Shown: one piece after another, positions 1 through 63,488 of the stretch
Layout of the letters: each line of letters opens with the position of its first letter
Position numbering within the stretch: position 1 is the stretch's first letter
Assembly: GCA_031287525.1 (NCBI GenBank)
Contig: JAITSU010000092.1
Coordinates: 1-63,488 of the forward strand
Source of the DNA: Zoogloeaceae bacterium
Lineage (GTDB): Bacteria > Pseudomonadota > Gammaproteobacteria > Burkholderiales > Rhodocyclaceae
Reading direction: 5' to 3'
DNA: 63,488 bases
Position numbers and translations under genes: made by a program
The notes under the pieces: generated by a model
The model's database searches: none
What the model was told of the DNA's origin: nothing
Seen by the model: the letters and a program-made list of their open reading frames with translations, nothing else

Positions 1-147
1 CACATCATTCTGTTCCGCCTTTGCGCGTACTTCCTCAAAAGTCTGTGCTCCTGCGGGCGCAGAAAGGCACACAACAAGAGCGAGCAGCGCAACGCGCCAC
101 GTACCGCGATGCTTACGCAAGGGTTCGGATTTGCGGCAGGATGACAT
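1..147 (-). CDS. Exported protein, N-terminal part only (possibly Sel1-repeat type)
   Basis: This gene runs off the left edge of the window; only its first 49 codons are present. The start ATG at 147 is preceded by AAGGAG at a good distance. The product begins with a basic stretch, then a hydrophobic run (about residues 18-30) ending in APAGAQ, a convincing Sec signal peptide. The mature part opens with TFEEVRAKAEQNDV, a style typical of Sel1/TPR-repeat secreted proteins, but one partial repeat cannot prove the family. It is transcribed leftwards, away from the repeat-rich gap on its right. The gene call is fairly safe; the family is a guess. Confidence 0.55.
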   Translation of the reverse strand, partial: MSSCRKSEPLRKHRGTWRVALLALVVCLSAPAGAQTFEEVRAKAEQNDV

Positions 148-253
148 GGTTTTCTCCTTGATTTCGGTCTGATGAGGTCATCACGCCCTCATTATGTCGG
201 TCAGGTGGGCGATACTACTTGACCCCAATTTTCGCGGCAAGAACCGGGGCTGA

Positions 254-424
254 TTTTCGGGAAAACTTACCCACGCCTTCCCCATTCCGTTCACGGTGTC
301 CGGCGAGCAATATCAGGGTTTGCTGGATTTGCTGGAACGACCGGAAGGAGCCAACGAAGGCTTGCGCGACCTGTTTTCGCGGCGCGCGCCTTGGGAAATG
401 ACAAAGGCGACAGGTATGCAATGA
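254..424 (+). pseudogene. Remnant of a DUF1778-type antitoxin (C-terminal end)
   Basis: An open frame without a start codon (a stop lies at 251-253) ends at the TGA at 422-424. Its sequence reads like the C-terminal tail of DUF1778 (TacA-type) antitoxins: PFTVSGEQYQGLLDLLERP, then N-x-x-L-R-x-L-F, ending close to APWEM. In that family this tail follows an N-terminal ribbon-helix-helix domain and neutralises a GNAT acetyltransferase toxin. Neither the DNA-binding half nor a toxin gene is present, so this is most likely a decayed fragment. A palindromic repeat begins 18 bp after its stop. The match is by eye and short, so confidence is modest. Confidence 0.4.
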
Positions 425-441
425 TGAGCGTGCTGCTTTTA

Positions 442-506
442 GGTAGGGCACGTTCTCCGAACGCGCCGGATGTAACGTCCGGCGGTTTCTTCGATCCCGC
501 CCTACC
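442..506. repeat. Palindromic dispersed repeat, GGTAGGG...CCCTACC type
   Basis: A 65-bp element begins with GGTAGGG and ends with the complement CCCTACC. Inside it are CGTTCTCCGAACG and CCGGATGTAACGTCCGG, both hairpin-forming. The same blocks recur around 5690-5714 and 5895-5956, so this is a dispersed family and not a local accident. Confidence 0.75.
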
Positions 507-531
507 AAAATCACGCTCCACCCGCATTTTT

Positions 532-559
532 CGTAGGGGCGGGTTTGCAACCCGCCCCG
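532..559. repeat. Short palindromic repeat (GTAGGGGCGGGTTTGCAACCCGCCCC)
   Basis: GGGGCGGGTT and AACCCGCCCC form a near-perfect hairpin around a two-base loop. Related units with the same outer GTAGGGGC sequence occur at 8143-8170 and 29901-29974. It lies between the antitoxin remnant and the end of cusF, and could act as a bidirectional transcript end, although there is no T-run. Confidence 0.7.
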
Positions 560-587
560 AAAGCATGACGCGGCGACACTTCCGGGT

Positions 588-920
588 TTACTTCCCCGTC
601 ACCACCTCAATCGCCGCAATCGTTTGTTCATCCTTCAATTCAAAGCGCACGACATCGCCGACTTTGAGGTTTTGCAGCAGCGCCTTGTTGGTGACGGCGA
701 AGGGCATGGTCATGGCGGGCCAGCCGAGTTTTTTTATGGGATCGTGCGCGAGGGTGAGGCGCAGTTTTTCGGGGTCGATTTTTTTGACGACGCCTTGTCC
801 GCTGGCGAGCGCAGTGGTGTCCGCCGCTGTTGGCGCGGCATGGTGTTCGTGTTGCGCCAGCGCGTTTGGCGCGGCAATGAGGGCGAGGGCGGAGATGAGG
901 GCGAGGGTGTTAAGGCGCAT
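588..920 (-). CDS. cusF: Periplasmic copper/silver-binding chaperone CusF-like
   Basis: A 110-residue protein with a Sec signal peptide (hydrophobic core about residues 5-20, ALAQ cleavage site), a short His-rich linker and one CusF domain. The metal site is clear: H59, W67, M70 and M72, with the same spacing as the E. coli CusF ligands (His, Trp, Met, Met) inside WPAMTMPF. CusF-family proteins carry Cu(I) or Ag(I) in the periplasm to the CusCBA pump. Its start overlaps the end of cusA by 11 bp, so the two are translationally coupled. Here it follows cusA, whereas E. coli cusF lies between cusC and cusB. No other Cus subunit is nearby. Confidence 0.9.
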
Positions 921-3900
921 GGCGAGTTCCTTCGTTTGTGGAAGACGGGTTAAAAATCCGGCGGGCTTCCCTGCGGCGCAGCAGCAGGTAGAGCGCGGGG
1001 ATGACGAACAGGGAAAGTAACGGAGCGGAAATCATGCCGCCGACCATCGGGGCGGCGATGCGGCTCATGACTTCGGAACCGGCGCCGCTTCCGAGAAAAA
1101 TGGGCAGCAGTCCGGCGACGATGACGGCGACGGTCATGGCTTTGGGACGCGCGCGCTGCACGGCGCCTTCACGAATGGCGGCGAGCAGGATGTCGTCATG
1201 GTCGGGGCGGGTTTGCCAGTCGGGGGTCTTGTTCAGACTCTCTTTCAGGTAGAGCAGCATGACAACGCCAAATTCCGCCGCGACGCCCGCGAGGGCGATG
1301 AAGCCGACGCCGACGGCGATGGAGAAGTGGTAGCCCAGCGCGTAGAGAAACCAGACGCCGCCGATGAGCGCGAAGGGCAGGCTTGCCATGATGAGCAGGG
1401 CTTCGTCGGCGCGGGAGAAGGCGCAATAGAGCAGCAGGAAGATGATGACCAGCGTGACCGGCACAACTTGTCGCAGACGGGCGTTGGCGCGTTCCAGATA
1501 TTCAAATTGACCGGAATAGCCGACGCTGACGCCGGGCGGCAGGCTTACGCGCGTATCCACCTGTTTCTGGATGTCATGGACGATGCCTGCCAAATCGCGG
1601 CTGGCGTCGGAGTTTACGTAAATCCACGCGGACAGGCGTCCGTTTTCGCTTTTTTGCATCGGCGCGCCACTGGTGATGTTGATCGTGGCGAGGGTTTCCA
1701 GCGTGACGAGTTCGCCGCGTGGCGTGACGATGGGCAGGCGTTTCAGGGCGTCAAGCGAATCGCGCCATTCGCGCGGGTAGCGCAGGTTAATGGGAAAACG
1801 CGCCGTGCCTTCGATGGTTTCTCCGATGTTCTTGCCGCCAATCAACAGGTCGACGGCGCTTTGCACGTCGTCGATGTTCATGCCGTAGCGTCCGGCGGCG
1901 GCGCGATGGATGCTGATGTCGATGTAACGCCCGCCGGTCAAGCGTTCCGCCAGCGCGGAGGTGACGCCGGGCACGTCCTTGATGACCGCTTCGATGGCGA
2001 CTGCCGTGGCTTCGATTTGCGCCAGATTCGTACCCGCGACCTTGATTCCGATGGGGCTTTTGATGCCGGTCGCCAACATGTCGATGCGGTTGCGGATGGG
2101 CGGAATCCAGAGATTCGCCAGCCCCGGAATCTGCACGGCGGCGTCGAGTTCCCGCACCAGTTTTTCCGGTGTCATTCCGGCGCGCCATTCCGAACGCGGC
2201 TTGAAGCGAATCACGGTTTCAAACATTTCCAGCGGCGCGGGGTCGGTGGCGGTTTCCGCGCGCCCCGCCTTGCCGAAAACACTGGCGACTTCCGGCACGC
2301 TTTTAATCAGGCGGTCGGTTTGTTGCAGGAGTTCGCCCGCCTTGCCCACCGACAGCCCCGGCAACGCCGTCGGCATGTAGAGCAAATCGCCTTCGTCGAT
2401 GAAAGGCAGAAATTCGCCGCCCAGTCGAAACGCCGGAAAGAGCGCGGTCAGGAAGACGAGCAGGGCGATGAGCAGCGTTTTTTTGGGATGAATCAGCGCC
2501 CGGTCGAGCCAGCCGGAATAGAGGCGCACCAGAATTCGGGAGAGCGGATTTTCCGCTTCCGACGGGATGCGCCCGCGTATCCAGTAACCCATCAGCACCG
2601 GCACGAGGGTGATGGACAGCGCGGCGGCGGCGGCCATCGCAAAGGTTTTGGTGTAGGCGAGCGGCGCGAACAGACGACCTTCCTGCGCTTCCAGAGTGAA
2701 GACGGGGATGAAGGAGAGCGTGATGATGAGCAGGCAGAAAAACAGCGCCGGGCCGACCTGCGCGGCGGCGTCGCCAATCACCCGCCAACGCTCGCTGCCC
2801 GTCAGCCTGCCGTCGGGATGCTCGACCTGCCACGCTTCCAGTTTTTTGTGGGCGTTTTCAATCATCACAATGGCGGCGTCGACCATCGCGCCGATGGCAA
2901 TGGCGATGCCGCCCAGGGACATCATGTTGGCGGAAACGCCGTCCGCGCCCTGATAGCGCATCACCACAAACGCCGCGAGCACGCCCAGCGGCAGCGAAAT
3001 AATCGCCACCAGCGCCGAACGCAAATGCCATAAAAAGAGCGCGCAGACCAGGGTTACGGCGAGGAATTCTTCCAGCAGCTTGTGGCTCAAATTATCAACC
3101 GCCGCCTGAATCAACGCGCCCCGGTCATACGTCGTGACGATGTCCACGCCAGCGGGCAGGCTTTGGCGCAGACGCTCAAGCCGCGCCTTGACTTCCGTGA
3201 TGGTGGCGAGGGCGTTCTTGCCACTTCGCAAAATCACCACCGCGCCCGCCACCTCGCCCTCGCCATCCAGTTCCGCAATGCCGCGCCGCATCTCCGGTCC
3301 CAGTTGAATCCGCGCCACGTCGCCCAGACGCACCACTGTGCCAGCGGCATCCGTTTTCAGCGGAATGGCGCGAAAATCCTCCAGATTTTGCAGGTAGCCG
3401 GAAGCGCGCACCATGTATTCCGTTTCCGCGATTTCCAGCGACGCGCCGCCGGTTTCCCGATTCGCCTTGCCCACCGCTTCCGCAATCTCCATGTGGCTAA
3501 TGCCGAACGCCGCGAGGCGCGTCGGGTCAGGCGTAATCTGGTATTGCCTGACCATGCCGCCGATGGACGCGACTTCGGCAACATTGGGCACGGTCTTCAA
3601 CTCATATTTCAAAAACCAGTCCTGCAAGGCGCGTAAATCCGCGAGGCTATGACGACCGCTGCGGTCAACCAGCGCGTATTCATAAATCCAGCCCACGCCC
3701 GAAGCGTCCGGCCCCAAAGTCGGCGTCACGCCCTCCGGCAACTGTCCCGCCGCCTGATTCAGATATTCCAGCACCCTTGAACGCGCCCAATACAGGTCGG
3801 TCGCGTCGTCGAACAGCACATAAACAAAAGAATCCCCAAAAAACGAAAACCCGCGCACCGTCTTTACTCCCGGCACAGAAAGCATGGTCGTGGAGAGGGG

Positions 3901-4125
3901 ATACGTTACCTGATCCTCCACAATCTGCGGCGCCTGTCCGGGAAATGGCGTGCGAATAATCACCTGCACATCCGACAAATCCGGCAAAGCGTCCAACGGC
4001 GCAGACCGCGCCGCCCAAACCCCCCAGACGCACAAACCCACCGCCGCCAGCAGCACGAGCAGCCGATGCCGGATGGAAGCGAAAATGACGCGGGCAATCA
4101 GCCCATGCGAATGGTCAGAAGACAT
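910..4125 (-). CDS. cusA: Heavy-metal RND efflux pump inner-membrane subunit, CusA type (Cu+/Ag+)
   Basis: A proton-driven inner-membrane pump of the heavy-metal RND family, about 1071 residues from the chosen start. TM1 ([15 protein letters not shown]) comes soon after the start. The TM4 signature [14 protein letters not shown] carries the acidic proton-relay residue. The monovalent-metal signature [17 protein letters not shown] points to the CusA branch and away from CzcA. M634 and M683 sit where CusA has two of its cleft methionines, as I recall that family. The frame is open upstream to 4263, but the ATG at 4125 places the first helix at the usual distance and lies downstream of the cop-box palindrome at 4205-4220. 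The ATG at 4167 is a second choice. No good Shine-Dalgarno decides it. cusB and cusC are absent on both sides. Confidence 0.93.
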
Positions 4126-4204
4126 GAGGAGCGGCGAGGTTGGGGCAAAGTTGGGGATAAACGCCATCATGCCCACTCGCCGCCGACGAGAGGATGACTG
4201 GGGG

Positions 4205-4220
4205 ATTACAAGTTTGTAAT
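4205..4220. promoter_or_regulatory. Candidate cop box (CopR/CusR-type operator)
   Basis: ATTACAA-GT-TTGTAAT is a perfect 16-bp palindrome located 80 bp upstream of the cusA start. It resembles the operator bound by CopR/CusR-type response regulators in copper-resistance operons. This suggests copper-responsive two-component control, but no regulator or sensor gene is in the window. Confidence 0.6.
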
Positions 4221-4261
4221 GTGCGACGCGATGATCGCGGGGGCATTGCGTAAGGGTTGCC

Positions 4262-4282
4262 AATACCGGGAACGCCGGTATT
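4262..4282. repeat. Inverted repeat in the cusA / flavoprotein gap
   Basis: AATACCGG and CCGGTATT form a perfect 8-bp inverted repeat around a five-base loop, in the divergent gap between cusA and the flavoprotein gene. No T-run follows on either strand, so an operator is likelier than a terminator. No other feature was recognised in the rest of the gap (4126-4457). Confidence 0.5.
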
Positions 4283-4457
4283 TTCGGTGGACAATGCCGT
4301 CACGGATTTTTAGAATCGACGGGTTTTATCGTTTCGGGAGGGGCTGTTTTTTGCCGTGGAGCGAGAGCCACAAAAACGCTTTTCCCCTCCACGACGGTAT
4401 CTGGCGGATACTCAGGCGGTTCGCCCGAAAATCTGCGCGCTGAAATCAGGAGAGCCA

Positions 4458-5684
4458 ATGCAAAACCCTTCCCCCATCGTCATCGGTTGCGGCCCCGCCG
4501 GATTGATGGCGGCGGAAACGCTGGCGCGCGCCGGATATGCCGCGCATTGCTTCGACGCCATGCCCAGCGTCGGGCGCAAATTTCTCATGGCGGGCAAAAG
4601 CGGGCTTAACCTCTCCCACGCCGAAACGCTGGAAAATTTCCTGCAACGCTATGGCGACGCCCGCCCCCGTCTGGAAGCCTGTATTCGCGCCTTTTCCCCC
4701 GACGACCTACGCGCATGGGCAGCCGGATTGGGCATTGCCACCTTCGTCGGCTCATCGGGACGCATCTTCCCCGAAGGCATGAAAGCCGCGCCCCTGCTGC
4801 GGGCATGGCGCGCGCGCCTGCGCCAGCAAGGGGTTCAATTCCACATGCGCCACCGCTGGCAAGGCTGGCAGGGCGAACAATTGGTGTTCGACACGCCGGA
4901 AGGCGAACGCCGCTTTAGGGGCAACGCCGTGCTGCTCGCCCTGGGCGGCGCAAGCTGGTCAAAACTGGGTTCCGACGGCGCGTGGGCGCAAACGCTGGCG
5001 GAAAAGAAAATCCCCCTCGCCCCCTTCCGCCCCGCCAACTGCGGCTTTGACGTGGCTTGGAGCGAACACTTCCGCGAACGCTGCGCCGGATTGCCGGTTA
5101 AAAACGTGAGCGCCGCCTGCCCCAATTTTCCGCCGCGCCGAGGCGATTTTGTCATCACCCTGCACGGTGTCGAAGGCAGCCTCATCTACGCCCTGTCCGC
5201 CCCCCTGCGCGACGCGCTGGAACGCGACGGCAACGCCGCCCTCACCCTCGACTTGCTCCCCGATGTCGCGTCTGAACGCCTCATCGCCGAACTAGGCCGC
5301 CCACGCGGGCGCGATTCCCTCGCCAACCATCTGCGCCGCCGCGCGGGACTGACCGGCGTCAAGGCGCAACTGCTGTACGAATGCCTGCCGCCGGAAACTC
5401 TGCGCGATGCCGCGCGACTCGCCACCCGCGTCAAACGCCTGCAAATCCCCATACAACGCCCACGCCCCCTTGACGAAGCCATCAGCACCGCAGGCGGCGT
5501 CCCTTTCACCGCCCTGAACGAAAGCTTGATGCTGACCCGACTTCCCGGCGTCTTCTGCGCCGGAGAAATGCTGGATTGGGAAGCCCCCACCGGCGGCTAC
5601 CTGCTCACCGCCTGCCTCGCCACAGGCAAGGCGGCAGGAATGGGGATGGCGGGGTGGTTGCGTCAGGGGACAGGGGACAGGTGA
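4458..5684 (+). CDS. BaiN/HI0933-family FAD-dependent oxidoreductase
   Basis: A 408-residue flavoprotein. The N-terminus holds a Rossmann FAD-binding motif (VIGCGPAGLMAAETLARAG) followed by GRKFLMAGKSGLNLSHAE, the hallmark of the HI0933/BaiN family. The C-terminus carries GVPFTALNESLMLTRLPG and GVFCAGEMLDWEAPTGGYLLTACLATG, the second FAD-contact region. Members are soluble, and their substrates are mostly unknown; the sequence resembles the proteobacterial subgroup often named TIGR03862. The start at 4458 is chosen because AGGAGAG lies just upstream and the FAD motif follows directly. The last residues (QGTGDR) and the TGA stop are encoded by a CAGGGGACAGGGGACAGGTGACAG repeat, so the natural C-terminus has been replaced or extended by repeat DNA. 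Confidence 0.85.
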   Translation: MQNPSPIVIGCGPAGLMAAETLARAGYAAHCFDAMPSVGRKFLMAGKSGLNLSHAETLENFLQRYGDARPRLEACIRAFSPDDLRAWAAGLGIATFVGSSGRIFPEGMKAAPLLRAWRARLRQQGVQFHMRHRWQGWQGEQLVFDTPEGERRFRGNAVLLALGGASWSKLGSDGAWAQTLAEKKIPLAPFRPANCGFDVAWSEHFRERCAGLPVKNVSAACPNFPPRRGDFVITLHGVEGSLIYALSAPLRDALERDGNAALTLDLLPDVASERLIAELGRPRGRDSLANHLRRRAGLTGVKAQLLYECLPPETLRDAARLATRVKRLQIPIQRPRPLDEAISTAGGVPFTALNESLMLTRLPGVFCAGEMLDWEAPTGGYLLTACLATGKAAGMGMAGWLRQGTGDR

Positions 5685-5689
5685 CAGGG
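5664..5689 (+). repeat. ACAGGGGACAG-type microrepeat at a gene end
   Basis: CAGGGGACAG is repeated and followed by GTGACAGGG. The unit encodes the last residues and the stop codon of the flavoprotein. Related units occur upstream of smc (8446-8486), inside ligA (16041-16069), after argJ (44941-45054) and before fliE (54866-55008). Confidence 0.65.
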
Positions 5690-5956
5690 TAGGGCGCGTT
5701 CTCCGAACGCGCCGCAGACTGTTGACAAACCTCCAAAGTAGCTTTCCGGGAACGCCGATGGCAACAAAGGCACGTCGGCGGTACGCCGACTTTGAGCGCA
5801 GATTGCCGCACAAACACCGCTGCCAGCGTGGACGCTGGCGTTCCCAGGAAAACCTCCACTCAAAAAAACGCTCTGTGCAACTTTGTCAGCAGCCTGGGGC
5901 GGGATCGAAGAACGCGCCGGACGTGACATCCGGCGGTTTCGGAGAAACCCCCCTAC
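5688..5956. repeat. Composite palindromic repeat; contains 179-bp unit B copy 1 (5715-5893)
   Basis: A GTAGGG...CCCTACC palindromic element surrounds a 179-bp unit (5715-5893) that recurs at 8172-8350 with the same length and only a few differences. Unit B has imperfect inverted ends (CTGTTGACAAA and TTTGTCAGCAG) and inner hairpins: GGGAACGCC with GGCGTTCCC, GTCGGCGGTACGCCGAC, and CAGCGTGGACGCTG. It has no coding capacity and looks like a MITE-type element inserted into, or recombined with, an older palindromic repeat. Confidence 0.8.
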
Positions 5957-6288
5957 CTTGCTTGCTCCACACCCGCCAAACGCTCCTGCGCCAGCGCCAA
6001 CAGGCGCTCTTGTTCGGGTTTGGGAAGGCGGGCGGAGACGAGGAGCAGTTGGGCGAGGGTTTCGTCCGGGCAATAGAAATACGCCACAGGAACATTCAAC
6101 GCGGCGGCGATTCTCTCCGCCGTTTTGAACGGCGGCTCGTGAACGCCCCCCTCGTAGCGGCTGATGCGGGCACTGCTGCACATCTCGTCCAGACCAATCA
6201 ACACGCCCAGACGGTCTTGCGGCAAATCGGTCATTTGCCGTGCCGCGCGCATTCTTGCGCCGAACAGGGAGGGGGATGTTTGAGGCAT
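5953..6288 (-). CDS. XRE-family helix-turn-helix transcriptional regulator
   Basis: A 111-residue single-domain DNA-binding protein. Residues about 8-70 form a Cro/C1-type helix-turn-helix: RMRAARQMTDLPQDRLGVLIGLDE, then ARISRYEGGVHEPPFKTAERIAAALNVP. A short leucine-rich tail follows. Proteins of this type usually repress their own promoter. A perfect inverted repeat (6321-6339) lies 33 bp upstream and is the obvious candidate operator. The stop codon (TAG, 5953-5955) is formed by the CCTACC end of the neighbouring palindromic repeat. It is the first gene of the small island bounded by the two 179-bp repeats and is transcribed against its three neighbours. Confidence 0.85.
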   Translation of the reverse strand: MPQTSPSLFGARMRAARQMTDLPQDRLGVLIGLDEMCSSARISRYEGGVHEPPFKTAERIAAALNVPVAYFYCPDETLAQLLLVSARLPKPEQERLLALAQERLAGVEQAR

Positions 6289-6320
6289 CCGCCAATGGTC
6301 GGGAAGAAAATTCTGAAAAA

Positions 6321-6339
6321 CTCTACGTTTTACGTAGAG
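6321..6339. promoter_or_regulatory. Perfect inverted repeat, candidate operator of the XRE regulator
   Basis: CTCTACGT-TTT-ACGTAGAG has 8-bp perfect arms and lies 33 bp upstream of the XRE start, in the divergent gap facing the lipoprotein gene at 6468. Its place and symmetry suit binding by a small dimeric repressor. Confidence 0.5.
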
Positions 6340-6467
6340 AAGGACATGAGACTAGTCTTTATGATGTGGAATGTACGCATATGCGGTATGGCATATGAAA
6401 GTTACAAAAAACGGGGTACGATCCAAATTTTTCTCAGCCTCGTTAATTCTAAATTTAGAAAGGCTGA

Positions 6468-6794
6468 ATGATGCGATACGTTTGCATGGTTTTTCTGATG
6501 ACATTATTGCTTGGTGCTTGTGAAACTGCACCCCGAAGGGCAGTTTGGCAGCTTAGTGAAGCCAGCCGCGCCGATGGCACGGTTACTCTGACGACTGACT
6601 ACTCTACAAAGGTGTCTTACCATTCAAGTGAGTTAAATAAAATGGCTGCCCAGAAGTGTGCGGTATGGGGCTATAAAGGGGCACAAAGTTTTGGTCAAGA
6701 GCAGCGAAGTTGTCTTGTTGTCAATAGAGCGGGTTCATGTCAGCGTTTTCGTCTGACAGCCAAATATCAGTGCACTGGCTCGCCGACACCGTGA
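6468..6794 (+). CDS. YecR-like lipoprotein
   Basis: A 108-residue lipoprotein. The signal sequence ends in the lipobox LLGAC, with the lipidated cysteine at position 18. The mature part has V-x-L-x-Y-like spacing, then AAQKCAVWGYKGAQSFGQE and two further cysteines, the pattern of the YecR-like lipoprotein family (function unknown). The start at 6468 follows GAAAGG; an in-frame ATG one codon later is an alternative. The gene lies in A+T-rich DNA and is followed after 24 bp by another exported protein, so the two are probably co-transcribed. Confidence 0.75.
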   Translation: MMRYVCMVFLMTLLLGACETAPRRAVWQLSEASRADGTVTLTTDYSTKVSYHSSELNKMAAQKCAVWGYKGAQSFGQEQRSCLVVNRAGSCQRFRLTAKYQCTGSPTP

Positions 6795-6818
6795 ACTTTT
6801 AACCTTAATGGAGTGAAT

Positions 6819-7172
6819 ATGAAGAAAAATCTTTTAGTGTTGACGTGCGCTGTTGTTTTTTGTTCTGCGGCGATGGCTGACCAAGCGGCATGGATTGAAA
6901 AGAAAGATGCGGAAGCTGCGCGGCGTATTTTGCAAACGCAGCGTGTAATTAAACATTTTTGCGAACCATGCAGAGATACGAAAGTCATCACAGAAAACGT
7001 ATCGAGTGTTGATGTGCGCGATACAGGCTATGATGCCTTTCAAGAAGTTTTTGTAAATGGCAAGGGAATTGACTTGGCTTACATTTATGTTTGGGATGGG
7101 AAGGCATGGGTCAATCTAGCGATGAAACTCTCTATCGAGGTTGGTTCTGTTTCTCGCGTATTAAAACAGTAA
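6819..7172 (+). CDS. Conserved secreted protein with a CxxC motif, function unknown
   Basis: A 117-residue protein with a clear Sec signal peptide (hydrophobic residues about 4-18, AMA-D cleavage). The mature part contains KHFCEPCRD, a CxxC that could be a disulfide or metal site, then EVFVNGKGIDLAYIYVWDGKAWVNLA. I recognise the overall pattern as a conserved proteobacterial family of unknown role. ATG at 6819 is preferred over GTG at 6813, because GGAG at 6810-6813 gives it correct spacing. It lies just after the YecR-like gene and before the DUF3944 gene, all on the same strand. Confidence 0.7.
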   Translation: MKKNLLVLTCAVVFCSAAMADQAAWIEKKDAEAARRILQTQRVIKHFCEPCRDTKVITENVSSVDVRDTGYDAFQEVFVNGKGIDLAYIYVWDGKAWVNLAMKLSIEVGSVSRVLKQ

Positions 7173-7250
7173 CACTGCGACTTTTTGCCCATGTAAGTCG
7201 TTTGTAAAATCGGGAGATGCCCCAAATTTTTTCATGGATTGGAGAAACAA

Positions 7251-7991
7251 GTGGAATACCGTCACGATACAAATCTGGAATTTCTTGGCACGATGAGTTC
7301 AAAAGAACTCAACGATCTTGTATACTGCCTTACCCACGACAAAGATGGGGAAAATAGATATACAGAAGAGTTAACTTCGACAGACTTATATAAAAAGTAT
7401 AGCCCTGACCACCAAAAATATTGGAAGCTGATCGCCGCTGAAATTCAATGCTTCGGAGCTAATAGCTTCGCAACATTATTTCGTGGTGGTATAGGAGTCG
7501 AATACAAAGAAGTTCTAATGGATGTTTGCGACAAGTTGAAAGTTAACTACAACAAATATTCCAGCGCCGCGCAAATAGAGGGAAATCTATTGATGAAGAT
7601 TCTTACAGATGCTCTTGAGAAAATGAGTCCTGCTGAGTTAAAAGAACTTGCAGAGGCTACTGGCGTGCAAAACACCAATGAGCTTACAGCAGAAACGATG
7701 ATTGGAGTTTTTCAAGCAGTGTTTCGAGCAGGAGGGATTAAATCATATCAATTGACGCTCATCATCGTTAATGCAGTTCTGAAAGCGCTTCTCGGTCGTG
7801 GTTTATCGTTTGCTGGCAATGTTACACTCACTAGAGCGATGGCTATCCTGACAGGTCCAATTGGCTTGATTATTACTGCCCTCTGGACTGCTATCGATAT
7901 AGCGGGTGCTGCCTATCGAGTAACGATTCCTGCGGTAATTCAGATAGCCGCGCTTCGCCAAAAGCATTTGTACGGAAAAACAACAGAATAG
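7251..7991 (+). CDS. YaaW/UPF0174-like protein with N-terminal DUF3944 domain
   Basis: About 246 residues. The N-terminus (YRHDTNLEFLGTMSSKELNDLVYCLTHDKDG, then RYTEELT) is a textbook DUF3944 domain. The rest resembles YaaW/UPF0174: an N-x-FATLFRGG block, an E-x-N-LLMKILTDALEKMSP segment, and a glycine-rich hydrophobic C-terminal region (about residues 165-225) that could insert in a membrane. The function is unknown. GTG at 7251 is preferred because GGAG lies six bases upstream; a TTG at 7241 region upstream is possible. The gene is A+T-rich relative to the chromosome around it and ends the small island. Confidence 0.8.
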   Translation: MEYRHDTNLEFLGTMSSKELNDLVYCLTHDKDGENRYTEELTSTDLYKKYSPDHQKYWKLIAAEIQCFGANSFATLFRGGIGVEYKEVLMDVCDKLKVNYNKYSSAAQIEGNLLMKILTDALEKMSPAELKELAEATGVQNTNELTAETMIGVFQAVFRAGGIKSYQLTLIIVNAVLKALLGRGLSFAGNVTLTRAMAILTGPIGLIITALWTAIDIAGAAYRVTIPAVIQIAALRQKHLYGKTTE

Positions 7992-8142
7992 TAAAATTTC
8001 AGAAAACCAGCGCGAAAATCGGGGGTATCCCCAATGCAGCTAGTTTATGGAAAATTGTATGAAAAACTGAGGGGTGACTACGATTTTTCACATAAGCTAT
8101 TGAAATTGTTGTTTTAACGGGAACTGGAATAAAGAGGTTTCG

Positions 8143-8376
8143 GTAGGGGCGCTTCGCGAAGCGCCCCTACTCAGACTGTTGACAAACCTCCGAAGTAGCT
8201 TTCTGGGAACGCCGACGGCAACAAAGGCACGTCGGCGGTACGCCGACTTTGAGCGCGGATTGCCGCACAAACACCGCTGCCAGCGTGGACGCTGGCGTTC
8301 CCGGGAAAACCTTCACTCAAAAAAACGCTCTGTGCAACTTTGTCAGCAGCTTGGGGCGATGAAACATCGCCCCTAC
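8143..8376. repeat. Composite palindromic repeat; contains 179-bp unit B copy 2 (8172-8350)
   Basis: A perfect 28-bp palindrome (8143-8170, GTAGGGGCGCTTC with its complement) is followed by the second copy of unit B (8172-8350) and then GGGGCGAT-GAAAC-ATCGCCCC (8353-8373). Copy 2 has the same length and orientation as copy 1 at 5715. Each copy is flanked by a different pair of palindromes, which defines the ends of unit B. Confidence 0.8.
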
Positions 8377-8445
8377 ATCCCTGTCCGAACGGGAAAAATT
8401 CCTCATCCCCTGATATGATGGCGACCTTTGCTCCGGGCGGGGGTG

Positions 8446-8486
8446 GTCTGTCTTCTGTCTTCCGTCCCCTGTCTTCTGCCCTCTGC
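8446..8486 (-). repeat. ACAGGGGACAGAAGACAG-type microrepeat upstream of smc
   Basis: CTGTCTTCTGTCTTCC-GTCCCCTGTCTTCTG is the complement of the unit found inside ligA at 16041-16069. It ends only six bases before the smc start codon, so it displaces any usual Shine-Dalgarno sequence. Confidence 0.6.
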
Positions 8487-8491
8487 CACTC

Positions 8492-11400
8492 ATGCGCCTC
8501 ACCAAACTCAAACTTGCCGGTTTCAAATCGTTTGCCGACCCGATTACGGTTGCCTTGCCGGGGCAACTGGTGGGGGTGGTGGGGCCAAATGGCTGCGGTA
8601 AATCCAATGTCATGGACGCGGTGCGATGGGTGCTGGGGGAATCGCGGGCGTCGGAATTGCGGGGCGATTCCATGAAAGATGTGATTTTCAATGGTTCGAC
8701 GAATCGCAAGCCGGGGTCGCGGGCTTCGGTGGAACTGGTGTTTGACAACGCGCTGGGACGGGCGTTGGGGCAGTGGAGCCAGTATTCTGAACTGGCGGTG
8801 AAGCGGGTGCTGACGCAGGCGGGGCAATCGGATTATTTCATCAACCATTTGAAAGTGCGCCGGAAGGATATTACCGACCTGTTTTTGGGCACGGGGTTGG
8901 GACCGCGCGCTTATGCCATCATCGGGCAGGGCATGATTTCGCGCATCATCGAGGCGCGTCCCGATGATTTGCGGGTGTTTCTGGAAGAAGCGGCGGGCGT
9001 GACGCGCTACAAGGAACGGCGCAAGGAAACCGAAGGGCGGCTGGAAGATACGCGCGAGAACATGGCGCGGGTGGAAGACATCCGGCTGGAACTCGCGGCG
9101 CAGATGGAAAAGCTGGAAGGACAGGCGGAAGTGGCGCGGCAGTATCACGATTTCAACGACGCGCTGATTGGAAAGCAACAAATTCTCTGGCTCATCCGCC
9201 GCAATGACGCGCGAGCGGAGCAGCAAAAACTGGCGCTGGAAGTGGCGCGGGCGGATACGGAACTGGAAGGCGCTGTCGCCGCCTTGCGCGAAGCCGGGGC
9301 GCGGCTGGAAGCGGCGCGTGAGGCGCATTTCGCGGCGAGCGACGGCGTACACGCGGCGCAGGGCGGGCTGTTTACCGTCAACGCGGAAGTGGCGCGGCTG
9401 GAAGCCGAAATTCGCCACCGCAAGGCGGCAAGACAACAAATGGAAAGTCGCCTCTCCCAACTGGCGGGCGAGGAAGCGCACTGGACGGAGCAGGCGGAAA
9501 AGCTGGCGGGCGACCAGAGTCGTTGGCAAGAGTTGCGCGAACTCGCCGAGTTGCGGCTGGAACAGGCTGAGGCGAAGCTGGAAACGATGGGCGAACGTCT
9601 GCCGCTGGCGGAAGAAGCGCAGGGACAGGCGCGTTCGGCGGTCGAAAATCTGCGCCGCGACATCGCGCAGGTCGAGCAGCGTTTGCAGGTGGAATTGACG
9701 CACCGGACGCATGCCCAGCGCAGTCTGGAGATGCTGGCGCAACGCCGCGAACGGCTGCAACAGGCAATGGCGGCAGAGATTGCGCCGGAACGCGCGGCGT
9801 GGGAAGCCAAGGAAGCGGAGCAAGCTCTGGCAGAGGCGCGGGCGAAAGAATGGGCGGAACAATTGCGCGATACGCAGGAAAAACTGCCGGAACTGGAACA
9901 ACGCCGCCGCGCGAACGAAGAAACCCTGCATCGGCAAAGCCGCGACGCCGCCGCCGCCGAAGCCCGTCGCAACACCCTGCGCCAGATGCAGGAACAGGCG
10001 GGGCAGGGCGGTCGTCTGCCGGAATGGTTGCGGAAATACGGTCTGGCGGAAGCCACACCGCTTTGGCGCGTACTGCATGTCGAGCCGGGCTGGGAAACGG
10101 CGGTGGAAGCGGCGCTGCGGGAACGCATCAACGCGCTTCCCGCTGAAAACGCGCAAGGGGCGGAATGGGGGCAAGACCGCCCCGGCGGGCGCGTCAGTTT
10201 GCGGTTATCCGCGCAGGAATCAGGTGGTGGGCAGGTGGCGGCGGAGAGGGCGGCGGGTTTGGCGGAAGATAGTCTGTTGCGGCGGGTCAAGGTGGACGAC
10301 GCGAACTGGCTGCCCTTGCTCACCGACTGGCTGGGCGCGATTCGCGCGGTGGCCAGTCTGGAAGAGGCTTTGCAAGCCGCGCCTGCCTTGCCTTTTGGCG
10401 TTTGTCTGGTGACGCCGGGCGGAGATTTGGTGGAGCGCCACGCGCTGCACCTGTTCGCGCCCGATGCCAGCGGGCATGGGCTGCTGGAGCGGCAGCGCGA
10501 AATCGAGCGTCTGGGCGCGGAGGGCGAAACCCTGCGGGCGCAGGTGGAAGCGGGGCGTAGCGAGGCGACGCGGCTGGACGCGGAAATCCACGCATTGCGC
10601 GAACACGCCAAAACCCTGCGCCACGAGCAGGACGCCGCAAGGCAGCGGGCGCACGCCTTGCAGGTGGAAACCCTGAAACTGGCGCAAGCCCTGGAGCGTT
10701 ACCACGAACAGGCGGCGCGGCTGCAAGCGCAGTTATCCGATTTGGATATTGAAACCGAAACCGAGCGCGAGCGCGAATTTGCCGCTGGCGAAACCGCCGG
10801 AGAGTTGCGCGAGCAGATTGAAACTTTGCGCCACGCCGAGAGCGCGGCGCGGATTCGGCTGGAAGCGGCGGAACGCGCCCTGCGCGACGCCCGCGAACAG
10901 TCGGCGGCCTGCGAACGCGAAGTGCGCGAGGCGGAATTTTCGGCGCGTGAATGCGCTGGCAAGCTGGAAGAAATCGACGCGCAACAATCGCTTTCCGAAC
11001 GCGAATTGAAGCGCATCCACAGCGATTTGGCGCTCTGCCGGACGCAGGAAATGGAAGCCCCGCCCGAACGCTTTGAAGAAGAATTGCAACAAGCGCTGGA
11101 ACGCCGCGCGCAGCGCGAAAGCGAACTGGCGGAAAAACGCGGCGCGATGGAAGACGCCGCCGCCGCCCTGCGCGGGTTGGAAGAAGACAAAATGCGCGGC
11201 GAGCAATCGCTGGAACCGCTCCGCAACCGCATCGGTGATTTGAAACTGAAAGAACAGGCCGCCGACCTGAACGCCACGCAGTTGGGCGAACAGTTGCGGG
11301 AAGCGGGCGCGGACGAGGCGGTGTTGGCGGAAATTCTGGCGACGGAACCCAATCTGCGCCCGCAAGCTCTGGCGCAGGAAATCGGTCGCCTGCAACGCGC

Positions 11401-12028
11401 CGTTGTTGAGTTGGGCGCGGTCAATCTCGCCGCCTTGCAGGAATTGGACACCGCCCGCGAGCGCAAAGGTTATCTGGACGAACAAGCCGCCGATTTGACC
11501 GAAGCCATGGAAACGCTGGAATCCGCCATTCGCCGCATCGACCGCGAAACCCGCGATTTGCTGCAAAACACCTTCGACAAGGTGAATGAGTCCTTCGGCA
11601 GCCTGTTCCCGGAGCTATTTGGCGGCGGTCGCGCCGCGCTCAAGATGACCGGCGAGGAAATTCTTGATGCCGGTGTGCAGGTCTTCGCGCAACCGCCCGG
11701 CAAAAAAAATTCCACAATTCACCTGCTTTCCGGCGGAGAAAAAGCACTGACGGCGATTGCTTTGGTATTCTCCATGTTTCAGTTGAATCCGGCGCCATTT
11801 TGTCTGCTGGACGAAGTGGACGCGCCGCTGGATGATTCCAACACCGAACGCTTCTGCCAGATGGTGAAAAAAATGTCCGGCCAAACCCAGTTTTTGTTCA
11901 TCAGCCACAACAAGATTGCCATGGAAATGGCGGAACAACTGGTGGGCGTGACCATGCAGGAATCCGGCGTGTCGCGCGTGGTGGAAGTCGATATGGAAGC
12001 AGCCTTGAAAATGAGGGAAGAAGCCTGA
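8492..12028 (+). CDS. smc: Chromosome segregation protein SMC
   Basis: A full-length 1178-residue SMC ATPase that compacts and separates sister chromosomes as a dimer. The N-terminal head has MRLTKLKLAGFKSFADP and Walker A GPNGCGKSN (about residues 32-40). Long coiled coils rich in E, A, R and Q flank a hinge at about 505-660 (LWRVLHVEPGWETAVEAALRER and following). The C-terminal head has the signature LLSGGEKALTAIAL and Walker B FCLLDEVDAPLDDSN. The start is fixed by homology, although repeat DNA directly precedes it and no Shine-Dalgarno is visible. Its stop overlaps the zipA start (TGATG), as expected in the smc-zipA-ligA gene order. Confidence 0.97.
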   Translation: MRLTKLKLAGFKSFADPITVALPGQLVGVVGPNGCGKSNVMDAVRWVLGESRASELRGDSMKDVIFNGSTNRKPGSRASVELVFDNALGRALGQWSQYSELAVKRVLTQAGQSDYFINHLKVRRKDITDLFLGTGLGPRAYAIIGQGMISRIIEARPDDLRVFLEEAAGVTRYKERRKETEGRLEDTRENMARVEDIRLELAAQMEKLEGQAEVARQYHDFNDALIGKQQILWLIRRNDARAEQQKLALEVARADTELEGAVAALREAGARLEAAREAHFAASDGVHAAQGGLFTVNAEVARLEAEIRHRKAARQQMESRLSQLAGEEAHWTEQAEKLAGDQSRWQELRELAELRLEQAEAKLETMGERLPLAEEAQGQARSAVENLRRDIAQVEQRLQVELTHRTHAQRSLEMLAQRRERLQQAMAAEIAPERAAWEAKEAEQALAEARAKEWAEQLRDTQEKLPELEQRRRANEETLHRQSRDAAAAEARRNTLRQMQEQAGQGGRLPEWLRKYGLAEATPLWRVLHVEPGWETAVEAALRERINALPAENAQGAEWGQDRPGGRVSLRLSAQESGGGQVAAERAAGLAEDSLLRRVKVDDANWLPLLTDWLGAIRAVASLEEALQAAPALPFGVCLVTPGGDLVERHALHLFAPDASGHGLLERQREIERLGAEGETLRAQVEAGRSEATRLDAEIHALREHAKTLRHEQDAARQRAHALQVETLKLAQALERYHEQAARLQAQLSDLDIETETEREREFAAGETAGELREQIETLRHAESAARIRLEAAERALRDAREQSAACEREVREAEFSARECAGKLEEIDAQQSLSERELKRIHSDLALCRTQEMEAPPERFEEELQQALERRAQRESELAEKRGAMEDAAAALRGLEEDKMRGEQSLEPLRNRIGDLKLKEQAADLNATQLGEQLREAGADEAVLAEILATEPNLRPQALAQEIGRLQRAVVELGAVNLAALQELDTARERKGYLDEQAADLTEAMETLESAIRRIDRETRDLLQNTFDKVNESFGSLFPELFGGGRAALKMTGEEILDAGVQVFAQPPGKKNSTIHLLSGGEKALTAIALVFSMFQLNPAPFCLLDEVDAPLDDSNTERFCQMVKKMSGQTQFLFISHNKIAMEMAEQLVGVTMQESGVSRVVEVDMEAALKMREEA

Positions 12029-13177
12029 TGAACGAATTGCAAATCGGAATTTTGGTTCTGGTCGTGGTCGTGGTGCTGGCAGTGCTGGCGTACAACAAGT
12101 GGGAAGAAAGCAAGCACAAAAAGACCTTCGAGCGAACATTCAGGAACGATGGCGACAAGGAGGCCGACGTGCTGCTGCGTCGCCCCGCGCGTTCCGCCAG
12201 CGCCGCCAACGCCGGAACCGCGCATACGCCGCCCGTCAGCGTCGAACGCCGCGAGCCGGGGTTGAACGCCGCGCCGCTTGAAGAAACGGCGGGGGAAGCC
12301 GCAGAGGTTCCCGACGACAGCGCCCCCGAAAAAACCGCCCGTCAACCCGACGCCCTGCCGGACGAACTTTGGGAGGGTATTGACGCCATCGCCACGCTTG
12401 ATTTGGTCGAAGCCGGGCAAAGCGGCGAAATTCTGGCGACATGGCGGGAAGCCCCCGCGCGGCTGCAAAAACTCATGCGCTGGGTGGGTTTGAACGAAAG
12501 TCAGGGCGTATGGGAAACCCTCTCGCCCGAACGCGAAGGCCGCTACCGCCGCCTGAAAGCCGGACTGCAACTCACTGACCGTCAGGGGCCGATTGGCGCG
12601 GGCGAATTCAGCCGCTTCGCGGAAATCGTGCAACAAGTCGCCAGGGAACACATGGCCGTCGCCACTCTGCCCGACCGTACCAAGGCGCTGGAACAGGCGC
12701 AACAACTTGAGCGCTTCTGCTACGACGCCGACATCCAGATTGGCGTTAACCTCGCCAGTCGCGGCAACGCCTTCCCCGGCACCAAAATCCGCGCTCTGGC
12801 GGAAGCCGCCGGCATGAGCCTGAACGAAGACGGCGTATACGTGCGGCGGGACGACGAAGGCGTGATGCTTTTCTACCTGCAAAACGTCGGCGGCGAAGCC
12901 TTCATCGCCGAAAACCTGAAAACCATGAGCGCCAGCGGTCTGGAATTCCTGCTTGATGTCCCCGTCACCCCGCGCGGACAATACGTTTTCAAACAAATGC
13001 TCAACCTCGCCAAACGCTTCGCGGACACCCTGGACGGCGTACTCGTCGACGACCGCCGCCAACCGCTTTCCGACGCGCAACTGGAACAAATCTGCCAAAA
13101 CTACGTCGCCCGCCCGCAAGCCCGCATGGATGCCGCCGGTTTAACGGCGGGCGGGGCGTTGGCGGTGCGGTTGTTTA

Positions 13178-13182
<5 letters not shown>
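12028..13182 (+). CDS. zipA: Cell division protein ZipA (FtsZ anchor)
   Basis: A 384-residue protein with one N-terminal membrane helix (IGILVLVVVVVLAVLAY, residues 7-23), a charged segment, a disordered A/P/E-rich linker and a C-terminal FtsZ-binding domain (about 210-380) ending in QMLNLAKRFADTLDGVLVDDRRQPL. ZipA tethers FtsZ filaments to the inner membrane at the division site. The start codon overlaps the smc stop, indicating coupling. The stop codon (13180-13182) lies in the first bases of a 743-bp direct repeat, so the junction with the following foreign genes is right at the end of zipA. Confidence 0.9.
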
Positions 13183-17806
<4,624 letters not shown>

Positions 17807-17845
17807 AAACCTTGAGGCAAGGGCAAGCAAAAGGGAGAACCCGCA

Positions 17846-18406
17846 ATGAATCGAGAAGAAGCCTTAACCCTCTTGAAGAACGCTGACCTGATTCATTCCG
17901 CCGAAACGGTGCAGGCTGCCGTGGCGAATGTGGCGGCGCGAATCAAGGCGGAACTGGCGGAAGAAAATCCGATTGTGCTTTGCGTGATGAGCGGCGCGGT
18001 GCCGTTCATGGGGCATCTGCTGACCCAGCTGGATTTTCCGCTGGATTTCGATTACCTGCACGCCAGTCGCTACGGCGACAACGTGAGCGGACACAACAAA
18101 CTGACCTGGCGCAGCGGCCCCTGGATTGGTTTGCAAGGGCGCACCGTGCTGGTGGTCGATGACATTCTCGATGAAGGCGTCACCCTTCAGGCTATCTGCG
18201 AGCGCATCCGGCAAATGGGCGCGGCGCGGGTACTGACGGCGGTGTTCGCGGAAAAAATCACCGGACGCGCCAAACCCGTGCAAGCCGATTTCGTCGGGCT
18301 GACTGTTCCCGACCGCTTCGTTTTCGGCTTCGGCATGGACATCTGCGGCGCATGGCGCAACCTGCCCGCGATTTATGCGGGAAAAGTCCCGACACCTGAT
18401 GCCTGA
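17846..18406 (+). CDS. hpt: Hypoxanthine-guanine phosphoribosyltransferase
   Basis: A 186-residue type I phosphoribosyltransferase that salvages hypoxanthine or guanine with PRPP. The PRPP-binding loop VLVVDDILDEGVTL (about residues 98-111) is intact. Upstream lies the P-loop-like VMSGAVPFMGHLL, and near the C-terminus is FVFGFGMDICGAWRNLPAIY, which resembles the proteobacterial hypoxanthine-guanine branch. A good AAAGGGAG precedes ATG 17846. The end overlaps mutM by 8 bp. Confidence 0.9.
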   Translation: MNREEALTLLKNADLIHSAETVQAAVANVAARIKAELAEENPIVLCVMSGAVPFMGHLLTQLDFPLDFDYLHASRYGDNVSGHNKLTWRSGPWIGLQGRTVLVVDDILDEGVTLQAICERIRQMGAARVLTAVFAEKITGRAKPVQADFVGLTVPDRFVFGFGMDICGAWRNLPAIYAGKVPTPDA

Positions 18407-19220
18407 ACTCCCCGAAGTCGAAGTCAGCCGTTTGGGGCTGGAGCCGCATCTGGTCGGGCAAACCTTGACCGATTGCGTCGCCCGCCGCGCCAATCTGCGC
18501 CTGCCCATTCCGCAGGATTTGCGCGCCCGCCTTGTCGGGCATACGCTGATCGCCATCGCCCGACGCGGCAAATATCTGCTTTTTCACTGGCAGACGGCGG
18601 GCGGCTGGTTGATTGTGCATCTCGGCATGTCCGGTAGTCTGCGTCTTGTGCCGCCGGAAACACCAGCGACAGCGCACGATCATTTCGATTTGCGCTTTCC
18701 CGCGACTGTCATGCGTCTGAAAGACCCGCGCCGCTTTGGCGTCGTGCTCTGGCAGGATGGCGACGACCCGAACGCGCATCCCCTGCTCGCGCGTCTGGGC
18801 ATGGAACCGCTATCGCCAGAATTCACGGCAAACTGGCTGGCGGCGCTGGCGAAAGGTCGCAAAACGCCCATCAAACCCCTGCTGATGGATGCCCACCTGC
18901 TGGTTGGCGTCGGCAACATCTACGCCGCCGAAAGCCTGTTCCGCGCCGGAATCTCCCCCCTCGCCCCCGCCGGAAACATCAGCGCGGCGCGCCTCACAAA
19001 ACTGACAACGGCAATTCGCGCAACCCTGCGGGAAGCCATATCCGCCGGCGGCAGCAGCGTGCGCGACTATGTCCACAGCGACGGCGGCGCAGGCAGTTTT
19101 CAATTGCAATGCGCCGTCTACAACCGCGCCGGATTACCGTGCTTGCAATGCGGCACGCCCATTCGACAGGTAAGGCAAGCGGGACGGTCGAGTTTTTATT
19201 GCCCGCGTTGCCAACGGTAA
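18399..19220 (+). CDS. mutM: Formamidopyrimidine-DNA glycosylase (Fpg/MutM)
   Basis: A 273-residue bifunctional DNA glycosylase/AP lyase that removes 8-oxoguanine and formamidopyrimidines. The catalytic N-terminus MPELPEVE (Pro2, Glu3) is exact. The helix-two-turn-helix region contains LLMDAHLLVGVGNIYAAESLFRAGISP. The C-terminal zinc finger has C-x2-C...C-x2-C (CLQCG, CPRCQ). The start overlaps hpt by 8 bp. It is the last gene before the cassette array. Confidence 0.95.
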   Translation: MPELPEVEVSRLGLEPHLVGQTLTDCVARRANLRLPIPQDLRARLVGHTLIAIARRGKYLLFHWQTAGGWLIVHLGMSGSLRLVPPETPATAHDHFDLRFPATVMRLKDPRRFGVVLWQDGDDPNAHPLLARLGMEPLSPEFTANWLAALAKGRKTPIKPLLMDAHLLVGVGNIYAAESLFRAGISPLAPAGNISAARLTKLTTAIRATLREAISAGGSSVRDYVHSDGGAGSFQLQCAVYNRAGLPCLQCGTPIRQVRQAGRSSFYCPRCQR

Positions 19221-19246
19221 ATCGGCGAGGTGATGATATGTAAGTC

Positions 19247-19326
19247 GGGTAAGCTGAAGGCATAACCCAACATTCGGCGGTTGTGCGCGTTTTACCGTTC
19301 GATGTTGGGTTACGCTACGCTTACCC
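19247..19326. repeat. Nested palindrome (GGGTAAGC...AACCCAACAT...ATGTTGGGTT...GCTTACCC)
   Basis: Outer arms GGGTAAGC and GCTTACCC enclose the inner perfect 10-bp arms AACCCAACAT (19264-19273) and ATGTTGGGTT (19302-19311). Related half-units (GATTGGGTTGCG...GCTTACTC) lie at about 42885-42915. It sits between mutM and the first attC-like site and may also end the mutM transcript, although no T-run follows. Confidence 0.65.
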
Positions 19327-19445
19327 AACCTATGCGCTTATCAGGCTCATTATGCAAAAAACACTTGACGGGAAAGACAGTATCTACGTGCTTCAAACCC
19401 TGGCTTCTGGCGTTCTTGCTTCGTAGGAAGTTTTCGTGCATAAAG

Positions 19446-19503
19446 GTCTAACTTTTCATTCAAGCGAACGGCCTATGGTCGCCGCTTAATTCAAACGTTA
19501 GTC
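19446..19503 (+). other. attC-like recombination site 1
   Basis: A 58-bp imperfect palindrome with the layout of an integron attC site. It begins GTCTAAC (fits RYYYAAC) and ends AACGTTAGTC (GTTAG core). CATTCAAGCG and CGCTTAATTC form the inner arms, with an unpaired A in the CGAACGG side. The outermost arms CTAAC and GTTAG pair perfectly. Confidence 0.75.
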
Positions 19504-19678
19504 TCATCCAATACCGCAAGTATTTTTCCGTGGTGTCAAGTGGCGCGTCTCCGTTGTGCCGCAAGCGGTTTGCGCGTGCTGGTCGTTTCAGCGCGATGGA
19601 TGCGTTCCCATTTCATTTCGTGCTGCTTCAAACCCTCACTTCCCGACGTTCTTGCTCTGTGGGGCGTTTCGTGCGAGA
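19504..19678 (+). other. Non-coding cassette, copy A
   Basis: A 175-bp stretch between attC-like sites 1 and 2 with no credible coding frame. It is repeated, by eye roughly 85-90 percent identical, at 20404-20578. The last 60 bases also resemble 19384-19445 just before site 1, so a third, truncated copy precedes the array. Confidence 0.65.
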
Positions 19679-19725
19679 GTCTAAATATTCGTCCAAGCGG
19701 ACGCCGCTTAACTCTAACGTTGGCC
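19679..19725 (+). other. attC-like recombination site 2
   Basis: A 47-bp imperfect palindrome beginning GTCTAAA and ending AACGTTGGCC. CCAAGCGG and CCGCTTAA form the inner arms. It is shorter and slightly degenerate compared with site 1. It lies 16 bp upstream of the cassette gene start. Confidence 0.65.
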
Positions 19726-19741
19726 ACCTAAGGAGAAGGCT

Positions 19742-20359
19742 GTGGAGAACTTCAACTACTTTTCTCTGATGTATCTGAATGACTGGTACTGGTGGGACAA
19801 GCCATTTTCTGAGCGCATCGGCGGGTCAGATAAAAATGATAGCCTTGAGGCTTTTCACGAGGCTGCGAAATATTACAAGATCACGAGAAACTTCCCTGTT
19901 CTCGAAAATGAAAGACGTCTAGCGGCAGCAGAGGCTTTGGTGCTGAGTGTGGCGGGATCAATAAGTGAGAAGAATGTCTGTGAAACCGTGAAATCGCTTG
20001 CTGCAAAATTCCAAGAGGAGTATGGGAAAAATGCCGTTTCCGCAGCATCAAAATTTCTATGGCTTCGTTTCAAGTCCCCAGTAGTCATATTTGATAGCAG
20101 AGCAATAGCGTGGTTGTGTACTCACAATTACGAGGTTCCGCACAACGCTGGCTACGAAGTCTATTGTGAGAAGTGGCTTCTCGCCTTCAATGATCATGAA
20201 GAGAAAATCAGAGAGTCATGTTCAGGTCTTATTGAGGTTAAGAAATACTCTATGGCCGCTGAGGAAAGCGACGAAGACGTAGAGGCTTTAGTAAGCCAGC
20301 GGTGGTTCATGGAGAGGGTCTTTGACAAATATCTTTGGTTTAATGCAGACGTCGGCTAA
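19742..20359 (+). CDS. Cassette-encoded protein of unknown function
   Basis: A 205-residue acidic/aromatic-rich protein with no signal peptide or membrane helix. I do not recognise a family. Notable segments are the W-rich start (LNDWYWWDKPF), AASKFLWLRFKSPVVIFDSRAIAWL in the middle, and RWFMERVFDKYLWF at the end. The start is GTG 19742, supported by AAGGAG six bases upstream. The stop TAA lies inside the next attC-like site, as is usual for integron cassettes. Codon use is A+T-richer than flanking mutM and der. Being the only coding cassette in an array without an integrase, its role is open; cassette genes are often accessory or defensive. Confidence 0.75.
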   Translation: MENFNYFSLMYLNDWYWWDKPFSERIGGSDKNDSLEAFHEAAKYYKITRNFPVLENERRLAAAEALVLSVAGSISEKNVCETVKSLAAKFQEEYGKNAVSAASKFLWLRFKSPVVIFDSRAIAWLCTHNYEVPHNAGYEVYCEKWLLAFNDHEEKIRESCSGLIEVKKYSMAAEESDEDVEALVSQRWFMERVFDKYLWFNADVG

Positions 20360-20403
20360 GGCGATGGACCTGATGGGCTGCGGTCTGAGATCAAACGTTA
20401 GCC
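20354..20403 (+). other. attC-like site 3 (degenerate left half)
   Basis: The right half (GATCAAACGTTAGCC) matches site 1. The left half starts GGCTAAG and overlaps the stop codon of the cassette gene. Outer GGCTAA and TTAGCC pair; the middle pairs poorly. Confidence 0.5.
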
Positions 20404-20578
20404 TCATCCAATACCGCAAGCATTTTTCCGGGGCATTAAGTGACGCATCTCCGTTGTACCGCAAGTAGTTTGCGCGTACTGGTCGTGTCAGCGCGGCGGA
20501 TGCGTCCTCATTTCATTTCGCGCTGCTTCAAACCCTCGCTTCCCGGCGTTCTTGCTCCGTAGGGCGTTTCGTGTGAGA
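20404..20578 (+). other. Non-coding cassette, copy B
   Basis: A near-copy of 19504-19678 of the same length, with scattered substitutions and no coding frame. Its position after the coding cassette makes a non-coding / coding / non-coding array. Confidence 0.65.
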
Positions 20579-20595
20579 GTCTAACTACGTTAGCT
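20579..20595 (+). other. Minimal attC remnant closing the array
   Basis: GTCTAAC-TAC-GTTAGCT keeps only the two outer simple-site halves of an attC (CTAAC / GTTAG) with the stem deleted. It marks the right end of the array, 38 bp before the end of der. Confidence 0.5.
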
Positions 20596-20633
20596 CACGT
20601 AAATCGTGAAACTGGCATTCCCGCCCCCACAGT

Positions 20634-22016
20634 TTACCGCTTCACCCCACGCGCGCTTCTCCGGTTCAGCATGGAGGTTTTTCTGGCGTCTTCCGCCTTG
20701 TCCGCATAGGGGTTTTCGCTGGTGTTGAACTGAATCCGCAAGGGGGTGCCTTGCAGTTTGAAGACTTCGCGGAAGATGTTTTCCAGATAGCGGCGGTAGC
20801 TTTCCGGGACGTGATCCAGGGCGTTGCCGTGGATGACGATGATGGGCGGGTTCATGCCGCCCTGGTGGGCGTAGCGCATTTTGGGGCGGAAAGCGCCGTG
20901 GCGGGGCGGGGCTTGTCTGGCGACGGCATCGGCAAGCACGCGGGTGAGTTTGGGGGTGGCGAGTTTGGCGGTGGCGGCGGCGTAGGCGCGGTCTACGGAT
21001 TGAAAGAGTTTATCCACGCCGATATTTTCTTTTGCCGAGATGAAATGGGTGGTGGCGAAATCGAGGAATTTCAGTTTGCGCTCGGCGGCGGCGCGGACTT
21101 GGGTTTTGGCGTAGTGATCGAGTCCGTCCCATTTGTTGATGGCGATGACCAGGGCGCGACCGGATTGCAGGACAAAATCCGCCACATGCGCGTCCTGATC
21201 GGAAATATCCTGCCGGGCGTCCAGCATCAGGATGACGACATGGGCGTTTTCGATGGATTGCAGGGTCTTGATGACGGAGAATTTTTCGATGCTCTCGAAG
21301 ACCTTGCCTTTTTTCCGCAGACCGGCGGTGTCGATGAGGCTGTATGGTTTGCCGTTTTTCTCGAAATCCACGTAGATGGCGTCGCGGGTTGTGCCGGGTA
21401 AATCGAAGGCGATGACCCGTTCTTCGCCGGTGAGGGCGTTGATGAGGGTGGATTTGCCGACATTGGGGCGTCCGGCGATGGCGACTTTCAGGCGGTCAGG
21501 GCGGTCTTCTGCTTCGTCGGGTTCGGGGAAATCCGCAAGCGCGAGGTCGAGCAGGTGGCGCACGCCTTCGCCATGCGTGGCGGAGATGGGGTGCGGTTCG
21601 CCCAGCCCCAGTTCGTGGAATTCGGCGGCGACCATGCCGCCGTTCATGCCTTCGGTTTTGTTGACGGCGACGAAGGCGGGGCGCTCAAGGCGGCGCAGTT
21701 TGAGGGCGATTTCCTTGTCTTGCGGGGTCAGCCCGCCGCGCCCGTCGACCACGAAAATCACCACGTCGGCTTCAAAAATGGCTTCTTCGGCTTGCCGCGC
21801 CATTTCCAGCAGGATGCCTTCTTTCACCAAGGGTTCAAAGCCGCCGGTGTCGACCACCAGAAACGGTCGGTCGCCCATGCGCCCATGCCCGTAATGCCGG
21901 TCACGGGTCAGCCCCGGAAAGTCGGCGACAATGGCGTCGCGGCTCTTGGTGAGCCGGTTGAACAGGGTGGATTTGCCGACATTGGGACGGCCGACCAAGG
22001 CGATTGTGGGGGTCAT
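20634..22016 (-). CDS. der: Ribosome-associated GTPase Der (EngA)
   Basis: A 460-residue essential GTPase with two tandem G domains, needed for 50S ribosomal subunit maturation. Both P-loops are GRPNVGKST (starting about residues 8 and 184). DTAG/DTGG switch II motifs and NKxD-type motifs (NKTEG, NKWDG) follow. The C-terminal KH-like domain (about 355-440) includes [25 protein letters not shown]. The length is normal. It is the last gene of the minus-strand block that starts with ndk and lies 4 bp after bamB. Confidence 0.96.
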
Positions 22017-22019
22017 TGT

Positions 22020-23210
22020 TTAGCGCACATCCAATACATAAACCCGCCCACCTTGCGTCTGCACCAGAATTTTGCCGCCGGGCAAGCGTTGGGGGATGGC
22101 GCGGATGGGGGTGCCGTCGGTCTTGAAACGCGCGGCGAGGGCGCCTGTGTTTTTGTCGATGAGGTGCACGTAGCCTTCCAGGTCGCCCGCTGCCAGATAT
22201 TCGGCGCTGGTCACTTGTGGCGCGGTGAGTTGGCGGCGCAGCAGGCGATCCATTTTCCAGCGGCTGCTGCCGGTGCTGATGTCGAGGGCGTGTACGGCGC
22301 TGTCGTCATCCGTGACATAGACGCTTCTGGTGTCGACCGACAGACCAACAGACGAGGACATTTCGCGTGACCAGAGGGTGTTGCCGCTTTGCGCGAAGTC
22401 GAAGCAGGTGACGCGACCCTGATAGGCGACGGCGCAGCCGACGGGACCTGCGGCGGCGGGCGGGGAGACCACGTCGGCGACCCGTTCGAGTTCGGTCGCG
22501 CCTTTGGGCAGGGCGACGGTGCCTTCCCAGACGGGCGCGCCGTTCTGGGCGGAGAGGGCGACCAGTTTGCCGCCGGGGAAGCCGGAGAGGATGAACTGGT
22601 CAGCGACCACCAGCGGCGCGGTGCTTCTGAGCGAGAGGCTGGGCGAGGGACGCTGGTAGAACCATTTGCGCTTGCCTTCGGCGTCGAGGGCTTCGATGTG
22701 GTTATCGCCACTGCGAACGATGGTCAATTCGTCGTCCACCAGTGGCGGCGCGAGCACTTCGCTGCTGACTTTGGCTTGCCAGAGCGGAGAACCATCGCGG
22801 GCGGAGAAGGCGAGCACTTCGCCCTGACGGGTGCCGACGACGACGCGCGCGCCGTCGCTGCCGACGCCAGCAGAAAGTGGTTTGCCCGCCTTGACGCGCC
22901 ATTGTTGCACACCGTTTTCCAATCGGGCGATGCTGCCATCGGCGGCGGCGACGAAAATCGCCTCACCCACGACGGCGGGATAAAACACCGCTTCACCCGC
23001 TTTGCCGATGGAATAATCCCAGTCGACGCTCACTTCCGCCGCATTCTGGATGGCGGGCAGCGCGGCGGGCTTGGGGCCTTTGCTGGCGAAGGGATTGGAA
23101 AGACCGGAACAGCCGGAAAGCAGGGCGCACGCACTCAACGCGCATACAGCGAACAGGCGACTGCGGCGGCTACCCGGATACTGCGGGCGGATGAGGGCGG
23201 ACGTTTGCAT
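22020..23210 (-). CDS. bamB: Outer membrane protein assembly lipoprotein BamB
   Basis: A 396-residue lipoprotein of the BAM complex that helps insert beta-barrel proteins in the outer membrane. The signal sequence ends in lipobox LLSGC (Cys34). The rest is an eight-bladed PQQ-like propeller with repeats such as ARVVVGTRQGEVLAFSARDGS and GGKLVALSAQNGAPVWEG, ending in VYVLDVR. The start codon overlaps the yfgM stop by one base, and the gene lies just ahead of der, as in most proteobacteria. Confidence 0.93.
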   Translation of the reverse strand: MQTSALIRPQYPGSRRSRLFAVCALSACALLSGCSGLSNPFASKGPKPAALPAIQNAAEVSVDWDYSIGKAGEAVFYPAVVGEAIFVAAADGSIARLENGVQQWRVKAGKPLSAGVGSDGARVVVGTRQGEVLAFSARDGSPLWQAKVSSEVLAPPLVDDELTIVRSGDNHIEALDAEGKRKWFYQRPSPSLSLRSTAPLVVADQFILSGFPGGKLVALSAQNGAPVWEGTVALPKGATELERVADVVSPPAAAGPVGCAVAYQGRVTCFDFAQSGNTLWSREMSSSVGLSVDTRSVYVTDDDSAVHALDISTGSSRWKMDRLLRRQLTAPQVTSAEYLAAGDLEGYVHLIDKNTGALAARFKTDGTPIRAIPQRLPGGKILVQTQGGRVYVLDVR

Positions 23211-23914
23211 CAGGCGGCTCCGAGGGCGTCGAGTTTTTGTTGCAGGATGATTTCAACCGGACTTTCGGGTTTTTCGTTTTTGGTTTTGTCTTCGGGCGTT
23301 GCGGGGGTTTCGGTCGTGTCGGTTTCTTCTGTGTTCCGCGCTTTCAGGGCTTGCAGGGCGGTTTGGTAGGCGGCGCGGGCTTCCGCCGGTTTTTCCTGGG
23401 CAACGAGGATGTCGCCTTTCAGTTCGGCATAGGCGGGGAGAAAGGCGTCGGCGGGTTTGTGGTCGAGTTTGCTCAGGGCTTCGTCGTAGGCTTTTTCGTC
23501 CAGCAGCAGCGCGGCGAGGCGCAGGCGGGCGAGGTCGGCGAGTTCGCCCTTGCTGTGTTCGACAGCCCAATCCAGTTGGGCGCGGGCGGTCTTGGCGTCG
23601 CCGGATTCAAACGCGTATTTGGCGGCCAGAAGCGCGCCCATTCGGGCGTAGTTTGTGCCGCTGAAATTCTCCGTGAGTTCTCCGACCAGACTGCGCGCCT
23701 GCATGGGATTGTTGCTGCCGATGGCTTGAAAGAGGGCGGCGTAAACCACGCCCGCTCGCGAGTTCTGCTGGTGTTGCCGCCAGTTCCAGCCCTGCCAGCC
23801 GACCACGGCAATGGCCATCACGCAGATGTAGATCGTGATGCGCGTGCCATAGGTTTGCCACCAGGCTTTGAGGTTGGCGATTTGTTCCTGTTCTTCCAGA
23901 TCGTATGCAGCCAT
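23210..23914 (-). CDS. yfgM: YfgM-family membrane-anchored TPR protein
   Basis: A 234-residue protein with an N-terminal cytoplasmic tail, one membrane helix (ITIYICVMAIAVVGWQGW, about 25-42) and a periplasmic TPR-like domain. YfgM is a SecYEG- and chaperone-associated factor in E. coli. The start at 23914 (MAAYDLEEQEQ) matches the family; the frame is open further upstream but that part overlaps hisS. Between hisS and bamB this is the expected gene. The C-terminus has a T/E/K-rich linker (about 195-220). Confidence 0.85.
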   Translation of the reverse strand: MAAYDLEEQEQIANLKAWWQTYGTRITIYICVMAIAVVGWQGWNWRQHQQNSRAGVVYAALFQAIGSNNPMQARSLVGELTENFSGTNYARMGALLAAKYAFESGDAKTARAQLDWAVEHSKGELADLARLRLAALLLDEKAYDEALSKLDHKPADAFLPAYAELKGDILVAQEKPAEARAAYQTALQALKARNTEETDTTETPATPEDKTKNEKPESPVEIILQQKLDALGAA

Positions 23915-23915
23915 T

Positions 23916-25220
23916 TCAGTTTTCCTTTTCAGTTTCCGGGTTGAATGTTTCGACAAGGTAATCGGTGATGATGTCGGCGATATGTTCCGCCTTGATACGT
24001 TGTTGCCCGAAGGCTTCATCGCGCAGATGTTTGAGTTGTACGTCGCCGGTCGCCGCTTCGTCGTCACCGATGATCACGGCAAATGGCGCGCCGGAGGCGT
24101 CGGCTTTTTTCATCTGCGATTTGAAACTGCCGCCGCCGCAGTGCAGCAGTACGTCCATGCCGGTGGCGCGCAGATTTTCGGCGATTTGGAACGCGGGGCA
24201 GCGGGCGCTGTCGCCCTGATGCGCGATGTAAACATCCGGGCTGGCGGGTTGCGGCAGACCGCCGGAGGCTTCGAGCAACGCCACCAGACGCTCTACGCCC
24301 ATCGCAAAACCGCAGGCGGGCGTGGGTTTGCCGCCCAGTTGTTCGACCAGACCATCGTAACGCCCGCCGGCGCAGACTGTGCCTTGCGCGCCCAACTGTT
24401 TCGTGACCCACTCGAAGACAGTGAGATTGTAGTAATCAAGACCTCGCACCAGACGCGGATTGATGGTAAAGGGGATGCCGACATCGCGCAGGATTTGTTG
24501 TACGCCCGCAAAATGGGCGCGCGAATTTTCGCCCAGATAGTCGAGCAGCTTTGGGGCGCCCAGACACATTTCCTGCAAGGCGGGATTCTTGGTGTCGAGA
24601 ATCCGCAGGGGATTGGTGTACAGGCGACGCTTGGCGTCGTCGTCCAGAATGTCCTGAAATTTCTCAAGGTACGCGATCAGGTCGTCGCGATGGCGGGCGC
24701 GTTCTTCCGCTTCGCCCAGACTGTTGATTTGCAGGTGAATGTCATCCAGTCCCAGGTCGTCCCAGAGGCGGGCAATCATCAGGATTTGCTCGGCGTCTAC
24801 GTCCGGCCCGTTGAAACCGAAGGCTTCCACGCCAACCTGATGGAACTGGCGATAGCGACCTTTTTGCGGGCGTTCGTGGCGGAACATCTGCCCCATGTAA
24901 TAGAGGCGCTGCGTCGTCTGATTGGCGAGTCCGTGCTGGATGACGGCGCGCGCGCAGCCTGCCGTGCCTTCGGGACGCAGGGTGAGTGGTTCGCCATTCA
25001 GACTGTCTTCAAAGGAATACATTTCCTTTTCGACAATATCGGTGACTTCGCCAATCGCCCGCTTGAAGAGCGGCGTCGGCTCGACGATGGGCATACGAAT
25101 GGGTTTGTAGCCGTAGCTTTTCAGGCAGCAGGCGATGACCGCCTCAATGGTTTCCCAGTGTTCGGCTTCGGGCGGCAGGATGTCCGGCATCCCTTTAACG
25201 GATTGCAAAATTTTGCTCAT
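23916..25220 (-). CDS. hisS: Histidyl-tRNA synthetase
   Basis: A 434-residue class II aminoacyl-tRNA synthetase. Motif 2 is visible as [20 protein letters not shown], with [22 protein letters not shown]. The histidine-specific motif [14 protein letters not shown] is present (about residues 260-273), as is the motif 3 region [15 protein letters not shown]. The C-terminal anticodon-binding domain follows. It begins in the last bases of ispG and ends one base before yfgM. Confidence 0.96.
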
Positions 25221-26467
25221 GCGACTTTCTTTGCGAATTTGCGGGCGACGTAATGTTCAATGATGTGCAGGAATTCAGCGATGATGGTTTCCCCCTTCAG
25301 GGTCACGGTTTTTTCACCGTCTTCATAGATGGGCGCGGACGGCGCTTCGCCGGTGCCGGGCAGGGAAATGCCGATGTTGGCGTGTTTCGATTCGCCGGGG
25401 CCGTTGACTACACAGCCCATTACCGCCACGCGCATGTGTTCCACGCCCGGATACTGGTTTTTCCATTCCGGCATCCGCGCGCGCAGGTGGTTTTGCACGG
25501 CTTGCGCCAATTCCTGAAAAAAGGTGGAGGCGGTGCGCCCGCAGCCGGGGCAGGCGACCACCTGCGGCGTGAAGGCGCGCAGGTTCAGGCTTTGCAGGAT
25601 TTCCTGCGCGACGATGACTTCTTCCGCGCGCGACGCGCCCGGCTCCGGGGTGAGGGAAACGCGAAGGGTATCGCCAATGCCCTGATGCAACAAGACGGCG
25701 AGCGCCGCTGTGGAAGCGACGATGCCTTTGGAACCCATACCCGCTTCGGTCAGCCCCAGATGCAAGGCGTAGCGGGAACGAGCGGCGAGTTCGCGGTAAA
25801 TGGCAATCAAATCGGGCGCGCTGGACACCTTGCAGGAGAGAATGATGTGTTTGCCCGGCAGCCCCAGCGCTTCGGCGTGTTCGGCGGATTCCAGCGCCGA
25901 GGCAATCATCGCCTCGCGCATGATGTCCGAATTTTCTTTGGGCAGAGGACGACGCCGGTTTTCGTCCATCAGGCGGGCGAGCACCGATTGATCAAGGCTG
26001 CCCCAATTGACGCCGATGCGTACCGGCTTTTCATGGCGGCAGGCGAATTCAATCATGGCGGCGAATTGCTCATCCTTCTTCTTGCCGAAGCCGACATTGC
26101 CGGGATTGATGCGGTATTTGGCGAGCGCCTGGGCGCATTCGGGATATTCGGCAAGCAGACGATGCCCGTTGTAATGAAAATCACCAATCAGAGGCACGGA
26201 GCAATTCATGCGCTCAAGCCGGTTGCGAATTTCCGGCACGGCGGCGGCGGCTTCCGGCGTATTCACCGTGACGCGAACCAGTTCCGAACCGGCGCGGTGG
26301 AGTTCGGCGCACTGGTTGGCGGTGGCGGCGGCATCCGCCGTGTCGGTGTTGGTCATCGCCTGCACCACCACCGGCGACTTGCCGCCCAGGGGCACATTGC
26401 CGACCTGACAGCGATGCGTCGCGGGCTGTTCGGGCAGTTTGCCGCAGATACTCGAAGACATGGGCAT
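25217..26467 (-). CDS. ispG: 4-hydroxy-3-methylbut-2-en-1-yl diphosphate synthase IspG (GcpE)
   Basis: A 416-residue [4Fe-4S] enzyme of the methylerythritol phosphate pathway that reductively opens MEcPP. The N-terminal barrel begins [21 protein letters not shown]. Cluster ligands are the two Cys of CPGCGRT and the Cys of [11 protein letters not shown], whose Glu completes the site. Length fits the proteobacterial two-domain form. The ATG at 26467 or one two codons later could be used. It overlaps hisS by 4 bp and follows rodZ by 8 bp. Confidence 0.95.
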
Positions 26468-26475
26468 AGGGAAAA

Positions 26476-27435
26476 TCAGGGCAGAACGACGCGCGCAATG
26501 TCGCTGTCGGCGCTGGGACGCAGGGTGACGGGTTGCCCCTGATAACGCAGTCGCACGCCGGACGCCCGCCCGACAATGACGGTCAAGGGCGGCGCGCCGG
26601 AAACTTCATGCTGCGTCCCGGCAGGATGTTGACCGGAAGAAAGGGTTTTGCCATTTTTGTCGCGCACTTCGACCCAGGAGGTATCGCTGAAATCAAGGTG
26701 GACGCGAGCGGTGGCGGCGGCGGTTGGTTCTGTCGTGGGCGCGCTGGATGTGGCGGGCGCTACGCTGGGCGCTGTTGGTTTGGGCGCGGTCTGTTGCGGC
26801 GCGGGAGCGGCGGGCGTTGTGGAATTTGCGGCGTTTGCGGAGTTTGCCTTTGCTGCCGGAGTGGGCGTTGCGGTTTCAGCATTGCTGACGACACCCGCCG
26901 CGTCTTCCGACGGTGTTTCCACTTCTTCCAGAAACGGCGGGTTCACTTCAGGTTGCGTATTCTGTTCGCTGTCGGAAATCGGTTCAGCCCACTGTTCGGG
27001 CAGGAAAAAATAGAGCGCGGCGGCGATGGCGACCAGCGCCAGACCCGCGATGACGGTCAACAAATCCCGATTGATGCCGCGTCCCTGTTCCGGCATGGCG
27101 ACATGGGTGGATTCCGGCAGTTCCAGTTTGGGCGTTGGCAGTTCATTGGCGCTGTCGAGAAGACTCATCAGGGGATCGGGGTCGATTTGCGCGGCGCGGG
27201 CGTAATTTCGCACAAAGCCGCGCACGAAGGTCTTGCCCGGCAGGGCTGCGAGATCGCCCGTCTCCAGCGCGAGCACCTGTTTTTCACCCAGACGCAGACG
27301 TTGCGCCATGTCGCTCACGCTGATTTGCAAGGCTTTGCGCGCGTTTTCGAGTTGGCGTCCGACCTGGATTTCCACCGCGACCGGGGCGGATTCCTCCGCG
27401 CTGTCGGCGGCGTCTGGCGTTACGGTATCCGTCAT
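26476..27435 (-). CDS. rodZ: Cytoskeleton protein RodZ
   Basis: A 319-residue single-pass membrane protein linking MreB to the wall-synthesis machinery. Residues about 25-90 are an HTH_25-type domain ([26 protein letters not shown], then [17 protein letters not shown]). One membrane helix follows ([21 protein letters not shown], about 130-150). Next is a long A/T/P-rich periplasmic linker and the C-terminal DUF4115 domain ([19 protein letters not shown]). It overlaps pilW by 4 bp and precedes ispG, the usual order. Confidence 0.92.
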
Positions 27436-28220
27436 TCGTAAGTACCCTTGAGAAATTCCTGATATTCCATGGACGTGGGATAGAGCCGCCGCAACTGCGC
27501 GGTCAGGCTCTTTTCTTCCACGCTATGTCCCAGCTTGTGTTCGACGCGCACACCCAGCCAGAGGGCTTCCGGCGACGGATCGCCACCGGCTTGCCAGACT
27601 TCCTGCAAACGGTTGCGGGCTTCCGTCAGATTGCCTTCACGATAGGCGAGCATGGCGAGATGCACCTGCACTTGCGGCATGTTGCCACGCGAGAAGCGCA
27701 GGGCTTGCAACAGATAGGCGCGCGCGTCAACCAGTTCGCCCGCTTTGAGGGCGCAGGAACCGGCGTTGGTGTAAGCGAGTTCCGGCGTGGTGTAGAGCGG
27801 ATTCTTGACGGCGCTCAGAAAATAGGGAATGGCGGCCTTTTCATTGCCGCTCTGACAGAGGAACCAGCCGTAATTGTTGTTGATGTCCGGGTCGCTGGGC
27901 GCGATGCTCAGTGCCTTCTTGAAATCGGTTTCCGCTGCCGCGAATTCGCGGAGCGACGTATAGACCAGCGCGCGCATACTATAGGCGGAAGCGTAATTCG
28001 GGTCAGCCGCGAGGGCGATGCCGGTTTCTTCCAGCGCAATGGCCATCGCGTCGGCCTGGTAATAGAGCGCCGCCAGTTCAGTATGCAAACGCGCCTGATT
28101 GCGGGCGTCGCTGACAATTTCGTTGGAGTGGGTGGATTGCGGTACCACGATTTGCGCCTGGGTGGGCAGAAATACAAAGCTCAACAGACATGCCGCCAGC
28201 GCGGGGATAAATTTTTTCAT
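27432..28220 (-). CDS. pilW: Type IV pilus biogenesis/stability protein PilW (PilF)
   Basis: A 262-residue TPR protein that pilots or stabilises the PilQ secretin. A signal peptide (residues 1-22, LPTQAQ) has no lipobox cysteine at its end, unlike many PilF lipoproteins. The rest is TPR repeats: [41 protein letters not shown] and [19 protein letters not shown] are characteristic. It overlaps rlmN and rodZ by 4 bp each. No other pilus genes are in the window. Confidence 0.87.
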
Positions 28221-29314
28221 GGTCTTTGCTCCTCCTGCATGAACGCGCGGGTGGCGCGCGCACTGCGTTGTGTTTTATCACGGATTTGACCGGCGAGTTG
28301 CCCACATGCCGCGTCGATGTCATCGCCCCGCGTTTTGCGCGTGGTGGTGACAACGCCCGCCTGCATGAGCACATCGGCAAAACGGCGGATGCGGTCAGAA
28401 CGGGCGCGGCGGTAGGGCGAACCGGGAAAAGGGTTGAAAGGAATGATATTAAACTTGCAGGGCACCCGCCGCGTCAAGGCGAGCAATTCTCTGGCATCGT
28501 GCTCGTGGTCGTTGATTCCGTCAATCAATACATATTCAAAAGTCACGAAGTCACGCGGCGCTTTGTCCAGATAGCGCAGACAGGCGGACATCAATTCGGC
28601 GAGCGGATACTTTTTGTTGATGGGCACGAGTTCATCGCGCAGCTTGTCGTTGGGCGCGTGCAGGGATACCGCCAGCGCGACCGGACAGGTATCGCGTAGC
28701 GCGTCCATCGCCGGAATGATGCCGGAAGTCGAAACCGTCACCCGCCGCCGCGAAAGCCCGTAAGCGTTGTCGTCCAGCATCAGATTCAAGGCGGCGACGG
28801 TGTTGTCGAAATTGGCAAGCGGCTCGCCCATGCCCATCAACACCACATTGGAAATGACGCGCTCGCCTTTCGGGTCGCGCCCCAGCGCCTTGTTCGCCTG
28901 CCAAAGCTGACCGATGATTTCGGCAGTCGTCAGATTGCGGTTGAACCCCTGCCTGCCGGTCGAGCAAAACGAACATTCCAGCGCGCAACCCGCCTGGGTG
29001 GACACGCATAAAGTGCCGCGCTCCGCTTCCGGGATGAACACCGTTTCCACGGCGTTGCCGCCGCCGACATCGAACAGGAATTTGCGTGTGCCGTCGCCTG
29101 AAGCCCGATCAGAGATGAGCGGCGGCGGCGTAACGCAGGCTTCCGCCGTGAGTTTGGCGCGCAGGGTTTTGGCGAGGTCGCTCATGTCCGCAAAATCCGC
29201 CGCGCCAAAACGATGCAGCCAACGCAACACCTGAGTGGCGCGAAAGGGTTTTTCTCCAAGCGCGGCGAACCAGGCGGTGAGTTGGGCAGCATCGAAGTCG
29301 AGCAGATTTTGCAT
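28217..29314 (-). CDS. rlmN: 23S rRNA / tRNA adenine-C2 methyltransferase RlmN
   Basis: A 365-residue radical-SAM methyltransferase that modifies A2503 of 23S rRNA and A37 of some tRNAs. The CxxxCxxC cluster motif is CALECSFC, inside [30 protein letters not shown] and the N[12 protein letters not shown] segment are typical. The resolving cysteine lies near the end in [11 protein letters not shown]. Length is normal. It follows ndk by 35 bp and overlaps pilW by 4 bp. Confidence 0.95.
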
Positions 29315-29349
29315 GAGGGATGGAGGTAAAGCGGGCGTCTGATCCCTGA

Positions 29350-29778
29350 TCAGCGTCCGCTGTAAATGTTCAGACCGGGGAAGAAGAACGCGGTTTCCAC
29401 GGCGGCCGTATCGGGACCGTCAGAGCCGTGTACGGCGTTGGCGTCGATGGATTCGGCGAAATCGGCGCGGATGGTGCCGGGCGCGGCCTTCTTCGGGTCG
29501 GTAGCGCCCATCAGCTCGCGGTTTTTGGCGATGGCGTTTTCACCTTCCAGAATCTGCACGGCAACCGGGCCGGAAGTCATGAAATCCACCAAATCCTTGT
29601 AGAAGGGACGTTCCTTGTGCACGGCGTAAAACTGCCCGGCTTCCTGCGCGGACAACCAGATGAGTTTGGACGCAATGATTTTCAGACCGTTGTCTTCAAA
29701 GCGGGAATAAATTTTGCCAATCACGTTTTTCTTGACGGCATCAGGTTTGATGATGGAAAGGGTGCGCTCAATCGCCAT
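29350..29778 (-). CDS. ndk: Nucleoside diphosphate kinase
   Basis: A 142-residue enzyme that balances NTP and dNTP pools through a phospho-histidine. [21 protein letters not shown] is the standard N-terminus and sets the start at 29778 rather than the frame's upstream limit. The catalytic histidine lies in [12 protein letters not shown] (about residue 118). The A-x2-I-R-x-D-F loop is present. It heads the long minus-strand block through der. Confidence 0.96.
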
Positions 29779-29815
29779 GTGAAACTCCAGATCGCTAAGG
29801 GTTTGAAAACTCAAC

Positions 29816-29824
29816 ATTCTACCA
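29816..29824 (-). promoter_or_regulatory. Possible extended -10 promoter element for ndk
   Basis: On the minus strand TGG-TAGAAT gives a TGnTAnAAT extended -10 about 38 bp upstream of the ndk start. No good -35 hexamer is seen. Confidence 0.35.
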
Positions 29825-29900
29825 TGTAGAGGCGGGGGTTTGCCGACACTTGCGAGGGTAAAACACTACAAACCAGTTGGGAGGGATTTTGGCGGGATGG

Positions 29901-29974
29901 CGTAGGGGCGGGTTTCAAACCCGCCCTGGCGCCCCGGCGCTGCAACGTGGGCAGGTTTGAAACCTGCCCCTACG
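29901..29974. repeat. Double palindromic repeat (GTAGGGGCGGGTTT family)
   Basis: CGTAGGGGCGGGTTT-CAAACCCGCCC is followed by GGGCAGGTTTGAAACCTGCCC and ends CCTACG. Outer CGTAGGGGC and GCCCCTACG pair. The right end supplies the TAG stop codon (29970-29972) of the amidase gene. No gene was seen in the rest of the 29779-29969 gap. Confidence 0.75.
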
Positions 29975-30791
29975 GAAGCGCGCGGATGTCATCGACGGGC
30001 GCAACGGAATTTTCCGCTTTGGCTTTGAGCAGGCAATGGATGAGCGCGGCTTCCACCGCGTTGATTTCATGGCGGTTTGTCGCGTTTTCCGCGCGGACGA
30101 AATGCAGGCGGAAGGCGGCGAGGGCGGCTTCCGGTTGGCGCGGGTCGTAGCCCAGAGCGGTCAGACCGAGGCGGGGATCGAAATTTTCCGGCGCGGGGGC
30201 GGGGGTTTCGCACCAGATGCCGAAACCGGCGGCGGCGAGGCGTTCCCAGGGGAAAAGGGCACTGGGGTCGCTTTTGCGGGCGGGGGCGACATCGGCGTGG
30301 GCGAGGAAATTGGCGCGGGGAATGTTGTGGCGGGCGGCGATGTCGGCGAGCAGGGCGGTGAGCGCCGTAATCTGGATGTCCGGGTAGGCTTCATCGCCGG
30401 TGTTGTCGAGTTCGATGCCGATGGAGGCGGAATTCATGTCGGTCTGACCGCCCCACCAGGACGCGCCCGCGTGCCAGGCGCGACGGGTTTCGTCGACCAG
30501 TTGCAAAATCGTACCGTCGCGGCTGACGAGGTAATGGATGCTGACGCCTTTCAGGGGGCTGGTGAGGGTGTTCAGCGCGTCGGTCACATTGTCGTTGCTG
30601 GTGTGGTGCAGAATCACGTAATTGGCGCGGCGGGCGTCGAAGTTCGGAGAGGGCGTCCACCCGGCTTGCGGGGCGCTCGCGCTTTCCCGTTGCGGGACGC
30701 TGACGCAGGCGGTCAGCAGCAGGCTGGCGAGCAGGATGAAAAAATGGCGCAATGCTTGCCTGCGGCAGAAGGGGTGGATGCGGAGAAACAA
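29970..30791 (-). CDS. AmiD-like N-acetylmuramoyl-L-alanine amidase lipoprotein
   Basis: A 273-residue zinc amidase of the Amidase_2 family that cleaves peptide stems from (anhydro)muropeptides. A lipobox LLTAC gives Cys29 as the lipidation site, so it acts at the periplasmic face of a membrane, like AmiD. The zinc/catalytic region shows VILHHTSND (H62/H63), then GVSIHYLVSRDG, NSASIGIELDNTG and AHADVAPARKSDPSALFPW, the AmpD-type ending. A C-terminal extension of about 70 residues (GLTALGYDP...) resembles a peptidoglycan-binding helix region. The stop codon is supplied by the palindromic repeat. Confidence 0.87.
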   Translation of the reverse strand: MFLRIHPFCRRQALRHFFILLASLLLTACVSVPQRESASAPQAGWTPSPNFDARRANYVILHHTSNDNVTDALNTLTSPLKGVSIHYLVSRDGTILQLVDETRRAWHAGASWWGGQTDMNSASIGIELDNTGDEAYPDIQITALTALLADIAARHNIPRANFLAHADVAPARKSDPSALFPWERLAAAGFGIWCETPAPAPENFDPRLGLTALGYDPRQPEAALAAFRLHFVRAENATNRHEINAVEAALIHCLLKAKAENSVAPVDDIRALP

Positions 30792-30936
30792 TGTTGTATC
30801 CTTCAGGGTGTGCTGGGGGTGGGTGGCAAGGTCTTGAGCTACAATTATGCCACGTCGCGTCCAGACGAATTTTAACGACGGGCGCGGAAATCCCGGTGGT
30901 TGGCGCAGTCATGAAAACAGAATTGAGTGAAACCGC

Positions 30937-31965
30937 ATGAAAAATTTTGTGCTGGTCGTAGACGACAATCTGGTGAATTTGAATTATATCGGCGGTCAGC
31001 TTGAGGATACGTATCGGGTTGTTGTCGCCAAATCCGGCGAACAGGCGCTCAAAATCTGCAAACGTGAAGCGCCTGCCCTGATTTTGCTGGATGTCGAAAT
31101 GCCGGGCATGAACGGTTTTGAAACCATCGCCGAATTCCAGAAAAATCCGGCGTTGAGCAGCATTCCGGTGATTTTTCTGACCGCGAACCACGACACGGAA
31201 ACCGAAATTCGGGGGCTGGAATGCGGGGCGGTGGATTTTGTCACCAAGCCTTTCAACAAAGCCATTCTCTTGCATCGCATCGCGCACCACCTGCGTTTTT
31301 CCCAATATCAGCGTTCGCTGGAACACACCGTGCGGGAACTGGAAGACAACATCGTCAATGGCTTTTCGGAAATCGTGGAGTATCGGGACGCGAACACCGG
31401 CGGGCATATCGTGCGGACTGCCCGCTATGTGGATTTGCTGGGTAACGAGCTACGTCATCGGCATCCGCGCTTTGCCGACGAATTGTCGCCTGCCGATCTG
31501 GAGATGATGGTACGCGCCGCGCCGCTGCACGACATCGGCAAAATTGCCATCAGCGACACCATTTTGTTGAAGCCGGGCAAACTGACCCCCGCCGAATTTG
31601 AAATCATGAAAACCCATGCCGCCATCGGCGGCAAACTCCTGCGCCAGATGTTCGCCCGTATGCCGACGCAACGGTATCTGCAATACGGCATCATGATCGC
31701 CGAGGGACACCATGAAAAATTTGATGGCAGCGGCTATCCCGATGGCGTCGTCGGGGAGAATATCCCGCTTTGCGCCCGCCTGATGGCGATTGCCGATGTT
31801 TATGACGCGCTCATTGACAGCCGATGTTACCGCTCCTGTCTGACCCATGCGGCGGCAAGCGAGATTATCGTCAGAGGCAGAGGCTCGCATTTTGATCCCG
31901 TGCTGACCGACATTTTTGTGGAGATTCAGGATCAGTTTCAGGCCGTGGCGGAGCGCCTGAAATGA
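30937..31965 (+). CDS. Response regulator with HD-GYP domain (c-di-GMP phosphodiesterase)
   Basis: A 342-residue two-domain regulator. Residues 1-120 are a receiver: acidic pocket D9-D10, phosphorylation site D52 (LILLDVEMPG), and conserved Lys104 (VTKPF). Residues about 130-340 are an HD-GYP domain with H198-D199 (LHDIGKI) and the GYP loop GSGYPDG (264-270), so it should hydrolyse c-di-GMP. It begins a five-gene operon in which every junction overlaps by 4 bp (ATGA). It has no kinase domain of its own. The hybrid kinase at 37152 and the HPt at 31962 are the natural phosphodonors. No convincing promoter or Shine-Dalgarno is visible upstream. Confidence 0.93.
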   Translation: MKNFVLVVDDNLVNLNYIGGQLEDTYRVVVAKSGEQALKICKREAPALILLDVEMPGMNGFETIAEFQKNPALSSIPVIFLTANHDTETEIRGLECGAVDFVTKPFNKAILLHRIAHHLRFSQYQRSLEHTVRELEDNIVNGFSEIVEYRDANTGGHIVRTARYVDLLGNELRHRHPRFADELSPADLEMMVRAAPLHDIGKIAISDTILLKPGKLTPAEFEIMKTHAAIGGKLLRQMFARMPTQRYLQYGIMIAEGHHEKFDGSGYPDGVVGENIPLCARLMAIADVYDALIDSRCYRSCLTHAAASEIIVRGRGSHFDPVLTDIFVEIQDQFQAVAERLK

Positions 31966-34490
31966 CAAATGATGTTCTCGGCAAAAAAATCCTTCTCGCG
32001 TTGGTGCCGCTGTTTTTGCTGGTATTTGCGGCGATCTCCGGCGTCATCATCTGGAGCGTGGCGAGAAATGTGGAAACGGACGCTGAAGACAATCTGAAAC
32101 GCATTGCCCGTATCAACGAAGCCAGGTTGAACGGGCTGCTCGCCAATGTGCGTGTGACCGTCGCCGGCACGGCGATGGCGCTTGCGAATCTTGACCCTTC
32201 GGCGCGTAACGCGCGTCTTCAAGGGGATCGCCTCGTGATCGCCATGTTGGGCAACGAGAATGTCTATAACGCCTGGGTAGCCTTTGAGCCGGACGCTTTC
32301 GACGGCAATGACCGGGCGCACCATGACGACTATCTGGGCGCGCCCAGCGGTCGCTATCTCCGCTCCTATATGCGCCGTGAGGATGGCAAGGGCGAGAATC
32401 TGATAGAGGACATGGATGAAGAAGAACTGGACGATACGACGGTGAGTCCGTGGTACACCACGCCCAGAGACACGGGCGCGCTGTTCACCGACATCTCCAC
32501 GGCGGATCTTTACGATTACGGGACTGACGAGGGCAGCCTCCATAGCGTTACCGTGTCCATGCCCGTTGTCAGAAACGGCAAGGTGATCGGCGTCGCCGGG
32601 TGCGATGTGCTGACCAGGGATTTGATACAGGACAGCGAACAGGCGGGCGGCATTGCCTCGTTCATCCTGTCGCCGGAAAACTTTTCCGTGATTTACGCGC
32701 CGGACAACCGTCTGCTCGGTATGCCGCTCGACAAACTTTTCTTTACCCACTTTGCCAGCATCAAGCGCGCCATGCAGTCGCGCGAGGAAATTTTTTTGAA
32801 AAACGAACCCTCCAAGGCGCTGGGCGAAGCTTCCTTTATGTATCTGAAACCTTTGTATTTGCAGGACTTTAGCGAAGAACTCGTCTATATCAGCGTGACG
32901 CTGCCGACCAGCGTGGTCTCCAGCGCCGTACAACAGGCGTTGTTCCCGATTGCGTGGGCGCTCTTTGTCATGTTGCTGGTTTTCGCCGCGCTGTTCCTGT
33001 TTGTGACGCGCTACATCGCCGCGCCCATCAATCGGCTGTGCGCGGCAATGGACGCCATGTCGGCAGGTCAAATGGACATCCGGGTGCCGGATCAGGACAA
33101 GCGGGATGAGATTGGTGTCATGGCGCGCGCGTTGCGTTACATGCAGCAGCAATTCAAGATGCGCTACGCCATCATGCTGCGCGCCCGCAAAAAGCTGGAT
33201 TTGCACCTTACCCTGAACGCGGCGCTGTATGAAAGCATCAGCTTTGAGGAATCCCTGCGCCGCATTCTGCGCGTGGCGCGGGTTTTTCTGGGCGCGGACA
33301 TGGCTTCGCTGATGATTCTGTCCCTTGGTCGCTCCCGGCTGTTCGCCCTCTCCGGCAAGGCGGGCGAATTCAACGCGCGCGGGCTGATTGACGGGCCGGA
33401 ATTCGAGGCGCACTCGGCGCTGGCGGCGGTCTTGCAGGGGCGGGATTATCTGCTCTTGAAAGCGGGTCTCCAGAACATGCCGGACATGCTGAATCTGGCG
33501 GATATCGCGCCCAGAGCCTATGCCGCCTGCGTGTTGCCGATACGCGCCGAAGGCGGCATTTTGCGCGCCTACCTGATTCTGGAATCCCGTCATCCCGGAC
33601 AAAGCGTGGTGCACGATGACGACGCCCTGAACTTTCTTGCCGCGCGTCTGTCCTGTTTTTTCATGCGGCGCGAAGCCGAGGTGGAAAAACAGGTCGCTGC
33701 CACGACACTCGCGCGCGCTACCGCGCAACCATTGGCGACGCCCGCCGCGCCTGTTGCCCCGCCCGTGCCGTCGCCGCAGTTGCCGCCGCAGTTACCACCG
33801 TTGCCCGCGTCGGAAGCGGAACCCGTCGAACCGGCTTTGCTGGTGGCGGTGTGCCGTGTGAAGGGTCTTGACGCCCATCACGCCATTACCATGATGGGCG
33901 GCGATGTCGGGTTATATCTCAGTCTGCTGCCCGTGGTCGTGCGTGAACTGAATGGCGCGGTCGAAGAAATGGCGGATTTTCTGGCGCGGGATGACGCGCG
34001 CGCTTTCGCCATTCGGGTGCACGGCATCAAGGGCGCGTTGAACAACGTCGGGGCGCTGGAATTGGGGCGTGTCGCCTATGAGCTGGAAATGGCGGCGAAG
34101 GCTGACCGCCTGGAAGAATGCCGGGAACGCTATTCCGAATTTGCCCGTTCATTGCGCGAATTTTCCGGCGCGTTGGCGGACATCCTGAACGGAACGCGGG
34201 TGGCGATGACGCGGGGGACATCCAAAGCCAGGGGCGACCCGGACGCATTGTGCGTCGAATTGGCAAATATCCATGCCGCGCTGGAAAATTACGACCTGAC
34301 GCGGGCGAGCGAACGTCTGGAGTACGCGCGGCAGTTTTCCTATGCGCGCGAAGGGATGCCCGCTGATGAGATGAGCATTGACGCCCGGCTTGAACAGATC
34401 AGCCATCTCCTGGAATCCATCGAATATGAAGACGCCAGCGCCGCCGTTGAACGCCTGCTGACCGTATTGAGGGAGGGGGATGCGCCATGA
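31962..34490 (+). CDS. Membrane sensor with Cache, HAMP, GAF-like and HPt domains
   Basis: An 842-residue protein. TM1 lies at about residues 8-30. A periplasmic double-Cache-like domain (about 40-320) contains VYNAWVAFEPDAFDG and APSGRYLRSY. TM2 is at about 326-348 and HAMP at 351-400 (APINRLCAAMDAMSAGQMDIRV). A GAF-like region follows (about 415-570), then a P/A-rich linker, and an HPt domain (about 630-750) with phospho-histidine H687 in VHGIKGALNNVGALELG. There is no histidine-kinase or cyclase domain: a ligand-sensing HPt is unusual. It overlaps its neighbours by 4 bp on both sides. As HPt it likely shuttles phosphate between the hybrid kinase and the HD-GYP regulator; this is inferred. 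Confidence 0.85.
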   Translation: MTNDVLGKKILLALVPLFLLVFAAISGVIIWSVARNVETDAEDNLKRIARINEARLNGLLANVRVTVAGTAMALANLDPSARNARLQGDRLVIAMLGNENVYNAWVAFEPDAFDGNDRAHHDDYLGAPSGRYLRSYMRREDGKGENLIEDMDEEELDDTTVSPWYTTPRDTGALFTDISTADLYDYGTDEGSLHSVTVSMPVVRNGKVIGVAGCDVLTRDLIQDSEQAGGIASFILSPENFSVIYAPDNRLLGMPLDKLFFTHFASIKRAMQSREEIFLKNEPSKALGEASFMYLKPLYLQDFSEELVYISVTLPTSVVSSAVQQALFPIAWALFVMLLVFAALFLFVTRYIAAPINRLCAAMDAMSAGQMDIRVPDQDKRDEIGVMARALRYMQQQFKMRYAIMLRARKKLDLHLTLNAALYESISFEESLRRILRVARVFLGADMASLMILSLGRSRLFALSGKAGEFNARGLIDGPEFEAHSALAAVLQGRDYLLLKAGLQNMPDMLNLADIAPRAYAACVLPIRAEGGILRAYLILESRHPGQSVVHDDDALNFLAARLSCFFMRREAEVEKQVAATTLARATAQPLATPAAPVAPPVPSPQLPPQLPPLPASEAEPVEPALLVAVCRVKGLDAHHAITMMGGDVGLYLSLLPVVVRELNGAVEEMADFLARDDARAFAIRVHGIKGALNNVGALELGRVAYELEMAAKADRLEECRERYSEFARSLREFSGALADILNGTRVAMTRGTSKARGDPDALCVELANIHAALENYDLTRASERLEYARQFSYAREGMPADEMSIDARLEQISHLLESIEYEDASAAVERLLTVLREGDAP

Positions 34491-36178
34491 GCCAACGTCG
34501 CATCTGGGAAAAACTCCTGCTGTTCATCGCCGCGCCCTTTCTGCTCTGTTTTGGACTGCTGCTGTTTTCCATTCTGAATTCCATTTACACCGACAAGGTG
34601 AGTGAGGTGCAAACGGCGCTGTCCTACCACGCACAATTCAATCAATCCCATTTGTTGGGCAAGGTTGACAGCGTTTACATGTCCATTATGACGGCGGCCA
34701 ATTTCCTGCGTACCCTTGACCCCCGTCATCCAGACGTCCGCAAAAGCGGCGAAAGCGCCCTGTTTGTCATGCTGGATAATCCCGACATTTACAACGCCTG
34801 GCTGGTCTATGAACCGAACGCCTTTGACGGTCGTGACGCGGCGGACAAGGAAGGTTATCCCGGCGCGCCCAGTGGTCGTTTCATGCGTTCCTTCAACCGG
34901 GGCGCAAGAGGCCCTGTGGTGCTCAGCAACATGAACGAAAGTGTCGTGGACGACTTGCTGCTCTCCCCCTGGTACGCGATCGCCAGGCAAACAGGGCGTC
35001 CCTATATCTCCGTCAACGACGATACGACCTACGATTACCTGAGCAATGGCGGCAGACTGGTCTCCGTCTCCATTGCGGTGCCGATTTTTCGGGAGGGTGT
35101 CTTCGTGGGTTGCGTGGGCGGGAGCATCCTGATTGACCGGATGATTTCCAGAGGAGAAGAAAGCCTGCCCATCGTCTCCGTGCTGTTTTCGCCCGACTAT
35201 CAGGTGCGCTTTGCCCCGGACGCGCGCGACGTGGGCAAATTTCTCGACGATATGGGGTTTTCCAGCGTGCAGGTCGTCAAACAGGCGTTTCGGGACGCGC
35301 GGCCGCTCTTTCTTTCTGGCGAGCAATTCTATTTTACCGGGGTGAAGTCGTTCGTTTATTTCGCGCCGCTGCATTTCAAGGATTTCGGGGTGACGAGTTA
35401 TCTGGCGCTGGGTGTGCCGGAGAGCGTCATCGACCGCTCCTTGTTACCGCTTGAAATTGGCGTGGCGGTGGCGCTGATTGTTTTGCTGTTGGTGTTTCTG
35501 GCGTTGCTCTTTTACGTCGGACGCCTGATTTCGCGTCCCATTCAGGCGTTGGCGCAGGTGGCAGAAAACGCTTCCCTGGATGGTTGCAGCCAATTCAAGC
35601 TGGAAGCGTCGGAGCAAACGGGTGAAATCGGACAAATCACGACGGCTTTCCTGAAGATGGCGACATCCCTGCAAGCCCGCATCAAGGATGAGCATTGGCC
35701 GCAGGACATGCTGGAATTGCACCTCATGCTGGAAGATGGCGTGTATCGGGGCGAATCATTCGACAGCCTCTTTCAGCATACGGCTTCCCGGTTTGCCACC
35801 TGTTTTGGCGCCAAACGCGTTGTGCTGGAGCAAATCGTGGGCAACGGAGTCAGTGTGGACGGGGGCAGCAACGCGCTGAACGTGGCGAGCTACACGCCGG
35901 ATGGCGGGCTTTCGCAGGAGCGACAGCCCGCGCTCTGGGCGTCCTTGTGGGCAAACGCGACCAATGAGGCGGCGGCGGAAAAACCGCTGGTCTGGCGTGA
36001 AAACACGGATGAAGCGCGGGATGCCGTGTGCGCTTTGCCGATTTGGACAGGCGACAGCTTGTGGGGCGGTCTGGCGCTCGTCTTTTCAAACCCGTTGTCG
36101 GAAACCCGGTTGCGGCATCTGGAATTCATCGCCGCCGGGATTGCCTACCTGCTGATGGCGAAGAAGGGGGCGGCATGA
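34487..36178 (+). CDS. Membrane sensor with Cache and HAMP domains, no output domain recognised
   Basis: A 563-residue paralogue of the preceding protein's sensory half. TM1 lies at about residues 9-30. The Cache region contains IYNAWLVYEPNAFDGRD and APSGRFMRSF, TM2 is at about 320-345, and HAMP is at 346-395 (ISRPIQALAQVAENASLDG). A C-terminal region of about 165 residues looks GAF-like but is weakly conserved. It has no HPt, kinase, methyl-accepting or cyclase domain. Sequence likeness suggests it arose by duplication of the upstream gene and lost the HPt. It may pair with the 842-residue protein as a co-receptor; that is a guess. Confidence 0.8.
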   Translation: MSQRRIWEKLLLFIAAPFLLCFGLLLFSILNSIYTDKVSEVQTALSYHAQFNQSHLLGKVDSVYMSIMTAANFLRTLDPRHPDVRKSGESALFVMLDNPDIYNAWLVYEPNAFDGRDAADKEGYPGAPSGRFMRSFNRGARGPVVLSNMNESVVDDLLLSPWYAIARQTGRPYISVNDDTTYDYLSNGGRLVSVSIAVPIFREGVFVGCVGGSILIDRMISRGEESLPIVSVLFSPDYQVRFAPDARDVGKFLDDMGFSSVQVVKQAFRDARPLFLSGEQFYFTGVKSFVYFAPLHFKDFGVTSYLALGVPESVIDRSLLPLEIGVAVALIVLLLVFLALLFYVGRLISRPIQALAQVAENASLDGCSQFKLEASEQTGEIGQITTAFLKMATSLQARIKDEHWPQDMLELHLMLEDGVYRGESFDSLFQHTASRFATCFGAKRVVLEQIVGNGVSVDGGSNALNVASYTPDGGLSQERQPALWASLWANATNEAAAEKPLVWRENTDEARDAVCALPIWTGDSLWGGLALVFSNPLSETRLRHLEFIAAGIAYLLMAKKGAA

Positions 36179-37155
36179 AACATCTTTTCATCATCAATCC
36201 CACCGCCTGGAACGTTCGGGGGCGCGTGGCGCAGGTGAAGGAAGAAATCGACGCCTGTCTGCGAAATTATCCGCAGCTATCTTATGTGATTCACGTCACC
36301 CGCTGGAGTCGGGATGCCGTGGGTTACATCAAACGCTTTTGTCAGCAGGAACCGGGGCTGGTGCGGATTTACGCCGTCGGCGGCGTGGGTACCCTGTTTG
36401 AAGTGGTGAACGGCGCGATGGGCTTGCCCAATGTGCAGGTCGCCTGTTACCCGATGGGGCGGAACAATTCCTTCGCGCGCGCCTTTTGCGGTGACGATTT
36501 CCATGTCTTCCGCAACCTCGAAAATCTCGTCTTCGCCGACGCCGTGCCGGTAGATGTGATTTGTTGCAACCATAGTCACTGCCTGAGTTTTTCCTTTTGC
36601 GGCGCCGAGGCGCTGGCAGGCGTTCATGGCGACGAACTCGTTACCCGCGCGCGCTTTTTGCCGCCGGATTTGTGTTATGCCTATGCTGGCGTCAATTCAC
36701 TGCTCCGCGCCAGCGCCCTGCGACATTACAACATCACGCTGGACGATCGCCTGAATCTGGATGGGGATTACCTCTCCGCCTTCATCGCCAACCAGCCTTT
36801 TTACGGTTATGGTTTTCGTCCCGGCATCGACGCCGTGCCCAACGACGGGCTGCTCAATCTTTACCTGTGGCGCTTGCCGCCGTCGGTAAGCCGCCTGAAA
36901 GTGCTGCGCGATTACCTGCGCGGGCAGTATTACAGATGGCGCAATTATGTGGTGCACTATCCCTGCAAGCGACTTGCCATCACTTCGGATGACCTGATCG
37001 CCATTTCCCTGGACGGTGAATTTTCCTACGCCACCACGGTGGAATACGAAATCATTCCCGACGGGCTGGATTTTGTCTGTCCGGCGGGGATGAAAGTCCA
37101 GAACCTGCTCGCGGCAACCCGCCGCGATAGCGCGTCCACGATGGTGGGTGCATGA
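36175..37155 (+). CDS. Diacylglycerol-kinase-like protein with altered nucleotide motif
   Basis: A 326-residue soluble protein with the DAGK/sphingosine-kinase catalytic fold. It opens HLFIINPTAWNVRGR and has YAVGGVGTLFEVVNGAMG where the family has GGDGT-x-x-E-V-x-NG, then YPMGRNNSFARAF (family: P-x-GT-x-N-D-F-AR). It ends with NDGLLNLYLWRLP and ISLDGEF, both family-like. The GGDGT aspartate is Val (GGVGT), and the P-x-GT threonine is changed too, so kinase activity is doubtful. The gene overlaps both neighbours by 4 bp in a signalling operon. It may be a lipid- or nucleotide-sensing partner, not an enzyme; that is inferred. Confidence 0.8.
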   Translation: MKHLFIINPTAWNVRGRVAQVKEEIDACLRNYPQLSYVIHVTRWSRDAVGYIKRFCQQEPGLVRIYAVGGVGTLFEVVNGAMGLPNVQVACYPMGRNNSFARAFCGDDFHVFRNLENLVFADAVPVDVICCNHSHCLSFSFCGAEALAGVHGDELVTRARFLPPDLCYAYAGVNSLLRASALRHYNITLDDRLNLDGDYLSAFIANQPFYGYGFRPGIDAVPNDGLLNLYLWRLPPSVSRLKVLRDYLRGQYYRWRNYVVHYPCKRLAITSDDLIAISLDGEFSYATTVEYEIIPDGLDFVCPAGMKVQNLLAATRRDSASTMVGA

Positions 37156-39533
37156 TGCGATACGCCTTCGACCTCACCCACGAACAGATTTACACGAAGC
37201 ACATCCGGTACTTTACGGTCCTGCTCATCGTGTCTTTTTCCACGGGCATGGCGATCTATCACGCGAGCTTCTGGCACCTCATGCCCGCCCTGTTCCTCAT
37301 GCTGCTGCCTCCCGCCCTGGGTCATCTCCGGTTTTCCCTGTCTACCCAGGCCTGGTTGAAGCCCATGCTGATTGTGCTGGCTTACGCCATCACCATGCTC
37401 GCGACCAATGGCGGCCCCTTTTATTTCATCATTATCCTCTCCGCTGCCGTCGTTTGCTTCGTCTACCTTGAAGGGCGCAGTTTCCTTTTGTTCACCGCGC
37501 TTTCGAACGTTATTTTGCTTTTTCCATTGCTGTACGCTTTTTCTTCAAAAATGATGGAAATGGGCGACATGGTGACGCTCCTGCTGGCTTATGACCTGTT
37601 CTGTCTGGTTCTCTACGGCGCGTTACGCATCATCGTGCAACGGCTGGCGGCATTGGAGAAAAACAGCCAGACCTTTGAAACCATCATGACGACGACGCCC
37701 AGCTACATGCTGATCAGCGATAACACCGCCGTGGCGCGCTACATCAGCGCGTCGCTCGCGGACTGGCTGGGCATTTCCAAGCGTCTCTACAAGCAGTCGC
37801 GCCCTCTGCTCGACCTTTTTTCCAATGGCGAGTTGAAGGCCATTTTTCAGGAAATCATGGAACAGCGCGGCTTCGTGGAAAAAGAATTCACCCTTACGCT
37901 TGCCGGACAGCAACACTACTTCATGCTGCGTTCCTCGCCGATGGAAAAAGAGGGCATCGCCCGCTATTTTGAATGGATGGACATCACGCCCATCATGGAA
38001 GCCAAGAATGCGGCGGAACAGGCAACGCTGGCAAAGAGCCAGTTCCTGGCTTCCATCAGCCACGAAATCCGCACCCCGATGAACGCCATCATCGGCATGA
38101 CCGAACTGATGCTCGCCAGCCCCCTTGCCTCCGACCAGAGCGCGCGCGCCCTCACCGTCAAGAGTTCCGCCATGTCGCTGCTGGGCATCATCAACGATGT
38201 CCTCGATTTTTCCAAGATTGAAGCGCGGCGCATGGAAATCGAGCGTCGCGCCTTCGACTTCGCGTCCTTCATCTACGACACCGTGAACATGGTGGGCTTG
38301 CACTCCACCGGCAAAGCCGGTCTGGCGCTCACCGTGTACATTTCGCCGGAGATACCGACCACGCTGATTGGCGACGAACTGCGTATCCGGCAAACGCTCA
38401 TCAACATCCTGAACAACGCCGTCAAATACACGCCGGCAGGCTTTATTGCCCTCAGGGTTTGGCGTGAGGCGCTGGAACACAGCGCCATGAAACTCTGCTT
38501 CTCCGTGCGCGATACCGGCATCGGCATCAGAAAAGAAGACATGGGCAAACTCTTTGGCGATTTCCAGCGTCTGGACGCCCGCAAAAATCGCAGCATCATG
38601 GGCACCGGCCTGGGACTCGCCATCACCAGGCGGCTGGTCGAACTCATGAACGGAGAAATCTCCGTCGAAAGCGAATACGGCGCCGGCTCCACCTTCTCAT
38701 GGTTCATTTGCTGCGAAAAACAGGCGAACAGCAAAGAAGTCGCCCGCGTCGAAAACCCCGACGCCATCCGGGGCGTGTTGTGCTATGAACCAAAGGAATG
38801 CAACGCGCAGGTGATGGACGAAATGTTCTCAGCCCTGCTCGTTCGGCATGAAACCCACAACAACGCCAGCGCCTTTCTGACGCGCCTGGAAACGCGCGAT
38901 TACAGCCATCTGTTCGTAGAGCAGAGCCTCGCCGAAGCCGTCAAGCCCTTCAAAGCGCCCGGCGTTACCTTGATTCTGCTCGCCAGAGGCGGTGAAAAGC
39001 CCGTTGAAGTCGGTCAGGACGAAACGCTGGAACGCCCCATACTGATCACCACCCTTTCCGATATTCTGAACGGCAGGGCGAAAAACGAACGCTACATGAG
39101 CGCCAAACGGGAAAACGCCACGCAAATCGGCAGCTTCTCCACCCACGGCGCGCGCGTGCTGGTCGTGGACGACAACGCCGTCAACATCTCCGTCGCCGCC
39201 GGACTGCTGCAAAAATACGGCATCGAAGTCGATACCGCGAACGGCGGACAGGAAGGCATCGACAAAGCTGCCGACAACGAATATGACATCATTTTCATGG
39301 ATCACATGATGCCGGAAGTGGATGGCCTGGACGCCACCCGCGCCATCAGAGGTCTGGGCGGACGCCACGAACACGACATCATCGTCGCCCTGACCGCCAA
39401 CGCCGTCAGCGAAGCCCGCGAAAGCTTCATCCAGGCAGGCATGAACGACTTCCTCTCCAAACCCATCATCATTTCGCACTTGCAGGAAATTCTGCTGAGA
39501 TATTTACCGGCGGAGAAGGTGGTGAGGGAGTGA
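37152..39533 (+). CDS. Hybrid sensor histidine kinase with C-terminal receiver
   Basis: A 793-residue inner-membrane kinase. About five to six membrane helices occupy residues 20-165. A PAS-like segment follows (about 172-285). HisKA has H304 in SHEIRTPMNAIIG. The HATPase domain has N-box LINILNNAVKYT, G1 RDTGIGI and G2 GTGLGLAI. A degenerate receiver-like stretch (about 535-650) precedes a full C-terminal receiver with D717 (IIFMDHMMPEVDG) and Lys in LSKPI. It has no HPt domain, so a separate HPt is needed; the 842-residue protein in the same operon has one. It is the last gene of the unit. Confidence 0.93.
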   Translation: MMRYAFDLTHEQIYTKHIRYFTVLLIVSFSTGMAIYHASFWHLMPALFLMLLPPALGHLRFSLSTQAWLKPMLIVLAYAITMLATNGGPFYFIIILSAAVVCFVYLEGRSFLLFTALSNVILLFPLLYAFSSKMMEMGDMVTLLLAYDLFCLVLYGALRIIVQRLAALEKNSQTFETIMTTTPSYMLISDNTAVARYISASLADWLGISKRLYKQSRPLLDLFSNGELKAIFQEIMEQRGFVEKEFTLTLAGQQHYFMLRSSPMEKEGIARYFEWMDITPIMEAKNAAEQATLAKSQFLASISHEIRTPMNAIIGMTELMLASPLASDQSARALTVKSSAMSLLGIINDVLDFSKIEARRMEIERRAFDFASFIYDTVNMVGLHSTGKAGLALTVYISPEIPTTLIGDELRIRQTLINILNNAVKYTPAGFIALRVWREALEHSAMKLCFSVRDTGIGIRKEDMGKLFGDFQRLDARKNRSIMGTGLGLAITRRLVELMNGEISVESEYGAGSTFSWFICCEKQANSKEVARVENPDAIRGVLCYEPKECNAQVMDEMFSALLVRHETHNNASAFLTRLETRDYSHLFVEQSLAEAVKPFKAPGVTLILLARGGEKPVEVGQDETLERPILITTLSDILNGRAKNERYMSAKRENATQIGSFSTHGARVLVVDDNAVNISVAAGLLQKYGIEVDTANGGQEGIDKAADNEYDIIFMDHMMPEVDGLDATRAIRGLGGRHEHDIIVALTANAVSEARESFIQAGMNDFLSKPIIISHLQEILLRYLPAEKVVRE

Positions 39534-39625
39534 TGTTGCGTCGGTCGAAAAAGTGAAGCGTCTTCCGACACTTGGCGGTTGGGCGCGACCTTGGTCTATT
39601 TGTCGACAAATAAGAGAACGAAACA

Positions 39626-39834
39626 ATGGCTAAGAAAGCAAAAACACAAGAACGATTGCTCGAATCAATCATGTGGAACTGTCGAAATGCCCTGCGCGGA
39701 ACGATCGGCGGCAACGGGAAGAACCGCGATGCCGTAAAAATGGGTTGATTAAAGGGGTTATGAAAATGACAAACATGTTGGAGTACAAGCACATCGTGCT
39801 TGCCCAAGAATGGAAACAACACCATGCTGATTAA
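39626..39834 (+). pseudogene. Broken start of a type I restriction methylase gene (hsdM)
   Basis: The frame from ATG 39626 encodes 40 residues (LLESIMWNCRNALRGTIGG, then NRDAV) that match the N-terminus of HsdM/N6-methylase subunits, and stops at 39746-39748. In a different frame, 39775-39834 encodes MLEYKHIVLAQ; EYKHIVL is the next conserved HsdM block (normally EYKHIVLGLIFLKY). Two adjacent N-terminal blocks in two frames with nothing after them indicate a decayed hsdM, or two fragments of different methylases. The DUF1016 gene follows directly and overlaps the second fragment. Confidence 0.55.
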
Positions 39835-40849
39835 CAACGACGACTATTTCCAGGTATTGGAGAACATCAAGGCGCAGATTCAAAACGCCCAGTACAGGGC
39901 TGTTTTGGGTGTGAATCGTGAGCAGATATGCCTGTTCTGGAACATAGGAAGGGTCATCATTGAAAACAGCAGGTACGGTAGTGGATTTATCGAGAACCTT
40001 GCCCGTGATATCAGATTGGAGTTCCCGAACGCCAAAGGCTATTCTGTCCGCAACCTGCGCTATATGCGCCGATTTGCCGAGATGTTCGATAACATCGAAA
40101 ATCTGCAAGCGTCGCTTGCAGATTTGACGTGGTATCACAATCAGGCGTTGATGGACAAGACAAAAACCACCGAAGAATATCTATGGTATGCAGCGAAAAC
40201 TCTTGAAAATGGTTGGTCGAGAAATATCCTTGTTCACCAGATTGAATATAAGTTGTACGAACGGCAGGCGTTAGCGGAAAAAGCGACAAATTTTCGGCAG
40301 GCTTTGCCCTCACCACAAAGCGAACTGGCACGGGATACACTGAAAAATCCGTATGTGTTCGACTTCATCGCCATTCGGGATAATATCATTGAGCGTGAAA
40401 TAGAAAATGAACTTGTAGCGAATATCGCCAAGACGCTGATTGAACTCGGAACGGGTTTTGCTTTTTTAGGCAACCAATATCATCTGACAGTAGGAAACGA
40501 TGATTATTATCTCGACCTTCTGTTTTATAACACACGGCTTCGCTGCTATGTCGTGATAGAACTGAAAGCTGGCAAATTCAAACCTGAGTATGCGGGCAAG
40601 CTGAACTTCTATCTTTCGGCGGTCGACGATATGCTGAAACACGAAAATGACAATCCTTCGATTGGCATCCTGCTTTGCAAAGAGCGGGACAAACTGACTG
40701 CCGAATATGCTTTGCGTGACATCAACAAGCCTATCGGCGTAAGTGAATACAAGCTGTCTGACTTTGTGCCAGCAGAACTGGCGGATACATTGCCGTCCGC
40801 AGAGGATATCGAAAAACGCATCGAAGGCAAATACAGCATTGAGGAATGA
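39824..40849 (+). CDS. DUF1016 (YhcG) family PD-(D/E)XK nuclease-like protein
   Basis: A 341-residue protein of the YhcG/DUF1016 family. The N-terminal part (about 1-175) has the family blocks LFWNIGRVIIE, GYSVRNLRYMRRFAE and LTWYHNQALMDK. The C-terminal YhcG domain (about 195-335) shows DYYLDLLFYNTRLRCYVVIELKAGKFKPEYAGKLNFYL, with Asp and E-x-K spacing of a PD-(D/E)XK nuclease. Members are often found beside type I restriction genes, as here beside an hsdM remnant, and are suspected in defence or DNA repair. ATG at 39824 is chosen by homology; the frame extends upstream to a TTG at 39800. Codon use is A+T-richer than the core genome. Confidence 0.88.
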   Translation: MLINNDDYFQVLENIKAQIQNAQYRAVLGVNREQICLFWNIGRVIIENSRYGSGFIENLARDIRLEFPNAKGYSVRNLRYMRRFAEMFDNIENLQASLADLTWYHNQALMDKTKTTEEYLWYAAKTLENGWSRNILVHQIEYKLYERQALAEKATNFRQALPSPQSELARDTLKNPYVFDFIAIRDNIIEREIENELVANIAKTLIELGTGFAFLGNQYHLTVGNDDYYLDLLFYNTRLRCYVVIELKAGKFKPEYAGKLNFYLSAVDDMLKHENDNPSIGILLCKERDKLTAEYALRDINKPIGVSEYKLSDFVPAELADTLPSAEDIEKRIEGKYSIEE

Positions 40850-41192
40850 TGATGCCATGCGATACGCTGGAACAGCAAACCACTACCGCAACCGCCAAAC
40901 GCTCGGCGCATGTGGTGCAATTTGCGGGATTTGTGCGTGACGATGGAAAAATATAGACGGTGTCTGCACTTTTGAGCTGGTCGCGCAACACCTATCTTTT
41001 CGACAAAGTGAAATGCTAAATGAGTACATTTGGTACGTCTGCAAGCCATTGAAAACGGCGGGTCGTTGTCCTCATCCCAGGTGTTTTCCCCCCGATTTTG
41101 ATGTTGAACCCTGAACAACCATCACCACTGCGCCAAAATTTCTCACGGTTAACTCTGTTCCATTTGATTGGATTTTGTGCTATTTTTATCAT
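40850..41192. other. Intergenic gap between the DUF1016 and AbiE genes
   Basis: About 340 bp without a recognised gene on either strand. It contains a small inverted repeat AAATG-AGTA-CATTT near 41017-41030 and the likely abiE promoter at its right end. Nothing else was recognised. Confidence 0.5.
41158..41186 (+). promoter_or_regulatory. Candidate promoter for the AbiE pair (possibly leaderless)
   Basis: TTCCAT - 17 bp - TATTTT, with an extended-10 TGC before TATTTT, would start transcription at or next to the ATG at 41193. No Shine-Dalgarno sequence precedes that ATG. TTGATT - 17 bp - TATCAT overlaps it as an alternative, but would place the RNA start inside the gene. Confidence 0.35.
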
Positions 41193-41951
41193 ATGAACAG
41201 AAATTCACGACGAACTCTAATCAAACGCTTGCAGACAGAACTCCCGCGCGGAGCGCCGTTCGAGCTTTCTGCCCTTGAACCGTTCGGGGTATCGCCTCAA
41301 CTCGCCGCCTACTATGCCGAGAGCGGTTGGCTCGTGCGTCTGGGGCAAGGGGTGTATGCTTTTCCGAATGATGCGTTTGATGTTTACGGGGCGCAGATAT
41401 TCCTGCAAAAGCGCGTGTCCGGTCTGCACCTTGGTGGCAGAAGCGCTTTGGTTCTACACGGTGTGCGGCACAACCTTGGGAGCAGGGAGCGTCTGGTATT
41501 GTGGGGTGATGTCCGTTTTGCGTTGCCGACATGGTTCACTGACCGTTTTCCCTCGCGTTATGTCCATGCTCACCTGTTTGACTGGTCGGACAGCGCCTTG
41601 GCAGGCAAGACGCTCGCCACGCCGCCCGACCTGCCCGAAGGGTTGCGCGTTGCCGTCCCTGAACGTGCCGTACTGGAATTACTGTACGAGGCAGGCGTCA
41701 AGCAGAGCCTTGAAGAAGCGCGAAATCTCTTTGATGGTTTGCGCTCACCGCGTCATGAATTGCTCGGACGGTTACTCTCCTGCTGTACCAGCGTAAAGAC
41801 TGTACGCTTGTTTCTCGCCTGGGCGCGGGAAACCGCTGTGGTAGATGTGGATGACTTGCTGACGCGATATCCGATACGCACAGGCAGTGACAAGCGTTGG
41901 ATGAGTCGACTCGCCGATGGCACCCTTTTGAGCCTGAATCCATATGGATAA
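41193..41951 (+). CDS. abiEi: AbiEi-family antitoxin of a type IV toxin-antitoxin system
   Basis: A 252-residue protein. The N-terminal winged-helix region (TLIKRLQTELPRGAPFELSALEPFGVSPQLAAYYAESGWLVRLGQGVYAF in consecutive blocks) is the AbiEi DNA-binding domain. The remainder (LGGRSALVLHGV, VAVPERAVLELLYE) is the antitoxin C-terminal domain. AbiEi represses its own promoter and blocks AbiEii by an uncertain mechanism. Its stop overlaps the toxin start by 8 bp. The ATG at 41193 fits the domain start even though no Shine-Dalgarno is present. Confidence 0.87.
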   Translation: MNRNSRRTLIKRLQTELPRGAPFELSALEPFGVSPQLAAYYAESGWLVRLGQGVYAFPNDAFDVYGAQIFLQKRVSGLHLGGRSALVLHGVRHNLGSRERLVLWGDVRFALPTWFTDRFPSRYVHAHLFDWSDSALAGKTLATPPDLPEGLRVAVPERAVLELLYEAGVKQSLEEARNLFDGLRSPRHELLGRLLSCCTSVKTVRLFLAWARETAVVDVDDLLTRYPIRTGSDKRWMSRLADGTLLSLNPYG

Positions 41952-42867
41952 ACAATACGCGAATACTGTTCGCTTGCTGCTGGCGGTCGCGCCCGAAGTA
42001 TTCGCTAACGACATTTTTGCATTGAAAGGGGGTACAGCAATCAATCTGTTCGTGCAGGAGATGCCGCGCCTGTCGGTTGACCTTGATGTGGTGTACCGTC
42101 CTTGGCATGTGCCGCGCGAGATAGCGTTGAACGCAATCAACGCGGAACTGGACGCTATCGCGCGGCAAGTCGCGCCGCTTGGCGTACAGACACGACGGGT
42201 GCATGGCAAGGCATCCGACGACAGCAAACTGATGGTTGAAAATGATACTAGTCAGGTCAAGATTGAAGTCAACACGGTATTTCGAGGTACGGTGCTGCCG
42301 GTTGAGCGCAAACCGTTGAGCGCGAAAACCGCCGACCTGTTCGCGGTTGAGTTTGCGCTGCCAATCCTTGCGCCCGATGAACTCTATGCGAGCAAATTTG
42401 TCGCCGCGCTGGACAGGCAACATCCACGCGATTTATTTGATGTGTGGCAACTCTTTGAAGCGGGGGGTATTACTGACGGCATGGTTGAGTGCTTCGTCGT
42501 CTATCTCGCCGGTCACAATCGACCGATTCGTGAAGTATTGTTTGGTCACGACAAGGACATTACCTCCGAATATGAACGGGTATTCGTCGGGATGACGGAT
42601 GTTGACGTACCACTGACGACGTTGCTGGAAGCACGCGCACAGCTTCGGCATGAGTTGTCGACGCGGCTGACCGCTGCACACCGGCAATTCCTCTCCGGTT
42701 TTGTACGCGGAAAACCCGACTGGTCACTATTGCAATGCCAACACGCGGCAGACCTGCCGGCGTTGCGCTGGAAACTCGACAATCTTGAGACTTTCCGCAA
42801 GCGCAGATTTGATGATTTTATCGAGCAGGCTACCGCGCTCGAAGCAAGGCTGAACCGCCAGACATAG
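41944..42867 (+). CDS. abiEii: AbiEii-family nucleotidyltransferase toxin
   Basis: A 307-residue nucleotidyltransferase-fold toxin. The GG(S/T) motif is FALKGGTAINLF (about residues 25-36), and the metal-binding D-x-D is in RLSVDLDVVY (about 43-52). KIEVNTVFRG and APDELYASKFVAALDRQHPRDLFD supply further conserved residues. Related toxins add nucleotides to tRNA acceptor ends, causing reversible growth arrest and phage abortive infection. It is encoded directly after the antitoxin with an 8-bp overlap, so the pair looks intact and functional. Confidence 0.88.
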   Translation: MDKQYANTVRLLLAVAPEVFANDIFALKGGTAINLFVQEMPRLSVDLDVVYRPWHVPREIALNAINAELDAIARQVAPLGVQTRRVHGKASDDSKLMVENDTSQVKIEVNTVFRGTVLPVERKPLSAKTADLFAVEFALPILAPDELYASKFVAALDRQHPRDLFDVWQLFEAGGITDGMVECFVVYLAGHNRPIREVLFGHDKDITSEYERVFVGMTDVDVPLTTLLEARAQLRHELSTRLTAAHRQFLSGFVRGKPDWSLLQCQHAADLPALRWKLDNLETFRKRRFDDFIEQATALEARLNRQT

Positions 42868-42936
42868 CGCATTACCCGACTCCGTATCAGATTGGGTTGC
42901 GTTTCGCTTACTCAAACTACGCTTGCTGCCGGATAG

Positions 42937-43302
42937 TCAGGAAATTTTCTGGTTGTTCGCACTCAAATCGGATATGTGTTTAATTGTTCCTGTTAATTTG
43001 CAGCACCACTTGCATTCAGGATATTCCTTCTGCCAGTCATCGGGCGTCCTGATTGCCATACCATCTGCAATGAGAAAATCTGGCACGTCCTCTACAAAAT
43101 TTCCATCTTTATCGGAATGTCCTTCCCAATCTTCCTCATAGATACCGATTTCCATGCCCTCATGAAAAGTGATTGTCTCTCTCGCAGAGTTCACTTTGTA
43201 ATCTTCTTTTGAGCGCAACACCAAATCATGGTCAACCTGTTCATTGAAATCGACGCGAATACGAGGACGGTCAAGATTGGTTTCAATAAATTGTTTTTCC
43301 AT
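42937..43302 (-). CDS. Small acidic protein of unknown function
   Basis: A 121-residue soluble protein, not recognised. It is rich in D, E and K, with the blocks RPRIRVDFNEQVDHDLVLRS and EIGIYEEDWEGHSDKDGNF, and a C-terminal ECKWCCKLTGTIKHI with three cysteines that could bind metal. AAGGAAAATCTG precedes the ATG at 43302, so it is probably translated. It is A+T-rich, convergent with the AbiE pair, and flanked by repeat debris. Proteins of this size and charge beside toxin systems are sometimes immunity proteins, but nothing here proves it. Confidence 0.6.
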   Translation of the reverse strand: MEKQFIETNLDRPRIRVDFNEQVDHDLVLRSKEDYKVNSARETITFHEGMEIGIYEEDWEGHSDKDGNFVEDVPDFLIADGMAIRTPDDWQKEYPECKWCCKLTGTIKHISDLSANNQKIS

Positions 43303-43362
43303 CAGATTTTCCTTGTTTTTTCAAGTTCTTGCGTGCTTTTCCGATGTTGGTTTTGATTCCTG

Positions 43363-43525
43363 TTAACTGACCCCTGCATCACTGTTGCCACCGCCCCCAA
43401 GAATGAACGCGCTCCCCAGATATTCTTCCCAGTCGGGTTTTTTGCCTGACAACACCATGCCGCTGATGACGCCGACTACGGGGATGAGCCGGGAGGAGAG
43501 AGAAGATACGGTGATGGGCAGACGC
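43363..43525 (-). pseudogene. C-terminal remnant of an EamA/DMT-family transporter
   Basis: Read on the minus strand, a frame without a start ends at the TAA at 43363-43365 and reads SSRLIPVVGVISGMVLSGKKPDW, then LGSAFILGGG. This is the pattern of the last two helices of EamA drug/metabolite transporters (liPvvgv-s-l-lGE-p-w, then lgaalIl-Gv). It is joined in another frame to the DUF4197 remnant upstream. Confidence 0.5.
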
Positions 43526-43537
43526 AAAGCCTGCGCC

Positions 43538-43657
43538 CTTGTTCAGCGTTTCGCGCAAACCGGCAATGGCGTCGCGGTTGGAAAGACTGGCGAGATCAGC
43601 CGCATGGATGAAGGCGGGGAACAGGCAGAAACCAAGGGTGACGAGCAGGCGTGACAT
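43538..43657 (-). pseudogene. N-terminal remnant of a DUF4197-family exported protein
   Basis: The product starts with a signal peptide (MSRLLVTLGFCLFPAFIHA) and DLASLSNRDAIAGLRETLNKGA, the conserved start of DUF4197 proteins. After about 40 residues the homology stops, and the frame continues into the complementary reading of the EamA remnant. The remaining 180 or so residues of the family are missing. A fair GGAG precedes the ATG. Confidence 0.6.
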
Positions 43658-43689
43658 GGCGGGGACTCCTGTGTAAAAACTCCCGCGAA

Positions 43690-44934
43690 TTATGAACGGT
43701 AATCGGCGTTGATTTTGACATAATCGTAGGAGAGGTCGCAGGTGTACACGGTTGCCGTCTCCGCGCCGCGTCCCAAATCCACGCGCACGGTGATTTCCGG
43801 CGCGCGCATGATGGCGGCGCCGTCATCTTCGCGGTAGCTGCTGGCGCGACCGCCGTGTTCGGAAACCAGCGCCGATTTTTCCTGAGATGCCAACCAGACT
43901 TTGACGTTTTCCACATCAAGATCGGTGATGCCCGCGTAGCCGATGGCGGCGAGGATGCGTCCCAGATTGGGGTCGGAGGCAAAGAAAGCGGTTTTCACCA
44001 GCGGCGAATGGGCGATGGCGTAGGCGACCAGACGGCATTCTGCGCGGGTTTTGCCGCCAAGAACGGTTATGGTGATGAATTTGGTCGCGCCTTCGGCGTC
44101 GCGCACGATGGCTTCCGCCAGTTGGCGGGCGACGAGGGTCAGCGCCGCCTTGACTTCGTTCCAGTCCGCTTCCGCGCCGCTTGTGAAGGTGTGCTCGCCT
44201 TTTCCGGTCGCCATCATGATGAAGGAATCATTGGTCGAGGTATCGCCATCGACGGTGATACAGTTAAACGAGGCGTCGGCGGCTTCTTTGACCAGCGTGT
44301 CGAGCAGCGGTTGGGCGATGGCGGCGTCGGTTGCCAGAAAGCCCAGCATGGTCGCCATGTTGGGGCGAATCATGCCCGCGCCTTTGGAAATTCCGGTGAC
44401 GGTGAGCCGCTTGCCGCCAATCACGAACTGGCGCGAAACCGCCTTGGCGACGGTATCAGTGGTCATGATGGCATGTGCCGCGTCATGCCAGTGGTTGTCC
44501 GCAAGCGTGTCTTTGGCGGCGGGCAGCCCCGCAATCAGGCGGTCAGTCGGCAAGGGTTCCTGAATTACGCCCGTGGAAAAAGGCAACACCTGACAGGCGG
44601 CGACGCCCAGCAATTGCCCCACGGCGGCGCAGGTCGCTTCCGCCGCCTGCCGCCCCGCCTCGCCCGTACCCGCGTTGGCGATGCCCGTGTTGATGACGAG
44701 GGCGCGAATGTTGTTGGTCGAGGCGGTCGCCAGATGCGCGCGGCAAACATACACCGGCGCGGCGCAAAATCGGTTCTGGGTGAACACGCCCGCCACCGTG
44801 CTTCCGGCGGCAAGCTCAATCAGGGTCAAATCTTTTCGCCCCGGCTTGCGGATTCCGGCTTCGGTCATGCCAAGACGAACCCCGGCAACAGGGAACAAGG
44901 CTTCAGGGGCGGGAGTGGTGTAATTTACAGGCAT
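43690..44934 (-). CDS. argJ: Bifunctional ornithine acetyltransferase / N-acetylglutamate synthase ArgJ
   Basis: A 414-residue enzyme of arginine synthesis that recycles the acetyl group from N-acetylornithine to glutamate. The autocleavage site is intact: [15 protein letters not shown], where the Thr of ATML is the new N-terminal nucleophile. [18 protein letters not shown] at the N-terminus and a C-terminal [12 protein letters not shown] match the family. The length is normal. It lies downstream of secA on the same strand, separated by a repeat element. Confidence 0.95.
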
Positions 44935-44940
44935 GATGTT

Positions 44941-45054
44941 CAGGTATCAGGTGTTCAGGTGACAGGTAACAGGGATCAGGTGGCAGGTGTTTGGGGGTCA
45001 GTATTACCGGCGGCTTCGCCGCCGCAAATGACTGTCACCTGCTCCCTGATTCCT
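44941..45054. repeat. Inverted CAGGTGACAGG-type repeat element between secA and argJ
   Basis: The left end is CAGGTATCAGGTGTTCAGGTGACAGG; the right end is its approximate complement (CTGTCACCTGCTCCCTGATTCCTGTCA). Between them is GGCGGCTTCGCCGCC, a perfect hairpin. The same plan (G+C hairpin between CAGGTG-type inverted ends) occurs at 54866-55008. Confidence 0.65.
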
Positions 45055-45055
45055 G

Positions 45056-47770
45056 TCAAGCCAGTTTTCCGTGGCAATGTTTGTACTTTTTGCCGCTGCC
45101 GCAGGGACAGGGGTCGTTGCGACCGACTTTGGGGTCGGCGTGGGCGGGGCGCTGTTTGTGTTCTTCGCCCTTGTCCAGCGCCTCGTCGTAACCGGCATGG
45201 TGGTACTGCACGTTTTCCACGGCTTCCGGCTGCGCGGCTTCTTCCACGTCGGCCTGGGTGCGAACCTGCACGGTCATCAGTACCTTGGTGACTTCATTCC
45301 GCACGATGTCGAGCAGACTTTCAAACAACTCGAAGGATTCGCGCTTGTATTCCTGCTTGGGATTTTTCTGGGCATAGCCGCGCAGACCGATGCCCTGGCG
45401 CAGGTGGTCAAGAGCGCCCAAATGCTCGCGCCAATGCGTGTCCAGACTTTGCAGCATGACATTGCGCTCAAACTGGTGGAACACCTCTGCCCCGACCAGC
45501 GCGACCTTGGCGGCATAAAGCTCGTCCGCGAGTTTAATCAGGCGTTCGAGCATATCCACGTCAGTCAGCGTCGTGTCCTGCGTAATCCATTGACCCACCG
45601 GCGCTTCCAGCAGGAAATCGCTGGAAAGCGCACGCTCCAGCGCGGGGATGTCCCATTGTTCTTCAACAGAGTCTTCCGGCACGAAGCGGCGGAACAGGTC
45701 GGCAAGCACACCGTGGCGCATGGCGGTCACGGTTTCGGAAATGTCCGTGCTTTCCAGCAATTCATTGCGTTGGGCATAAACGACCTTGCGCTGGTCGTTG
45801 GCAACATCGTCGTATTCAAGCAGTTGTTTGCGGATGTCGAAGTTGCGACCTTCCACCTTGCGTTGGGCGGATTCCAGCGAGCGGGTGACGAGCGGATGTT
45901 CGATGGCTTCGCCTTCGGGCATTTTCAGGCGTTCCATGATGCCGCGCAGACGTTCGCCCGCGAAAATACGCAACAGGGAATCGTCCAGCGACAGATAAAA
46001 ACGCGAAGAACCGGCGTCGCCCTGACGGCCGGCGCGACCGCGCAACTGGTTGTCGATGCGGCGGGATTCATGCCGTTCGGAAGCGATGATGCGTAAACCC
46101 CCTGCCGCCAGTACCTGCTCGTGCAACGCCTGCCATTCGGCTTTCAGGTCGGCGATTTTCTTTTCTTTTTCGATGTCGGAAAGGTTCTCGTCCGCTTTGA
46201 TGGCTTCGGTGGGCTTTTCGATATTGCCGCCCAACACGATGTCCGTACCCCGCCCCGCCATGTTGGTGGCGACGGTAATCACGCCGGGACGCCCCGCCTG
46301 CGCCACGATGTCCGCTTCGCGGGCGTGTTGCTTGGCGTTCAGGAGTTGATGCGGCAGCTTTTCCTTGTCGAGCAGACGCGAAATCAGTTCGGAAGATTCG
46401 ATGGAAGTCGTGCCCAGCAACACCGGCTGCCCGCGTCCGTGACATTCCTTTACGTCGGCAATAATCGCCTTGTGTTTTTCATCGGCGGTCTTGAACACCT
46501 GATCGTTGAAATCCTGCCGCACCATCGGGCGGTGGGTGGGAATCACCACGGTTTCCAGACCGTAAATCTGATGGAATTCGTAAGCTTCGGTATCCGCCGT
46601 GCCGGTCATGCCCGCGAGCTTTTTGTACATGCGAAAATAATTCTGGAAGGTAATCGAAGCCATCGTCTGGTTTTCGTTCTGGATGGGTACGCCTTCCTTG
46701 GCTTCCACCGCCTGATGCAACCCGTCCGACCAGCGCCGCCCGGTCATCTTGCGACCATTGTGTTCATCAATAATGATGACTTCGCCATCTTCCACCACAT
46801 ATTGCTGGTCTTTGAGGAACAGGGTATGCGCTTTCAGGGCGGCGTTCAGGTGATGCATCAGCCCGATGTTGGCGGCTTCGTACAGGCTGCGACCATCGGT
46901 GAGCAGCCCCATGTTCACGAGGATTTGTTCGGCGTGTTCATGCCCTTCCTCGCTGAAATGCACCTGATGCCCTTTCTCATCCACCCAGTAATCGCCGGGC
47001 GCTTTTTCTTCCGGCGCACGGGTCAACAGCGGCACAACCTTGTCGATTCGCACATACAGGTCGGTGCGGTCTTCCGCCTGACCGGAAATAATCAGCGGCG
47101 TTCTCGCCTCGTCAATCAGGATGGAATCCACCTCGTCCACGATGGCATAATTCAGCCCCCGCTGCACACGCTCATTCGGGTTGTAAACCATGTTGTCGCG
47201 CAGATAGTCGAAGCCGAATTCGTTGTTCGTGCCGTAAGTGATGTCCGACGCATAGGCTTCCTGCTTGGCGGCGTGTTCCATCTGCGAAAGATTGACGCCC
47301 ACGGAAAGCCCCAGAAAACGGTGCAAACGCCCCATCCACGCCGCGTCGCGGCTGGCGAGATAATCATTGACGGTGATGATGTGCACGCCCTTGCCGGAAA
47401 TGGCATTCAGATAGGCGGGCAGGGTCGCCACCAGCGTTTTGCCCTCGCCGGTCCGCATTTCCGCAATTTTGCCGAAATGCAGCACCATGCCGCCAATCAA
47501 CTGCACGTCGAAATGGCGCATCCCCAACACCCGCTGGCTCGCCTCGCGCACTACCGCGAACGCTTCCGGCAGCAGGTCTTCCAGACTCTCGCCCTCACCA
47601 TTCGCGTAACGCTTTTTGAATTCATCCGTCTTCGCCCGCAACGCCTCGTCAGAGAGCGCGGCAATGCCTGCTTCCAGCGCGTTAATGCGGCGTACCGTCT
47701 GGGTATATTGTTTAATCAGCCGGTCATTGCGGCTGCCGAAAATTTTTTTGAGTAAGCCAGAAATCATCAT
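45056..47770 (-). CDS. secA: Protein translocase ATPase SecA
   Basis: A 904-residue motor that drives preproteins through SecYEG. The N-terminal ATPase domain has Walker [18 protein letters not shown] (about residues 102-118) and [16 protein letters not shown]. The preprotein cross-linking, helical wing and scaffold domains follow. The second ATPase domain has [13 protein letters not shown] and [10 protein letters not shown]. The C-terminal zinc-binding SEC-C motif ([16 protein letters not shown]) is complete, so SecB binding is expected. ATG at 47770 or the next codon starts the protein. Confidence 0.97.
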
Positions 47771-47912
47771 GTAATGCGCTTACGCGCCCTTGACAGCAAA
47801 ACGGGGATTCTAGCATGTGAACCGGCGCGGAAATTTTACGGGACGGCATCGCGAAGAAAATTCCCGAAGGCGCGGTGTAGAATCAAAACATAACCCTCAC
47901 CGGAGTTTCATC

Positions 47913-48464
47913 ATGCGTTCATGGCTGTTTTTCCTGCTGCTGTTCATGTTGGGCGGCTGCGCCTCGCAGGGGCCAATCGTCAATGCCCAACACCGTTCCG
48001 ACGCCGATTTTACCCGCTACCGCAGTTTCGCCTTCTTCACGCCTTTGGGCACGGACAAGGCGGATTATGCCTCGTTGCGTTCGCAATACCTGAAAAAAGA
48101 AACCCGCGCCGCGCTGGAAGCGCGCGGATTCAGCTACACCACCGGGAATCCCGGACTGCTCATCAATTTCCGCTCTGAAGTGCATGAGCGCAGCGCCCCT
48201 TCCGCCACCCTGTTCGGCGGCTTCGGGCGCAGACGTTTCGGCTTTGGCATGGGCTACGAATGGCGACGCGACGACATCAATTTCTATCAGGAAGAAGAAC
48301 TGACCGTGGAGGTCATTGACGCGAAAACCAGAGAAGTCCTCTGGGAAGCCAAAGCCATCGACCGCGCGTGGGAAGACAACCGGAAAGAACTGGAGCCCTC
48401 GGTCAGGATTGCCGTGGAGAAAATTTTTAACCAGTTTCCCGAACCGCAAAAAACCAACCCGTAA
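47913..48464 (+). CDS. DUF4136-family lipoprotein
   Basis: A 183-residue outer-envelope lipoprotein. The lipobox LGGC ends a typical signal sequence (MRSWLFFLLLFMLGGC, Cys16). DADFTRYRSFAFF, the aromatic F-F ahead of TPLG, and the C-terminal AVEKIFNQFP are typical of DUF4136, whose role is unknown. ATG at 47913 gives the signal peptide its normal length. It is transcribed away from secA, from the short gap they share. Confidence 0.85.
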   Translation: MRSWLFFLLLFMLGGCASQGPIVNAQHRSDADFTRYRSFAFFTPLGTDKADYASLRSQYLKKETRAALEARGFSYTTGNPGLLINFRSEVHERSAPSATLFGGFGRRRFGFGMGYEWRRDDINFYQEEELTVEVIDAKTREVLWEAKAIDRAWEDNRKELEPSVRIAVEKIFNQFPEPQKTNP

Positions 48465-48554
48465 TTCCCACAAACGGTTTGCCGGATTTGAGGATGCCGA
48501 AGGCGACATGAATGAGCTTACAGGTGTTTCACGGCGTTTTTACCGCGCAAGATT

Positions 48555-48583
48555 TTTACATGCCGGGGCGCTTGGCGTATAAT
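48555..48583 (+). promoter_or_regulatory. Strong sigma-70 promoter for petABC
   Basis: TTTACA (48555-48560), a 17-bp spacer and TATAAT (48578-48583) lie 44 bp upstream of petA. The -10 is perfect and the -35 matches four of six positions. Confidence 0.75.
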
Positions 48584-48626
48584 TGCGCGGTTCAGTTCAA
48601 CCAGGACATTTCCAGGGGTTAGCGTT

Positions 48627-49232
48627 ATGAGTGATCAAGGCAAGATGGACTGTGGCAGGCGGCGACTGATTGTCGCCACTTCCGCAGTGGGGGGGGTAGG
48701 CGTTCTGGCGGCGGCGGTGCCGTTCGTTTCCTCCATGCTGCCGTCCGAACGGGCGAAAGCGGCAGGTGCGCCGGTCGAGGCGGACATCAGCAAGCTGGAA
48801 TCCGGTCAGATAATGACCGTGGAATGGCGCGGCAAGCCGGTGTGGATTATCAATCGCACGCCGGAAATGCTGGCTTCCCTGAAGCTGGTCGAAGGCGATC
48901 TCGCCGATCCGCCGTCCGAAAAATCCATTCAGCCGGAATACTGCAAGAACGAAACCCGTTCCCTTGCGGGCAAGAAGCCGGAGATTCTGGTGGTGGTCGG
49001 TATCTGTACCCATCTGGGCTGCTCGCCGTCTTCCAAATTCAAGCCGGGCGCGGAAGAAGGCATGACTGCCGACTGGAAGGGCGGTTTCCTCTGCCCCTGC
49101 CACGGCTCCACCTTCGACCTGGCGGGGCGCGTGTTCAAGAACAAACCCGCGCCGACCAATCTGGACATCCCGCCGTATCGCTATCTTTCCGATACCCGCA
49201 TCCTCATCGGCGAAGACACTCAGGGGGCTTAA
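48627..49232 (+). CDS. petA: Ubiquinol-cytochrome c reductase Rieske iron-sulfur subunit
   Basis: A 201-residue subunit of the cytochrome bc1 complex that passes electrons from quinol to cytochrome c1. A Tat-like double-arginine start (CGRRRLIVATSAVGGVGVLAAAVP) forms the membrane anchor. The [2Fe-2S] ligands are in CTHLGCSP and CPCHGS. First gene of petABC, behind a strong promoter. Confidence 0.96.
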   Translation: MSDQGKMDCGRRRLIVATSAVGGVGVLAAAVPFVSSMLPSERAKAAGAPVEADISKLESGQIMTVEWRGKPVWIINRTPEMLASLKLVEGDLADPPSEKSIQPEYCKNETRSLAGKKPEILVVVGICTHLGCSPSSKFKPGAEEGMTADWKGGFLCPCHGSTFDLAGRVFKNKPAPTNLDIPPYRYLSDTRILIGEDTQGA

Positions 49233-49235
49233 AAC

Positions 49236-50612
49236 ATGGCTAGCAACAGCAATTACGAAAAATTCAAATCCGACGGCTCGCTCCTTCAGAACGCGCTGGA
49301 ATGGGTGGACGCCCGCTTTCCGCTGACTTCCTTGTGGAAGGCGCATCTGTCCGAATACTACGCGCCGAAGAATTTCAACTTCTGGTATTACTTCGGTTCG
49401 CTGGCGCTTCTGGTGCTGGTGATGCAGGTCGTGACCGGCATCTTTCTGGCGATGAACTACAAGCCGGACGCGTCCCTGAACGCCGTCGGCGTGCCGGTCG
49501 CCTTCGCCAGTCTGAACTACATCACGCATGACGTGAGCTGGGGCTGGTTGATTCGCAACATGCACTCCACCGGCGCTTCCGCTTTCTTCATCGTGGTGTA
49601 TCTGCACATGTTCCGTGGAATGCTCTACGGTTCTTATCGCAAACCGCGCGAACTGCTCTGGATTTTCGGCGTCCTGATTTTCCTCTGCCTGATGGCGGAA
49701 GCCTTCATGGGCTATCTGCTGCCCTGGGGTCAAATGTCCCTGTGGGGGGCGCAGGTGATTGTCAATCTGTTCAGCGCCATTCCTTTGGTCGGCGACCCGC
49801 TTTCCATCTGGATTCGCGGTGACTTTGTGGTGGGCGACGCGACCCTGAACCGTTTCTTCGCCTTCCATGTGGTCGCTGTTCCGCTGGTGTTGATTGGTCT
49901 GGTGGCGGCGCACGTTCTGGCGTTGCACGAAGTCGGCTCGAACAATCCTGACGGCATCGAAATCAAGAAAGTGGTCAACGAAAAGGGTATTCCGCTGGAC
50001 GGCATCCCCTTCCATCCCTACTACACGGTAAAAGACATCGTGGGGGTGACGGTGTTTCTGGCGCTGTTCTCCTTCGTGGTGTTCTTCTGGCCGGAAGGCG
50101 GCGGTTACTTCCTGGAATACAACAACTTCTTCCAGGCTGACCCGATGAAGACGCCAGCGCACATCGCGCCAGTGTGGTACTTCACCCCCTTCTATTCGAT
50201 GCTGCGGGCGATGGTGTGGAACTTCTTCTGGCTGCCTGCCAAGTTCTGGGGCGTTGTGGCGATGGGCGGCGGCGTGGTCATTCTGGCGTTCCTGCCTTGG
50301 CTTGACCGTTCGCCGGTGAAATCCATCCGCTATCGCGGCCCGATTTACAAGACCCTGCTGGCCATCTTTGTGTTCACCTTCCTGGTGTTGGGCTTCCTGG
50401 GTACAAAAGTGCCGGGCTACTATTTCTTCGGCTATGCGCCCGCCACGAATCCTGATGGCACGGAGATTTTCAGCCTGTTGAATTACCTGTTGTCGGGTGA
50501 TCTCATCGCGCAGGTGTTCACCGTCTATTACTTCCTGTTCTTCATCACCATGCCCTGGTGGTCGAGAGTGGATTCATACAAAACTGAACCGGAAAGGGTC
50601 ACCTGGAAATGA
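49236..50612 (+). CDS. petB: Cytochrome b of the bc1 complex
   Basis: A 458-residue, eight-helix membrane protein that carries hemes bL and bH and both quinone sites. HSTGASAFFIVVYLHMFRG and FHVVAVPLVLIGLVAAHVLALHEVGSNNP supply the heme histidines. The Qo-site motif is intact as GYLLPWGQMS. The length suits the single-chain, betaproteobacterial form with a long C-terminal part. It starts 4 bp after petA and overlaps petC. Confidence 0.96.
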   Translation: MASNSNYEKFKSDGSLLQNALEWVDARFPLTSLWKAHLSEYYAPKNFNFWYYFGSLALLVLVMQVVTGIFLAMNYKPDASLNAVGVPVAFASLNYITHDVSWGWLIRNMHSTGASAFFIVVYLHMFRGMLYGSYRKPRELLWIFGVLIFLCLMAEAFMGYLLPWGQMSLWGAQVIVNLFSAIPLVGDPLSIWIRGDFVVGDATLNRFFAFHVVAVPLVLIGLVAAHVLALHEVGSNNPDGIEIKKVVNEKGIPLDGIPFHPYYTVKDIVGVTVFLALFSFVVFFWPEGGGYFLEYNNFFQADPMKTPAHIAPVWYFTPFYSMLRAMVWNFFWLPAKFWGVVAMGGGVVILAFLPWLDRSPVKSIRYRGPIYKTLLAIFVFTFLVLGFLGTKVPGYYFFGYAPATNPDGTEIFSLLNYLLSGDLIAQVFTVYYFLFFITMPWWSRVDSYKTEPERVTWK

Positions 50613-51370
50613 AAACCATGCGTAACCTGAAAACTTTGTTGGCGGCGCTGCTGTTCGCGCCCGCGCTGGCGCTTGCTGCGGAAGGGGTGCATCTGGATCG
50701 CGCGCCGGATGTTTCCGGCGACAAGGCCGCCCTGCAAAACGGCGCCAAACTGTTCGTGAATTACTGCCTCTCCTGCCACGGCGCCAGCGCCCTGCGCTAC
50801 AACCGGCTGCTGGATTTGGGGCTGACCGAACAGCAGGTCATCGACAATCTGATGTTCACCACCGACAAAATCGGTGATCAGATGACGGTGGCGCTGCGCC
50901 CTGCCGACGCCAAAAAATGGTTCGGTGTCGTGCCGCCTGACCTGTCCATCGTCGCCCGCGCCCGCGCTTCCGCCGATGGCAGCGGCGCGGACTGGTTGTA
51001 CACCTATCTGCGGAGTTTCTACCGTGACGAAACCCGTCCGACCGGCTGGAACAACGTGATTTTCCCCAACGTCGGTATGCCGCACATTTTCTTTGAATTG
51101 CAAGGCGAACAGGTGTTGGAAACCGAAAAAGCGCAACGCGACGGCAAGGAAGTCGAGGAGCACAAACTGGCGCTGACGCCCAATACCGACGCGCTTTCCG
51201 TCGAAGAATACGACAAACAGGTCGCTGATCTGGTCGGCTTTCTGGTCTGGATGAGCGACCCGGAAGCCGAATTCAGAAAACAACTGGGTGTCGGTGTGCT
51301 GCTGTTCCTGGCTGTGCTGTTTGTCTTTGCCTATGCCTTGAAGAAGGAATTCTGGAAAGACGTGCATTAA
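50609..51370 (+). CDS. petC: Cytochrome c1
   Basis: A 253-residue periplasmic cytochrome anchored by a C-terminal helix (LLFLAVLFVFAYAL). The signal peptide ends ALA. The heme-binding site is C53-x-x-C56-H57 (CLSCHG). The axial Met lies in VGMPHIFFELQG. It overlaps petB by 4 bp and completes petABC. Confidence 0.95.
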   Translation: MKTMRNLKTLLAALLFAPALALAAEGVHLDRAPDVSGDKAALQNGAKLFVNYCLSCHGASALRYNRLLDLGLTEQQVIDNLMFTTDKIGDQMTVALRPADAKKWFGVVPPDLSIVARARASADGSGADWLYTYLRSFYRDETRPTGWNNVIFPNVGMPHIFFELQGEQVLETEKAQRDGKEVEEHKLALTPNTDALSVEEYDKQVADLVGFLVWMSDPEAEFRKQLGVGVLLFLAVLFVFAYALKKEFWKDVH

Positions 51371-51398
51371 GCTTTTTATTCCCACCACGGCATCGCGT

Positions 51399-51424
51399 CC
51401 CGGTTTTCCGGGTGCGGTGCCGCA
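51399..51424. repeat. Two small adjacent hairpins between petC and sspA
   Basis: CCCGG-TTTT-CCGGG and TGCGG-TG-CCGCA lie side by side upstream of sspA. There is no T-run, so transcription may continue into sspA with partial attenuation. Confidence 0.35.
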
Positions 51425-51445
51425 TCGTTTTCAGGTCAACCGCTT

Positions 51446-52042
51446 ATGATGAATCTTTATTCAGGAACAACCGATCCTTTCAGCCATCGCTGCCGCATCG
51501 TGCTTTATGAAAAAGGCATGGATTTTCAGATCATTGATGTGGATATGTTCAACAAGCCGGAAGAGCTGGCGGCGGTTAATCCGCACAACCGTGTGCCGGT
51601 GCTGGTCGAACGCGATCTGGTGCTCTACGAACCCAATATCATCAACGAATACATTGATGAGCGTTTTCCGCATCCGCAACTGATGCCGCCCGACCCCATC
51701 ATGCGGGCGCGGGCGCGGCAACTGCTGTCCGGCATGGAGCGAGAGATTTTCAGCTTCATCGAACCCGTCGAAAAGAATCTGAAAGGCGCTGACAAGGCAA
51801 AAAAGGAAATCGGCGCGCGCCTCACCGAACTGACGCCCATTTTCAGCAAGCAGAAATTCATGCTGGGCGACGACTTTTCCATGCTCGACGTGGCGGTTGC
51901 TCCATTGCTGTGGCGGCTCGACCATTACGGCATCGGGCTGGGCAAGACGGCTGCGCCCCTGATGAAATACGCGGAACGCATTTTCAGCCGACAGGGGTTT
52001 ATCGACGCCTTGACGCCTTCCGAAAAAGCGATGCGGAAATAA
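51446..52042 (+). CDS. sspA: Stringent starvation protein A (GST-fold RNA polymerase-associated)
   Basis: A 198-residue glutathione-S-transferase-fold protein that binds RNA polymerase under starvation. N-terminal thioredoxin-like half: MNLYSGTTDPFSHRCRIVLYEKGMDF, then NPHNRVPVLVERDLVLYEPNIINEYIDERFPHPQL. The C-terminal helical half contains MLGDDFSMLDVAVAPLLWRLDHYGI. The petABC-sspA-sspB order is the usual betaproteobacterial one. One of two adjacent ATG codons begins it. Confidence 0.94.
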   Translation: MMNLYSGTTDPFSHRCRIVLYEKGMDFQIIDVDMFNKPEELAAVNPHNRVPVLVERDLVLYEPNIINEYIDERFPHPQLMPPDPIMRARARQLLSGMEREIFSFIEPVEKNLKGADKAKKEIGARLTELTPIFSKQKFMLGDDFSMLDVAVAPLLWRLDHYGIGLGKTAAPLMKYAERIFSRQGFIDALTPSEKAMRK

Positions 52043-52043
52043 A

Positions 52044-52451
52044 ATGAACGCCGAGCAACTGCCCGCCACCAAGCCCTACCTCGTGCGCGCCATCTGGGAA
52101 TGGTGCGAAGACAACGGCTTTACGCCCTATCTGGCGGTGGCGGTGGACGCCTCCTGCCGCGTGCCGCAGGAATTCGTCAAGGAAGGTCAGATTGTGCTCA
52201 ACATTGCCGCCGACGCGACGCACAAGCTGCAAATGCAGAATGACTACGTGGGTTTTCAGGCGCGTTTCGGTGGCGTGGCGCGGGAAGTTTACGTGCCGAT
52301 TGAGCGTATCGCGGCGATTTACGCCCGCGAAAACAGCAATGGCATGGCGTTCGAGGTGGAAACAGCCGCAATATCCGCTGCGCCCGCAGTGGAGGAGAGC
52401 AAAGCGCCGACGCCCATTCGTGGGCGGGCGCACTTGCAGCGCGTTAAATGA
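52044..52451 (+). CDS. sspB: ClpXP protease specificity-enhancing factor SspB
   Basis: A 135-residue adaptor that delivers ssrA-tagged proteins to ClpXP. The core domain starts KPYLVRAIWEWCEDNGFTPYL and includes LNIAADATHKL and a VPIERIAAIYARENSNGMAF strand. The C-terminal ClpX-binding tail ends RGRAHLQRVK, the usual basic XB motif type. It follows sspA by one base and is closed by an intrinsic terminator. Confidence 0.94.
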   Translation: MNAEQLPATKPYLVRAIWEWCEDNGFTPYLAVAVDASCRVPQEFVKEGQIVLNIAADATHKLQMQNDYVGFQARFGGVAREVYVPIERIAAIYARENSNGMAFEVETAAISAAPAVEESKAPTPIRGRAHLQRVK

Positions 52452-52492
52452 GCGCGTAAGCATGTATCCGCGTGAGTTTGCGTAAAAATAAT

Positions 52493-52520
52493 GCCCCGTC
52501 CTGGCGCGGGGCGTTTTTTT
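52493..52520 (+). terminator. Intrinsic terminator after sspB
   Basis: GCCCCG (52493-52498) pairs with CGGGGC (52507-52512), followed by GTTTTTTT. It lies 40 bp after sspB and is a good Rho-independent stop for the petABC-sspAB transcript. Confidence 0.85.
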
Positions 52521-52641
52521 GTCCCCCATTGTTGTGCGCGATTGTGCGAACAGGCTGATAAAACGGGGCGTTATGCATGGCATGGCGATTGCTGAACCCT
52601 TGGAGAAAAGATACGGAAGCAGAGTTGGCGCAAGGATGAAC

Positions 52642-53610
52642 ATGAATTTTTCCCACTACATCAAGGAAATCGGGCGCGGCGCGCAAGGGGCGAGCGACCT
52701 TTCCGCCGAAGACGCCGGACAACTCTATGCCGCCATTCTGGATGGTGGCATGCCGGAACTGGAACTGGGCGCCATCCTCATTGCCTTGCGCCTGAAAGGT
52801 GAAACGGCGACGGAACTGGGCGCGTTTCTGGATGCGGTGGAAGCGCGCAGCTATCGGCTGGAAGCGCCCGTTGGCGAGATTCGTCCGGTCGTCCTGCCGT
52901 CCTACAATGGCGCGCGACGCGGCGTCAACCTGACGCCGTTACTGGCGATGTTGTTGCATCGTTTCGGTGTGCCGGTGCTGGTGCATGGGCTGCTCGAAAG
53001 TTTTGCTCGCGTCAGTTCGGCGCAGGTCTTCCGTGAATTGGGCGTGATGCCCGCCGCCAGTCTGCAACAGGCGCAACAGGCGCTCGATCAGGAAGGGCTT
53101 GCCTTTGCGCCGCTGTCCGTCTTCTCGCCCGCGCTGGCGGAGCAACTGGCGCTGCGCGCCCGCCTCGGTGTGCGCCATTGCGCGCACAGTCTGGTCAAAA
53201 TGCTGGATCCGTTGGGTGGCGCGGGTTTACTGATTGCGGCGGCGACGCATCCGCATTATCTGGACATCATGCGAGAAATACTGTCTGCCAGAAACCGCGC
53301 GGCGCTGCTGCTGCGGGCGACGGAAGGCGAGCCGTTCGCCAATCCGCAACGACGCCCCAGGCTCGAATTGCTGCGCGACGGCAACAGCCAGACTTTGTTT
53401 GAGGCGGAAGGCGGCAGCATCAAAACCTCGTCGCAACTGCCGGAAGACGCCGACGCCCGTAGCGCGGCGGAATGGATAACCAAGGTGCTGGACAAAAAAC
53501 TGCCCGTACCCCTGCCGCTGGCGAATCAGTTGGTATGCTGCCTCTACGCCAGCGGTTCTGCCCGCGACCTGAACGAAGCCAAGGCGCGCGTGGCGGCAGG
53601 GGGCATCTGA
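52642..53610 (+). CDS. ybiB: YbiB-family (TrpD2-like) DNA-binding protein
   Basis: A 322-residue protein with the fold of anthranilate phosphoribosyltransferase: MNFSHYIKEIGRGAQGASDLSAEDA at the N-terminus, GGMPELELGAILIALRLKGE, then VLPSYNGARRGVNLTPLLAMLLHRFG. The glycosyltransferase family 3 helical domain is evident. YbiB binds nucleic acid in E. coli and lacks TrpD activity. ATG at 52642 is preferred because AAGGA lies at proper distance; ATG at 52636 is close. It follows the sspB terminator and precedes cbiX by one base. Confidence 0.85.
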   Translation: MNFSHYIKEIGRGAQGASDLSAEDAGQLYAAILDGGMPELELGAILIALRLKGETATELGAFLDAVEARSYRLEAPVGEIRPVVLPSYNGARRGVNLTPLLAMLLHRFGVPVLVHGLLESFARVSSAQVFRELGVMPAASLQQAQQALDQEGLAFAPLSVFSPALAEQLALRARLGVRHCAHSLVKMLDPLGGAGLLIAAATHPHYLDIMREILSARNRAALLLRATEGEPFANPQRRPRLELLRDGNSQTLFEAEGGSIKTSSQLPEDADARSAAEWITKVLDKKLPVPLPLANQLVCCLYASGSARDLNEAKARVAAGGI

Positions 53611-53611
53611 T

Positions 53612-53983
53612 ATGCAGCCCCGCGCCCTGATTTTGCTCGGTCACGGCGCGCGCGATGAGCAATGGGCATTGCCCCTGCAAAACGTGCAAGCGCACATCCG
53701 CGCCGCACATCCGAGCTTTCGGGTGGAACTCGCCTTTCTCGATTTCATCGCCCCCGACCTGCCGACGCGGGTGGCGGAACTGGCGGCGGCGGGCATGGCG
53801 CGCATCATTATCCTGCCCATGTTCATCGCTGCGGGCGGACATCTCAAACGCGACCTGCCGGAACAGGTCGCCGCGTTGCAAGCGCATTACCCGCAGCTTC
53901 ATCTGGAACTCGTTGAAGCCATCGGCATGGCAACAAGCGTACAGACAGCGATGGCACAGGAAGCCGCGCGCTATCTTGCATGA
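53612..53983 (+). CDS. CbiX/SirB-family small chelatase
   Basis: A 123-residue single-domain cobalt/iron chelatase-like protein. LGHGARD (residues 9-15) supplies the catalytic-face histidine, and IAAGGHLKRDLP the second (CbiX-type H). Single-domain CbiX(S) proteins insert cobalt or iron into sirohydrochlorin in siroheme or cobalamin synthesis. It is one base after ybiB, a common pairing in betaproteobacteria. Confidence 0.88.
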   Translation: MQPRALILLGHGARDEQWALPLQNVQAHIRAAHPSFRVELAFLDFIAPDLPTRVAELAAAGMARIIILPMFIAAGGHLKRDLPEQVAALQAHYPQLHLELVEAIGMATSVQTAMAQEAARYLA

Positions 53984-54079
53984 TTTCGATTGGGTAAAAC
54001 ATGAAGTTTGTGACGATGATGTGCGGGAAAATGATTTATGGTGCCCGTTTTTGATTTAAACTGTGTCGTCTAGCTACGT

Positions 54080-54865
54080 ATGCCAATGTCTGAAATACAA
54101 ATTATGCAATACCATCCGTTAGAACTTGAAGCGCGTGACGCCCACGGTCAATATCTGCTGCATTCGCAGACCGAAATCCGTTTTGTGCTGCGCGAAGTCC
54201 TGAACAAGGGCTGTATGCTGACTGTGTATTTTGACATGGGGCAATCCTTTTTTCTGACCTCCCTGCTGGAAGTGACCCCCAATGGTATCGTGCTCGATTA
54301 TGGCAGCGATGAGAGCGTCAATCATCGGGCGCTACATGCCCAGAGCCTGATTTGTACGACGAGCGTGGATCGGGTCAAGGTGCAATTTGCCCTGCCGGGG
54401 GTGAGAACCATTCAGTTTGAAGGCAGGTCGGCGTTTGTGAGCGCTTTGCCGGATGAGTTGCTGCGCTTGCAGCGGCGCGAATACTTCCGCGTCAGCACCC
54501 CGATTGCCAAGCCGCTCTGCTGCGATGTGCCCATCGTTGTCGATAACGAGCCATTTCTTCTGCAATTACCCTTGCTGGACATCAGCGCGGGCGGTTTTGG
54601 TCTGATGGCGAACACTGATCAGGTGGGGTTTTTCAATCCGGGGCGGGTTTTTGAAGATTGTGTGCTCCCCCTGCCGGATACCGCGCCCATCCATTTGAAC
54701 ATGCGGGTACGCAATGTTTTTGAAGTCACCAACCGCGTCGGCAGCCGCTACATTCGGGCTGGCTGCGAATATCTTAATTTGCCGGGGCTGCCACTGAATC
54801 ATATCCAGCGTTACATCACGCACCTAGAACGGGAGCGCAAGGCGCGGGAAAACGGGTTGGAGTAA
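54080..54865 (+). CDS. ycgR: YcgR-like flagellar brake protein (PilZ domain)
   Basis: A 261-residue two-domain protein. The N-terminal YcgR domain (about 10-115) includes EIRFVLREVLNKGCMLTVYFDMGQSFFLTSLLEV. The C-terminal PilZ domain (about 120-245) has the c-di-GMP-binding LRLQRREYFRV (RxxxR) and DISAGGFGL (D-x-S-x-x-G). YcgR slows the flagellar motor at high c-di-GMP. Its presence beside fliE and fleR suits that role, and the HD-GYP phosphodiesterase elsewhere in the window could set its ligand level. Confidence 0.88.
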   Translation: MPMSEIQIMQYHPLELEARDAHGQYLLHSQTEIRFVLREVLNKGCMLTVYFDMGQSFFLTSLLEVTPNGIVLDYGSDESVNHRALHAQSLICTTSVDRVKVQFALPGVRTIQFEGRSAFVSALPDELLRLQRREYFRVSTPIAKPLCCDVPIVVDNEPFLLQLPLLDISAGGFGLMANTDQVGFFNPGRVFEDCVLPLPDTAPIHLNMRVRNVFEVTNRVGSRYIRAGCEYLNLPGLPLNHIQRYITHLERERKARENGLE

Positions 54866-55008
54866 TTCAGGTGTCAGGGGGCAGGTGTCAGGAGTGAGTG
54901 ACGCTTCGCGTCATGGGAATGCGTTTGCAAGCGAGGGGTTTTCAAGGGTTTGAATTTTTCTGCGGCGGCAGCCGCCAACACTGCTGTCACCTGCCCCCTG
55001 ATTCCTGA
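54866..55008. repeat. Inverted CAGGTGTCAGG-type repeat element
   Basis: The left arm is CAGGTGTCAGGGGGCAGGTGTCAGG (54868-54892); the right arm (54985-55008, TGTCACCTGCCCCCTGATTCC) is its approximate complement. Between are GTGACGCTTCGCGTCA and GCGGCGGCAGCCGC hairpins. It fills the whole gap between ycgR and fliE. Confidence 0.7.
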
Positions 55009-55012
55009 TAAA

Positions 55013-55339
55013 TCAGACCTGCATGTTCATCACTTCCTGATAGGCGGTTGCCAGACGGTTTCTGACCTGCACCATTTCCTGAAAGGAGATGGAAGCGGTT
55101 TGCAGCGCCACCATGACTTCGTGCAAATTCTGGTCGCTGTTGCCAGCGGCAAGATTTTCCGCCATTTGCGCCGCCTGTTTCTGCGCGCTGTTAACCTGGT
55201 CAATCGAATTCTTCAAAACCTGCGCGAAACCGCCGCCGCCTGCCGCCGTCGTTTCCGCCGGTTTTGCCGCGTCACCCGTCGCTTGCGCCGCCGTGCTTCG
55301 CAAGAGATCCAGCATTTGTCCAATGCCTTGTGTGTCCAT
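55013..55339 (-). CDS. fliE: Flagellar hook-basal body protein FliE
   Basis: A 108-residue rod/MS-ring junction protein. The family C-terminus is clear: NSIDQVNSAQKQAAQMAENLAAG, then HEVMVALQTASISFQEMVQVRNRLATAYQEVMNMQV. It is exported through the flagellar apparatus and has no signal peptide. It is not followed by fliF here; its usual operon partners lie elsewhere. A consensus sigma-54 promoter lies 55 bp upstream. Confidence 0.95.
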   Translation of the reverse strand: MDTQGIGQMLDLLRSTAAQATGDAAKPAETTAAGGGGFAQVLKNSIDQVNSAQKQAAQMAENLAAGNSDQNLHEVMVALQTASISFQEMVQVRNRLATAYQEVMNMQV

Positions 55340-55393
55340 GATGAAACTCCGATAAATCTGTTGTGGCGTGGGGTTGCCTCTGTCTTATCTAAA

Positions 55394-55409
55394 AGCAAGT
55401 TCCAAGCCA
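55394..55409 (-). promoter_or_regulatory. Sigma-54 promoter for fliE
   Basis: On the minus strand TGGC-TTGGAAC-TTGCT matches the sigma-54 -24/-12 consensus (TGGC-N7-TTGCW) exactly in its key positions. It lies between the fleR stop and fliE start, right beside the gene for a sigma-54 activator. Confidence 0.75.
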
Positions 55410-55415
55410 GAACGC

Positions 55416-56828
55416 TCAATCCTGAAAATAGCCTTCTTCCTTATACTGCTTTAACTTGTAGCGCAGGGTGCGTTCGGAAATGCCCAAACGCTCAACGGCT
55501 GCTTTGCGGGAACCCCTGACTTCCGCGAGGATTTTCAAAATGTGTTCCCGTTCCAGGTCCTTCATATTCATATTATCGGCATTTTTTTCGGGATTGCCCA
55601 ATTTATTTACCGCGAAGTTGTCCGCAAACGGGGGCGGGAAGGCAACAGCGGCGGCGGGCGTTGCTGGCGCGACGGCACTAATCGCGCCCATCGCGCCGTC
55701 GGCAAGCCCCAGATTTTCCGTGCCGATGGCGTTGGCGGGGGCGAGAATCATCGCCCGTTGCACGACATTTTCCAGTTCCCGCACATTGCCCGCCCAAGTG
55801 TGCGCGGTCAGCGCCGCTTCGGCGGCGGGCGTAAAACTCATGCCCTGCCGCCCGACCCGCGAACCGTGTTCGAGCAAAAAATGACGCGCCAGCGGCACGA
55901 TGTCGGCGGGACGCTGGCGCAGCGCCGGAATGAGAATGGGGAAAACATTGAGCCGGTAATAAAGGTCTTCCCGAAACACGCCCCGCCGCACGGCTTCCGC
56001 CATGTCGCGGTTGGACGTGGCGATGATGCGGATATTGAGACTCACCGGCTTCTTGCCGCCGACCCGTTCCACCTCGCGTTCCTGCAACACCCTGAGCAGC
56101 TTGGCTTGCAGGGCAAGCGGCATTTCCGTGACCTCATCCAGCAACAAAGTGCCATCCTGCGCCTGCTCGAATTTGCCCGCCTGCGCGGTCTGCGCGCCAG
56201 TGAACGCGCCTTTCTCGTAGCCGAACAGGGTGGCTTCGAGCAGACTTTCGGGAATGGCGGCGCAGTTGATGGCGACGAAAGGCCCGCCTTTGCGGGCGGA
56301 ATTCTTGTGGATGAACCGCGCCACCACTTCCTTGCCAACGCCGGATTCGCCGGTCAAAAGGACAGTCGCGTCCGTCTGCGCGACCCGTCCGGCGATGCCG
56401 AAAAGATTGAGGCTGGCGGCGTCAAATGCCACCACATCGGTGATTTCGCCGGGTTCAGGCAAGGCGTATTTTTCGATTTGCGCGATCAACGCGCCGGGTT
56501 CAAAAGGCTTCAACAAAAAGTCGCAAGCGCCGGAACGCATGGCTTCCACCGCCCTGTCCACATCGGCGTAGGCGGTCATCAGCACCACCGGCAACTGCGG
56601 ATGACGCTGACGGATTTCTTTCAAAAGCGTGATGCCATCCATCGGCATCATGCGGACATCGCTGATAACGATGGAGATTTTTTGCGTATTCAGAATCTCC
56701 AGCGCCCCGGCCCCGCCGGGTGCGCTGAAAACCGCGCGTCCCGCCAGTTCCAGCGTGTCGCAAATCGCCTCACGCAGCCCGGCGTCGTCTTCCACAATCA
56801 AAATGGTTTGCTTCTCGGTGGCGCTCAT
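55416..56828 (-). CDS. fleR: FleR/FlrC-type sigma-54-dependent response regulator
   Basis: A 470-residue activator. The receiver domain (about 8-120) has IVEDDAGLRE and VISDVRMMPMDG (phosphorylated Asp). The AAA+ domain (about 145-375) has Walker A GESGVGKE, the sigma-54 contact loop YEKGAFTGAQ and Walker B DGTLLLDEV. The C-terminal Fis-like helix-turn-helix ends RLGISERTLRYKLKQYKEEGYFQD. ATG at 56828 (MSATEKQTILIVEDD) is chosen because the receiver starts there. No sensor kinase (fleS) lies upstream; the next gene in that direction is foreign. It probably drives the sigma-54 promoter of fliE. Confidence 0.92.
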   Translation of the reverse strand: MSATEKQTILIVEDDAGLREAICDTLELAGRAVFSAPGGAGALEILNTQKISIVISDVRMMPMDGITLLKEIRQRHPQLPVVLMTAYADVDRAVEAMRSGACDFLLKPFEPGALIAQIEKYALPEPGEITDVVAFDAASLNLFGIAGRVAQTDATVLLTGESGVGKEVVARFIHKNSARKGGPFVAINCAAIPESLLEATLFGYEKGAFTGAQTAQAGKFEQAQDGTLLLDEVTEMPLALQAKLLRVLQEREVERVGGKKPVSLNIRIIATSNRDMAEAVRRGVFREDLYYRLNVFPILIPALRQRPADIVPLARHFLLEHGSRVGRQGMSFTPAAEAALTAHTWAGNVRELENVVQRAMILAPANAIGTENLGLADGAMGAISAVAPATPAAAVAFPPPFADNFAVNKLGNPEKNADNMNMKDLEREHILKILAEVRGSRKAAVERLGISERTLRYKLKQYKEEGYFQD

Positions 56829-57022
56829 GGATTGCTCTCGTCTTCGTATTCCGCAGAGAATCGAGATTGTACACGGCTTGCGCGATGCCGCTCTACCAAT
56901 GGCGACGCAGAGCTTCACAGGGGCGCTTATCAATCGCCCGCCGCGCCGACGACAGAGCAACCCCTGCGATCATCACGCCGGAACATGGTATAAAGCAGAC
57001 CGTTAAATGACGAACAGCAAGC

Positions 57023-60000
57023 ATGATTAACGAACATTCTTTCAAGGCGCTGCTCCCTTCGCTCGGCTTTGACGCCGACGCAAGCGGCAATATTTTCTCC
57101 AAACGGGTCAATGATTCGGCGGGCAGCTTGTTCGCTGGTGAAATGAAAGCCGATTTTGTCAGAAAGGAGCTTGTCTATCCCGAAGACAGTGGCTTGAAGG
57201 TCAACGGACGCCAAACCTGCAACTTCTCTGCCCCTGAAAACTTTGTCGTCTTCGAGTGCGTTCATCGCCTTCTCGCGCAGGGCTACCAGCCCGCGCACAT
57301 CGAGCTTGAACATTCCGTTACGGTTGGGCATGGCGCCAGCGGCGGTCGGCTCGACATCTGGGTTAAGGACAACGACGGCAAATCCCTGCTCATCATCGAA
57401 TGCAAGACCGCCGGAAAAGAGTTCGAGGACGCATGGAAGGCAACGCAGGAAGATGGCGATCAACTGTTCAGTTACGCCAACGCCCTTGACAGCAAAACAC
57501 CGTTCGTCGCGCTCTACGCCTCGGATTGGGACGGCTCGGAAATCGTTCCCGATTACCGTCTCATCTCCCTGCAAGACAACGAAGAATTCCTGAAAAGTCT
57601 TCCCAAAGACGCGCCAAGTTTCCAGAAAGCCGCCACAGCGAAAGAGCGATTTCGCGCGTGGACGGAAACCTACCGGCAGGATTTCACCACGCGCGGTCTT
57701 TTTGAGCCGGATATTGCCGCCTACACCATCGGCAAAACCAAATACTCAACCCGCGACTTGAAAGAAGTCGACGGCCCGGAAATCCAGAAGAAGTATCACG
57801 AATTCGCCACCATCCTGCGCCAGCACAATGTTTCCGGTCACGAAAACGCCTTTGACAAACTGGTGAATCTCTTTCTCGCCAAAATCGTGGATGAGAACAC
57901 TAACCGTGACGAATTAAAGTTTTACTGGAAGGGCGCGGCGTATGACGACGTTTTCAGCCTGACTGACCGCCTGCAATATCTCTACAAAATCGGCATGAAG
58001 GAATTTTTGGGCGAGGAAGTCACATACATCGACAACAACGACATTGAGAACGCCTTCCACCTTTTCAAGAAGGACGCGACCAAACGAACCATTCTTGCTT
58101 ACTTTCGTGAACTCAAATTTTTCACCAACAATGACTTTGCCTTTATTGATGTCCACAACGAAAAACTTTTCCACCAGAACGCAGCGGTACTCCTGAAAAT
58201 CGTCCGCATGTTGCAGGACATCCGCTTGCAGACCGAAGAATCGCACCAGTTTCTTGGCGACCTGTTCGAGGGCTTTCTGGACAAAGGCGTGAAACAGAGC
58301 GAAGGGCAATTTTTCACGCCCACGCCCATCGTCCGCTTTCTGGTTTCCGCGCTCCCATTGGAAAAACTCGTCTCCGAAATGCCCAAACCGCCCCGCGTCA
58401 TCGACTACGCTTGTGGCGCGGGTCACTTTCTCAACGAATACTGCCACCGGATTTTCCCGTTCGTCCGCAAAAAGCACAGACCGGATGAAGGCGCGGAGAG
58501 TGTTCCTGACAGGGAAACTTTCCAGAAGTATTACGCCGCTGTCACCGGCATTGAAAAGGAATACCGCCTCTCCAAAGTCTCGAAGGTTTCCGCCTCAATG
58601 TATGGGCAAGACGATATCCACATCATTTACGCCGACGCGCTTGCCGCGCATCCTGATGTGGCGGATAACAGCTTTGATGTTCTCATTGCCAATCCGCCGT
58701 ACAGCGTCAAGGGTTTTCTCGAAACCCTTTCCGAAGCAGACCGCGCCCGCTATGACATTTTTTCCGGTAGCGACGACATCACAAAGAACAACTCCATTGA
58801 ATGTTTCTTTGTCGAACGCGCCAAACAGCTTCTTGCCCCCGGCGGCGTCGCCGCCATCATCCTGCCATCTTCGGTGCTCAGCAATACCGGCATCTACACG
58901 CGGATGCGGGAAATCCTGCTCAAATACTTTGACATTGTTGCCATCGCCGAATTCGGTAGCGGCACTTTCGGCAAGACCGGCACCAACACAGCAACCCTCT
59001 TTTTACGCCGCAAGGCGGGCAAACCCGACTTGGCGGAGCATTACCAAAACCGTGTCGAGGCATGGTTTGAGGGCGATTTTTCCAAGGATGATGAATTTGA
59101 CGATTCGCGCCTGCTCGCTGCCTACTGCGCCAAAATTGGTATCCCGCTTGACGACTACAAAACGCTGTTGGCAGGTCATCCCAACGCCGCGCTGATTGAA
59201 GCCGGAATTTTCAAGGAATATCGCAAGGCGTTCGATGCTTCCCCCGAAGTGAAGCGCATCCGGGGAAAACGCCTTTCTGCCCGATACTCGGAAGCCGACA
59301 GCGCCGCCGAACTCGAAAAAGCGTGGCTGAATTTCCTGTGCGCTATCGAAAGCGACAAACTCTATTACTTCATCCTCGCGGCGAACAATCCGCAACCCGT
59401 CGTGTTGGTGAAAAGCCCCGCCGACAACAAGGCGATGAAAACCTTTCTCGGCTACGAATGGAGTTCCCGCAAAGGCGACGAAGGCATCAAATATATTGGC
59501 GCGACAGTTTCCATTGCCGATGACGAAGATGAGGCGCTTTCGCGTAACAAAGGCATTGCCCAAATCAAGACGCCGCTTTTCAATCCCGTTGACCTTGCCG
59601 ATTCGCAGAAAATCAATTCCATTATCCGCGCCGCGTTTAACGGTAAAACTTTGCCTGTCCCCGATTCACTATCAGAGTTTGTTTCGCGCGCTCCGTTGAC
59701 AAGATTGCTGGATTTCAGCCGTGTTACGTTTGATAAGGCTTTCAAGACAATGCCTGAAACGAAAATAGAAATCACGAGCAAGTATCCGTTGGTAAAGTTA
59801 GACGGGTATGTGAATGTTGAATACGGGGACAGGATTGTTAGAAAGAGCGCCACTGGTGACAAATATCCTGTTTATGGTGGTGGTGGAGAAACATTTAGAA
59901 CTGATGAATATAACCGTGAAAGCAGGTTTATAATCTCACGTTTTGGAATGTCGCCGGAATGTGTTCGATTTATTGAAGGTAAATTTTATTTGAATGATTC

Positions 60001-60859
60001 AGGCTTAACTGTTTCCAGTAAAAAAGAGGAGATTATTTCCTCTCGTTTTATTGATTTCTATTTATTCGTTAATCAAGAAACAGTTTTTTTATTTGGACGT
60101 GGGTCGGCTCAAAAAAATATGGACATGGAAGCGTTCAGACAGTTTCAAATCCCCCTTCCACCCCTCGACATCCAGCACCAAATTGTCGCCGGGTGTGAAA
60201 AAGTGGATGAGGAATGCGAAACCGCACGCAAAACCATTGAAGAAAACAAAGCCGCCACTGAAAAAATCATCCTTTCCGTTTTCGGAAAATATGAAACCCG
60301 TTTGCTGGAAAACGTCTGTGATTCGTTCGAGTACGGAACTTCGGCAAAGTCGTCGCCGGTCGGAGAGGTAGCGGTTATTCGGATGGGCAATATTCAGGAA
60401 GGTGCCATAGTCTGGAATGATGTGGTCTATACAAGTGACCCAGTGGAAATCGAAAAATATGCTTTGAAGAAAAACGATGTTCTTTTCAACCGCACGAATA
60501 GTCCGGTATGGGTCGGAAAGACAGGGCTTTACACGGGCGACCGTCCGGCAATTTTCGCGGGATATTTGATTCGCGTGAACTACCAGCCGACGATGCTCAA
60601 TCCCAAATTTCTGACTTACATCCTGAATAGCACCCCTATCCGGGAATATGGTTTTTCCGTCATGTCGAAAGCCATTAACCAAGCCAACATCAGCGCCGGA
60701 TTGCTGAAAAAATACCAAATTCCCGTCCCTCCGCTTGCCGAGCAGAACCGCATCGTTGCCGAAGTCGAAAAATACGAAACCGAAATTGCTTCCGCCCGCG
60801 CCATCCTTGCTGCTGCTCCCGCACGCAAGCATGTTATCCTGAAAAACTTTTTATTTTGA
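57023..60859 (+). CDS. Single-chain restriction-modification enzyme (nuclease-methylase-specificity fusion)
   Basis: A 1278-residue R-M-S fusion. The N-terminal PD-(D/E)XK nuclease of the type I HsdR_N kind has D111 (GRLDIW) and E126-x-K128 (IIECK). The N6-adenine methylase (about 250-700) has motif I DYACGAGHFL (461-470) and motif IV NPPY (557-560). The specificity part has two target-recognition domains (TRD1 about 915-1050; TRD2 about 1090-1270), each followed by IPLPPLD/VPPLAEQ coils. No helicase/translocase domain is present, so it is type IIG/IIB-like and not type I. TRD1 is markedly A+T-rich compared with the rest, suggesting domain replacement. A GHKL-nuclease gene follows 13 bp later. 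Confidence 0.9.
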   Translation: MINEHSFKALLPSLGFDADASGNIFSKRVNDSAGSLFAGEMKADFVRKELVYPEDSGLKVNGRQTCNFSAPENFVVFECVHRLLAQGYQPAHIELEHSVTVGHGASGGRLDIWVKDNDGKSLLIIECKTAGKEFEDAWKATQEDGDQLFSYANALDSKTPFVALYASDWDGSEIVPDYRLISLQDNEEFLKSLPKDAPSFQKAATAKERFRAWTETYRQDFTTRGLFEPDIAAYTIGKTKYSTRDLKEVDGPEIQKKYHEFATILRQHNVSGHENAFDKLVNLFLAKIVDENTNRDELKFYWKGAAYDDVFSLTDRLQYLYKIGMKEFLGEEVTYIDNNDIENAFHLFKKDATKRTILAYFRELKFFTNNDFAFIDVHNEKLFHQNAAVLLKIVRMLQDIRLQTEESHQFLGDLFEGFLDKGVKQSEGQFFTPTPIVRFLVSALPLEKLVSEMPKPPRVIDYACGAGHFLNEYCHRIFPFVRKKHRPDEGAESVPDRETFQKYYAAVTGIEKEYRLSKVSKVSASMYGQDDIHIIYADALAAHPDVADNSFDVLIANPPYSVKGFLETLSEADRARYDIFSGSDDITKNNSIECFFVERAKQLLAPGGVAAIILPSSVLSNTGIYTRMREILLKYFDIVAIAEFGSGTFGKTGTNTATLFLRRKAGKPDLAEHYQNRVEAWFEGDFSKDDEFDDSRLLAAYCAKIGIPLDDYKTLLAGHPNAALIEAGIFKEYRKAFDASPEVKRIRGKRLSARYSEADSAAELEKAWLNFLCAIESDKLYYFILAANNPQPVVLVKSPADNKAMKTFLGYEWSSRKGDEGIKYIGATVSIADDEDEALSRNKGIAQIKTPLFNPVDLADSQKINSIIRAAFNGKTLPVPDSLSEFVSRAPLTRLLDFSRVTFDKAFKTMPETKIEITSKYPLVKLDGYVNVEYGDRIVRKSATGDKYPVYGGGGETFRTDEYNRESRFIISRFGMSPECVRFIEGKFYLNDSGLTVSSKKEEIISSRFIDFYLFVNQETVFLFGRGSAQKNMDMEAFRQFQIPLPPLDIQHQIVAGCEKVDEECETARKTIEENKAATEKIILSVFGKYETRLLENVCDSFEYGTSAKSSPVGEVAVIRMGNIQEGAIVWNDVVYTSDPVEIEKYALKKNDVLFNRTNSPVWVGKTGLYTGDRPAIFAGYLIRVNYQPTMLNPKFLTYILNSTPIREYGFSVMSKAINQANISAGLLKKYQIPVPPLAEQNRIVAEVEKYETEIASARAILAAAPARKHVILKNFLF

Positions 60860-60872
60860 AAGGACAAGAATC

Positions 60873-63116
60873 ATGGAAATCCTCAAACAAACAATAACAC
60901 TCAAAAATTCATGTAATTTTATTAAAAGATCAAAGGATATATTTGCCCCATTGAAAGAAGCTATTACAAATTCACTGGATTCAATATTACAAAGACAAAA
61001 GTCAGAAAAAGCGTTTTCTCCCTTTATCTCTGTGTCCGTTCATTTTAAGGGTTCAAAAGATTTGCTTGATAAGGAAACAAACACCCTAGATTTCATATCT
61101 GTTGAAGATAATGGAATTGGGTTTACGGCGGAGAATCTGAGTCGTTTCAAAGGACTTGCTGAAAACACAAAAGGATTAAATAACAGGGGGACAGGTAAAA
61201 TACAGATATTTTCACGTTTCAATGAACTGTCAATAGATAGCACTTTCACAGAAGATAGCACTTTCACAGAAGATAGAAAGTGGAGTGATCTGAATGTTAT
61301 TTGGAAAATAACTGGCGAATATGAGGATAGATTGATGGAAACAGAAGAGCAATCTGATACAAAGACTGTCGTAAAGATGTCTGGATTTTCCGGCGATGAT
61401 AAAGAGCAAGAATTTTTCACGAGATATTTGGATGACATAGAAGAGTTGAAGCGCGATGTTATGAAACGTTTCTTACTCCGTCTTTGGTTGGGCAGCGTTG
61501 AAAATTCATTGAGCTTAAATATTAAGACATATCTGGACGGAGTTGAACAGGGTTGTTTCATCTTTGACAAGGACAGCATACCTTCTCCCGATAAAAAGGA
61601 GAGCGTGTCAATAGATACAGAACAAGCAAAAATCGTTACGACTAAAAATGATATAAGTAAGTTTCGGATCGATTGGATACTGACCGAGCCAAAAAATGAA
61701 CTGACGATTCATAGGTTCAAACTGCCAAGCAGTGACATGGATGATAATGGCGTTTACATGTGTAGTAAAGACATTGTTGTTGATTCTTTCAGGTTTACGA
61801 TGATTGGATACAAAAATGCTGACTTTAATGGTTATCGTTATTTATCATGTATCAGAGGTGAAATTCTTGATGACCCAGAGAATGTAAGTCAAGCCGTTGA
61901 TGGATTTAATTTTCCTTCCAAAAAAGATATTGAAGCGGATATAAAAAATGGTAATGTTTCTTTATTTAATCCAGAGAACAAATTTGTCTTTTGGGATGAA
62001 ATAAAAAGTAAAGTCGGTGATGGGTTAAAACGGGCTTATTCTGATGTAAGTGGGCTTAGAGAAGCGCATGAAAATGCTATCACCAAGCTGGCTGATCAGT
62101 ATGGAATATCCACTGAAGATGCGGAAGCTACGACTATTCATTTTAATGACACGGAAGAAGAGATCACTGCAAGCTTGTTTGAACAACAGGCAAAGCGTCT
62201 TGCGAAACAAAGCATTGAAATCCAGAAAACCTACGATGAATTGAAAGAATTGAAGATACCGGATTTGAATCCGACTAGCGAGGATTACAGAAGAAAATTC
62301 AAAGAAGTCTCTGAAAAATTATTACAGAAAATCCCTCAACAGAATAGAGACGAACTGGCGCGATATGTCATTCGTCGTAGCATGGTTGTGGACTTGCTGA
62401 AACTTGCTCTCAAAAACGAGCTTTCAATACAAAAGAAATGGGCAGAAAAAAGGGCTGATGGCGAAAACATTCGGCAGGACAAAGAAGGCATTATTCATGA
62501 CCTTGTATTCAAACGTCGCATGAAGGGAGCACCCAATGACCTTTGGATTCTAAATGAAGAATTCGTACATTTTGACGGTTGCTCGGATACAGAACTTGAT
62601 AAATTGGAAATAGGTGGCAAAAAATTATTGCGAGACACCATTGATATTGACGAGGCACTACAGTCGGTTAGAATGGATAAAAAGAAATACTTGAAACAGC
62701 GCCCAGATATATTTATGTTTCCTGAAGAAGGAAAGTGTATTCTAGTTGAATTCAAAGCCCCTGATGTTGAACTATCAGAACATTGCGACCAATTACAAAA
62801 ATATGCTCGACTTATAGCGAATTATGCACAAAAGTCGTTTGTTCAATTCTTTGGCTTTTTAATAGGTGAGACAATTGACAGAAGAAGCATCCCGGGTAGG
62901 TATAGTAAAGTGCCTTATGGCAATTATTGGGTTTATCCTGACGAACCAATAAAATCTATTGACGAAACAGAAATAAAAATTGCAAACATATATCAAGAAA
63001 TAATTCCATTGTCTGAAATCGCCAAGCGTGCAGAAATTCGTAATAGGAGTTTTGCCGAAAAACTTGGCATAACACAGGCTGATTTAGCAAAATCGCAAGA
63101 GACTGAAGGAATATGA
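60873..63116 (+). CDS. MORC/MutL-like GHKL ATPase with C-terminal PD-(D/E)XK nuclease domain
   Basis: A 747-residue protein. The N-terminal GHKL ATP-binding fold has the N-box KEAITNSLDS (E29, N33), G1 box EDNGIGF (D79, G81, G83) and G2 box NRGTGK (G106-G108). A middle S5-like and coiled region (about 200-560) follows. Near the C-terminus RPDIFMF and ILVEFKAP (D612, E626, K628) form a PD-(D/E)XK nuclease signature. Prokaryotic MORC/MutL-like GHKL proteins are known partners of restriction-modification systems. It is very A+T-rich and starts 13 bp after the R-M-S gene behind AAAGGAC, so the pair is one operon. An 18-bp tandem duplication encodes DSTFTEDSTFTE. Confidence 0.8.
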   Translation: MEILKQTITLKNSCNFIKRSKDIFAPLKEAITNSLDSILQRQKSEKAFSPFISVSVHFKGSKDLLDKETNTLDFISVEDNGIGFTAENLSRFKGLAENTKGLNNRGTGKIQIFSRFNELSIDSTFTEDSTFTEDRKWSDLNVIWKITGEYEDRLMETEEQSDTKTVVKMSGFSGDDKEQEFFTRYLDDIEELKRDVMKRFLLRLWLGSVENSLSLNIKTYLDGVEQGCFIFDKDSIPSPDKKESVSIDTEQAKIVTTKNDISKFRIDWILTEPKNELTIHRFKLPSSDMDDNGVYMCSKDIVVDSFRFTMIGYKNADFNGYRYLSCIRGEILDDPENVSQAVDGFNFPSKKDIEADIKNGNVSLFNPENKFVFWDEIKSKVGDGLKRAYSDVSGLREAHENAITKLADQYGISTEDAEATTIHFNDTEEEITASLFEQQAKRLAKQSIEIQKTYDELKELKIPDLNPTSEDYRRKFKEVSEKLLQKIPQQNRDELARYVIRRSMVVDLLKLALKNELSIQKKWAEKRADGENIRQDKEGIIHDLVFKRRMKGAPNDLWILNEEFVHFDGCSDTELDKLEIGGKKLLRDTIDIDEALQSVRMDKKKYLKQRPDIFMFPEEGKCILVEFKAPDVELSEHCDQLQKYARLIANYAQKSFVQFFGFLIGETIDRRSIPGRYSKVPYGNYWVYPDEPIKSIDETEIKIANIYQEIIPLSEIAKRAEIRNRSFAEKLGITQADLAKSQETEGI

Positions 63117-63196
63117 GTAACCATCGCCGGGCTATCAGTGATATTTTTCCATCGGTCGGTTCTGTGCGTTTTCGGCAGTGTGACGCTCTTTTGCAA

Positions 63197-63250
63197 CACA
63201 AAGTCATTCGATAAAGTGCTGTCGTGCACATAAAGTCGTTCCACTTTGTG
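63197..63250. promoter_or_regulatory. Inverted repeats upstream of the AAA+ gene
   Basis: CACAAAGT (63197-63204) and ACTTTGTG (63243-63250) are perfect complements 38 bp apart. AAAGT-CGTTCC-ACTTT (63232-63247) is nested in them, and AAAGTC(A/G)TTC is repeated. A TATACT hexamer follows at about 63263-63268. It looks like an operator-promoter region. The rest of the 63117-63297 gap shows nothing else. Confidence 0.4.
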
Positions 63251-63297
63251 TGGTCAAGGGGCTATACTTGCAACGAGAAACGGAACAGGGGCAAGGT

Positions 63298-63488
63298 ATG
63301 GAACGATACGCAATGCAACGGCTCGTCGCTTGGAAGAGCGGCAAACGGCGACTGCCGATGCTCATTCGTGGGGCGCGGCAGGTGGGTAAAACCTGGCTGA
63401 TGCGGGAGTTCGGGCGCAAGCACTTTGCGAGCGTGGCTTACGTCAATTTCGACAACAATGCGCGGATGCGGGCGCTTTTTGAGGGCGA
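63298..63488 (+). CDS. AAA+ ATPase (DUF4143-type family), N-terminal part only
   Basis: The gene runs off the right edge; 63 codons are visible. The start MERYAMQRLVAWKSGKRRLP is followed by Walker A IRGARQVGKTWLMREFG, then VAYVNFDNN, the typical opening of the large AAA_14/DUF4143 ATPase family. Members are common in mobile and defence regions; their substrate is unknown. ATG at 63298 is preceded by GGGGCAAGG. It lies 181 bp after the GHKL-nuclease gene behind its own inverted-repeat region, so it is probably separately regulated. Confidence 0.85.
   Translation, partial: MERYAMQRLVAWKSGKRRLPMLIRGARQVGKTWLMREFGRKHFASVAYVNFDNNARMRALFEG

Follow-up and report, generated by a model that had tools for sequence, protein, structure and literature searches.

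In the window (the whole 63,488-nucleotide stretch analyzed, from a Zoogloeaceae bacterium), two neighboring genes, P0001 and P0002, encode a type IIG R-M-S enzyme and a GHKL ATPase fused to a PD-(D/E)XK nuclease. We tentatively propose that they form a two-gene restriction unit, in which P0002 could serve as a second-stage nuclease on DNA engaged or broken by P0001. The GHKL family to which P0002 belongs is a recurrent partner of restriction genes of several enzyme types; the exact P0001–P0002 pairing was not found elsewhere among the relatives examined.

A type IIG gene followed by a GHKL ATPase-nuclease gene

Both open reading frames are intact, lie on the + strand and are separated, stop to ATG, by 13 bp (60860..60872, + strand) that include, as judged by eye, a Shine-Dalgarno-like AAAGGA; the two genes probably form one operon. 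Pfam finds no helicase domain in either protein. The G+C content is 36.9% in the GHKL gene, 50.2% in the type IIG gene and 58% in the first 56 kb of the window, a contrast that points to genes brought together recently more than to prolonged co-evolution. The contig ends at position 63488, so an additional third gene may lie downstream of P0002.

P0001 (57023..60859, + strand; 1278 aa) matches the PADLOC model REase_MTase_IIG (PDLC03624) over residues 1–1278 with 1458.6 bits, and its top PDB sequence match is RM.BsaXI (8w0p; E 4.8e-32); like these type IIG enzymes, it combines an N-terminal PD-(D/E)XK site, an N6-adenine methylase and a specificity part in one chain. The nuclease site, D111 to K128 (57353..57406, + strand), lies within a Pfam HSDR_N_2 match (79–156) only just at the cut-off, and D111, E126 and K128 are invariant in 10 of 10 aligned type IIG sequences, which include P0001 and exclude L121, a relative with an internal stop that was left broken. 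The methylase (Pfam N6_Mtase, 408–665) has its core between motif I, DYACGAG (461–467), and motif IV, NPPY (557–560), at 58403..58702 (+ strand), and the motif positions checked are identical in all 10 sequences except Y560, which is F in one. The specificity part (59825..60856, + strand) comprises type I S-like target-recognition domains, with Methylase_S matched by Pfam in two stretches (the best at 935–1070) and the best PADLOC type I S match at 984–1262. P0001 is an ordinary type IIG member, the unusual part being the downstream gene only.

P0002 (60873..63116, + strand; 747 aa) has a paraMORC3-type architecture, as judged from a 65-sequence alignment and AlphaFold2. The alignment comprises P0002 and 64 of 78 longer relatives (L051 is among those omitted), the short frames L048 and L054 being excluded from the family alignments. 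The GHKL ATP-binding motifs E29/N33, D79-G81-G83 and G106-G108 (60957..61196, + strand) precede a C-terminal domain (residues 496–747; 62358..63113, + strand) with a predicted PD-(D/E)XK fold and the putative active-site residues D612, E626 and K628. E29, N33, G81, G83, G106, G108, D612, E626 and K628 are invariant in all 65 sequences, P0002 included, and D79 is kept in 64; T107, between G106 and G108, is not among the invariant columns. A candidate for the first E of an E-D-ExK motif, E538, is likewise identical in 65 of 65.

Taken as a single sequence, P0002 has weak Pfam support (HATPase_c, E 0.0037; HSDR_N, E 0.0086) and no match in a PDB sequence search. The GHKL and nuclease assignments are instead supported by family conservation and by two AlphaFold2 models, the model of P0002 having a mean pLDDT of 84.7. 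The GHKL family profile matches topoisomerase VI B (E 1.3e-4), and in Foldseek the GHKL model aligns with the SMCHD1 ATPase module (E 1.2e-11) and Hsp90; these alignments of ~450 columns may reach into a candidate S5 domain after the GHKL part, but have low TM scores (0.27–0.39 for SMCHD1) and an rmsd of ~9. The C-terminal model matches PD-(D/E)XK nucleases, its closest structures being a Shedu nuclease domain and a nicking enzyme; a profile search with this domain gave matches only at E ≥ 0.0076, with no nuclease among them. An earlier note, made from the letters of this DNA, had described a type IIG-like chain with its own nuclease site, a GHKL ATPase with a second such site 13 bp later, and the lack of a helicase. 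Each of these points holds and all residues that the note named are present, as is a predicted nuclease fold at the C-terminus of P0002, which the note had named as a check.

P0002 has the architecture of paraMORC3 and VcSduA

P0002 is not new in kind. In the paraMORC3 proteins described by Iyer, Abhiman and Aravind in 2008, a GHKL domain that retains its ATP motifs precedes a conserved RE-fold domain at the C-terminus, which bears an E-D-ExK motif (PMC2292703); P0002 shares these features as judged by the published description. The same source places paraMORC3 in R-M loci by prediction and recognizes a stand-alone subset among proteobacteria and bacteroidetes; it emphasizes helicase-containing R-M loci and treats a nuclease-bearing subset as stand-alone, and the available part of this description contains no pairing of paraMORC3 with a single-chain type IIG enzyme (PMC2292703). 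MORC proper is there assigned a GhXhhpXXRhl motif in the S5 domain, and Pfam lists no MutL C-terminal endonuclease domain for P0002 at E ≤ 1. The earlier label 'MORC/MutL-like' is narrowed to paraMORC3/VcSduA-like.

The second close likeness is to VcSduA, a GHKL-Shedu (type I-D Shedu) protein of Vibrio cholerae reported in 2025, with an N-terminal GHKL domain and a C-terminal PD-(D/E)xK nuclease, that as a single gene restricts phage directly and alone (PMC12137116). Both of its active sites are needed, E27A and K557A each abolishing activity, and cells survive, protection being seen without cell death at every infection ratio tested (PMC12137116). Compared by published positions rather than by sequence, E27 and K557 are counterparts in kind of E29 and K628 in P0002; the E-to-K spacing is 530 residues in VcSduA, 557–599 in the 65 GHKL sequences and 599 in P0002.

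The likeness does not extend to the Shedu Pfam signature. VcSduA is reported with DUF4263 (PMC12137116), whereas none of the 65 GHKL sequences matches the curated SduA_C/DUF4263 HMM (PF14082) at E ≤ 0.01, and their PADLOC matches include no Shedu model. An hhalign comparison of the GHKL nuclease profile with five SduA_C proteins (from five of seven loci, the two without a usable frame being omitted) gave probabilities of 3% and 2%. The Shedu nuclease domain of Bacillus cereus (PDB 8ti9) is the nearest fold to the C-terminal model, yet at 12% identity. SduA_C is present in 7 of 239 genomes, each time in an open frame of <500 aa, so that by length none is a GHKL fusion. No paper naming GHKL, HsdR and HsdM together was found; the Shedu classification of Gu 2025 (Mol Cell) may already describe a connection with R-M.

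The GHKL family recurs beside restriction genes

P0002 alone gave 67 pattern matches and no relative in the genome scan; repeated with a 9-sequence alignment, the scan yielded GHKL relatives. Among the best 80 of 117, chosen by similarity to P0002 and not a random draw, 23 lie in restriction clusters: type I (12), type III (4), MmeI-like (3), type ISP (2), Eco57I-type (1) and C5-methylase (1). Because 30 of the 80 loci have <3 kb on one side, this linkage is a minimum estimate. The count was reached by dropping L057 from 17 loci and adding L030 and L050 (Pfam only), which leaves 18 of 80 loci that have a restriction gene ≤200 bp away, and by including five (L032, L038, L060, L061 and L075) with such a gene farther along the same-strand cluster. 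L022 is counted for an HsdR fragment that lies 198 bp downstream, where the contig ends; L019, L046, L065 and L090 (opposite strand) and L069 (5.2 kb away) are not, nor is L072, a possible 24th, in which a same-strand gene 1.15 kb downstream gives a weak MmeI-like match. Methylase, S and R genes were identified by blastp only at L039, L040, L041, L042, L052, L059, L060, L061 and L075, and L063 and L076 were tested with Pfam through the identical stretches L013 and L014.

In several of these clusters the GHKL gene is wedged inside the restriction operon, between S and R in L051, L063, L076, L039, L041 and L042 and between mod and res in L036 and L040. At L030, an unrelated Eco57I-type methylase chain lies directly upstream of it. 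Restriction queries were matched by 21 of 69 same-strand genes within ≤200 bp of a GHKL gene (one of them, at L057, really a TOTE primase-helicase), compared with 3 of 220 genes at >5 kb; the other bins gave 20 of 261 for other genes at <3 kb, 11 of 152 at 3–5 kb and 0 of 19 on the other strand within ≤200 bp. The queries were 31 proteins from these same loci (including one from plasmid locus L004 and one from the window), or 29 after dropping Mrr and GmrSD; a match was valid only if the query came from another locus, and genes of <120 aa were omitted. For the GHKL family, a chance neighborhood of unrelated genes is rejected by this enrichment, which the earlier note had named as a check; the exact P0001–P0002 pair, seen once, may still be such a neighborhood. 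On a quick tree (without bootstrap or shuffle comparison), at least 12 changes occur between the restriction-linked and the unlinked state.

No restriction cluster was found at the remaining 57 of these 80 loci. Among them are the five closest relatives of P0002, 53–58% identical to it, with no restriction gene found in their operon; in three of the five the gene lies 94–110 bp behind a recombinase-type gene (Pfam-checked in L019 only). The genome of one close relative, L017, holds two P0001-like places (35–37% identical) on other contigs, one with an internal stop; GHKL and type IIG genes can thus meet unlinked in one genome, compatible with a linked unit and with stacked independent genes alike. 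Phage records contain no match to P0002, five plasmid records match it, one of them (L004) with restriction-type neighbors, a UvrD-like helicase and an Mrr-type nuclease, and viral contigs hold five GHKL family relatives, at which no type IIG gene was found.

The slot downstream of type IIG relatives

No GHKL gene lies in the available sequence beside any of 18 distinct type IIG relatives of P0001, 15 of which have ≥3.5 kb of downstream DNA. L106, a 3.3-kb contig with 307 bases downstream of the type IIG match, was left out of this count, and three identical stretches among ten viral type IIG loci (L134, L135 and L138) were counted once. L105, a P0001 match in the genome of L051, was set aside: it is apparently L051's own type I S gene, with the GHKL match on the same short stretch. 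A conserved GHKL–type IIG unit, for which the earlier note had suggested a genome count, is not supported: the combination was seen only in the window, and the operons of the five closest GHKL relatives revealed no restriction gene. At L129, the slot downstream of a P0001 relative is filled by an AAA_5 (McrB-like) gene followed by McrC (PF10117), and L114 has a similar AAA gene in the same position. The McrC nuclease is of the PD-(D/E)XK type; McrBC thus shares with P0002 an NTPase and such a nuclease in this slot, and differs in having an AAA+ NTPase with a separate nuclease chain rather than GHKL.

A possible second-stage nuclease

In the mechanism that we tentatively favor, P0001 would work unaided as a type IIG enzyme, marking its target sites by methylation and cleaving DNA that lacks the mark. 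The GHKL part of P0002 would dimerize on ATP as an Hsp90/SMCHD1/MutL-like clamp and gate the C-terminal PD-(D/E)XK nuclease, which would act on DNA engaged or broken by P0001, most simply on new ends, so that a second round of cutting would keep the cut phage genome unrepaired. We infer both the sequential action and ends as the signal; a common DNA signal such as ends seems favored because the partner enzymes share the cutting of unmarked DNA rather than one protein surface. Consistent with such a role are the intact genes and sites, the predicted Shedu-like and nicking-enzyme-like fold and the SMCHD1/Hsp90-like GHKL model, the 23 restriction clusters of several types among the best 80 of 117 relatives, some with the gene wedged inside operons, and the McrBC module, likewise NTP-driven, at L129. 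By analogy, the need for both VcSduA active sites with cell survival (PMC12137116) and the binding and sensing of DNA ends by another Shedu nuclease, EcSduA (PMC12904381), may point the same way. Against it stand the 57 of 80 loci with no restriction cluster found, the five closest included, the single-gene action of VcSduA, the single sighting of the exact pair, the G+C contrast and the failure of sequence comparison to join the P0002 nuclease to SduA_C.

Much of this counter-evidence fits another reading, nearly as likely as an ATP-gated second nuclease, in which two independent defense genes are stacked in one transcript: a type IIG enzyme, alongside a VcSduA-like nuclease that works alone and answers to a trigger of its own. 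The 13-bp spacing would then secure only co-expression and co-transfer. VcSduA is itself a single-gene system (PMC12137116), and the recombinase-type genes ahead of three of the five closest relatives would suit mobile cargo; the unlinked majority, the strong G+C difference and the 0 of 18 type IIG relatives also agree with stacking. However, insertion between S and R or mod and res on several branches of the tree exceeds what co-transfer needs, and the near-neighbor enrichment (21 of 69 versus 3 of 220) also counts against independence.

A back-up effector like PrrC/RloC, with the GHKL protein kept silent by the restriction complex and released by a phage inhibitor of that complex, is unlikely. 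The gene prrC sits inside hsd operons, which the intra-operon position of GHKL genes resembles, and family members occur with type I, III and ISP enzymes. Anantharaman 2013 proposes such a parallel for the paraMORC-HEPN proteins of R-M loci (PMC3710099). Yet VcSduA protects without cell death (PMC12137116), cutting DNA seems a less effective means of suicide than cleaving tRNA, and most GHKL members have no silencing partner that was found. We consider least likely a direct subunit, in line with the bridging suggested by the earlier note, in which the GHKL clamp would bridge DNA-bound type IIG molecules and provide long-range communication in place of a translocase. The tight spacing of the two genes would suit it, and Iyer 2008, with MutL and topoisomerases as analogues, proposes that MORCs and paraMORCs loop DNA in R-M (PMC2292703); pairing with the type IIG family of P0001 is nevertheless not conserved (0 of 18), and the GHKL family also accompanies type I and III enzymes that already bear translocase-type helicases, so that standing in for a translocase cannot be what the family does in general.

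Implications

R-M enzymes are commonly regarded as complete. A broader interpretation, which we hold to be rather doubtful, is that restriction enzymes of many kinds have in common a position, downstream or inside the operon, for an NTP-driven PD-(D/E)XK module such as paraMORC3 or McrBC. This module would act as a second stage that breaks in DNA trigger in general: the choice between self and non-self would fall to the restriction enzyme, and a plug-in clamp-nuclease would detect and finish the broken DNA. A family that keeps entering operons of type I, III, ISP, MmeI-like and IIG-like enzymes would imply that many of these benefit from an additional, ATP-gated nuclease. The window offers the simplest case, one enzyme and one partner with no helicase, in which order, signal and synergy are tractable with two genes and point mutants, and it connects the 2008 paraMORC prediction with the 2025 GHKL-Shedu result. 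Proteins of the P0002 type, a known but little-studied family, may be plug-in second nucleases.

Conservation and novelty of the pair

The pairing of P0001, a single-chain type IIG R-M-S enzyme, with P0002, a GHKL ATPase carrying a C-terminal PD-(D/E)XK nuclease, is not conserved. The five closest P0002 relatives (L017–L021, 53–58% identical) have no same-strand restriction gene in their available flanks, with L018 and L020 being short contigs; at L019, a C5 methylase lies 4.1 kb away on the opposite strand. The L017 genome has two P0001-like places (35–37% identical) on other contigs, one of them with an internal stop. Conversely, tblastn (E ≤ 1e-4) found a GHKL relative in 0 of 10 genomic and 0 of 8 distinct viral type IIG neighbourhoods, the latter from 10 contigs; downstream DNA extended at least 3.5 kb at 15 of these 18 neighbourhoods and under 0.4 kb at L118, L120, and L133. 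Across four partly overlapping samples, type IIG relatives occurred in 1/100, 1/397, 4/296, and 3/299 other genomes.

In two of the type IIG neighbourhoods, AAA_5 genes lie 6–12 bp downstream of the type IIG relative. At L129 (8001–15668), the downstream slot holds an AAA_5 gene and then McrC (PF10117), which makes this a pairing of type IIG with McrBC; at L114 (5749–11523), an AAA gene whose start is similar to that of L129 follows by 12 bp, and transposase-like genes (by eye) adjoin a shorter AAA gene there. In our searches of open-licence papers, we did not find in print a GHKL-nuclease paired with a type IIG single chain, the range of restriction types that partner the GHKL-nuclease, or the McrBC parallel in the same downstream slot.

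Separately, the GHKL genes of L019, L020, and L021 each follow a large recombinase gene at a distance of 94–110 bp, and these recombinase genes resemble one another (Resolvase/Recombinase by Pfam in L019; L020 and L021 alike by eye). Because these recur in differently named records, a single mobile element may carry all three GHKL genes.

The locus and its two proteins

The window spans one entire contig of 63,488 bases. The P0001 ORF (1278 aa; 57023–60859, + strand) lies near its right end and is followed after 13 bp by the P0002 ORF (747 aa; 60873–63116, + strand), the gap containing an AAAGGA-like ribosome-binding site and no terminator-like site among the sites listed. Promoter-like sites numbered 11 versus a shuffle mean of 8.6, and so were not above shuffles. 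Beside the pair are a sigma-54 regulator gene (Pfam) and an ORF judged FliE-like by eye; past P0002 the contig continues for 372 bp, ending within an ORF that carries a P-loop-like motif (by eye). The G+C content is 58% in the first 56 kb, 50.2% in P0001, and 36.9% in P0002. Within the P0001 gene (region considered, 59000–63116), it falls from 52.8% in the first 2000 bases to 44.7% in the last 1059, as if the specificity part had been exchanged. Inside the P0002 gene, at 61235–61276, an 18-bp unit is repeated 2.3 times, mismatch-free and in frame, giving STFTED twice in tandem, perhaps a recent duplication. The same genome encodes a second GHKL-like protein (L002; G000:C6:4630–5067, open frame of 690 aa), which is 27% identical to P0002 residues 23–173 and matches no Pfam family at E ≤ 0.001.

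P0001 is complete and ordinary for a type IIG enzyme: PADLOC REase_MTase_IIG covers it end to end (1458.6 bits), Pfam identifies N6_Mtase and two Methylase_S stretches, and its closest solved structure by sequence is RM.BsaXI. Its claimed nuclease site (D111, E126, K128) is covered by HSDR_N_2 (Pfam) just at the cut-off and is invariant in 10/10 aligned sequences, P0001 counted, as are the checked methylase positions, Y560 excepted.

P0002 fits paraMORC3 by architecture, a group described by Iyer 2008 (PMC2292703) as GHKL-S5 proteins with an extra RE-fold E-D-ExK domain; that paper places paraMORCs mainly in R-M loci and describes some paraMORC3 members as solitary. Proteins of this kind have been on record since 2008; activity for one with this architecture was demonstrated in 2025: VcSduA of Vibrio cholerae, whose organisation is described as paraMORC3, restricts phage as a single gene, depends for defence on the GHKL glutamate as well as on the nuclease lysine, and was assigned to Shedu type I-D (PMC12137116). 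We do not class P0002 as Shedu, because the SduA_C Pfam model matched 0 of 65 P0002-family sequences and a profile comparison of the family with SduA_C proteins was negative. In VcSduA, the E and K lie 530 residues apart by the published positions, outside the 557–599 of P0002-family sequences, so this protein may be part of a sister group.

Restriction partners of the P0002 family

The P0002 family is rare. Scanning its alignment against 84,980 species, one genome each, gave 117 relatives, of which the best 80 were retained; relatives were present in 3 of the 397 other genomes sampled from the phylum (E ≤ 1e-10) and in none of the 149 others from the window's own family (E ≤ 1e-15). By hand count, 23 of these best 80 loci have same-strand restriction clusters: type I (12), type III (4), type ISP (2), MmeI-like (3), Eco57I-type (1), and C5 methylase (1). 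The GHKL gene is wedged as M-S-GHKL-R in L051 and in L063 (the stretch also labelled L013) and as mod-GHKL-res in L036 and L040. Restriction queries matched 21/69 same-strand neighbours within 200 bp (20 without L057) and 3/220 genes more than 5 kb from the GHKL gene. A quick tree implies at least 12 switches in the restriction link, and one of its clades mixes type I (L025), ISP (L027), type III (L028), and MmeI-like (L060) partners.

Other genes also accompany the family. Upstream of the GHKL gene in L032, L060, and L075 recur an MmeI-like enzyme, a DEAD-like protein of ~683 aa (the L032 copy has no PADLOC match), and a third protein, which is of T5orf172 (GIY-YIG) type in L032 and looks similar in L060 and L075; among the GHKL genes, those of L032 and L060 fall in one larger branch and that of L075 in a distant one. 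Downstream in L025 and L027, the gene of a 707-aa GmrSD-N + Schlafen AlbA_2 protein (by Pfam and blastp, respectively) shares 4 bp with the GHKL gene, behind a type I system in L025 and a type ISP system in L027; here, the front is exchangeable and the tail constant. On a Pseudoalteromonas piscicida plasmid (L003:11088–12725), an RVT_1 reverse transcriptase gene overlaps the GHKL-nuclease gene end by 4 bp.

Possible role of P0002

Since the closest P0002 relatives stand alone, as does VcSduA, the pair could be two independent systems stacked together, which is nearly as likely as the reading we favour. In the latter, P0002 would be an ATP-gated second nuclease, active after the first cut, an order of action we infer from association. 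This second-nuclease role is favoured by the variety of partners, by the wedging, by the partners' common product, broken unmodified DNA, and by the behaviour of EcSduA, a Shedu nuclease that is reported to bind DNA ends and nick nearby (PMC12904381). The varied partners and repeated wedging argue for a P0002-family function that would serve any restriction enzyme.
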